From positions 1-28,573 of IMG/VR virus record IMGVR_UViG_3300036861_000513: a stretch of 28,573 bases of DNA. One strand, written 5' to 3'. Each line of letters opens with the position of its first letter. Position 1 is the stretch's first letter. The stretch comes from a virus. This document shows positions 1-28,573 of this stretch, in pieces. The notes below the pieces were generated by a model. The model did not search any database and was not told the DNA's origin. It saw nothing but the letters and a program-made list of their open reading frames with translations. The position numbers and the translations under genes are program-made.

Positions 1-2
1 CG

Positions 3-245
3 GTCCTGCGCGGCTTCCAGTATTACGATGCCCAATTAACGCTCGCACAGGTCCAGAATGAGGTCGATAACCCCGGCTCGTTCCGCGCGCCGTGGTACAT
101 CAACCTGAACCCGACGCCTAGTGACATTCAAGACAAGAGCGGCGCCGGGCACCATCCTGTATGGGTAGGCGCCGAACGTCCGATGTTGTGGCAAGAAGAG
201 TCTTTGGTCGTCAATTCTCCAGTTCCCTTGCAACTCCGTGTATAG
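3..245 (+). CDS. C-terminal end of an unrecognised phage protein (5' partial)
   Basis: An open frame runs from the window edge to a TAG stop, giving the last 80 residues of a protein whose start lies outside the window. I do not recognise it. The visible part is rich in aromatic residues and prolines (FQYYDAQ, APWYINLNPTP, PVWVGAERPMLWQEE) and reads like a folded beta-type structural domain. The next gene begins 3 nt after the stop in the same direction, so the two are probably co-transcribed. Codon use (TTA, CAA, AAT, TCT, TTG) is clearly less GC-biased than in the rest of the window. Position upstream of the prohead protease suggests a virion component, but that is inference from gene order only. 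Confidence 0.6.
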   Translation, partial: VLRGFQYYDAQLTLAQVQNEVDNPGSFRAPWYINLNPTPSDIQDKSGAGHHPVWVGAERPMLWQEESLVVNSPVPLQLRV

Positions 246-248
246 ACG

Positions 249-1316
249 GTGCGCTACGGGCTCGTTGATGCTGAACTAAAAAAGCGCGGCCTACTCGACC
301 CCGAGACAACGGCCAGCGGGCTCCTTGATTCCGAATATCTCACCCTATCCGCCGTCGGCGTCACCCGCGAGGCCGCGGCCGCCGGCATCACGTGGAGCGC
401 CAGCAGCACCCGCGGGTCCGTCCTGCGCCCGGTCCAGGCAACAGGCTCCGCCTGGAGTATCGGATCCGCTCAAGCGACGCTGTTGCGCCCGATCGCCGCG
501 ACTGGAGCGACCTGGTCGATGGGGAGTGCGCTCGGTGCCGGCATCCGTGGCGCGCGCGCGACGGGTGCCTCCTGGTCCACGGCCGCGGCCGCGGCGGGCG
601 TCATCCGAGATCTGCGCGCGAGCGGCAGCAGCTGGTCCGTCGGTGCCGCGCGTCTCGGGCTGCTGCGCAACGTGGCCGCCACCGGGTTTTCTTGGAGCAT
701 CGGCAATGCCCTCGCGAATCGTTTCAAGGCGGTCGCGGCGACAGGCGCAACGTGGAGCCTCTCGGCCGCCACCGCGGCCGCGTTGCGTGGCGCACGCGCG
801 ACCGGCACGTCATGGAGCGCGGCGACGGCCGGCGGCGGGGCGATCCGCGACGCTCGAGCGAGCGGGGCAAGCTGGTCGCTGGGATCCGCGCGACTGGCGC
901 GTCTCGTGGGGCTGCAGGCGACGGGCGCCAGCTGGTCGATCGCGTCGTCACGCGCCGGCGTGCAGCGTGGGATGTTCGCCACCGGCTCGAGCTGGAGCAC
1001 GGGCACGGCGCTGCTCGGCGTCGTGCGCGCGGTACGGGGAACCGGCACGACCTGGTCGATCGGCGTCACACCCGGCGGGCTCCTCAGTACGGCAGTCTTC
1101 GCGGCGACCGGCGTCACTTGGAGTGCGGGATCCGCCTACGCCGACGTCGTTCTCCGGGCGCTTGCGCGCAACATCCATGTCGTCGGCGCGCAGGATCGCG
1201 AACAGCGCGTGCCCGCCGAGCTCGTCACCGCCGCGGCCGCCGGGGCACCGACAGCACACGCCGCGCCGGCGCTCGCCACTACGCACGTCGTGCCCCCGCG
1301 CGACACGGAGGACTGA
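249..1316 (+). CDS. Phage protein made of tandem 20-residue repeats
   Basis: A 355-residue protein starting at GTG 3 nt after the previous stop; no clear Shine-Dalgarno is seen. Residues about 41-300 form tandem repeats with an exact 20-residue period: the dipeptide WS falls at residues 49-50, 69-70 and so on to 269-270 (12 in register), and once more at 291-292 after a 2-residue insertion. The consensus is A[TS]Gx[ST]WSxGxAxxxxxR, with Arg (or Lys) ten residues after WS in most copies. The remaining positions vary freely and are mostly Ala, Gly, Leu and Val. The N-terminus carries two GLLD motifs and the C-terminal 55 residues are Ala/Val/His-rich. No signal peptide or catalytic motif is visible. 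A beta-solenoid-like or fibrous virion protein is plausible from the periodicity and the neighbouring head genes, but the function is unknown. Confidence 0.8.
   Translation: MRYGLVDAELKKRGLLDPETTASGLLDSEYLTLSAVGVTREAAAAGITWSASSTRGSVLRPVQATGSAWSIGSAQATLLRPIAATGATWSMGSALGAGIRGARATGASWSTAAAAAGVIRDLRASGSSWSVGAARLGLLRNVAATGFSWSIGNALANRFKAVAATGATWSLSAATAAALRGARATGTSWSAATAGGGAIRDARASGASWSLGSARLARLVGLQATGASWSIASSRAGVQRGMFATGSSWSTGTALLGVVRAVRGTGTTWSIGVTPGGLLSTAVFAATGVTWSAGSAYADVVLRALARNIHVVGAQDREQRVPAELVTAAAAGAPTAHAAPALATTHVVPPRDTED
369..1148 (+). repeat. Degenerate 60-bp coding repeat array (20-aa period)
   Basis: The DNA follows a 60-bp period set by the protein repeat. The segment coding for GxxWS (for example GGCGCCAGCTGGTCG) is the best conserved part and the other 40 or so bases have diverged strongly between units. 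About 13 units are present. The divergence means the array is old and held by protein-level selection, not a recent slippage expansion. Confidence 0.8.
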
Positions 1317-1319
1317 GCC

Positions 1320-1649
1320 ATGCCTTTCCTCAAGCATCGCAACGAGAAAGAGGTCTACGCCTTCGACTTCACCGCCCGGCTCGCCGGCGGGGAGACGCTC
1401 TCGGCGCCGGAGGTGAAGATCACGCTGCGGAGCGGGAATCCGCCGGCGTACGCCGACAAGTCGGCCGAGTTCCTCGAGGGCAATCCCACGGTGAGCGGGA
1501 CCAAAGTGCAGTTCACGCTGAAGGCGGCCGCGGCGGCGCCAGAGCAGCCAGCCGGCGCGCAGTACGTCGCGTATGGGAAGGCGTCGACAAGTCTCGGCCG
1601 GATCCTCGTGAGCACCACCACGCTGACCGTGTCGGCGAAAGGCGCCTAA
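1320..1649 (+). CDS. Small beta-rich phage protein, possible fibre-tail adaptor type
   Basis: A 109-residue protein starting at ATG 3 nt after the repeat-protein stop. The pattern YAFDFTARLAGGETLS near the N-terminus, followed by alternating beta-like segments and a closing GRILVSTTTLTVSAKG, resembles the small Ig-like proteins often annotated as phage fibre-tail adaptor (D-F/W-x-x-L-x-x-G-[DE]-T opening, x-T-x-x-G-R near the end). I recall this pattern from phage annotations and have not checked it by search. There is no signal peptide or membrane segment. It is probably translated with the upstream repeat protein, which would make the repeat protein its likely structural partner. A palindrome and a new promoter follow its stop codon, so it ends a transcription unit. 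Confidence 0.75.
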   Translation: MPFLKHRNEKEVYAFDFTARLAGGETLSAPEVKITLRSGNPPAYADKSAEFLEGNPTVSGTKVQFTLKAAAAAPEQPAGAQYVAYGKASTSLGRILVSTTTLTVSAKGA

Positions 1650-1655
1650 GCCGAG

Positions 1656-1669
1656 TCCAGACGTCTGTA
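1656..1669. promoter_or_regulatory. Palindromic operator-like site (copy 1)
   Basis: The sequence TCCAGACGTCTGTA contains a 10-bp perfect palindrome (CAGACGTCTG). It lies 7 nt after the stop of the preceding gene and 15 nt before a candidate -35 box. A copy differing at one base, and palindromic over all 14 bp, occurs at 22176-22189 directly after a minus-strand stop codon. The reuse argues for a protein-binding site or short terminator-type hairpin. Confidence 0.5.
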
Positions 1670-1683
1670 AAAACCGGTCGCCC

Positions 1684-1712
1684 TTGCGTTGGGCGGCGGC
1701 GTATTGTATCAA
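1684..1712 (+). promoter_or_regulatory. Candidate late promoter upstream of the head genes
   Basis: TTGCGT, a 17-bp spacer, then TATCAA. The second candidate late promoter at 18236-18264 has the same layout (TTGCGC, 17 bp, TATCCA), and both sit downstream of a palindrome ending in CTGTAAAA and upstream of the same hairpin ribosome-binding element. The shared layout is what supports it; the boxes alone are only moderate sigma-70 matches. Confidence 0.5.
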
Positions 1713-1725
1713 TTGCATCGACCTG

Positions 1726-1778
1726 GGAGGGCCACGAGAGCCCCGTACGGACACTCACCGTGCGGGGCTCTTGTCATG
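1726..1778 (+). promoter_or_regulatory. Hairpin-bridged ribosome binding site of the prohead protease
   Basis: A strong Shine-Dalgarno, GGAGG at 1726-1730, lies 45 nt before the ATG at 1776, far too distant in linear RNA. Between them is a 14-bp hairpin: left arm 1737-1750 (AGAGCCCCGTACGG), 7-nt loop, right arm 1758-1771. Folding it leaves 6+4 = 10 nt between GGAGG and ATG, an ideal spacing. The same core stem, loop length and layout recur before the endolysin gene. No T-run follows the right arm, which argues against a simple terminator. Confidence 0.6.
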
Positions 1779-2906
1779 ACGACGGCCGCTCTCGATCTCC
1801 GCAAGCTCCTTCCCGAGCCTGAGCTCCCCGCAGGCGCGCGTCGTGTCCGCTCCTCCGTTCCCATCACCGTCGAAGTCAATGATCCGCGCGCGCGGCAGCA
1901 GTCGCCGAATGGTGAAGACTACGACGTCAAGATCGTCGCGTCGACCAAGCGCGTCGCGCGCGACGGCGGGATCATCCCGGTCGAATCCTGGGCGCGCGAT
2001 CTCAGCCGCTACCTCGCCAATCCGGTCGTGCAGTGGGCGCACTCGTACCGCGAGCCGCCCGTCGCGACGTGCGTGCACATCGAGCTCGAGCCCGGCCAGG
2101 GCCAGCTCGTCGAGTACTGGCGCTTCCTCGATGGGATCACCGAAGACCAGTGGGACCAGTTCTGCGGCCGGCTAAAGGCGCTGTACGCGGTTCGCGGACT
2201 CCGCGCCGCGAGCGTGGGCTTCATCGTCCACGAGTGGCGCGACCCGACCGACCAGGAGAAGATCGACGCGCTGCAGAAGGGCGATGCCGAGCCCCGTTGG
2301 GTCGCGGTCCGCGCCGAGTTGCTCGAGACATCGGCCGTCCCGGTGCCGGCGGATCCCTTCGCGCTGTCCGTCGATCGCGCGCTCGAGGAAGCCGAGGCCA
2401 AGCAGATCGACGTCGCGATCGTGCGCGCGCGGTGGAACAGCGCGAAGCAGGTCCAGGCGCCGCCGCTCGCGGCTGAGACAACGCGCGAGACGCCGGCGGC
2501 TGCCGCGAATCCCTCGCCGACGCCGACGATTGCGCCGACCAGCAACAATGCGAATGCGAGTCCCGAAAACCCCACCCCGCAGCCAGCGGCGAGTGCGCGG
2601 GTGTCCGAGCAATCGGCGCCCGCCACTCCCGCGGCACCGACGGTGGAAACGCCGGCCGCGCAACCCGCGGCGGCGTCGCGCGGCTCGTCGGCAGAGCTCG
2701 CGCGGCTCCCCGAAGATCGGCTCCGCGCGCTCGTGCGCGAGGAGTTCGCCGCCGCCGCACGCGGCGATTCGATGCCCGCCCGCCGGGCGGGACTATTGGC
2801 GCTCGATGATGTCACGCTGCGCCGGATCGCTCGAGAGGAACTGGACCGCGTCTTCGTCCGGACCTTCGGGTTCCCGGCCCGCACCCCCACGCAGAGGACG
2901 TCCTGA
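1776..2906 (+). CDS. HK97-family prohead protease
   Basis: A 376-residue capsid maturation protease that would cleave the N-terminal scaffold (delta) region of the capsid protein inside the prohead. The ATG at 1776 is chosen because it directly follows the hairpin ribosome-binding element; an upstream in-frame start would lie inside that element. The family hallmarks are visible: NPVVQWAHS with the candidate catalytic His89, AASVGF with Ser146, and LLETSAVPVPADP, the usual end of the protease core (about residues 25-200). Residues about 225-310 are an Ala/Pro/Thr-rich linker, followed by a helical C-terminal tail (about 310-376). That extension makes the protein longer than the usual roughly 200-residue protease and may interact with the shell during assembly (inference). 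The capsid gene follows 2 nt downstream. Confidence 0.9.
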   Translation: MTTAALDLRKLLPEPELPAGARRVRSSVPITVEVNDPRARQQSPNGEDYDVKIVASTKRVARDGGIIPVESWARDLSRYLANPVVQWAHSYREPPVATCVHIELEPGQGQLVEYWRFLDGITEDQWDQFCGRLKALYAVRGLRAASVGFIVHEWRDPTDQEKIDALQKGDAEPRWVAVRAELLETSAVPVPADPFALSVDRALEEAEAKQIDVAIVRARWNSAKQVQAPPLAAETTRETPAAAANPSPTPTIAPTSNNANASPENPTPQPAASARVSEQSAPATPAAPTVETPAAQPAAASRGSSAELARLPEDRLRALVREEFAAAARGDSMPARRAGLLALDDVTLRRIAREELDRVFVRTFGFPARTPTQRTS

Positions 2907-2908
2907 CC

Positions 2909-4258
2909 ATGGCAAAGACAGCGGAGCAACTCGCCCAGGAAGAGCGTGAGCGCGTCGAGCGCGAGCGCGTCGAACGGGAACGCGCGGATGAGCACGCGCG
3001 CGAGCAGGCCGAGAGCCAGGCCCGCGCACAGGCCGAAGCGCGCGCGCGCGAGATCTTCCGTGAAGAGCTCGCCATCGGACTGCGCGGTATCACCGCGCCC
3101 AAGCGCGGCGGCCAGCCGGCGCCCGGTACGGAACCCGGCGTGCGCCGCGGTGGCAACGTCGATCCGTCGACGGCCGCGCGGTTCACCTACAACTACGTGC
3201 GGCACTTCCAGGCCGCCGAGCGCCGGCTCGGTCCGGCGCGCCCGACGCTGGGCGATCGGCTCGCCAAGGGCGAAGCCGGCAGCCGCGAGCAGGCACAGCG
3301 CCTGATCAGCTGGCTGGGCGCGCTCGCCGTGAACGATCGGACCGCGATGCGCGAGTTCGCGGCGGAAAGTTACCGCGCGCTCGGCGGCCAGACGATGGGC
3401 GAGGGCGGCGCGCTGGTCCCGCTCGAGTTCGCCCAGGAAGTCATCGAGAAGCTCGGTGACATGACGCCGTTCGCGACGACCGAGTTCCTGCGCGTCATTC
3501 CGATGACGAGCGAGCGCGAGGTCGTGCCGCGGCTCACCACGCGGCCCAAAGCTGGCTATCGCAACGAGAACGAAACAGGCACCACGCCGGCGAAGGTCGA
3601 GCCGCGCTGGGGTCAGATCGAGCTCGTGGCCCGCGAAGCCTGGCTGCTGGTCCCGGTCTCGAACCGCTGGCTGCAGAACATCAACATCGCCGGCGTCGAG
3701 TACCTGATCGACCTGTTCGCCGAGGCGCTCGCCGAGCTGCGCACGGACAAGATCCTCAACGGCTCCGGCGCCGGCGAACCCGAGGGCGTCCGGACGAACG
3801 CCGGCACCCTCACCCAGGCGTTCACGATCACGAACGACCAGACGCGCGCGAAGAGCGTCATCACCGTGCTGCACAAGGTGAAGGCGAAATACCGCGCGGC
3901 CGGCTTCATCTGGGTCACCAGCGATCGCGGCCTCGAGATCCTGTCGGGGCTCCAGGACACCCAGGGCCGGTTCCTGCTCACGCAGCTGATGGACGAACCG
4001 TTCCAGCGCCTGCGCGGCAAGCCGCTCTTCGTCTCCGAGTCGATTCCCATCAACCTCGGCGGCGGCAGCGACGAGACCGAGCTGGTCGGCGGCGCGTTCA
4101 AGTACTACGCCTTCGGCGATCGCCAGTCGATGGAAGCGGCGACCGATCAGGGCGGCCAGTACTTCGAAGCCGGTCAGACCGCGGTCCGCGTCAGCGAGCA
4201 GTACGATGGGAAGGTCGCGCAGGGCGACGCGTTCGTCCGGGGGACGGGCCTCAAGTAG
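2909..4258 (+). CDS. Major capsid protein, HK97 fold, with coiled-coil delta domain
   Basis: A 449-residue HK97-type major capsid protein. Residues about 6-60 are a highly charged coiled coil with ERERVER-type repeats, the expected delta (scaffold) domain that the adjacent protease removes. The shell domain appears to begin near residue 150 with GGQTMGEGGALVP and continues with recognisable family patterns: IPMTSEREVVPRL, a P-domain segment EAWLLVPVSNRWLQ, DKILNGSGAGEPEGV, FIWVTSDRG, and a C-terminal YAFGDRQSMEAATDQGGQ segment. The gene starts 2 nt after the protease stop, with AGGACGT as a plausible Shine-Dalgarno. The exact cleavage site cannot be read from sequence. The call is secure from both protein pattern and gene order. 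Confidence 0.95.
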   Translation: MAKTAEQLAQEERERVERERVERERADEHAREQAESQARAQAEARAREIFREELAIGLRGITAPKRGGQPAPGTEPGVRRGGNVDPSTAARFTYNYVRHFQAAERRLGPARPTLGDRLAKGEAGSREQAQRLISWLGALAVNDRTAMREFAAESYRALGGQTMGEGGALVPLEFAQEVIEKLGDMTPFATTEFLRVIPMTSEREVVPRLTTRPKAGYRNENETGTTPAKVEPRWGQIELVAREAWLLVPVSNRWLQNINIAGVEYLIDLFAEALAELRTDKILNGSGAGEPEGVRTNAGTLTQAFTITNDQTRAKSVITVLHKVKAKYRAAGFIWVTSDRGLEILSGLQDTQGRFLLTQLMDEPFQRLRGKPLFVSESIPINLGGGSDETELVGGAFKYYAFGDRQSMEAATDQGGQYFEAGQTAVRVSEQYDGKVAQGDAFVRGTGLK

Positions 4259-4296
4259 TCGATCGTCCGGGAGTGGGGACGGTAGCGCGCGCGAGC

Positions 4297-4317
4297 TGCG
4301 GTGTGACGGCCACCGCA
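4297..4317 (+). other. Hairpin in the gap after the capsid gene
   Basis: The 114-bp space between the capsid gene and the next gene contains TGCGGTG, a 7-nt loop and CACCGCA, a perfect 7-bp stem. No T-tract follows. It could slow polymerase or protect the 3' end of the abundant capsid message; that role is inference. Nothing else convincing is seen in the gap. Confidence 0.3.
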
Positions 4318-4372
4318 CCGCCCCTGCCGGACCCCGCCCCGGGCTCTCCACCCTCAACGCAGCGAGTGAGCG

Positions 4373-4762
4373 ATGGCGGCTGACAAGACGAAGAAGGTCC
4401 CGGTGCGGTTTCTCCGCACGCACTTCGAAGGCAGCGAGAGCGGCGTCGGCGCCGCGAAGCCGTTCGTCATCGGCCAGGAAGTGGATCTGCCGGAAGACCA
4501 GGCGAAGGGGCTGGCGTCCTACGGGATCGTCGAGCTGCTCATCGCCGAGGAAGGCAAGAAAGCGGTCGCGCGGCTCGGGACGAAGGAAGTCGTCACGCGC
4601 ATCGAGCAGCTGATGCCGCTCGCTGATGAGAAGAATGCGGACGCGATCGCCGAGCTCGAGAAGATTCGGGACGACGAGATCGCGGGCGGGAAGCCCCGCA
4701 AGACTGTGCTCGGGGCGCTCCGATCGGCCCAAGTCGAGGGCCTGCCGGACGCCGAGGACTGA
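4373..4762 (+). CDS. Hypothetical protein between capsid and connector genes
   Basis: A 129-residue soluble protein starting at ATG 4373, with a poor Shine-Dalgarno (GCGAGTGAGCG). The N-terminal half contains KPFVIGQEVDLPEDQAKGLASYGIVELL, shown here in parts: a KP[FV]xxGQEVDLP stretch followed by AxxLxxYGIVE. This small beta-alpha pattern is common in short phage proteins coded just after the capsid gene. The C-terminal half is helical and highly charged, ending in EGLPDAED. No enzyme motif or membrane segment is visible. Position suggests a capsid-associated or head-completion role, which remains inference. Confidence 0.75.
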   Translation: MAADKTKKVPVRFLRTHFEGSESGVGAAKPFVIGQEVDLPEDQAKGLASYGIVELLIAEEGKKAVARLGTKEVVTRIEQLMPLADEKNADAIAELEKIRDDEIAGGKPRKTVLGALRSAQVEGLPDAED

Positions 4763-4767
4763 CCACC

Positions 4768-4784
4768 GGCCGGCCGTGCCGGCC
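4768..4784 (+). other. Short GC hairpin between two head genes
   Basis: GGCCGGC, a 3-nt loop and GCCGGCC form a perfect 7-bp stem in the 44-bp intergenic space. There is no T-tract after it. It could be a weak pause or RNA-stability element. A normal Shine-Dalgarno (TGAGGAG) follows for the next gene. Confidence 0.3.
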
Positions 4785-4806
4785 TGACCACTGAGGAGTC
4801 GCACAC

Positions 4807-5196
4807 ATGAGCAACCGGTCGATCGACGACATCTTCGTCAAGAACCTGCGCGCGAGCCACGTGGAGACGTCGTCCCAGGCCGCCGCGACGGGCGTGGACC
4901 TCGGCGCCTTGAACCCCAATGCCGAGCCGATGTGCGAGCGCGACGTCACCGCGGTGGCGGGCACGACGCCCGTCCTCAACGGCACGATCGAAGGCTCGAA
5001 CGATGGCACGACCTGGGCGGATGCCGCCCAATCGGCGATGCCGGCGATCTCGACGGTGAGTCGGCAGGTCATCTCGCTGAAAAAGTTCCGGCGCTACCGG
5101 AGCGGTGCGACGACGATCACCGGCACGTCCCCGTCGTTCACGTTCTCGGACAAGATCGTCGGCATCGCGTCCGAACGGCCGGTCACGCAGCCGTAG
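4807..5196 (+). CDS. Putative capsid decoration-type beta-sandwich protein
   Basis: A 129-residue protein preceded by a good Shine-Dalgarno (TGAGGAG, 9 nt from ATG). The middle and end follow a pattern I associate with small phage structural proteins coded next to the capsid gene: V[TS]AVAGTTPVLNGTIEGSND then GTTWADAAQ, a KKFRRYRSG segment, and TSPSFTFSDKI. The alternating hydrophobic pattern implies an all-beta fold, and no signal peptide or catalytic motif is present. A role on the head surface (decoration or head-fibre base) is inferred from position and fold type. An alternative is a carbohydrate-binding module used on the virion surface. Confidence 0.7.
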   Translation: MSNRSIDDIFVKNLRASHVETSSQAAATGVDLGALNPNAEPMCERDVTAVAGTTPVLNGTIEGSNDGTTWADAAQSAMPAISTVSRQVISLKKFRRYRSGATTITGTSPSFTFSDKIVGIASERPVTQP

Positions 5197-5200
5197 GTCG

Positions 5201-5368
5201 ATGGCGTTCCACGAGCCGCCCGCGGATCGGATGATGCGGCCCGATTCCGGGCGGCTCTGCTGTCTGGAGTGTCGGCAGACCGGCGATCGCATCTGGGCAA
5301 TGGTGCACGAGCGCGAGACGGGCCACGATCGCTTCGCGGCGGCAGGCCAGGTGGTGACGCGTGGCTGA
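5201..5368 (+). CDS. Small Cys/His protein, possible zinc finger
   Basis: A 55-residue protein whose ATG lies 4 nt after the preceding stop. It overlaps the following connector gene by 8 nt, which supports it as a real translated gene. It contains LCCLECRQTGD followed by MVHERETGHDRF, a CxxC-x(n)-H-x(5)-GH arrangement that could bind one zinc ion. Nothing else is recognisable. Its place between head proteins may mean it is a minor head component or merely a coupled small protein. Confidence 0.6.
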   Translation: MAFHEPPADRMMRPDSGRLCCLECRQTGDRIWAMVHERETGHDRFAAAGQVVTRG

Positions 5369-5918
5369 TCTGGTCAGCCTCGAGGACGTGAAGGAGTACC
5401 TCGAGATCCCGGAAGCGACGACGACGCACGATCAGCTGCTCGAGTCGCTCGCCGGCCGGATCGAGAAGCTGCTGCAGCGGGTGAAGAATCGGACGTTTGC
5501 GCCGGCGGGCACCGCGATCACCGTGACGGTCGACGGGACGGGGGAGCGGTGGCTGTACCTCGATCGGCCGGTCGGGACGCTGACGACGATCAAGATCGGG
5601 ATCGACGTCAACAACCCGAGCGAGACGATCACGCCGGGCCCGACGACGGTGGTGGCGCAGGGGCGGCGGGTGTACCGGCAGGACGGCGGGATCTTCCCGT
5701 GCGGCGTTGCCAACGTGCACGTGACGTACAACGCCGCGAGCTCGCTGGACCTGGACGCGCAGCAGGCGGTGCTCGAGGCCTGCGCGATGGCATTCCGGGG
5801 GCGTGGCAGTGAAGACGCGGTCAGTGAGACCCACGGCAGCTTCAGTCACACGCTCCGCAAGGACTTCATGGAGCTGCCGAGCTGGAAGGCGATCCCGCGG
5901 CGCCCGGTGCTCGCGTGA
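5361..5918 (+). CDS. Head-tail connector (HK97 gp6 / SPP1 gp15-like adaptor)
   Basis: A 185-residue protein starting at GTG inside the previous gene. The N-terminus, ADLVSLEDVKEYLEIPEATT followed by a helix (QLLESLAGRIEKLLQRV), is the typical opening of phage connector proteins: a short motif, then a helix with a conserved spacing to a helical C-terminal segment. The centre is beta-rich with the usual DRPVGTLTTIK segment, and the C-terminal region (DLDAQQAVLEACAMAFR) is helical. Such proteins form a ring under the portal to complete the DNA-filled head. Order (capsid, small proteins, connector, closure, gp10-like, terminator) matches the standard siphovirus module. Confidence 0.8.
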   Translation: MADLVSLEDVKEYLEIPEATTTHDQLLESLAGRIEKLLQRVKNRTFAPAGTAITVTVDGTGERWLYLDRPVGTLTTIKIGIDVNNPSETITPGPTTVVAQGRRVYRQDGGIFPCGVANVHVTYNAASSLDLDAQQAVLEACAMAFRGRGSEDAVSETHGSFSHTLRKDFMELPSWKAIPRRPVLA

Positions 5919-6268
5919 GTCTGGACGGGTTGCGGCGGACGCGCGGATCCCAGGTGACGATCCGCCGCGCAACGAAAACGCGGAAGCCGCAGGGCGACAC
6001 GAGCTCGAGCTGGTCCAGCATCGCGACGGCGGCGCCGGTGCTGCTGCAGGAGCTTGCGGCCGGCCGAGCGCAACGGCTCTTCGGCCGCGAGACGCAGGCG
6101 ACGGGGCTGGCGACGTTCGAAGCTGGCCAGGATGTGAAGGTCGATGACGGGCTGATCGTGACGGCGGGGCCGCACACCGGGACGCATTGGAAAGTGCTGC
6201 AGCCCCGCGACGTCGAGGGCCATCATCTCGAGTACGGCGTGCAGCTGACCAAGGAGACGTTCGCGTGA
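5915..6268 (+). CDS. Head closure / stopper protein (Phage_H_T_join type)
   Basis: A 117-residue protein beginning at GTG within a GTGA overlap with the connector stop. The beta-rich pattern VTIRRATKTR, then FGRETQATGLATFEAGQDVK, DDGLIVTAGPHTGTHWKVLQP and a final YGVQLTKE matches the small beta-barrel stopper proteins that close the portal channel. It lies exactly where such a gene is expected, between the connector and the gp10-like gene. Translational coupling with both neighbours is indicated by the 4-nt overlaps. Confidence 0.75.
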   Translation: MSLDGLRRTRGSQVTIRRATKTRKPQGDTSSSWSSIATAAPVLLQELAAGRAQRLFGRETQATGLATFEAGQDVKVDDGLIVTAGPHTGTHWKVLQPRDVEGHHLEYGVQLTKETFA

Positions 6269-6711
6269 ACCTGCTGGGACCGGGGAATCCGATCGGATCG
6301 AAGCTGCGGACGAGCTTCCAGACTGCGGTGCGCCTGAGCGGCACGCGCGGCCTGGTCGAGGCGGCCCTCATCCTCGAGCGCAAGATCAAGCAGAAGCTCT
6401 CCCAGCCGGGGACCGGACGGATCTATCCGCGCGGGAAGAAGGTGCACCAAGCCTCGGCGCCGGGAGAGCCGCCGGCGGTCGACACCGGCCGGCTGCGCAG
6501 CTCGATCGGGCACGACGAGACCCAGATCCTCGGCGAGACGATCTCGGTGCGCGTCGGCACCAACGTCGACTACGCGACCCCGCTCGAGTACGGCTCGTAC
6601 AAGGTGAAGCCGCGGCCGTTCATGCGGCCGGCGCTTGAGGAAGCGAAGCCCGAGATGTCGGACGCGGTGACGGCCGAGCTGCAGCACGCCACCCGCGTGG
6701 AGTTCCGGTGA
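6265..6711 (+). CDS. HK97 gp10-like neck/tail protein
   Basis: A 148-residue protein. The GTG at 6265 is preferred because it overlaps the preceding stop (GTGA) and has AAGGAG 9 nt upstream. Residues matching the HK97 gp10 family are clear: VDTGRLRSSIGH, then ISVRVGTNVDYATPLEYGS, and KPRPFMRPALEEA near the C-terminus. This family sits at the head-tail interface of siphoviruses and is needed to complete or attach the tail. The surrounding gene order agrees. Confidence 0.85.
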   Translation: MNLLGPGNPIGSKLRTSFQTAVRLSGTRGLVEAALILERKIKQKLSQPGTGRIYPRGKKVHQASAPGEPPAVDTGRLRSSIGHDETQILGETISVRVGTNVDYATPLEYGSYKVKPRPFMRPALEEAKPEMSDAVTAELQHATRVEFR

Positions 6712-7142
6712 ATGCGTTCCGCATCGCGCTGGTCGCCATCATCGAGGCCGACGGCCCCCAGGGACAGGCTGGCACCGTGCAGAACCTGTGCGGCCGCGAT
6801 AGCAACGTGGTCGTCGCTTGGGAAGATCTCAAAGAGAACCCCTTCCCGATCGGGACCTACTTCCTCGTCGACATCAGCCAGGGCGCAGGCAGCGGCGACC
6901 AGCGCCGCGTGCTCGCTCAACTGGACTGCTGGGCCGACGAAGCCAGCGGCGGCATCGAGAAGGCGGAGCAGCTCGCGGATCGGTACGAGGTCATCCTCAT
7001 CGAGCCGAACTTCCGCGCGCAGGGCGTGGATGCGGCGCCATGGCTGGTCCGGCGTCGCGACAATGTGGAAGCGCAGGACGATGTTGCCGCCGGCCGGCGG
7101 CGCGTGACGGTCGAAATCACGTTCACGCTGAAACGGGCGTAA
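6708..7142 (+). CDS. Putative tail terminator / tail completion protein
   Basis: A 144-residue protein starting at GTG in a GTGA overlap with the gp10-like gene. It lies directly before the tail tube gene, the canonical position of the tail terminator that caps the tube. Patterns consistent with that family include an N-terminal helix after ALVAIIEADG, a central segment with AEQLADRYEVILIEPN, a WLVRRRDNV strand and a C-terminal strand VTVEITFTLKR. The call rests mainly on gene order and overall alpha/beta layout. Confidence 0.65.
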   Translation: MNAFRIALVAIIEADGPQGQAGTVQNLCGRDSNVVVAWEDLKENPFPIGTYFLVDISQGAGSGDQRRVLAQLDCWADEASGGIEKAEQLADRYEVILIEPNFRAQGVDAAPWLVRRRDNVEAQDDVAAGRRRVTVEITFTLKRA

Positions 7143-7155
7143 CGGAGGCACCACC

Positions 7156-7902
7156 ATGCCAAGACTGTACAAGAAAGCCGAGCTCTTCAGCGATCTCAAA
7201 GAGGTCGGCTACATGCGCGAGGCGACCGCCACACACGGCGACACCACGCTCACGGCGGCTGCGGCCGCCGGCGCGACGTCACTCACCGTCGCGGCGATCG
7301 CGAACTTCGCCGACGGCGACTACTTCCTGATCGGCACAAACGAAGGGATGGAGATCGCCCAGGTCAGCGGCACGCCGGCGGGCTCGACGATCAACCTGCG
7401 CTCCCCGCTCGCCCTGGCCCATGCCAACGGCGAGGTCGTGAAGGAAGTCACGCGCACGAAGCTCGGCGACGTGACGGATGACGGTGTCGATTGCTCGCCG
7501 GCGGAAGGCGACTTCAACATGATCCCGGCGGCCACGAAGCGCGGGCCCGTCGGCTACCTGATGGGTCACATCGCGCAGCTCGTCGAGTTCGGGATCGAGC
7601 ACCTGAACCTCGACAACCTGGCGGCCGCGCTCGGGATCCCCGAGACGAACATCACCGGATCCGGCACCGCGGCGGCGCCGCACTCGCTCAACGTCCTGCC
7701 GGACAGCTTCTCCACCGCGATCGACGCTGCCTGGTACTTCACGGGCGTGCGCAAGGACGGCATGAACGTGGAGATCCAGCTGTGGGGCGTCGAGGTGGAT
7801 CCGACCGGGCTCGGGGCGCTGAAGTTCGCCCGCGGCCAGGTCACGCCGGTGCGCTTCCGGCTCCGTCCGACCGCCGGGATGCGCGCCCTGTTGTGGACGT
7901 GA
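7156..7902 (+). CDS. Major tail tube protein
   Basis: A 248-residue protein with a strong Shine-Dalgarno (GGAGG) 8 nt before the ATG, fitting an abundant virion protein. Residues about 30-95 hold a beta domain often seen in phage structural proteins (TSLTVAAIANFADGDYFLIG ... INLRSPLALAHANGE). The rest carries tube-like strands such as DAAWYFTGVRKDG and EIQLWGVEVDPTGLGALKF. It is followed by the presumed chaperone and the tape measure gene, as in nearly all siphoviruses. The N-terminal beta domain may be displayed on the outside of the tube (inference). Confidence 0.8.
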   Translation: MPRLYKKAELFSDLKEVGYMREATATHGDTTLTAAAAAGATSLTVAAIANFADGDYFLIGTNEGMEIAQVSGTPAGSTINLRSPLALAHANGEVVKEVTRTKLGDVTDDGVDCSPAEGDFNMIPAATKRGPVGYLMGHIAQLVEFGIEHLNLDNLAAALGIPETNITGSGTAAAPHSLNVLPDSFSTAIDAAWYFTGVRKDGMNVEIQLWGVEVDPTGLGALKFARGQVTPVRFRLRPTAGMRALLWT

Positions 7903-7906
7903 GCTG

Positions 7907-8692
7907 GTGTCGAAGAAAGAGCTCCAGCAGAAATGCGCGACGCTCGAAGAGAAGGTCCGGGCTCGGCGGCTCGCCACTGATGACGAGCTCGCCGAGTACC
8001 GGCCGCCGCGCCGCAGTGCTCCGCTCTGGGATTGGATCTGGTGGTACGCCCAGCTGGTCCGCTTCTGCGGCCGCCTCGAGGTCCACGAGACGGCCGGCGC
8101 CGAGGCCGATGCGCTGATCATCGCGGCGCTCCGCGCCGAGCCCAAGGCCGTCCCGCTCGGGGAGCGCAGCCTGCAGGTCTATCCGAAGTCATTCGATGCG
8201 CTCCTCAACATCCACGCGCGCGACCAGCTACTCGTCTGGCTCACCACTCGGTACGCGGCGCTGCGCGACAACGCGAACGGCGCCGACGCCATGCAGTTCC
8301 TCGAGCGCACGGCCGCGGAGATCGCATACCAGAACCAGCTGCTGGCCTGGTCGGTGACGACGCCGGGCCCGGGCCTGCCGTTCCTGCCCGAGGTCGACGA
8401 CCGACCGCAGCCGCCCGACGAGATCAAGACGCTCGAACCGTGGGACATCCTGCGGCTGCATCAGGCGTTCGTCGAGGTCAACGTGGCGCGGCTCAACGCG
8501 CTCGACAAGCTGATCGATCCGCCGAAGGGCGATGACAAGGGCGGCCGGCCGAGCTGGAGTGTGTTCATTGGATCGCTGTCGATGAAGTGGCAAGTGGATC
8601 CGAAGAAGCTCATGCGCGACCAGGCGCTCGTGCAGCTGCTCGCCGTCGTGAAGCTCGCGGCGCCGGCGCCCGTCGACGAGGCGGCCGCCTAA
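7907..8692 (+). CDS. Presumed tail assembly chaperone
   Basis: A 261-residue protein starting at GTG 4 nt after the tube gene. It is mostly helical with a Trp-rich segment near residues 38-45 (PLWDWIWWYAQ). It sits between the tube and tape measure genes, the position of tail assembly chaperones, which hold the tape measure during tail growth. No family signature is recognised, so the call is positional. Chaperones are often made as two forms by a programmed frameshift. Here the tape measure frame is open for 105 nt upstream of its ATG, but I see no slippery heptamer in that stretch. The stop TAA shares one base with the tape measure ATG. Confidence 0.65.
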   Translation: MSKKELQQKCATLEEKVRARRLATDDELAEYRPPRRSAPLWDWIWWYAQLVRFCGRLEVHETAGAEADALIIAALRAEPKAVPLGERSLQVYPKSFDALLNIHARDQLLVWLTTRYAALRDNANGADAMQFLERTAAEIAYQNQLLAWSVTTPGPGLPFLPEVDDRPQPPDEIKTLEPWDILRLHQAFVEVNVARLNALDKLIDPPKGDDKGGRPSWSVFIGSLSMKWQVDPKKLMRDQALVQLLAVVKLAAPAPVDEAAA

Positions 8693-11600
8693 TGCCCAAG
8701 ATCGACGAGCTGTGGTGGGAGCTCGACGTCCGCAGCCAGAAGCTCAACGAGGGCGTCGAGCGCGCCGAGCAGCGCCTCAAGAAGTTTGTCGGGTTCGTGA
8801 AAGCGCACCCGATCGCCGTCCTGGGCGCGCTGGGCGCGGCGTTCGCGCTTACGGGCTTCGCGGCCGCCAAGTTCGCCGAGCAGATCGATCGCCATCTGCG
8901 CCGCGTCGACGCGCTGATCCCGAAGACCACGCAGGGCGTCGATCGCATGCGCCAGCGGCTGCTCGAGCTCGCGCGCACCACGCCCGTGCCGCTCGAGGAG
9001 CTGGCCGCCGGCCTCGAGCAAGTCGTCGCGATCGGCGAGAAGGATCCGGACAAGGCTTTCCTCAAGCTCGCAACGGCCGCGAAGCTCGCCACCGCCTCCG
9101 GGACGGATCTCCAGTCCACGATCGCCACGCTCGACAATATCATGGACGCGTTCGGGCTGTCCGCCGAGCAGAGCGCCGACGTGCTCGACATCCTGGTGAC
9201 GGCCGCGCAACGGGGCACGCCACTCGCCGAGCTCACGCCGATCCTGGGCCAGGTGGGCGCGCAGGCGCGCGCCGCCGGCGTCGATCTCGGCCAGGTCGTC
9301 GCGGCGATCAATGCCCTCACGGAAGGCCGCGGCGTCACCGTGCGCCAGGCGGTGGGCGCGATCCGCGAGGCCTTCGGGGATCTGGGCGACGCCACCGAGG
9401 GCACCGGCCGCACGCAGGCGGCGCTCGGGATCCAGCTTACGGTCGTCGAGGGCAAGCTGCGGTTCGCCGGCAGAGGGGCCGAAGACTTCAACGGTACCCT
9501 GACGGACATGGAGAGCCGCGGCGGCCGCGCGGAGAAGATGCTCGGGCGACTCTCCCGCGAGGCCGACGTGCAGAGCGCGATCGTCCGGAATCAGTTGAAG
9601 ACGGCCTGGGTCGAATTTGGCGAAACGGCGTCGCCCCTACTGCTGACGCTCACAAAGGCCGCCAGCGGGTTCCTCGATACGCTGTCGGGCGAGAGCGGCG
9701 TGCAGCGACTTCATCAGCAGCTGCGCGAGCTCGCCGGCGGCATTCACGACATGAACATCCAGACGGACGACGCGACGCACCATCAGGCGAACATGAACCG
9801 CGGCGCCGAGCGCATGATCGCCTCGTTGAAAGGCATCGAGTCCCTGCGGATCCTTCAGCCCGAGATCTGGGACAAGTTCTCGCGCGCGATCACGCAGCTG
9901 CCGCGCGAGGATCTGCCGGCGCTAAAGGAGGCCCTGCTCGGGCTGTCGACGGAAGAGCGCGCGCAGATCGGTCTCACCGAGCAACTGCTGCAGCAGTTCC
10001 TCCACAGCATTGGGCTCCAGGTGGCGGCGACACGCCAGGTGCGAGCCGCGGCCAGCGAGGGTGGGACAACCACGCCGCCGGTCTCCCCCGAGACCGAGCA
10101 GAAGCTACTGCAGCTGCGCGCCGACATGGCCGCACGGCTCGTCAGTCTCACGACGTCAGTCGCGGACGACCTGCAGGCGCAACTCGACGCGTTGCTCGCC
10201 AAGATCGGCCAGCTGCCTGAGCATCTGCGGGGCGAATTCATGGCGGGCCTCACGCGGCTACGCAGCGAGGTCCAGGGCGCGCGCACGTTCGAAGGTCTCG
10301 ACAAGGAGCTCGAGGCGATCGAGCGCCGCGTCAACCAGATCAACGACGCATTCGGCGAAGTGCCGGCGACGCTGGGTCTGGAGATCCTGCCGGCCGTCGA
10401 GCAGCTCATCACCCAGCTGCAGGCCGCGATGGATCAGCAGCAGCGCGGATCCGCGCTGTGGACCAAGTATCGCGACCAGCTGCAGCGCGCCCAGGAGCTC
10501 GCCGGCAAGCTCGCGAAGAACATCGGCAACGCCGGCCAGGGACAGCAGGATCTCAACGCCGAGCTCGACAAGACGCTCGACAAGCTCGAGCTGCAGGCCT
10601 CGCGGATCCAATCCGCGGTCCGGGGTGCGATCCAGCTGGGCGAGGCGTTCGGCCTCCTGGATGACCGGGCCGCGGCGATGCTGCAGAGCATCACGCAGAT
10701 CGCGACCGAGATCCCGAAGGTCTCGGCCGTCCTAAAGGCTGGCGGCGGCTTGGAAAAGGCGCTCCCCGGGTTGCTCGGGATCGCCGGCGGCGTGGCCTCG
10801 CTCATCGGCTCGCTGTTCGGCGAGAGTCCGGAGGAACGGCGGCGCCAGGAGATCCTGCAACAGAACACCGAGGCGATCAAGGAGCTGACGCAGCGGATCG
10901 GGGAATTCTTCATCGAGACGACGGGCAAGCAATTCGCGGAGATCCGCGGGGCGCTGCCCGAGGCGCTCGAGCGCGCGGAGGAAGCGATCCGGCGCGCGCG
11001 GGAGTTCGCGCTGCGGGCTCGGGCTCGCGGCGCCGTCGACGCCGAGCGGGTCGGTGGACGGGAGGCCCTGCGCTCGCTGGCGGCGGCCGGTGTCTCGGTG
11101 GCCGAGCTGCGGGAGTTGGCTGATGCGCTCGGGATCGCGTTCGCCGGCGCGCAACCCACACTCACCGAATTGAAGCAGCTCATGGAAGCGATGGCACAGA
11201 CGCAGCTCACGCAGTTTGCGCAGACGTTCGCCGGCCAGATCGAGCTGCTCGCGCGAGAGTTTGAGCTGTTCGACATCAGCGATCCCATCGACCAGTTGCG
11301 CCGGCTGCGCGAGATCGCCCTGGGTTTCGGCGATAGCCCCCTGATTGATGCGCTCTTCGGCGGCCTGGACCTGTCGACGGCCGAGGGGCGCGCTGCGCTC
11401 GAGGAGCGGATCCGGAGCCTCTACCGGCAGCTGCAGGCCGGCACGGTCACCCCCGAGCAGCTCGGCGGGCTCACGCCGCAGCAGTTGCTCGAGCTGCTCT
11501 CCCAGCTCGAGGCCACGATGGACCGCGTGGCGGAAGGTGGCGAGGAACAGGGCCGGACCGCGCAGTTCCAGGTGAGTCGCGAGGTGACGGAGACCACGGC

Positions 11601-11901
11601 CGGCCGGCTGGTGTCGATCGGCGTGACGAGCCTGCTCTGGCTCGAGGAGATCGCGCGTAACACCAGCGCGCTGGTCCCGACGCTGCAGCCGCCCAGCGCC
11701 GCGGAGCTCGCGGCCTACAACCCGGGTGGCCTCACGATCGAGACGCTCGAGATCAACGTGACCGTCGCCGGCGCGTCCGCCAGCGACGCGCAGCGGATCG
11801 GGGACGACGTCGGCCGCGCGGCGGCCGCCGCCCTCGATCGCGAGCTCGGGACCAAGCTGCGTAAACGCGCACTGCTGCAGGGCAGCGTGACCAGGAACTG
11901 A
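8692..11901 (+). CDS. Tape measure protein
   Basis: A 1069-residue protein that sets tail length and is later released during DNA entry. The ATG at 8692 overlaps the preceding TAA. Residues about 38-60 are a hydrophobic segment (HPIAVLGALGAAFALTGF), followed by the conserved TMP region (about 60-270: ATASGTDLQSTIATLDNIMD, LTEGRGVTVRQAVGAI). Long helical and coiled-coil stretches run to the end, with a second hydrophobic segment near residues 685-707 (LPGLLGIAGGVASLIGSLFG). Using the usual rule of about 0.15 nm per residue, the tail would be roughly 160 nm long; this is an estimate. No lysozyme or peptidase domain is visible. Confidence 0.93.
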   Translation: MPKIDELWWELDVRSQKLNEGVERAEQRLKKFVGFVKAHPIAVLGALGAAFALTGFAAAKFAEQIDRHLRRVDALIPKTTQGVDRMRQRLLELARTTPVPLEELAAGLEQVVAIGEKDPDKAFLKLATAAKLATASGTDLQSTIATLDNIMDAFGLSAEQSADVLDILVTAAQRGTPLAELTPILGQVGAQARAAGVDLGQVVAAINALTEGRGVTVRQAVGAIREAFGDLGDATEGTGRTQAALGIQLTVVEGKLRFAGRGAEDFNGTLTDMESRGGRAEKMLGRLSREADVQSAIVRNQLKTAWVEFGETASPLLLTLTKAASGFLDTLSGESGVQRLHQQLRELAGGIHDMNIQTDDATHHQANMNRGAERMIASLKGIESLRILQPEIWDKFSRAITQLPREDLPALKEALLGLSTEERAQIGLTEQLLQQFLHSIGLQVAATRQVRAAASEGGTTTPPVSPETEQKLLQLRADMAARLVSLTTSVADDLQAQLDALLAKIGQLPEHLRGEFMAGLTRLRSEVQGARTFEGLDKELEAIERRVNQINDAFGEVPATLGLEILPAVEQLITQLQAAMDQQQRGSALWTKYRDQLQRAQELAGKLAKNIGNAGQGQQDLNAELDKTLDKLELQASRIQSAVRGAIQLGEAFGLLDDRAAAMLQSITQIATEIPKVSAVLKAGGGLEKALPGLLGIAGGVASLIGSLFGESPEERRRQEILQQNTEAIKELTQRIGEFFIETTGKQFAEIRGALPEALERAEEAIRRAREFALRARARGAVDAERVGGREALRSLAAAGVSVAELRELADALGIAFAGAQPTLTELKQLMEAMAQTQLTQFAQTFAGQIELLAREFELFDISDPIDQLRRLREIALGFGDSPLIDALFGGLDLSTAEGRAALEERIRSLYRQLQAGTVTPEQLGGLTPQQLLELLSQLEATMDRVAEGGEEQGRTAQFQVSREVTETTAGRLVSIGVTSLLWLEEIARNTSALVPTLQPPSAAELAAYNPGGLTIETLEINVTVAGASASDAQRIGDDVGRAAAAALDRELGTKLRKRALLQGSVTRN

Positions 11902-11911
11902 GGAGGAGCAC

Positions 11912-12715
11912 ATGCAGACGGCGATGTATGTGAACGACTTCGACACGAGCAGTCTGGGGCTGATCGTGACCAACCTGGACGGCTGGCGGGACGCCCCGTC
12001 CACGCGTGATCGCACGACACAGTTGCCGACCCGCGTCGGCGCCATCATCCTGGCGCCCGAGGCCGAGACCGCGCCGCGCGTCATCACGATCGATGGCGTC
12101 ATCGATCCGAGCCATGCCGGCAAGGCGCTCACGCTCGCTAACCTGCGCGCCGCGATCAGTGAGCTGCAGGACCGGCTCTACCGCGGCACGATCGAGGTTC
12201 GGTTCAGCGACGAGCCGGACATCTTCGTGCTGGCCCGGTGCGAGCAGGGCAATCTGATCGCGACGCCGCCGCAGTTCATGAATCCCAAGTCGCGCGTGCA
12301 AATCCGGATGCTCTGTCCGGATCCGCTGCGGTACTCGCGGTTCGCTAGCCTCGTGGACGTGAACTCCATCCGTACCGGGATCCCGCTCGGGACCGCGGTG
12401 AGCGCACCGCTGATTCGCGTCCTCGGCGCCGCGACGAATCCCGTCATCACGTATCGCGACAAGAGTGGCGCGGTCCGGCAGTCGATGACACTCACGATCA
12501 CGCTGGCGGCGACGGACTACCTCGAGATCGACTGTGAGCTCTTCACGATTACGAAGTACGTCTCCGGCGTCGCCTCGAACGGCATCACCCTGCTGACGGC
12601 TGGGGACTTCATCGCCCTCGATCCGCAGGATGGCGATTACGCCAACGGTGTCTGGCCCACGCTCGAGATCAGCGCGGGCAGCGCCGAGGTCTTGTACCGA
12701 AAGGCATGGCTCTAA
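11912..12715 (+). CDS. Distal tail protein (Dit-like)
   Basis: A 267-residue protein with an excellent Shine-Dalgarno (GAGGAGGAG) before its ATG. It lies directly after the tape measure gene, the position of Dit, the ring at the tail tip that joins the tube to the hub and receptor-binding proteins. The N-terminal part (ITIDGVIDPSHAGKALTLAN then a long helix and strand) and the segment RVQIRMLCPDPLRYS are typical of the Dit N-terminal domain. The C-terminal half (about 150-267) is beta-rich and contains DYLEIDCELFTI. It overlaps the next gene by 10 nt. Confidence 0.85.
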   Translation: MQTAMYVNDFDTSSLGLIVTNLDGWRDAPSTRDRTTQLPTRVGAIILAPEAETAPRVITIDGVIDPSHAGKALTLANLRAAISELQDRLYRGTIEVRFSDEPDIFVLARCEQGNLIATPPQFMNPKSRVQIRMLCPDPLRYSRFASLVDVNSIRTGIPLGTAVSAPLIRVLGAATNPVITYRDKSGAVRQSMTLTITLAATDYLEIDCELFTITKYVSGVASNGITLLTAGDFIALDPQDGDYANGVWPTLEISAGSAEVLYRKAWL

Positions 12716-14028
12716 TCATGGTCGCACCATCCGTTCTTCCGGGTCGCGCATTCCAGCGCGTCGATCGCGTCAGTCGCTGTCTCGTGCACTGGCGCGCCGG
12801 CGATCTGACCATCAATCCGCTGACCGGGCAGGTCGCCTCTTTCGCGCGGGCGTCGCTCGCCGGCAGCTCGCAGGACCAGCTCGGCGGGCTGCGAAAGACG
12901 GTGCATTCGCAGCCGCGCTTCGGCTTCCTCGACGAGGATGCCGACGGGATCTACGAAAGCCCGCACCTCCTCTTGGAGCGGAGCCGGACGCAGCTGCCCG
13001 AGAATGCGGATCTTGAGACGGACTCGACGGGATACGTCGCGTCGGCCGCCACTCTCGCGCGCGATGCGACGGGCACGCGGGCGCTCTCGGGACTCGCGTC
13101 GCTCAAGGTCACGACGACCAATGCGATCGGCTCCGGGGTGTTCATCCGCAAACGAGATGGCACGCGGATGGCAGCCGCGGCGACGACGATCTATACCGGC
13201 GGCGTCTGGATCTATCTGCCGGCCGGCCATCCGGCGATCGGCAAGACGCTAAAGCTGCAATACGACTGGTACAACGTGACGCCGGCCCTGATCTCCTCGA
13301 GCACGAGCGCCGCGAAGGTGCTCGTCGCTGGCATCAATCGCCTGACCTTCACCGCCACGTCGCCGGCGGCGACCGTCACGGTCGACATGCTGGTCGCCAC
13401 GGACGTCGCCGAGGGCGTATTCGACTTCTGGATCGATCTCCCGTCCTTTGAGGCGGGCGAGTGGGCGACGTCGGCCCTGCCGTCCAATACCGACGTCGGC
13501 GGCCTCGTGCGCTCGGCCGAGGACTTCATCATCACGACGGCGTACAATCCGCCGGCCATCGGCCAGGAGATGACGATTTACGCGGAGTTCACTCCCCTCT
13601 GGCCCCGGACGGGGACGGTGACCGGCAACCCCGGACTGCTCACGCAGGGCGGCATCGGTACGTTCGCCGTGGACGGCAAGAGCTGTATCGATCTGATTCG
13701 CGACAGCGCGACGGCGACGCTGCAGGCTCGCCTGAGCGTGAACGAAGCCGGCTCCGCGGGATCCACCGTGGCGATTCCAACTAGCGGCCGCGTTCGGGCG
13801 CTGGTTCAGGTGCGCGCATCCAACGAGTCGCATCTGGTACGCCTTGAGGTCAACGACGTTGTGGGGAGCGACAGCGCCACCCGCCTGCTCGCCGGAACAA
13901 CTTGGCGCCTGAATGAGCTCCGGCCGGGCAATCGCGGCAACGGGACGGACGTGGGCGACGCGATGTTCAACGTCGTGAAGATCGCGTACGGACGGTACAC
14001 GGCCGAACAGATGCGCCAGCTCTTCTAG
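12706..14028 (+). CDS. Minor tail protein with CBM-like and LamG-like domains
   Basis: A 440-residue protein. ATG 12706 overlaps the Dit stop; ATG 12718 is an alternative start. After an N-terminal segment with PRFGFLDEDADGIYESPHLL, residues about 95-260 resemble a carbohydrate-binding jelly-roll (CBM4/9-type): ENADLETDSTGYVASA, ASLKVTT, GGVWIYLPAG, ending DFWIDLPSFEAGEWATSALP. Residues about 265-440 resemble a concanavalin/LamG fold (EMTIYAEFTPLWP, LVQVRASNESHLVRLEVNDV). Both fold types are common on phage receptor-binding proteins, so this is probably a tail-tip adhesin that recognises host surface glycan. Fold calls are by pattern only. Confidence 0.7.
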   Translation: MALIMVAPSVLPGRAFQRVDRVSRCLVHWRAGDLTINPLTGQVASFARASLAGSSQDQLGGLRKTVHSQPRFGFLDEDADGIYESPHLLLERSRTQLPENADLETDSTGYVASAATLARDATGTRALSGLASLKVTTTNAIGSGVFIRKRDGTRMAAAATTIYTGGVWIYLPAGHPAIGKTLKLQYDWYNVTPALISSSTSAAKVLVAGINRLTFTATSPAATVTVDMLVATDVAEGVFDFWIDLPSFEAGEWATSALPSNTDVGGLVRSAEDFIITTAYNPPAIGQEMTIYAEFTPLWPRTGTVTGNPGLLTQGGIGTFAVDGKSCIDLIRDSATATLQARLSVNEAGSAGSTVAIPTSGRVRALVQVRASNESHLVRLEVNDVVGSDSATRLLAGTTWRLNELRPGNRGNGTDVGDAMFNVVKIAYGRYTAEQMRQLF

Positions 14029-14031
14029 TCA

Positions 14032-16956
14032 ATGCCCGCTTTCCGTCGCGCTGAGATCTGGTCCGACCTGGTCACTGCCAGCGGGACGCGATCGGCCGCG
14101 ATCCCCGACGCGATCGCGCTCGACGAAACCCGCCGGGTGTCGGGTGACGATGAGCTGAAGCTGACCATCCCGATCGGCTCCGTCGCATACGCGGACCTGA
14201 AGGAGCGCCGCGTGCTGCGCGTCGTGTACAGCGACGACACGTTCGACGAGTGGCGGATCCTCGGCATCAACGAGTCCCGCTCGGCCGACAACGCCAAGGT
14301 TAGCATCGTCACGGCGTCGCCGCCGATGGTTGATCTCGCGCGGACGATCATCGGCCGCACCGAAGCCGACGGCCTGGTCCACTTCGACTTCGAAGGCCTG
14401 CAGCTCACCCCGACTGAGCACATCAACAGCATCATCCTGCCGGCACTGACGGGCGACAGCATCAACCACTTCGCGCTCGGCACGATCGATCCGACCTGGC
14501 CGGTCGACCAGGTCTATCAGTGGTCGACGCCGCTCGCCGCGCTGCGCCAGCTCGCGGAGACGACGGGCTCCGAGCTGCGCGTACGACGCAACGGCACGAC
14601 GAACTACCTGATCGATCTCCTGACGTCGATCGGCTCGGGGAGCTCGATCGTGGACTTCCGCGTCGGCAAGAACATCCGGGCCGTCACGCGCGATCGCTCG
14701 TCGACGGAGCAGATCACGCGGATCTATCCCCGCGGCCAGGCCGAGGACCAGTTCGCGGCCACGATGGCGCGCGCCGTCTGGGAAGTGGTAAGCGTCGCCG
14801 GCTCCGTCGTGCGCCTGAAGGATTCCGCCGGCGGCGACGGCCCGGCGCAGTTCGCCGATCAACTGAACGGCTTCTATTTCCGGAAGGTCGGCGGCACGCT
14901 CACCCAGGTCACGGCGACGACGGTCATCTCGAATCTGCAGACCGACGTCACCGTGGCGAGCGCCTCATCGATCACCGCGGGCGACATGGTCCAGTTCCGG
15001 AAGAATTCCGCCGGCGATGACCTGACGTACCTGGAAGCCCCAGCCCAGAAGACCGCGTACGGCTTGCTCGCCGGCGTGCTCGAGCGGCCCGACATCCCGG
15101 GCACGCACAACGTCGTGAAGAACCCGTCGATGCGGACCTGGCCCGGATCGTCCTCGGCGCCGCCGAGTGATTGGACGGGCCTCGGGGCGCCGACGTTTAC
15201 AAAGACCACCACGGCCGCGCGGTGGCGCGTCGGGGGCCAGAGCCTGCGGGTGCAAGGATCGGCCGACGGCGACGGCGTCGAAACGAACTACGTCACGATC
15301 ACGCCGACCGCGGCCGCGCCGTTCTTCTCCGGGTTCGTCTCCGTCTGGCTCGAGACCGGTGGCCAGGTCCGCGTCGAGCTCGTGGCGACGAACGGCACCA
15401 CGACCTGGGTGTTCCCCGATTCCGTCCACAAGGCGTACACGAGCCAGACGAAGATCTGGATCGATCTGGGTGTCGCCGGCATCGATCTCCAGCAGCTCGG
15501 CGCGACCCAGGTCAAGATCCGCGTCGTCCAAGATGGGGCGACGTCGACGGACTTCTACGTCGACGCCGCGCAGATCGTTCAGTGGGGGACGCAGCTGCCG
15601 TACATCGAGGGCTCCGGCGGCACGAAGCTCTGGCAGGCGGCGAACGACAAGCTGCTGCAGCAGGCCGACCCGATGGTGAAGTACGACATCGACATCGTGG
15701 ATCTCAACCGAGCGTACCCGGGCAGCTGGCCGAACGACGATCTGGTGCTCGGCGGACCGGTGAACGTGAAGGACGCCGGCCTCGCGATTCAGGCGTCGAC
15801 GCGGATCCTCGAGATCGGCCGCAACTGGCTCGTCGACGGTGCATCACGGATCCTGCTCAGCTCGCGGCCGCAAGATCTCACCGACGCCCTCGTCGCGCCG
15901 CGCGCGCGGCCGCGGCGGGAGCAGAATCCCGGGACCGACACCGGACGATTCCCCGAAGTGCTGTCGATCACGCTGACGGTGAACAGCGCCGGCAACGTGC
16001 TCGCCACGATTCAGGGCAACCGCACTACCGGCTCGATTCGACTCGTCGGTCGGAAGACCAGCTATCCCACGCTCGCCGATGTGCAGGGTCAGCCGGCGCA
16101 GAACGGGCGCAACACGACCGAGTTCAGCGTCATCGATGCCGCGACCGGGGCTGCGATGGTGCTGGCCTTCAACGAGATCTGCAAGCTCAGCGTGCTGTGC
16201 TACAGCCAGGCCGGCGCGGCGGGATTCGAAGGGCCGATCGCGAACGGTGCCGTGCGGTCACCGCTCGTGCGTCGGCGCTCGATCTTCCTGGCGAGCGGCA
16301 ACTTCATCGTGCCCTCGGACTGGAACGACGCGAACAACACGATCGAGGGCATCGCCGGCGGCGCGGGCGGCGGCGCGGGCCAGACGAACACGCGTGGCGC
16401 CGGCGGCGGGGGCGGTGCCCAGTATCAACGGAAGAACAACGTGGGGTTGACGCTCGGCGTGTCGATTCCCTTTACCATCGGGGCCGGCGGCGCGAAAGGA
16501 TCGACGAGCGGCGCGAACGGCGCGGCGGGCACCAACACGACGTTCAACACGACGACGCTCGTTGCCGTCGGTGGAGCGGCGCCCAGCGGCGCGACGGGCG
16601 GCGCCGGCGGCACGGGCGGGACCGGCGACGTTACACGAAACGGTGGAACGGCCGGCAACGGGACTGTCAGTACGAACGGCTCCGGCGGCGGGGGCGGCGG
16701 CGCGGGCGGTCCGGACACGGCGGGGGGCAACGGCAGCGGTACGAGCGCCGGCGCGGCCGGCACGCCAACGAACCCGTGGGGGACCGGGCAGGGCCCGGGT
16801 GCCGGCGGAGCCGGCGGCACGCCACCCACGCCCGTGCCCGGCGCTAACGGCAACGACTTCGGCGGCGGCGGCGGGGGTGGCGCATGCATTCCGTCTACGT
16901 TCTCGGCGGGCGGCGATGGAAGGCCCGGAATTCTCGTGATCAGCTGGTACGCCTAA
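14032..16956 (+). CDS. Tail hub / tail-associated protein with CBM insertion and glycine-rich tip
   Basis: A 974-residue protein starting at ATG 3 nt after the previous stop. Residues about 1-355 form the hub type of domain (WRILGINESRSADNAKVSI, FEGLQLTPTEHINSIILPAL, TGSELRVRRNGTTNYLIDLL). A CBM-like module is inserted at about 359-524, from VKNPSMRTWPGSSSAPPSDW to DFYVDAAQIVQWGTQLPYIE. The hub-like region then resumes. Residues about 750-974 are a glycine-rich tip starting with FIVPSDWNDANNTIEGIAGG and containing several runs of Gly separated by short strands, with no visible enzymatic motif. Comparable polyglycine domains form receptor-binding tips in other phages (T-even gp38 is the known case). 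Host range would depend on this tip (inference). Confidence 0.85.
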   Translation: MPAFRRAEIWSDLVTASGTRSAAIPDAIALDETRRVSGDDELKLTIPIGSVAYADLKERRVLRVVYSDDTFDEWRILGINESRSADNAKVSIVTASPPMVDLARTIIGRTEADGLVHFDFEGLQLTPTEHINSIILPALTGDSINHFALGTIDPTWPVDQVYQWSTPLAALRQLAETTGSELRVRRNGTTNYLIDLLTSIGSGSSIVDFRVGKNIRAVTRDRSSTEQITRIYPRGQAEDQFAATMARAVWEVVSVAGSVVRLKDSAGGDGPAQFADQLNGFYFRKVGGTLTQVTATTVISNLQTDVTVASASSITAGDMVQFRKNSAGDDLTYLEAPAQKTAYGLLAGVLERPDIPGTHNVVKNPSMRTWPGSSSAPPSDWTGLGAPTFTKTTTAARWRVGGQSLRVQGSADGDGVETNYVTITPTAAAPFFSGFVSVWLETGGQVRVELVATNGTTTWVFPDSVHKAYTSQTKIWIDLGVAGIDLQQLGATQVKIRVVQDGATSTDFYVDAAQIVQWGTQLPYIEGSGGTKLWQAANDKLLQQADPMVKYDIDIVDLNRAYPGSWPNDDLVLGGPVNVKDAGLAIQASTRILEIGRNWLVDGASRILLSSRPQDLTDALVAPRARPRREQNPGTDTGRFPEVLSITLTVNSAGNVLATIQGNRTTGSIRLVGRKTSYPTLADVQGQPAQNGRNTTEFSVIDAATGAAMVLAFNEICKLSVLCYSQAGAAGFEGPIANGAVRSPLVRRRSIFLASGNFIVPSDWNDANNTIEGIAGGAGGGAGQTNTRGAGGGGGAQYQRKNNVGLTLGVSIPFTIGAGGAKGSTSGANGAAGTNTTFNTTTLVAVGGAAPSGATGGAGGTGGTGDVTRNGGTAGNGTVSTNGSGGGGGGAGGPDTAGGNGSGTSAGAAGTPTNPWGTGQGPGAGGAGGTPPTPVPGANGNDFGGGGGGGACIPSTFSAGGDGRPGILVISWYA

Positions 16957-16973
16957 CTCGCGGAGAGGACTCC

Positions 16974-17246
16974 ATGGCAGACGATCGCTCCAGCAACGGC
17001 TGGTCGCGTTACGAAGAGATGGTGCTGACCGAGCTGCGCCAGCTGCGCAGTGAGGTCGAGTGCATCGACGATCGCCTGGATAAAGTGCGCACCGAGGATC
17101 TTCCGCAGCTGCGCCAGAACCTCGCCAGCGACATGGCCACGGCCAAGGCGGAGATGCGATTCAACGCGCGGCTCTGGGCGTTGCTCGCCGGCGCGATCCC
17201 GATCGTGCTCGGCATCGTGTACGTGCTGCTCGGGAAGCACCCGTGA
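16974..17246 (+). CDS. XhlA-like holin-associated membrane protein
   Basis: A 90-residue protein. ATG 16974 is chosen because GGAGAGGA lies just upstream; a longer frame would run back into the hub gene. The N-terminal two-thirds are charged and helical (EEMVLTELRQLRSEVECIDD), compatible with a coiled coil, and the C-terminus is one membrane segment (LWALLAGAIPIVLGIVYVLL) ending LGKHP. That layout is the hallmark of the haemolysin XhlA / holin accessory family. It overlaps a second membrane protein gene by 4 nt (GTGA), which strengthens the lysis assignment. Confidence 0.75.
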   Translation: MADDRSSNGWSRYEEMVLTELRQLRSEVECIDDRLDKVRTEDLPQLRQNLASDMATAKAEMRFNARLWALLAGAIPIVLGIVYVLLGKHP

Positions 17247-17617
17247 CGACCTTCTGGTGGTTGGTGCTCGCCGGCAGCGCGCTCTGCCTGGGCTGGTTCC
17301 TAGGTCGCTGGCGGGGTGCCGTGACGTATCTGGTCGGCGGGACCGACGGCCGCGCGAATTGGAGCCGCGTGACCGCGCTCACCGGCAACCTCTGCTGGCT
17401 GATGATTGTCATCCTGGTGCTCGCGCGCCTGGATCCCAACACCGCGAACGCCAGCGCGGTGCTCTGGCCGCTCGCTGCTGGGACCGGCGCGCTCCTTGGC
17501 ATCAATCTCGGCCAGTACGTGACGAACACGGTGAAGGAGATGAAAGCCAGCAACGGAGCGCCGCCCGCTGTGCCGGCGCGGGATTCTGGGCTGCAGCCGG
17601 CGCCGCCAATACAGTAG
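17243..17617 (+). CDS. Holin-like membrane protein
   Basis: A 124-residue protein starting at GTG overlapping the stop of the XhlA-like gene. It has hydrophobic segments near residues 4-22 (FWWLVLAGSALCLGWFLG), 45-62 (LTGNLCWLMIVILVL) and 72-88 (VLWPLAAGTGALLGINLG), with a polar, Pro-rich C-terminal tail. Three membrane spans plus a soluble tail and the XhlA-like partner fit a holin of class I type, but no family signature is recognised. It could instead be an antiholin. Confidence 0.65.
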   Translation: MTTFWWLVLAGSALCLGWFLGRWRGAVTYLVGGTDGRANWSRVTALTGNLCWLMIVILVLARLDPNTANASAVLWPLAAGTGALLGINLGQYVTNTVKEMKASNGAPPAVPARDSGLQPAPPIQ

Positions 17618-17672
17618 CCCCACGAGAGCGCGCCCACGCCATGCTGGCGTCCATTGTGCACGAGGAGGAGCA

Positions 17673-18140
17673 ATGAGCGAGACCGTGGGTGATCCAAGGT
17701 CCGACCTGCATCGCCTGAACAGCGACACCGCGCCGGCGCCGACGCTCCGCGAGTTGTACTATCAGCTCATCGCCGCAGCGCACAAAGCGGGGCAGGAAGA
17801 AGTCCGCCAGAGTGGCTACAAGGCTCGGGCTGACGAACTCTATGCCGAGGCGCGCGCGAAGTTGGAAGCGGCTTTTGCAATGGAGGGGGCCGCCGAGCCC
17901 CGCGAGCGAGACGCTGAAGTCGCGCGTCTGCGCGACACCCTCGCCACGGTAGAGGAGGATGCGGCCCTGCGATTGTCCCGCCTTGACCGTGCACTCGACG
18001 CGCTCATCGGTTCCGTGTGCTTCGGCGGCGACGGCGCGAAGTACGATACCGCCATCGCGGAAGGCCGCGCCGCGCGCGAGTACGCTAATCGGGCGGCTGC
18101 TGCGCGGGGCGCGCCCGCCCCAGAGGGAGAGAAGCCGTGA
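17673..18140 (+). CDS. Hypothetical helical protein
   Basis: A 155-residue protein preceded by a strong Shine-Dalgarno (GAGGAGGAG) 3-4 nt from the ATG. Nearly the whole chain is predicted by eye to be helical and charged, with coiled-coil potential around residues 75-110 (EPRERDAEVARLRDTLATVE). No signal peptide, membrane segment or known motif is seen. It sits between holin-like genes and the endolysin unit. Function is unknown. Confidence 0.7.
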   Translation: MSETVGDPRSDLHRLNSDTAPAPTLRELYYQLIAAAHKAGQEEVRQSGYKARADELYAEARAKLEAAFAMEGAAEPRERDAEVARLRDTLATVEEDAALRLSRLDRALDALIGSVCFGGDGAKYDTAIAEGRAAREYANRAAAARGAPAPEGEKP

Positions 18141-18229
18141 ACCGCGCCGCGATGCAGCGGAACCTTCAGAAAGTCATGGTGACGGTACGCGGCCGCGATG
18201 GCGCCGCTGATACAGTAGAACTACTGTAA
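18137..18229 (+). CDS. Possible 30-residue coupled small protein
   Basis: A GTG in a GTGA overlap with the previous stop opens a 30-residue frame (VNRAAMQRNLQKVMVTVRGR ...) that ends at TAA inside a perfect palindrome. The 4-nt coupling is the same device used by most genes here, which is the main support. No function can be proposed, and the frame could be chance. Confidence 0.35.
   Translation: MNRAAMQRNLQKVMVTVRGRDGAADTVELL
18211..18228. promoter_or_regulatory. Palindrome upstream of the lysis-unit promoter
   Basis: TACAGTAG-AA-CTACTGTA is a perfect inverted repeat with 8-bp arms, ending 7 nt before the candidate -35 box. The other late promoter also has a palindrome upstream that runs into CTGTAAAA. 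It may bind a late activator or repressor, or act as a short terminator hairpin (AAA rather than T follows, so less likely). Confidence 0.45.
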
Positions 18230-18235
18230 AAGGGC

Positions 18236-18264
18236 TTGCGCGTCTAAGCCCCGTTCCCTATCCA
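18236..18264 (+). promoter_or_regulatory. Candidate late promoter upstream of the endolysin unit
   Basis: TTGCGC, a 17-bp spacer and TATCCA, matching the layout of the candidate promoter at 1684-1712 (TTGCGT, 17 bp, TATCAA). It lies in the only sizeable gap (126 bp) between the holin block and the endolysin gene. Confidence 0.5.
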
Positions 18265-18306
18265 TAGAAGGCGGTCCGTCTCCCCATGATGGGCCGTGAA
18301 GAGGAC

Positions 18307-18358
18307 GGAGGGCCATCGAGCCCCGTAAACGAAACCAACTCGTTGCGGGGCTCGCATG
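18307..18358 (+). promoter_or_regulatory. Hairpin-bridged ribosome binding site of the endolysin
   Basis: GGAGG at 18307-18311 is 44 nt from the ATG at 18356. A hairpin lies between: left arm 18317-18332 (one bulged A), 7-nt loop, right arm 18340-18354. Folding leaves 5+1 = 6 nt between GGAGG and ATG. The lower stem (GAGCCCCGTA with GCGGGGCTC, including a T-G wobble) is identical to the element at 1726-1778, while the upper stem differs but still pairs. Confidence 0.6.
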
Positions 18359-19036
18359 TATCCTCTTCCGGTTGGTTGGTCCGAAGATCAGTTCTCTCAG
18401 CTGCACGCGGGCTTCATTGCCGATCTTGTCCCTGCCCTTGTAGCAGCCAACGCGGCCGGCCTCCGGGTTCGGTTCCGGTCCGGGTACCGGTCCAATGCTC
18501 AGCAGCGGTTCCTCCACGAGTCCTTCGAGGCGCGGCTCGCGGCGTACGAACGCGGGGAGTTGAAGGCCAAGCCGCTCCCTGCAGCCCCGCCCGGCTCATC
18601 TGCTCACAATTTCGCGCTCTGCTCGGCCGACTCGAGTCATGCGATTGGCGGCGCCGAGGAGTGCCCGGAGTGCAGCGCCGCGGTCGACCCGGCGGCCGTC
18701 GCCTGCGACGTCCAGATCCTCGGACCGAACGGGCAGCCGATCCCGTCGGGCGGCGAGCTCCCGCTCGAGCAGCGGTCGCATGAGTGGCAGCAGTGGGCGG
18801 CGATCCTCGATCGCTATCCCGCCTTGCGCGACGGCGGCGACTTCGCCGGCCGCAAGGATCCCGTGCATGTGGAGTGGGCGCGCTGGAACCACAAGATGCG
18901 CGCGCTGGCTCCGTTGCTGGAACGCGCCGTCGATCATCCGGTCGCGCCGCCAGCAGACGTCGCCGCCCCTGCTGATGTGACCGCGGTAGCCCGCCCGCGC
19001 CGCCGAACGGGTCGACACGGCGGGGAGTCCGTCTGA
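18356..19036 (+). CDS. Endolysin, M15-type zinc peptidase with a four-Cys insertion
   Basis: A 226-residue endolysin of the VanY/L-alanyl-D-glutamate peptidase (M15) type, which cuts peptidoglycan stem peptides. Family motifs are RSGYRSNAQQ (residues 41-50), SSAHNFAL with zinc ligand His84, ACDVQILGPNG with Asp118, and DPVHVEW with His171 and catalytic Glu-type residue 173. In relatives, the His and Asp ligands lie in one compact S-x-H-x-x-G-x-A-x-D motif. Here they are separated by an insertion (about residues 89-115) containing CxxC, with cysteines at 89, 103, 106 and 117, which could bind a structural zinc. The C-terminal 35 residues are Ala/Pro-rich then Arg-rich. No signal peptide is seen, so release would need a holin. 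Confidence 0.85.
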   Translation: MYPLPVGWSEDQFSQLHAGFIADLVPALVAANAAGLRVRFRSGYRSNAQQRFLHESFEARLAAYERGELKAKPLPAAPPGSSAHNFALCSADSSHAIGGAEECPECSAAVDPAAVACDVQILGPNGQPIPSGGELPLEQRSHEWQQWAAILDRYPALRDGGDFAGRKDPVHVEWARWNHKMRALAPLLERAVDHPVAPPADVAAPADVTAVARPRRRTGRHGGESV

Positions 19037-19434
19037 TGCGCGCCCTCTTGCTGCTCCTCGCCTTGCTCGTCGCCGCGCCGCTCCGGGCCCAGCAGCGGAT
19101 CCCCGCCCCCGCGGTCGCTGACTCGCTCTGGCAGATCGTAGCTCAGTGTAGCGGCGCGCCCGTCCAGCCAGGCGGGGACCTCGGGGATGTGAAGTGGTAC
19201 GAGGATGCGGACCGGCTGCGGGCGCATCACGCGCGGGCCGAATGGGTGCCGCCCGATACGATCCTCCTTGCGCCTGATGTGGCGCCGTGGGAAATCGCGC
19301 ACGAATTGGCGCATCATCGCATGCGCGGGCCGCCGGACAACGCCTTCACGTTGGGCACTGCGAAGCATCCGTTCAATCCATTCTTCTTTCCCTGCAAACT
19401 CATGCCGCTGCAGCATCCGGCGCTGCGGCCATGA
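19036..19434 (+). CDS. Exported HExxH zinc-peptidase-like protein
   Basis: A 132-residue protein whose ATG shares one base with the endolysin stop. Residues 1-18 are a signal peptide (RALLLLLALLVAAPLRA then QQ). The body contains APWEIAHELAHHRM, an HExxH zinc-binding motif at His89-Glu90-His93, and a possible third ligand His111 within KHPFNPFFFPCKL. This is the minimal layout of a small zincin. Its position directly behind the endolysin suggests a periplasmic role in lysis or wall remodelling, but substrate and activity are unknown. The final 12 residues follow a Cys (120) that could pair with Cys38. Confidence 0.75.
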   Translation: MRALLLLLALLVAAPLRAQQRIPAPAVADSLWQIVAQCSGAPVQPGGDLGDVKWYEDADRLRAHHARAEWVPPDTILLAPDVAPWEIAHELAHHRMRGPPDNAFTLGTAKHPFNPFFFPCKLMPLQHPALRP

Positions 19435-19781
19435 GGCTGCTCCTCCTGTGCGCGGCGTTCGCGGCCTGTGCGTCTGCGAATCGCGTCGCGCACTGGCCTG
19501 ATCGGGAATCTCTGGTCACGATCGTCAACGACACCGACGAGCCGGTCACCGTCGTGGCCCAAGCGGATACGCGTGGCGGCCACGTGGTGGCGCAGCGCAT
19601 CTGGCCGCGATCGCGCGCGACGTTCGCGTGGCCGTGGATCGACGTCGACGGGCAACTCGTCGCCGCCCGCGCCGGTCCGCAGCAGCCGTGGACCGCGCAT
19701 GTCTTCCAACCGTGGACCGCATCGTACTGGTGCTGGTACGTCTCGGCGCCGACGGTGACGCGCGGGCGGTGCGCGCCATGA
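19431..19781 (+). CDS. Putative outer-membrane lipoprotein
   Basis: A 116-residue protein; ATG 19431 overlaps the previous stop (ATGA). It begins MRLLLLCAAFAACASANR, a lipoprotein signal with candidate lipobox FAAC and lipidated Cys15. The mature part is a small beta-type domain (SLVTIVNDTDEPVTVVAQA, IWPRSRATFAWPWIDVDG) with several Trp residues and a C-terminal pair of cysteines (WCWY, GRC). It is not a typical proline-rich outer spanin, yet lies in the same unit as a spanin-like gene, so a spanin-partner role or a superinfection-exclusion role are both possible. Confidence 0.7.
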   Translation: MRLLLLCAAFAACASANRVAHWPDRESLVTIVNDTDEPVTVVAQADTRGGHVVAQRIWPRSRATFAWPWIDVDGQLVAARAGPQQPWTAHVFQPWTASYWCWYVSAPTVTRGRCAP

Positions 19782-20002
19782 GCCCCTCCGTGTTTCCGAG
19801 TCGCTGGCCCGCGCGTCTGCAGAACTGGACGGTGTACGGCCTGGTCATTGGCAACATCCTCTGGGCGACGATCGCGACGAAGCTGATGACCAAGCGTGAG
19901 GCGGATGCCGACGCCAAGGCGGGGCGCGCGGCCGTTCTAAGCGCGCGCGCGGATTCGCTCTTCCGCTGCCTGCGTGCTCAGCGCGCGATCCCCTGCCGAT
20001 GA
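19778..20002 (+). CDS. Small single-span membrane protein
   Basis: A 74-residue protein starting in an ATGA overlap with the lipoprotein stop. One hydrophobic segment (WTVYGLVIGNILWATIATKL) near residues 17-36 is followed by a charged helix (READADAKAGRAAVLSARAD) and a Cys-containing tail. The N-in orientation with a periplasmic helix is plausible but unproven. No family recognised. Confidence 0.65.
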   Translation: MSPSVFPSRWPARLQNWTVYGLVIGNILWATIATKLMTKREADADAKAGRAAVLSARADSLFRCLRAQRAIPCR

Positions 20003-20355
20003 GGCGCACCCGATATTTATTGATATCATTTATTCTCGCGGCCGCGCCCGCGGCTGCGCAGCAGTGGGATCCCGATCGGTGCCTCACCTGCCACGATAGC
20101 CAGCTGCACTTTGTCGCCGGCGCCAGCATCGACGTCGCGGCGCACATCATCCTTCCGAAGACGACGATCTGGCAACGGCTCGCGGTCGTCGCGACGATCG
20201 CGCTGGCCTACGAGCTCGGCCAGGAGAGTGCGACGCGGACGGCCGGCATTCACGGCCCAGGCTACGGTCTCGGCCCGAAGGACTGGGCGCTCACCGTCGC
20301 CGGCGGGGCCGTCCTCGAGGGCGCCTGGAGTCTCGGCCGGCGGATTTTCCGATGA
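19999..20355 (+). CDS. Exported DUF2279/YfiM-like protein with a CxxCH motif
   Basis: A 118-residue protein starting in an ATGA overlap. Residues 1-20 are a signal peptide (RYLLISFILAAAPAAA, then QQ). Immediately after comes DRCLTCHDSQLHF: CxxCH at residues 28-32, the sequence used for covalent haem attachment, followed by HFVAGASIDVAAHI, a hydrophobic segment (LAVVATIALAYELGQES) and GPKDWALTVAGG. The order HF-x-AG ... E ... D ... GG resembles small YfiM/DUF2279 proteins found in phage lysis regions (recalled pattern, not searched). Whether the CxxCH carries haem, forms a disulphide or binds metal is unknown. Confidence 0.7.
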   Translation: MRRTRYLLISFILAAAPAAAQQWDPDRCLTCHDSQLHFVAGASIDVAAHIILPKTTIWQRLAVVATIALAYELGQESATRTAGIHGPGYGLGPKDWALTVAGGAVLEGAWSLGRRIFR

Positions 20356-20909
20356 TCCGGCTCGAGCGCGCAGCGACCGCGGCGTTCCTGATCGGCATGT
20401 CGTGCGGGCCGGTCCGCGCGCAGGTCTCTACCGACTTGCCGAACGACACGCTGCTCGCTCAGGTCGTGCTGCCGGTTCAGATGGTGCTCGCGCCGCACAT
20501 CCTCCAGGGTCTCGACAGCATCGCGAGCTCGCCGATCGAGCGGTTCCGTTGCGTGCTCGGTGTGATCCGCGGCCCGTATCTGTGGGCCGATCTCTTCTAC
20601 GAGCCGCGCATCGGGTACGCCGACAAGGACAGCGTCTCCGTTGGCGGCTGTCCCGTCTCAACGGTCATTGAGTGGCACACGCATCCACCCGAGGGCAACA
20701 CCCCTTTCACCTTCTGGTGCTACCTGTCGGGCATGGACATGATGCGCGCCAAGCAGACCAGCGTCGCATTCTACATGGTGCACGTGCGCCGCGGCGTGTA
20801 CTGCTGGTGGAGCCTGTCGCAGATCCTGCGTGCGCTCGAGCGCAATCCGCTGCTGCCCCGGCTCGATCCGATCAAGGGACAGACGAGTTGGGAGCGGCCG
20901 AAGCGATGA
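20352..20909 (+). CDS. Exported JAMM/MPN-type metalloprotease-like protein
   Basis: A 185-residue protein in an ATGA overlap with its upstream neighbour. Residues 1-23 look like a signal peptide (ATAAFLIGMSCGPVRA, then Q). The body shows the JAMM elements in order: Glu63 in ERFRCVLGVIRG, His109-x-His111 in VIEWHTHPPEG, Ser126 and Asp129 in YLSGMDMM. The gap between the second His and Ser is 14 residues instead of the common 7. JAMM enzymes cut isopeptide or peptide bonds; in phages the fold is known from tail-tip proteins, whereas this one appears to be free and exported. Cell-wall peptide cross-links are a possible substrate (inference). Confidence 0.75.
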   Translation: MIRLERAATAAFLIGMSCGPVRAQVSTDLPNDTLLAQVVLPVQMVLAPHILQGLDSIASSPIERFRCVLGVIRGPYLWADLFYEPRIGYADKDSVSVGGCPVSTVIEWHTHPPEGNTPFTFWCYLSGMDMMRAKQTSVAFYMVHVRRGVYCWWSLSQILRALERNPLLPRLDPIKGQTSWERPKR

Positions 20910-21286
20910 GCGCCGACTTGGAGCTCGGCCATACCGACCGCGATGAGCGCGATATCGATCTCGGGGATCGGCATTACCTGCGCTACTTCATGTGGCATCC
21001 CGACGACCTGCCGGCGAATCGCGAGACCTACGGCATTCCCGACGGCGTGCCCATGCCCCTCGTCGCGAAAGTGGGCGCGACGATCCTGCATTACACCGCC
21101 GACGGCCACGAATGCCGCAGCGCGCTGCACTTCGACACGCCCGAAGTCGCGCAATGGAATCTCGCCAGCCCCGACCATCGGTGGGCGTGGTGTCGTGGGA
21201 TTCCGCTCAGCCTCGAGCCATCGATTCTCTGCGGGCTGTGCGGCGATCACGGATTCATTCGCGACGGAAAGTGGGTGCGCGCGTGA
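20906..21286 (+). CDS. DUF6527-like protein
   Basis: A 126-residue protein starting in an ATGA overlap with the JAMM gene. The C-terminal part, PLSLEPSILCGLCGDHGFIR followed by DGKWV, matches the ending I know for DUF6527 proteins (PSI-x-C-x-x-CG-x-HGFI-x-x-G-x-W), a likely metal-binding knuckle. The preceding segment (CRSALHFDTPEVAQWNLASP) is beta-rich. There is no signal peptide, so it would be cytoplasmic. From memory, DUF6527 members occur in some bacterial ubiquitin-like operons as well as in phages; adjacency to a JAMM gene is notable in that light, but no ubiquitin-like or E1 gene is present here. Confidence 0.65.
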   Translation: MSADLELGHTDRDERDIDLGDRHYLRYFMWHPDDLPANRETYGIPDGVPMPLVAKVGATILHYTADGHECRSALHFDTPEVAQWNLASPDHRWAWCRGIPLSLEPSILCGLCGDHGFIRDGKWVRA

Positions 21287-21489
21287 AATGGGGCGTGGTG
21301 CTCTGCGCGCCAGGCGACCTGCAGGTGCTCGAGAAAATGGTCTGCTATAACGAGCTCGGCGCCGTGCGCCGCGGCCGCGATTGGAAGCGCCGGCATCCCG
21401 AGTGTATCGTGCGCGCGTTCTCGCTCTTGCCCGGCGATAGTTCCCCCGCAGACGAGATTGGCATCGTGCCGCGCAGGCAACGGCAATAA
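21283..21489 (+). CDS. Small hypothetical protein
   Basis: A 68-residue protein starting at GTG in a GTGA overlap with the DUF6527-like gene and ending in TAATG, shared with the next start. It opens VKWGVVLCAPGDLQVLEKMV and is positively charged in the middle (RRGRDWKRRHPE). The coupling at both ends supports translation. No motif or function is recognised. Confidence 0.6.
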   Translation: MKWGVVLCAPGDLQVLEKMVCYNELGAVRRGRDWKRRHPECIVRAFSLLPGDSSPADEIGIVPRRQRQ

Positions 21490-22115
21490 TGGCCGACGGC
21501 CGCTTTCGCGTGAGGCTCGGGTCGGTCACGATCAGCGCCGGCATCTTGATCGCCGCGGCCGCGGCGATGTGGCTGTTCGGCGAGTGCCGCTACAATGAGG
21601 GTGCGCGCGATCAGGAGCTGAAGGCCGCCGGCGATACCGTTGATCGCCACCGTGCTCGCTTGGTCGCGCAGATCCTCGAGCTCGAGTCCAAGGTGCGGCG
21701 GGATAGCGTGGCGCATGCCGCTGCACTCAGCGCCGCGGCGAGCTCCACCGCGGCCGCACGCCAGCACAGTGACTCCCTCGAGGCGGCGCTCAAGAAGAAG
21801 GGCCCGTTACCGGCCGACGTGCGGGAAACGATCGACGCCCTGCATGGGACGATCGATGCCCAAGCGAAGGAGCTTGCGCAGAAGGACCGGACGATTCTGT
21901 TCTGGCAGGGCGTCGCGGCCGAACGGGGTGCGCAACGCGACTCGGCCGCCGCCCAACGGGACGAGTACAAGCGCCAGCGCGACCAGTGGCAGCGGCGCGC
22001 ACGGCCGCGCTGCGGCGCCGACGTCGGCGTCGGGTACGGGGCGACGACGCACCAGGTCGACGGCTGGGTTGGGTATGGCTGCCGGATCCCGCTGCCCCGG
22101 ATCCCGTTCCTGTAG
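21489..22115 (+). CDS. Spanin-like (Rz-type) membrane-anchored coiled-coil protein
   Basis: A 208-residue protein whose ATG shares one base with the previous TAA. A single membrane segment near residues 13-30 (VTISAGILIAAAAAMWLFG) is followed by a long charged helix to about residue 172, then a short beta-type end with RCGADVGVGYG and GWVGYGCRIPLP. This N-anchor plus coiled coil is the inner-membrane spanin layout (Rz), and the gene lies at the end of the lysis unit. The Tyr/Gly-rich cysteine-bracketed tail is also seen on some phage spanin-like proteins. The partner could be the lipoprotein coded at 19431. A terminator follows. Confidence 0.65.
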   Translation: MADGRFRVRLGSVTISAGILIAAAAAMWLFGECRYNEGARDQELKAAGDTVDRHRARLVAQILELESKVRRDSVAHAAALSAAASSTAAARQHSDSLEAALKKKGPLPADVRETIDALHGTIDAQAKELAQKDRTILFWQGVAAERGAQRDSAAAQRDEYKRQRDQWQRRARPRCGADVGVGYGATTHQVDGWVGYGCRIPLPRIPFL

Positions 22116-22140
22116 TCCTACCGGAACCCGAAAAGCAGGG

Positions 22141-22176
22141 GGGCGCCGAGGTTGCTAATCGGCGCCCTTGTGGTTT
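22141..22176 (+). terminator. Rho-independent terminator of the lysis unit
   Basis: GGGCGCCGA (22141-22149), a 9-nt loop and TCGGCGCCC (22159-22167) form a perfect 9-bp GC-rich stem followed by TTGTGGTTT. It lies 25 nt after the spanin-like gene and between convergent units. The minus-strand transcript would meet the same stem, with TTTT a few bases beyond. Confidence 0.8.
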
Positions 22177-22189
22177 CCAGACGTCTGGA
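22176..22189. promoter_or_regulatory. Palindromic operator-like site (copy 2)
   Basis: TCCAGACGTCTGGA is a perfect 14-bp palindrome directly next to the stop codon of the minus-strand gene that ends at 22191. It matches 13 of 14 bases of the site at 1656-1669, and the surrounding bases (GAGTCCAGACGTCTG, then A-rich, then CC) are also shared when read in the minus direction. Confidence 0.5.
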
Positions 22190-22190
22190 C

Positions 22191-22673
22191 TCAGCCGGTG
22201 ATGATGGCCACCACCGAGGCGAGCAGCCGCGCCTTGTTGGCGCCGATCGCGCGGCGATAGGCTTCCCGCACCGGCTTCAGCTGAGCGACCAGCGCGTCGT
22301 CGGTGTTGCGTTGCTGCTTCTGCGCGTCCATCACCATGCGCACCTCGCGCGCCTCGGCCGCCCACAGCACGCGCTGATTGACGTCGGGCCACAACCCCAG
22401 GAACGTCAGCGTGCGGGGGTAGATGGTCGTCGGTTCGTCCGCCTTGTATTCGACCCGGAAGACCTGGCCGGCATCGGCGAGCTTCGCGGTCTTCGCCTCG
22501 TAGAGGCGCTCGCGGTCAGTCAACATCGCGCCGGGGCCGATGGTGCCGGTCTTGAATTCTTCCTCGCTCACCTGAAACCACTTGGAGAGCGGCTTCTTCT
22601 GACCGGGTACGAGGCCCAGGCAGATCATCAGCATGGTTGGGTTCTTCGTCATCGTGTCGGTCATTGGTGTCAT
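22191..22673 (-). CDS. Hypothetical protein downstream of the ArdC-like gene
   Basis: A 160-residue soluble protein on the minus strand, 48 bp after the ArdC-like gene and probably co-transcribed with it. ATG 22673 has AAGGA touching it; a second ATG at 22664 gives a better Shine-Dalgarno spacing of about 9 nt and may be the true start. The sequence has LGLVPGQKKPLSKWFQVSEE, a beta-like middle (VFRVEYKADEPTTIYPRTLT) and a helical C-terminal third. I do not recognise a family. Association with an antirestriction-type gene suggests a role in DNA entry or defence evasion, but this is guilt by association. Confidence 0.7.
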   Translation of the reverse strand: MTPMTDTMTKNPTMLMICLGLVPGQKKPLSKWFQVSEEEFKTGTIGPGAMLTDRERLYEAKTAKLADAGQVFRVEYKADEPTTIYPRTLTFLGLWPDVNQRVLWAAEAREVRMVMDAQKQQRNTDDALVAQLKPVREAYRRAIGANKARLLASVVAIITG

Positions 22674-22721
22674 TCCTTGTGTGGGTCACGCTGCCATCTG
22701 GGCGACGACGTCGTCTCCGCC

Positions 22722-23621
22722 CTACTCCGTCGCCGTCTCTTCCCGCTCGGCGGCCGCGGCGCCGCTGATGAAATCCGCGGCCTTCTGTGCCTGCGCGCCG
22801 GCGAACAGCAGCATGGCCGGATCCGCCTTGAGCGCCTTCAGCCAGTTCTCGAGATACGCGGCCGAGTGCTCGATCGTCTGCTCGCTGACCAGGTCGCAGC
22901 TCGCGAGCAAGAACGACGCGCCCATCTCCGCGACGAGCTCTTCCTGCGAGTACGCCGGCGAGCCGAACGGCGTCCACTCTTTCAGCGAGGCCTTGCGCGC
23001 GAGCCGTGACTCGTGGGCCGTGCTGTGGGTGAGCTCGTGGAACAGCGTGCCGTAGTACCCGGCCGCGCTGTAGAAGCGATCGCGCGCGGGCATCATCACC
23101 ACGTCACGCGCCGGCGCGTAGGCGGCGATCTCGCCACCCTCGACCATCTTGGGACGCTGCGGCATGTCGGCGACGAGCTGCTCGGCCGCGGCGATCGGAT
23201 CAAAGCCCTTAGGCGCGTCGGCCGCGACCGGCACCGTCAGGTTCTCGCACTGCTCGACGTTGAACACCGTGTAGTAGCGCACATGCGGGATCGCGCGCTC
23301 GAGCTTCGCCACGGTACCGTCGGCCTGCTTCTGCTCGGTGATCCACCGCCAGAACACGATCGGCGTGCCCTTCTCGCCCTTCTTCACGTGGCCGCCCAGC
23401 GCGAGCGCCTGCTTGAACGTGCACCAGAACGGCGAGCGGTAGCCCTGGAAGAGCAGCGCGAACACGTTTGAGCCGCGGTAGGGCTGCTTGGTGACCAGGT
23501 TGCGCGGCATGTCGGCGCGCTTCCACGGCTGCCGCCAGGGCACGGTGCCCTGCTCGAGCGCCTCGATCAACCGCTGGGTCACGATCTCGTACACCTGGTT
23601 CCGCTTGCTCTGGCCAGCCAT
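22722..23621 (-). CDS. ardC: ArdC-type antirestriction protein (ssDNA-binding plus zincin domain)
   Basis: A 299-residue protein. Residues about 5-125 match the ArdC-like ssDNA-binding N-terminal domain: RLIEALEQGTVPWRQPW, PYRGSNVFALL, FKQALALGGHVKKGEKGTPI. Residues about 140-275 are the zincin-like metallopeptidase domain with FHELTHSTAH (HExxH at His195-His199), RLARKASL and a downstream acidic helix EELVAEMGASFLL that supplies the third ligand. ArdC proteins on plasmids and phages protect incoming DNA against restriction. The gene is transcribed from a strong minus-strand promoter with an operator in its spacer, divergently from a toxin-antitoxin pair, implying shared control. Confidence 0.9.
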   Translation of the reverse strand: MAGQSKRNQVYEIVTQRLIEALEQGTVPWRQPWKRADMPRNLVTKQPYRGSNVFALLFQGYRSPFWCTFKQALALGGHVKKGEKGTPIVFWRWITEQKQADGTVAKLERAIPHVRYYTVFNVEQCENLTVPVAADAPKGFDPIAAAEQLVADMPQRPKMVEGGEIAAYAPARDVVMMPARDRFYSAAGYYGTLFHELTHSTAHESRLARKASLKEWTPFGSPAYSQEELVAEMGASFLLASCDLVSEQTIEHSAAYLENWLKALKADPAMLLFAGAQAQKAADFISGAAAAEREETATE

Positions 23622-23651
23622 ATCGAACCCCGTCAGTTAGTGGACGTCGGT

Positions 23652-23681
23652 AGTATACAACTCTAGCGTTGTGGCTGTCAA
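23652..23681 (-). promoter_or_regulatory. Strong promoter of the ArdC-like operon
   Basis: Read on the minus strand, TTGACA, an 18-bp spacer and TATACT form a near-consensus sigma-70 promoter. The palindrome at 23657-23672 covers the spacer and touches the -10 box, so its binding protein would block transcription. Confidence 0.7.
23657..23672. promoter_or_regulatory. Operator 1 of the ardC / toxin-antitoxin intergenic region
   Basis: ACAACTCTAGCGTTGT is a 16-bp palindrome with one mismatch. Its only difference from operator 2 is T for G at the sixth base. The centres of the two sites are 65 bp apart, about six helical turns. Confidence 0.7.
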
Positions 23682-23714
23682 GACTCCTGCTTGTTGCAGG
23701 CTGATACAACCCTC

Positions 23715-23742
23715 TTGACGTACAACGCTAGCGTTGTAGCTT
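23715..23742 (+). promoter_or_regulatory. Candidate promoter of the toxin-antitoxin pair
   Basis: TTGACG, a 16-bp spacer and TAGCTT. The -35 box is good and the -10 box weak. Operator 2 fills the spacer, the usual arrangement for toxin-antitoxin autoregulation. Confidence 0.5.
23721..23738. promoter_or_regulatory. Operator 2 of the ardC / toxin-antitoxin intergenic region
   Basis: TACAACGCTAGCGTTGTA is a perfect 18-bp palindrome lying between the -35 and -10 boxes of the toxin-antitoxin promoter. The likely ligand is the XRE-type antitoxin coded downstream. Confidence 0.75.
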
Positions 23743-23768
23743 TACGTCGTCCCTCACAGGTGCTATCT

Positions 23769-24104
23769 ATGACGTGGTCAGTAGAGTTCTATGAGAAGCG
23801 CGAAGGGGTCCGGCCGGCCCAGCTGTTCGTCGACGGCCTAGAGGGGAAGCACAAGCGGGAAGCCCTCGCCCTGATCGCGCTGGTTGGGGAGCGCGGGAAT
23901 CAGCTGCGGCCGCCGCACTCCAAGCTCGTCGAGACTGGCCTGTTCGAGCTGCGCGGGCATCAGGTGCGGATCTTCTACATCTTCCGTCCGGGGCGGCGCA
24001 TCGTGCTGCTCGACGGGATGATCAAGAAGCAGGACGAGATTCCGGCAGAGGTGAAGGATCGCGTCCGCGCCTATCGCAAGGATGCTGAATCACGGGAGGA
24101 GTGA
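23769..24104 (+). CDS. higB: HigB/RelE-type toxin (Gp49-like)
   Basis: A 111-residue protein starting at ATG 23769; an upstream TTG in frame would overlap the operator region and is not preferred. It matches the phage-derived Gp49-like/HigB toxins of the RelE superfamily: FYEKREGVRPAQLFVDGLEG, LVETGLFELRGHQVRIFYIF, RRIVLLDGMIKKQDEIPAEV, then a C-terminal helix with Tyr. Such toxins cut mRNA on the ribosome. The toxin-first order and the overlapping XRE-type partner fit the HigBA class. In a prophage the pair may stabilise the element or act in phage exclusion (inference). Confidence 0.88.
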   Translation: MTWSVEFYEKREGVRPAQLFVDGLEGKHKREALALIALVGERGNQLRPPHSKLVETGLFELRGHQVRIFYIFRPGRRIVLLDGMIKKQDEIPAEVKDRVRAYRKDAESREE

Positions 24105-24133
24105 TCGACCGCATGGCGCCGAAAGGATCGGCT

Positions 24134-24430
24134 ATGACCTACGTCGAAAACGAATTGCGGAAGGATCCCGCGCTGCGCCGCGACGTCGAGGCGATGCTCG
24201 CGCAGATGCGCATTGTCCAGGATCTCGCCGCGCTGCGCCAGCGTCGCAAGGTGAGTCAAAAGCAGATCGCCGACGCGCTGGGGATCTCGCAGCAGCGGGT
24301 CGCGAAGCTCGAGTCCGGCCAGGTCGCCAACCTCGAGTTGCGGACGATCGTCCGCATGGCCGCGGCGCTGGGGGCGCGCGTGCGCGTGCGTCTGGAGGTG
24401 GGGGGACGGAAGAAAGCCGCGAAGACTTAG
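24134..24430 (+). CDS. higA: HigA-type XRE antitoxin
   Basis: A 98-residue protein from ATG 24134, which has AAGGA 7 nt upstream. A GTG at 24101 overlapping the toxin stop, and an ATG at 24113, are in frame and would add 11 or 7 residues. Residues about 32-80 form an XRE helix-turn-helix: LAALRQRRKVSQKQIADALG, then ISQQRVAKLESGQVANLELR. This is the cognate antitoxin and the probable binder of the two palindromes upstream. The stop codon overlaps the stop of the convergent minus-strand gene. Confidence 0.88.
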   Translation: MTYVENELRKDPALRRDVEAMLAQMRIVQDLAALRQRRKVSQKQIADALGISQQRVAKLESGQVANLELRTIVRMAAALGARVRVRLEVGGRKKAAKT

Positions 24431-24678
24431 CGCCGGCTCAACAACAACTCGGCCTCACGGGTGCGTGCTGCATCCGTGAGGCCGTTCCATTTCACCATCT
24501 GATTCGCGAGCTCGCGCTCGTCATTCGGTCGGCGCTGGTGCGCCGTGCGCGATCGTTTCCCCGGGCCAAGTGCGGCGATCAGGATCAACAGCGGCCCGTC
24601 TTCCGCGCTTTGCGCGGCGACCGCGTAAGAGACGCCGGCGTACTGCCACGTCGCGAGCGGCGTCTCCTCGAGCGACAA
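24427..24678 (-). CDS. Small hypothetical protein
   Basis: An 83-residue frame on the minus strand, starting at TTG 4 nt after the stop of the lipoprotein gene and ending in a stop that overlaps the antitoxin stop. The sequence (SLEETPLATWQYAGVSYAVA ... NDERELANQMVKWNGLTDAA) has normal composition, unlike GC-rich antisense shadows. The start has no clear Shine-Dalgarno, and translation may depend on the gene upstream. No function recognised. Confidence 0.5.
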   Translation of the reverse strand: MSLEETPLATWQYAGVSYAVAAQSAEDGPLLILIAALGPGKRSRTAHQRRPNDERELANQMVKWNGLTDAARTREAELLLSRR

Positions 24679-24682
24679 CGAT

Positions 24683-25330
24683 CTACCGGACGATCGCTCG
24701 CAGGACGACGTGTGCGCTGGCGGCGTCGCGCTGCAGCTGCATATCGGTGACGCCGGCCTCGAGCGCCCAACACGTATCGGCCGACACGCGCCAGCCCGTC
24801 GCCGCCAGCCAATGGAGCGGCCCGGCCCAGTTCCCGTACTGATCGTAGGCGGCGGCGTTGCTCACATTGTCGAGGACGGGATCACCGACATAGATGGGGA
24901 CCGTATCCAATCGGTAACCGAGCGTGGTCACGGCACGATCGGCGAGGGCGGTCATCGAGGCCTGCGCATGCTCGACGCGATCGCCGTTCTCGTCGAGCGC
25001 GAACGCCAGGATGTACTGCGGACCGGCCTTCGTGCCGAGCGACGGCCGGATCTTCGCCGTGCCGGCCGCGTCCGTCGTGCCGGCACCAAGGAAGGCTGTG
25101 TCCGTTCCAACAACGCGGAACCAATTCATAACGACGCCAGGCATTGCAACGGCCGTCGTTTTATCCTCTGCCTTCGCGGTAATGGCCGTGGCGAGCTGGC
25201 GCGCGACCGTGTCGGTCTGATTATCCCCGTCGATGATCTGCACCGTCGGCACGAGCTGTACATTCGGGCCGTCGGGATTCCCGCAAGCGGCAGCCGCGAC
25301 GAGGATCAAGAGCAAAGCCGTGTAACGCAT
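24683..25330 (-). CDS. Lipoprotein with an Ig-like (Big-type) domain
   Basis: A 215-residue protein. ATG 25330 is chosen because GGAGG lies about 7 nt upstream and it gives a clean lipoprotein signal, MRYTALLLILVAAAACGN, with candidate lipidated Cys16. Residues about 25-125 have the layout of bacterial Ig-like domains: VPTVQIIDGDNQTDTVARQL, a variable middle, then GTTDAAGTAKIRPSLGTKAG and a final YILAFALDENG strand. The C-terminal 90 residues are unassigned and include one Cys. Such surface lipoproteins with a GDNQT-type opening are frequent in Gemmatimonadota genomes (recalled). As a separately controlled minus-strand gene near the repressor it looks like a lysogenic-conversion or superinfection-exclusion gene (inference). 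Confidence 0.78.
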   Translation of the reverse strand: MRYTALLLILVAAAACGNPDGPNVQLVPTVQIIDGDNQTDTVARQLATAITAKAEDKTTAVAMPGVVMNWFRVVGTDTAFLGAGTTDAAGTAKIRPSLGTKAGPQYILAFALDENGDRVEHAQASMTALADRAVTTLGYRLDTVPIYVGDPVLDNVSNAAAYDQYGNWAGPLHWLAATGWRVSADTCWALEAGVTDMQLQRDAASAHVVLRAIVR

Positions 25331-25349
25331 TCGGAACCTCCGTTCGGAC

Positions 25350-25366
25350 CGTCCTAAGATAGGACG
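25350..25366. promoter_or_regulatory. Palindrome in front of the lipoprotein gene
   Basis: CGTCCTA-AGA-TAGGACG is a perfect inverted repeat with 7-bp arms, 19 bp before the lipoprotein start. On the minus strand its centre reads TATCTT, a possible -10 box, so it may be an operator over a promoter. Confidence 0.45.
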
Positions 25367-25391
25367 CTCCACACCGAAGACCAGCCAGTTC

Positions 25392-25679
25392 CTAGGCACG
25401 ACTGGACGGCTCGGTCTTTGTCCCCTTTTGAGGAAGTGTCAGTACCACAAGAAAACCCACGATGAGGCTAATTGTCCCGGCCACCAAGGCGACGGCGAGT
25501 TGTCGGTTGGGATTCACGCGCAGCTCCGGATCGGTGAAACTGGCGGCGTCGGTCCCGATCCAGAGACCCACGTAGACCAGGAGCGTGAGAAAGCCCCACA
25601 ATGCGCCGGTCCGTCCCTTGCTCACCTGCGCTTGGATCCCGATGAGCAGTGCCACGATGACCCCTACGATGATCGTCAT
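25392..25679 (-). CDS. Small membrane protein with three predicted spans
   Basis: A 95-residue protein. Its ATG overlaps the stop of the upstream gene (ATGA) and has GAGGAG in front. Hydrophobic segments lie at about residues 2-15 (TIIVGVIVALLIGI), 26-42 (ALWGFLTLLVYVGLWIG) and 62-82 (AVALVAGTISLIVGFLVVLT), and the C-terminus is charged. No family recognised. Its place in the repressor operon suggests expression from the lysogen; membrane proteins in this position often block superinfection, but nothing in the sequence proves that. Confidence 0.7.
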   Translation of the reverse strand: MTIIVGVIVALLIGIQAQVSKGRTGALWGFLTLLVYVGLWIGTDAASFTDPELRVNPNRQLAVALVAGTISLIVGFLVVLTLPQKGTKTEPSSRA

Positions 25680-25864
25680 TCACTTCTCCTCGTCGGACCT
25701 CGGACGAATCTCGCGAAGCTCCGCAGGTCTTCCACGTCTATGCCGTGATGCTGAGCATCGTCAGCGATTAGCTCCAGCCAATCCGCGAGCGCGTGCGCGC
25801 GCTCAAGTTCGTTCTGGAGAATCGTCGTTCGGACCGCGTGGGCCACGAGCTTCCCTGGCATCAT
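25676..25864 (-). CDS. Small hypothetical protein in the repressor operon
   Basis: A 62-residue helical protein (TTILQNELERAHALADWLEL) starting inside the 3' end of the repressor gene (62-nt overlap) and coupled by ATGA to the membrane protein downstream. Two adjacent ATG codons are possible starts. The chain of overlaps supports expression. Function unknown. Confidence 0.65.
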   Translation of the reverse strand: MMPGKLVAHAVRTTILQNELERAHALADWLELIADDAQHHGIDVEDLRSFARFVRGPTRRSE

Positions 25865-26537
25865 CGTCCTTGATCCAGCGCCAGCGCGCTTTCCGGGCGA
25901 GATCGATCAGGGCATCCACCTCCGGCACGAGCTCGGGCGGCGTATCCACGGCGAGGCGGATTAGCCATTCCCGCAGGAGGCGAGGGTCCTTGTCATAGAG
26001 ACGCTGGGCCAGCTGCCCGACGAGCTCGGCCGCACGGTCGGCGATATCCTGCACCGACGGCGGTGTGCGCGTCGCAGTTGCCGGGCCTTCCATGCTAGAG
26101 CGCGCGGCGGCAGGGGTTAGGGATTCCTGTTGTGCGTCGGCGCGCGGCAAATTGCCAGCATCGCCCGTAGAACGCGTGTCGCGGCGATAGGGCAAATGGG
26201 GAGAGGGCTCGGCGACCGATTGCGCCCTGGCGGCGCCGCCAAGGCCGGTTTTTACCCCTTCTGGGGGCCGTCCCTCACCGGCCACGATCCAGCTGATATC
26301 ACAACCGGCGACCTCAGCTAAGCGCCGCACGTTCTCGGTTCCCGGTGTAACCTCTGCCGTTTCCCACTTCTTAATCGTGGACTCGTCGACGCCGAGCCGT
26401 CGACCCAGCTCGTGCCGGGGGAGTGATTTGCCCGGCCACGGCCCCAGGGCACGGCGTATCTGCTTGATTCTGCGTGCGATACGATCCCTATGCGATGTGG
26501 CCAAAACTTGACCCTTGACAAGGGAATAAACGGCCAT
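25803..26537 (-). CDS. XRE-family phage repressor
   Basis: A 244-residue protein from ATG 26537; a TTG 36 nt downstream with AAGGG in front is an alternative start. The N-terminal region has an XRE helix-turn-helix (about residues 38-85): LPRHELGRRLGVDESTIKKW, ETAEVTPGTENVRRLAEVAG, ending in DISWIVAGEG, a phrase typical of phage CI/C2-type repressors. The centre (about 95-165) is a low-complexity linker, and the C-terminal 80 residues are helical (DIADRAAELVGQLAQRLYD). No S24/LexA-type serine peptidase is present, so induction by RecA-driven self-cleavage is not expected. It is divergent from the early genes, the usual repressor position. Confidence 0.8.
   Translation of the reverse strand: MAVYSLVKGQVLATSHRDRIARRIKQIRRALGPWPGKSLPRHELGRRLGVDESTIKKWETAEVTPGTENVRRLAEVAGCDISWIVAGEGRPPEGVKTGLGGAARAQSVAEPSPHLPYRRDTRSTGDAGNLPRADAQQESLTPAAARSSMEGPATATRTPPSVQDIADRAAELVGQLAQRLYDKDPRLLREWLIRLAVDTPPELVPEVDALIDLARKARWRWIKDDDAREARGPRGPNDDSPERT
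26512..26524. promoter_or_regulatory. Operator-like palindrome over the early promoter -35 box
   Basis: CCCTTG-A-CAAGGG is a perfect palindrome around a central A and contains the -35 hexamer TTGACA of the rightward early promoter. It lies inside the first codons of the repressor gene. Binding would repress early transcription. Confidence 0.5.
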
Positions 26538-26542
26538 ATTAT
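26515..26542 (+). promoter_or_regulatory. Early rightward promoter
   Basis: TTGACA, a 16-bp spacer and TATTAT, close to the sigma-70 consensus, 62 bp before the first early gene. It is flanked by two palindromic elements and overlaps the start of the divergent repressor gene, so repressor control is very likely. Confidence 0.75.
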
Positions 26543-26550
26543 CAGGCCGT
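26530..26550. promoter_or_regulatory. Inverted repeat around the early promoter -10 box
   Basis: ACGGCC, nine bases, then GGCCGT: perfect 6-bp arms on either side of the -10 hexamer TATTAT. It could be a second operator. The repressor ATG at 26537 (minus strand) falls within it. Confidence 0.4.
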
Positions 26551-26604
26551 GTCAGACGGCGGTCTTCCCGTCGCACGACAACCGAACCCGGGAGCATAGG
26601 GCAC

Positions 26605-26808
26605 ATGAGCAAGGGCCGCAAGGACGCACGACTGACGCTCCGGCTGCGCAAGGATCAGAAGAGGCAGCTCGAGAGAGCCGCCGCGATCGAGAGCGCACGT
26701 CGGCCTCACAACGTCGATGCGGGCCCTCTCTTGGTCGAGCTGGCCTGGCCCGGCGTCGAGCGCATCCTCGCTGAGGCCGAACAGCCGCAGCCCGTGGGGT
26801 CGCTCTGA
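26605..26808 (+). CDS. Ribbon-helix-helix-like early regulator
   Basis: A 67-residue basic protein, the first early gene after the rightward promoter, with AGGG upstream of its ATG. The opening GRKDARLTLRLRKDQKRQLE followed by RAAAIESARR follows the Arc/CopG ribbon-helix-helix plan: a DNA-contacting strand, then helix A. Position opposite the repressor gene suggests a Cro- or anti-repressor-like regulator. The C-terminal half (PLLVELAWPGVERILAEAE) would form the second helix. Confidence 0.65.
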   Translation: MSKGRKDARLTLRLRKDQKRQLERAAAIESARRPHNVDAGPLLVELAWPGVERILAEAEQPQPVGSL

Positions 26809-27005
26809 TGGCTCCTGACCGGCGATTTGTCGTTTCCGGCTCTGTCTCCAAGCCTGAGCAGCGCGAGATCTATCGCGCACTCGACGCCGCCGGATTTGCC
26901 TCGCGTTCTGCCGGTGTGCGCGAGATCCTGCTCGCGTTTGCCCAGCAAGAGACGGTCCGCGCCGCCGTACGAGCCGCCCGCGGCGAGCCTGGAGCGTCCC
27001 AATGA
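26808..27005 (+). CDS. Second ribbon-helix-helix-like small protein
   Basis: A 65-residue protein whose ATG shares one base with the previous stop. RRFVVSGSVSKPEQREIYRA, then LDAAGFASRSAGVREILLAF, fits a ribbon-helix-helix domain (strand, helix, turn with Gly-Phe-x-Ser, helix). Two such proteins in tandem may form homodimers or a heterodimer. It overlaps the next gene by 4 nt. Confidence 0.65.
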   Translation: MAPDRRFVVSGSVSKPEQREIYRALDAAGFASRSAGVREILLAFAQQETVRAAVRAARGEPGASQ

Positions 27006-27535
27006 CGACCGCCGCGATCGCCGACATCATCCTCGTCAGCTGGAACGTCGGTTACGGGTGGACGTCGTACCACGTCGAGGTCGACATCGGCCTGACGCGT
27101 TGCGGCATTCGGTTCGCGACCGAGCGCGTCAATCGCAAGTACGTGCCGGATCTTCACGGCGTCTCCGACGTCTGCGGCACGTGCGCAAAACATACGCCAG
27201 CGCGCGGGCCATCGGTCGACGTCGACACGCCCCTCAATCCGGACAGCATCAGCGCGCTGCTGCTTCAGGCGGGCCTGACGATCATCACCGCCTCACCGGT
27301 CGGCGTGATCGCCCAGTGCGCCGCAGATCTCCGCGGGATCCGGCTGCACCGCGCGGCGCTGCAGCCGCACGACGGTGTGTGGCAGGGATCCTACGCGATC
27401 GCGCTGCCCAATCGTCGGTTGGGTCAACCCCGGATTCATCAGGTCGTCAGTCGCCACGCGACGATCCGCGATGCGCTCGAGCTCGTGCTCTGGCTGCTCG
27501 CGTCGGAGCGCGCGGCGCAGAAGTGGGTGGGGTGA
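27002..27535 (+). CDS. Hypothetical early protein with CxxC motif
   Basis: A 177-residue protein in an ATGA overlap with the preceding gene. The N-terminal half is beta-rich and includes WNVGYGWTSYHVEVDIGLTR and VSDVCGTCAKHTP, a CxxC that may bind zinc. The C-terminal half is alpha/beta and ends in a helix (IRDALELVLWLLASERAAQK). I recognise no family. The early position suggests host takeover, counter-defence or replication support, none of which can be read from the sequence. Confidence 0.7.
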   Translation: MTTAAIADIILVSWNVGYGWTSYHVEVDIGLTRCGIRFATERVNRKYVPDLHGVSDVCGTCAKHTPARGPSVDVDTPLNPDSISALLLQAGLTIITASPVGVIAQCAADLRGIRLHRAALQPHDGVWQGSYAIALPNRRLGQPRIHQVVSRHATIRDALELVLWLLASERAAQKWVG

Positions 27536-28048
27536 ATGGCCATGGCCACGAGAGTGCGGATCGGCCGCTATTCGCGCCAGCCAGACCCCGTCGCCTATTC
27601 GACAGTCGGCAATCGTCTGCTCACCGGCGTTGCGCAGGCCTGCGCCGGCAAGCTCCCGGCGATCGCGCGGCTGATGAACTACTCGGCCGCCAAGCTGTTC
27701 AAGTGGGCCGAGGGCACCGACCGCGGCCCGGAGTTCGAGCTCGACAAGCTGTTCGCCGCCGCCCGGGAAGCCGGCGTGCCACGCGAACGCATGGCGATCC
27801 TTCCCGCCGCGATCCAGGCGAAGTTCGAGGTCGCCTACGCTGAAGAGCTCCCGACTCTCGACGAGCTCGACCGCCTAGAGACCGCGATCGACGGCGCCGA
27901 AGACGTGTCCCAGATGGCGCGCCGACTCGCCGGTGTCGATCGCGACGCGCTCGCCCGCAACTACCAGGTGCTGCTCGAGGACATCGCAGTTCGCCAAACG
28001 CTCGCCGCGCGGATGCTGCGGGATCTCCACGCGATGGGGCTCACGTGA
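27536..28048 (+). CDS. Putative early regulatory protein with HTH-like segment
   Basis: A 170-residue protein starting directly after the previous stop (ATG 27536; ATG 27542 is also possible). Residues about 38-62 (KLPAIARLMNYSAAKLFKWA) look like the helix-turn-helix of CII/phage regulatory proteins, which also carry a long helical C-terminal half as here (LEDIAVRQTLAARMLRDLHA). The assignment is by pattern and by its place among early genes and is not certain; a replication-accessory role is an alternative. Confidence 0.55.
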   Translation: MAMATRVRIGRYSRQPDPVAYSTVGNRLLTGVAQACAGKLPAIARLMNYSAAKLFKWAEGTDRGPEFELDKLFAAAREAGVPRERMAILPAAIQAKFEVAYAEELPTLDELDRLETAIDGAEDVSQMARRLAGVDRDALARNYQVLLEDIAVRQTLAARMLRDLHAMGLT

Positions 28049-28257
28049 GCCCGCGTCTCACTGCGGATGGGCGGAAAGAGCGGCGCTGTTTGAATCCCCA
28101 GCCGCATGCGTCCCACAACTGGAGCGGGCTCAATACGCGCGGCGCCGGCTACTGGTGCGTGGGTCGGATCCGGCCCTGCCAGCGGCCAAGTGACGTCGCC
28201 GCCAGGACGCTCGATCTGATGCAGGCGCTAACGACCAGTCTCAAGGAGCAGCCGTGA
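28045..28257 (+). CDS. Small hypothetical early protein
   Basis: A 70-residue protein starting at GTG in a GTGA overlap and ending in another GTGA overlap. It contains two cysteines in a short beta-like stretch (RRCLNPQPHASHNWSGLNTR, then GAGYWCVGRIRPC), suggesting a small metal-binding or disulphide-free fold, followed by a C-terminal helix. No family recognised. Confidence 0.6.
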   Translation: MSPRLTADGRKERRCLNPQPHASHNWSGLNTRGAGYWCVGRIRPCQRPSDVAARTLDLMQALTTSLKEQP

Positions 28258-28355
28258 GCTGGGTCATCGGCGGGATCATCGCGCTGCTGGCCGGCGTGCT
28301 CGTCGCTGAGTGTGCCCTGCGCATCGGATCGCTCGGCCGGCGGGACCCGCGATGA
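28254..28355 (+). CDS. 33-residue single-span membrane protein
   Basis: Starts at GTG overlapping the previous stop and ends in ATGA shared with the next start. The first 24 residues are one hydrophobic segment (VSWVIGGIIALLAGVLVAEC) and the tail is basic (RIGSLGRRDPR), giving an N-out/C-in or short anchor topology. Coupling at both ends supports translation despite its size. Function unknown. Confidence 0.55.
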   Translation: MSWVIGGIIALLAGVLVAECALRIGSLGRRDPR

Positions 28356-28573
28356 AGACCTACATCGGCCAAGCGCCGCACCGGGTGATCGTGCAGCTCG
28401 CCAACGGGAAGGTCCGCGAGCTCGATCTCGCCCTCGCCGTCCGCAGTCACAGCCCGACCGGCTTCTCCTGGGGCTACGGCGGTTCCGGTCCCGCGCAGCT
28501 CGCGCTCGCGATCTGCATCGACTGCGTCGGTCGTCATCGCGCGCTCGAAGTCTATCAGGCCTTCAAGTGGGAC
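28352..28573 (+). CDS. DUF6166 domain protein (3' partial)
   Basis: The first 74 residues of a protein that runs off the window. The sequence KTYIGQAPHRVIVQL, then LAVRSHSPTGFSWGYGGSGP and AQLALAICID, is the characteristic core of DUF6166, a small domain of unknown function widespread in phages and mobile elements. It begins in an ATGA overlap with the small membrane protein gene. Confidence 0.85.
   Translation, partial: MKTYIGQAPHRVIVQLANGKVRELDLALAVRSHSPTGFSWGYGGSGPAQLALAICIDCVGRHRALEVYQAFKWD

Follow-up and report, generated by a model that had tools for sequence, protein, structure and literature searches.

A Duplicated Promoter-Like and Leader Cassette with a Putative Split Ribosome-Binding Site before the Protease and Endolysin Genes of an Unclassified Virus of Bacteria

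1. Introduction

How might translation start at two genes whose strong Shine-Dalgarno (SD) sequences lie 45 and 44 nt from the start codon, with a stable predicted hairpin in between? The question is raised by an IMG/VR virus record from an unclassified virus of bacteria (28,573 bases, ~68% GC); the whole of this stretch, at its full length, was analysed and is referred to as the window. On the + strand, from 1776 to ~17 kb, are found the genes for the protease, an HK97-type capsid protein, the connector, the tape measure protein, Dit and other tail proteins, and a CI-like repressor gene (25803-26651, - strand) suggests a temperate phage. The two genes concerned are the following.

1776..2906, + strand: prohead protease (head maturation protease) gene, with PHROG head protease matches; its ATG lies 5 nt past the core stem of the hairpin
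18356..19036, + strand: VanY-like endolysin gene; its ATG lies 2 nt past the core stem and is the first in-frame start of the open reading frame

The protease is 29% identical to that of phiKM1, from residue 8 onward, and the capsid protein is ~24-31% identical to those of known phages among the matches listed; the endolysin matches PHROG 2649 endolysin (E = 1.6e-4) and Pfam VanY (E = 4e-5, slightly below the curated cut-off).

2. Position and Folding of the Two Hairpins

The leader of the protease gene (copy A) and that of the endolysin gene (copy B) are composed of the same elements, all on the + strand.

1726..1734, + strand: copy A SD, GGAGG inside the common word GGAGGGCCA; anti-SD duplex of -10.7 kcal/mol at 44 nt
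1738..1770, + strand: copy A hairpin, 13 bp core and 7-nt loop, lengthening to 17 bp at 1734-1774
18307..18315, + strand: copy B SD, GGAGG inside the common word GGAGGGCCA; anti-SD duplex of -10.0 kcal/mol
18318..18353, + strand: copy B hairpin, 7-nt loop and a 14-bp stem in which one A is bulged; an extra C-G pair at 18317/18354

The copy A hairpin reads GAGCCCCGTACGG-ACACTCA-CCGTGCGGGGCTC and the copy B hairpin GAGCCCCGTAAACGA-AACCAAC-TCGTTGCGGGGCTC. The positions of GGAGG, its distance from the ATG (45 nt in copy A, from 1726-1730 to 1776; 44 nt in copy B, from 18307-18311 to 18356) and the 7-nt length of both loops agree with the original prediction, as does the absence of a third copy, the hairpins at 1738-1770 and 18318-18353 being the sole examples that the window contains. 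In both copies 1-5 nt separate the end of the stem from the ATG. Compared with shuffled sequences both stretches are far more stable (z-scores of -5.9 and -4.1), and counting on the predicted folds indicates that the distance between GGAGG and ATG would be reduced to 4-12 nt in copy A, depending on the extent of zipping, and to 6-8 nt in copy B; the proposed shortening is thus retained as a prediction, while the single values of 10 and 6 nt first given for it are replaced by ranges, the stem of copy A being able to reach 17 bp.

Opening the whole stretch from SD to ATG is predicted to cost ~40-49 kcal/mol, so that melting by a ribosome is improbable and initiation would have either to accommodate the helix or to bypass the distal SD. 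In folds that include the coding sequence, the GGAGG of either copy is predicted to be base-paired to early codons, at an opening cost of ~8 kcal/mol in copy A and 2-8 kcal/mol in copy B, where the ATG is paired as well; CGGGGCTC in the 3' arm resembles a weak SD (-5.0 kcal/mol) and is located 2-5 nt 5' of both ATGs.

3. Covariation between the Two Copies

The lower half of the stem had been described as the same in both copies, wobble included, and indeed ten pairs are identical, in hairpins whose loops differ. The upper stems have ACG/CGT in common; they differ in the pair that closes the loop, which is swapped (G-C to A-U), and in an inserted A-U pair together with the bulged A; outside the stem core, one further pair is swapped (A-U to C-G). 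The compensatory change put forward for the upper stems is therefore real, amounting to compensation at two pairs and the insertion of one more, but smaller than stated, ACG/CGT being shared. Random upper segments pair equally well in 0.5% of trials for copy A and 2.7% for copy B, and exchanging the arms weakens both hairpins (-26.7 and -22.3 with their own arms, -20.5 and -18.6 with swapped ones). With two copies and no relatives found (see below), the covariation is one between two paralogous copies only.

4. The Hairpins Belong to a Longer Duplicated Cassette

The original prediction overlooked that each hairpin sits within a longer duplicated cassette. Exact searches located it in the intergenic gaps 1650-1775 and 18141-18355, which have the lowest GC content in the late region. 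The order is identical in both copies: a palindrome ending in CTGTAAAA, a promoter-like TTGCGY-N17-TATC element, GGAGGGCCA, the hairpin and the ATG.

1658..1672, + strand: copy A palindrome CAGAC/GTCTG followed by TAAAA, candidate activator or operator site
18213..18231, + strand: copy B palindrome CAGTAG-AA-CTACTG followed by TAAAA, candidate activator or operator site
1684..1712, + strand: copy A promoter-like TTGCGT-N17-TATCAA; transcription would start at ~1718
18236..18264, + strand: copy B promoter-like TTGCGC-N17-TATCCA; transcription would start at ~18271

Each of the three shared sequences occurs in the window at the two cassettes and nowhere else: CTGTAAAA at 1665 and 18224 (0.03 expected from shuffles), TTGCGY-N17-TATC at 1684 and 18236 (0.06 expected from shuffles) and the 9-mer GGAGGGCCA at 1726 and 18307 (0.33 expected), these expectations somewhat understating chance because the patterns were picked after inspection of both gaps. 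The promoter-like element lies ~15 nt from the SD in copy A and ~44 nt in copy B; hence the conserved part is that between SD and ATG.

On this pattern similarity the cassette resembles a promoter preceded by a dyad, with a conserved leader on its 3' side. The match rests on exact patterns, an alignment of the upstream regions with MAFFT having anchored wrongly outside the leader, and a generic sigma-70 scan of the window did not list the promoter-like elements of the cassettes. Near-perfect sigma-70 sites (11/12), resembling the consensus TTGACA/TATAAT, are found in the regulatory region at 23681-23652 (- strand) and 26515-26542 (+ strand); unlike these, the cassette element is degenerate. 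The promoter-like element common to both genes lends support to the view that they head late transcription units, their late timing being presumed.

5. Rarity of the Arrangement and Search for Relatives

The window has two instances of the pattern GAGCCCCG-N6-30-CGGGGCTC, against zero in 100 dinucleotide shuffles. For GGAGG followed by a stem of at least 11 bp and an ATG it again has two, and 300 shuffles, with both strands considered, gave 8 altogether; in phage loci not selected for hairpins, a survey for GGAGG, stem and ATG gave at most two cases per ~1 Mb. A sequence-independent survey of SD, stem and start recovered the two window sites, with 17 and 12 bp; applied to 80 distant phage loci (12,417 candidate starts), it found no stem of at least 12 bp and just two 9-bp cases, belonging to one locus type and lying within capsid coding sequence. 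Among 37 start sites checked, a very strong SD more than 13 nt away is found at two, the hairpin leaders themselves (-10 to -10.7 kcal/mol at 42-44 nt), the next far site reaching -7.7 kcal/mol; the other starts with a strong SD have it within ~9 nt. Covariance models from Rfam gave no match in the window at the gathering score, the best match below threshold being F6 (26.4 of 46 bits) for copy A and none being obtained for copy B.

Scans of IMG/VR, INPHARED and GTDB, at both protein and DNA level, yielded no relative bearing the cassette among the matches listed. No phage in INPHARED matches the first 25 kb of the window at the DNA level, and searches with the protease, the endolysin, the major capsid protein and a tail protein gave nothing above ~33% identity among the matches listed, although relatives at 60-70% identity may escape single-protein pattern scans. 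The matches listed in viral contigs for the promoter motif common to both cassettes were unrelated ones.

A general family of hairpins with GGAGG and GAGCCCC placed before an ATG was also considered and rejected: in 119 IMG/VR stretches defined by GGAGG and GAGCCCC..GGGGCTC, start codons occur at about chance frequency, the chance figure being our own estimate. The fuller word GGAGGGCC has 1 viral and 33 cellular matches, in none of which an ATG lies directly 3' of the stem, and the exact lower stem with an ATG has 16 viral matches, none with an SD in place.

6. Comparison with Known Systems

The closest parallel is offered by T4 genes 25 and 38, where a hairpin cuts the distance between SD and AUG from 27 to 11 nt and from 22 to 5 nt, respectively, and where the split arrangement has been experimentally shown to raise initiation (PMC3014915, citing Malys and Nivinskas 2009); in the literature found, hairpin-shortened initiation sites are represented by these two T4 genes alone. 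The likeness to gene 25, already suggested in the original prediction, holds at the level of sequence and predicted fold: a strong distant SD is followed by a hairpin that would reduce the spacing, here from 45 and 44 nt to ~4-12 nt. Unlike in T4, the same hairpin sequence is found twice in one genome, within a promoter-leader cassette. Its stem is GC-rich and exceeds those of T4 in length, the protease and endolysin are unrelated to gp25 and gp38, and the arrangement is predicted from sequence.

The second parallel that had been drawn, with the start-associated sequences (SAS) of cluster K mycobacteriophages, does not survive. Both cases share a repeated sequence at the translation starts of several genes, in part with inverted repeats. 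However, the cluster K SAS is a 13-mer, GGGATAGGAGCCC, which is itself the SD and lies 3-7 nt 5' of the start, while the ESAS repeats are found upstream of the SD, and RNA hairpins were judged unlikely by the authors (PMC3203893); the hairpins described here, in contrast, lie between SD and ATG. The 13-mer is absent as such from the window: allowing up to 3 mismatches, GGGATAGGAGCCC has 5 matches against 9.6 expected, none of them at the two starts, and a cluster K start-associated sequence was accordingly rejected.

7. A Split Ribosome-Binding Site and Its Alternatives

With moderate confidence, we interpret the two leaders as copies of a late-gene control cassette in which a promoter is followed by a split ("accommodated") ribosome-binding site, where the hairpin probably shortens an otherwise unusable gap between SD and ATG, as in the two T4 genes. 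RNA polymerase would start ~10-40 nt 5' of GGAGG; the anti-SD sequence of the ribosome would bind GGAGG while the following 33-41 nt remain folded, looped out of the mRNA path, and the ATG, brought to within ~4-12 nt, would become available for translation of the protease and the endolysin, whose genes open the head unit and the lysis unit, respectively. The geometry of SD, hairpin and ATG is kept at two genes 16.6 kb apart; in both, a strong SD (-10.7 and -10.0 kcal/mol) is too distant when unfolded, and a stable predicted hairpin lies wholly in between. This reading is favoured by arms that keep pairing despite swapped and inserted pairs, by two SDs that rank among the strongest in the window, by the predicted cost of opening the stretch, by the missing T tract, by the rarity of the architecture elsewhere and by the T4 precedent. 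Against it count above all the predicted pairing of GGAGG with early codons (and of the copy B ATG), which could repress, and further the two-copy basis of the covariation, the weak SD-like sequence near both ATGs, promoters recognised by pattern similarity, and a hairpin stability far above what a spacer-shortening device needs. If one module indeed serves two late genes, hairpin-shortened initiation would be a control element that can be used repeatedly, and in a phage beyond the T4 group; it would also offer a natural test of how a bacterial ribosome accommodates a helix of 13-17 bp that separates SD from start codon; gene finders that score nearby SD sequences alone would undervalue such starts.

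A more tentative version of the split site is a regulated one, in which a factor binding the lower stem, or a switch between open and codon-paired SD, would activate the head and lysis units together; late timing would then be set at translation as well as by the common late promoter. Comparable, limited credence is given to an RNA operator: a phage or host protein would bind the conserved lower stem (GAGCCCCGTA/TGCGGGGCTC, U-G wobble included) and repress or activate translation of the two units jointly, with GGAGG paired to early codons in the repressed state. The identity of the ten lower-stem pairs in hairpins with different loops, the SD sequestration predicted in both leaders and the presence of two copies at two units, resembling a small regulon, are all consistent with such an operator; known phage operators, however, often keep the loop (T4/RB69 gene 43, PMC3014915), pairing between a G-rich SD and C/T-rich codons arises easily by chance at 68% GC, and no binding protein is identified.

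We consider it unlikely that the hairpin is a transcription attenuator or antitermination element regulating read-through into the head and lysis units, despite its position ~20-47 nt from the presumed transcription starts of two long units. Structured RNA opens long late or early transcripts also in lambda (tR'/Q) and HK022 (put, in two copies per genome); these RNAs target RNA polymerase and are not bound to a position between SD and ATG, and beyond the structured RNA at the transcript start no sequence or protein sign of such a system is seen here. No Q-like protein was found in the record, which may be a fragment. The GAGCCCCGT/GCGGGGCTC stem is found elsewhere in terminator-like hairpins with T runs (viral contigs L004, L005 and L014), and such GAGCCCC-loop-GGGGCTC-TTTT terminators sometimes lie directly 5' of an ATG (L004, L005); they carry T runs and no GGAGG adjoining the stem, whereas the reverse is true of the window hairpins. 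Indeed, both stems are followed by sequences lacking a T tract (TTGTCATG and GCATGTAT) and neither is listed by the terminator scan, on which grounds an intrinsic terminator was rejected as the main explanation; nor would terminator function explain why GGAGG is kept directly 5' of the stem.

Less probable still is a 5' mRNA stabiliser or a site for RNase III (double-strand cleavage), with the distal GGAGG unused and translation starting from CGGGGCTC in the 3' arm, or from a transcript processed to begin there. A near-perfect 13-17 bp helix near the presumed 5' end and an SD-like sequence 2-5 nt from both ATGs would suit this role, but such a helix is a short one for RNase III, the stem buries the SD of its 3' arm, and the conservation of the strong GGAGGGCCA in both copies is left unexplained. 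Finally, a functionless module-boundary cassette, its second copy moved by recombination, would account for the sharing of the entire promoter-leader cassette but is very improbable, since SD, stem, pairing and ATG distance are retained amid flanks, loops and promoter spacers of near-random similarity, which points to selection.

8. Additional Observations

3' of the endolysin gene, two small proteins (19036-19434 and 20352-20909, + strand), with no match in Pfam or PHROG, carry metallopeptidase-like motifs, as judged by eye: HELAHH in the former and HTHP..S..D (JAMM-like) in the latter. A protein built from ~12 repeats of ~20 residues each, resembling ATGASWS(I/V)GSA, is encoded at 249-1316 (+ strand) and matches no PHROG or Pfam family. 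An ArdC-type anti-restriction protein (22722-23621, - strand), with N-terminal ArdC and zincin-like metallopeptidase domains, is 43-46% identical to the best plasmid proteins. A probable toxin-antitoxin pair (23691-24430, + strand) consists of a Gp49/HigB-like toxin gene and, next in order, an HTH antitoxin-like gene; past this pair, a strong hairpin (24450-24484, + strand; 16 bp, 3-nt loop) followed by TTCCATTTCA is a likely terminator.

An RNA motif unrelated to the cassette is common to seven viral contigs and is composed of hairpin 1 (CCTCC..GGAGG) and hairpin 2 (AGAGCCCC..GGGGCTCT).

L038:1299-1385, + strand: RNA motif
L048:1468-1555, + strand: RNA motif
L070:3553-3635, + strand: RNA motif
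L096:2562-2645, + strand: RNA motif
L074:8360-8448, - strand: RNA motif
L075:5414-5499, - strand: RNA motif
L081:3930-4013, - strand: RNA motif

It has no Rfam match at the gathering score, apart from which an anti-hemB match below threshold (E 0.0014) lies on the opposite strand, and its L081 copy has no match in INPHARED. The loop of hairpin 2 pairs with a segment just 3' of it (CTCATG/CATGAG, CTCGTG/CACGAG, CCTCAAG/CTTGAGG, CCGAG/CTCGG), and in several cases this segment overlaps the SD 5' of a start codon; the resulting pseudoknot appears to covary and would mask the overlapped SD, making the motif a candidate for a new cis-regulatory RNA.
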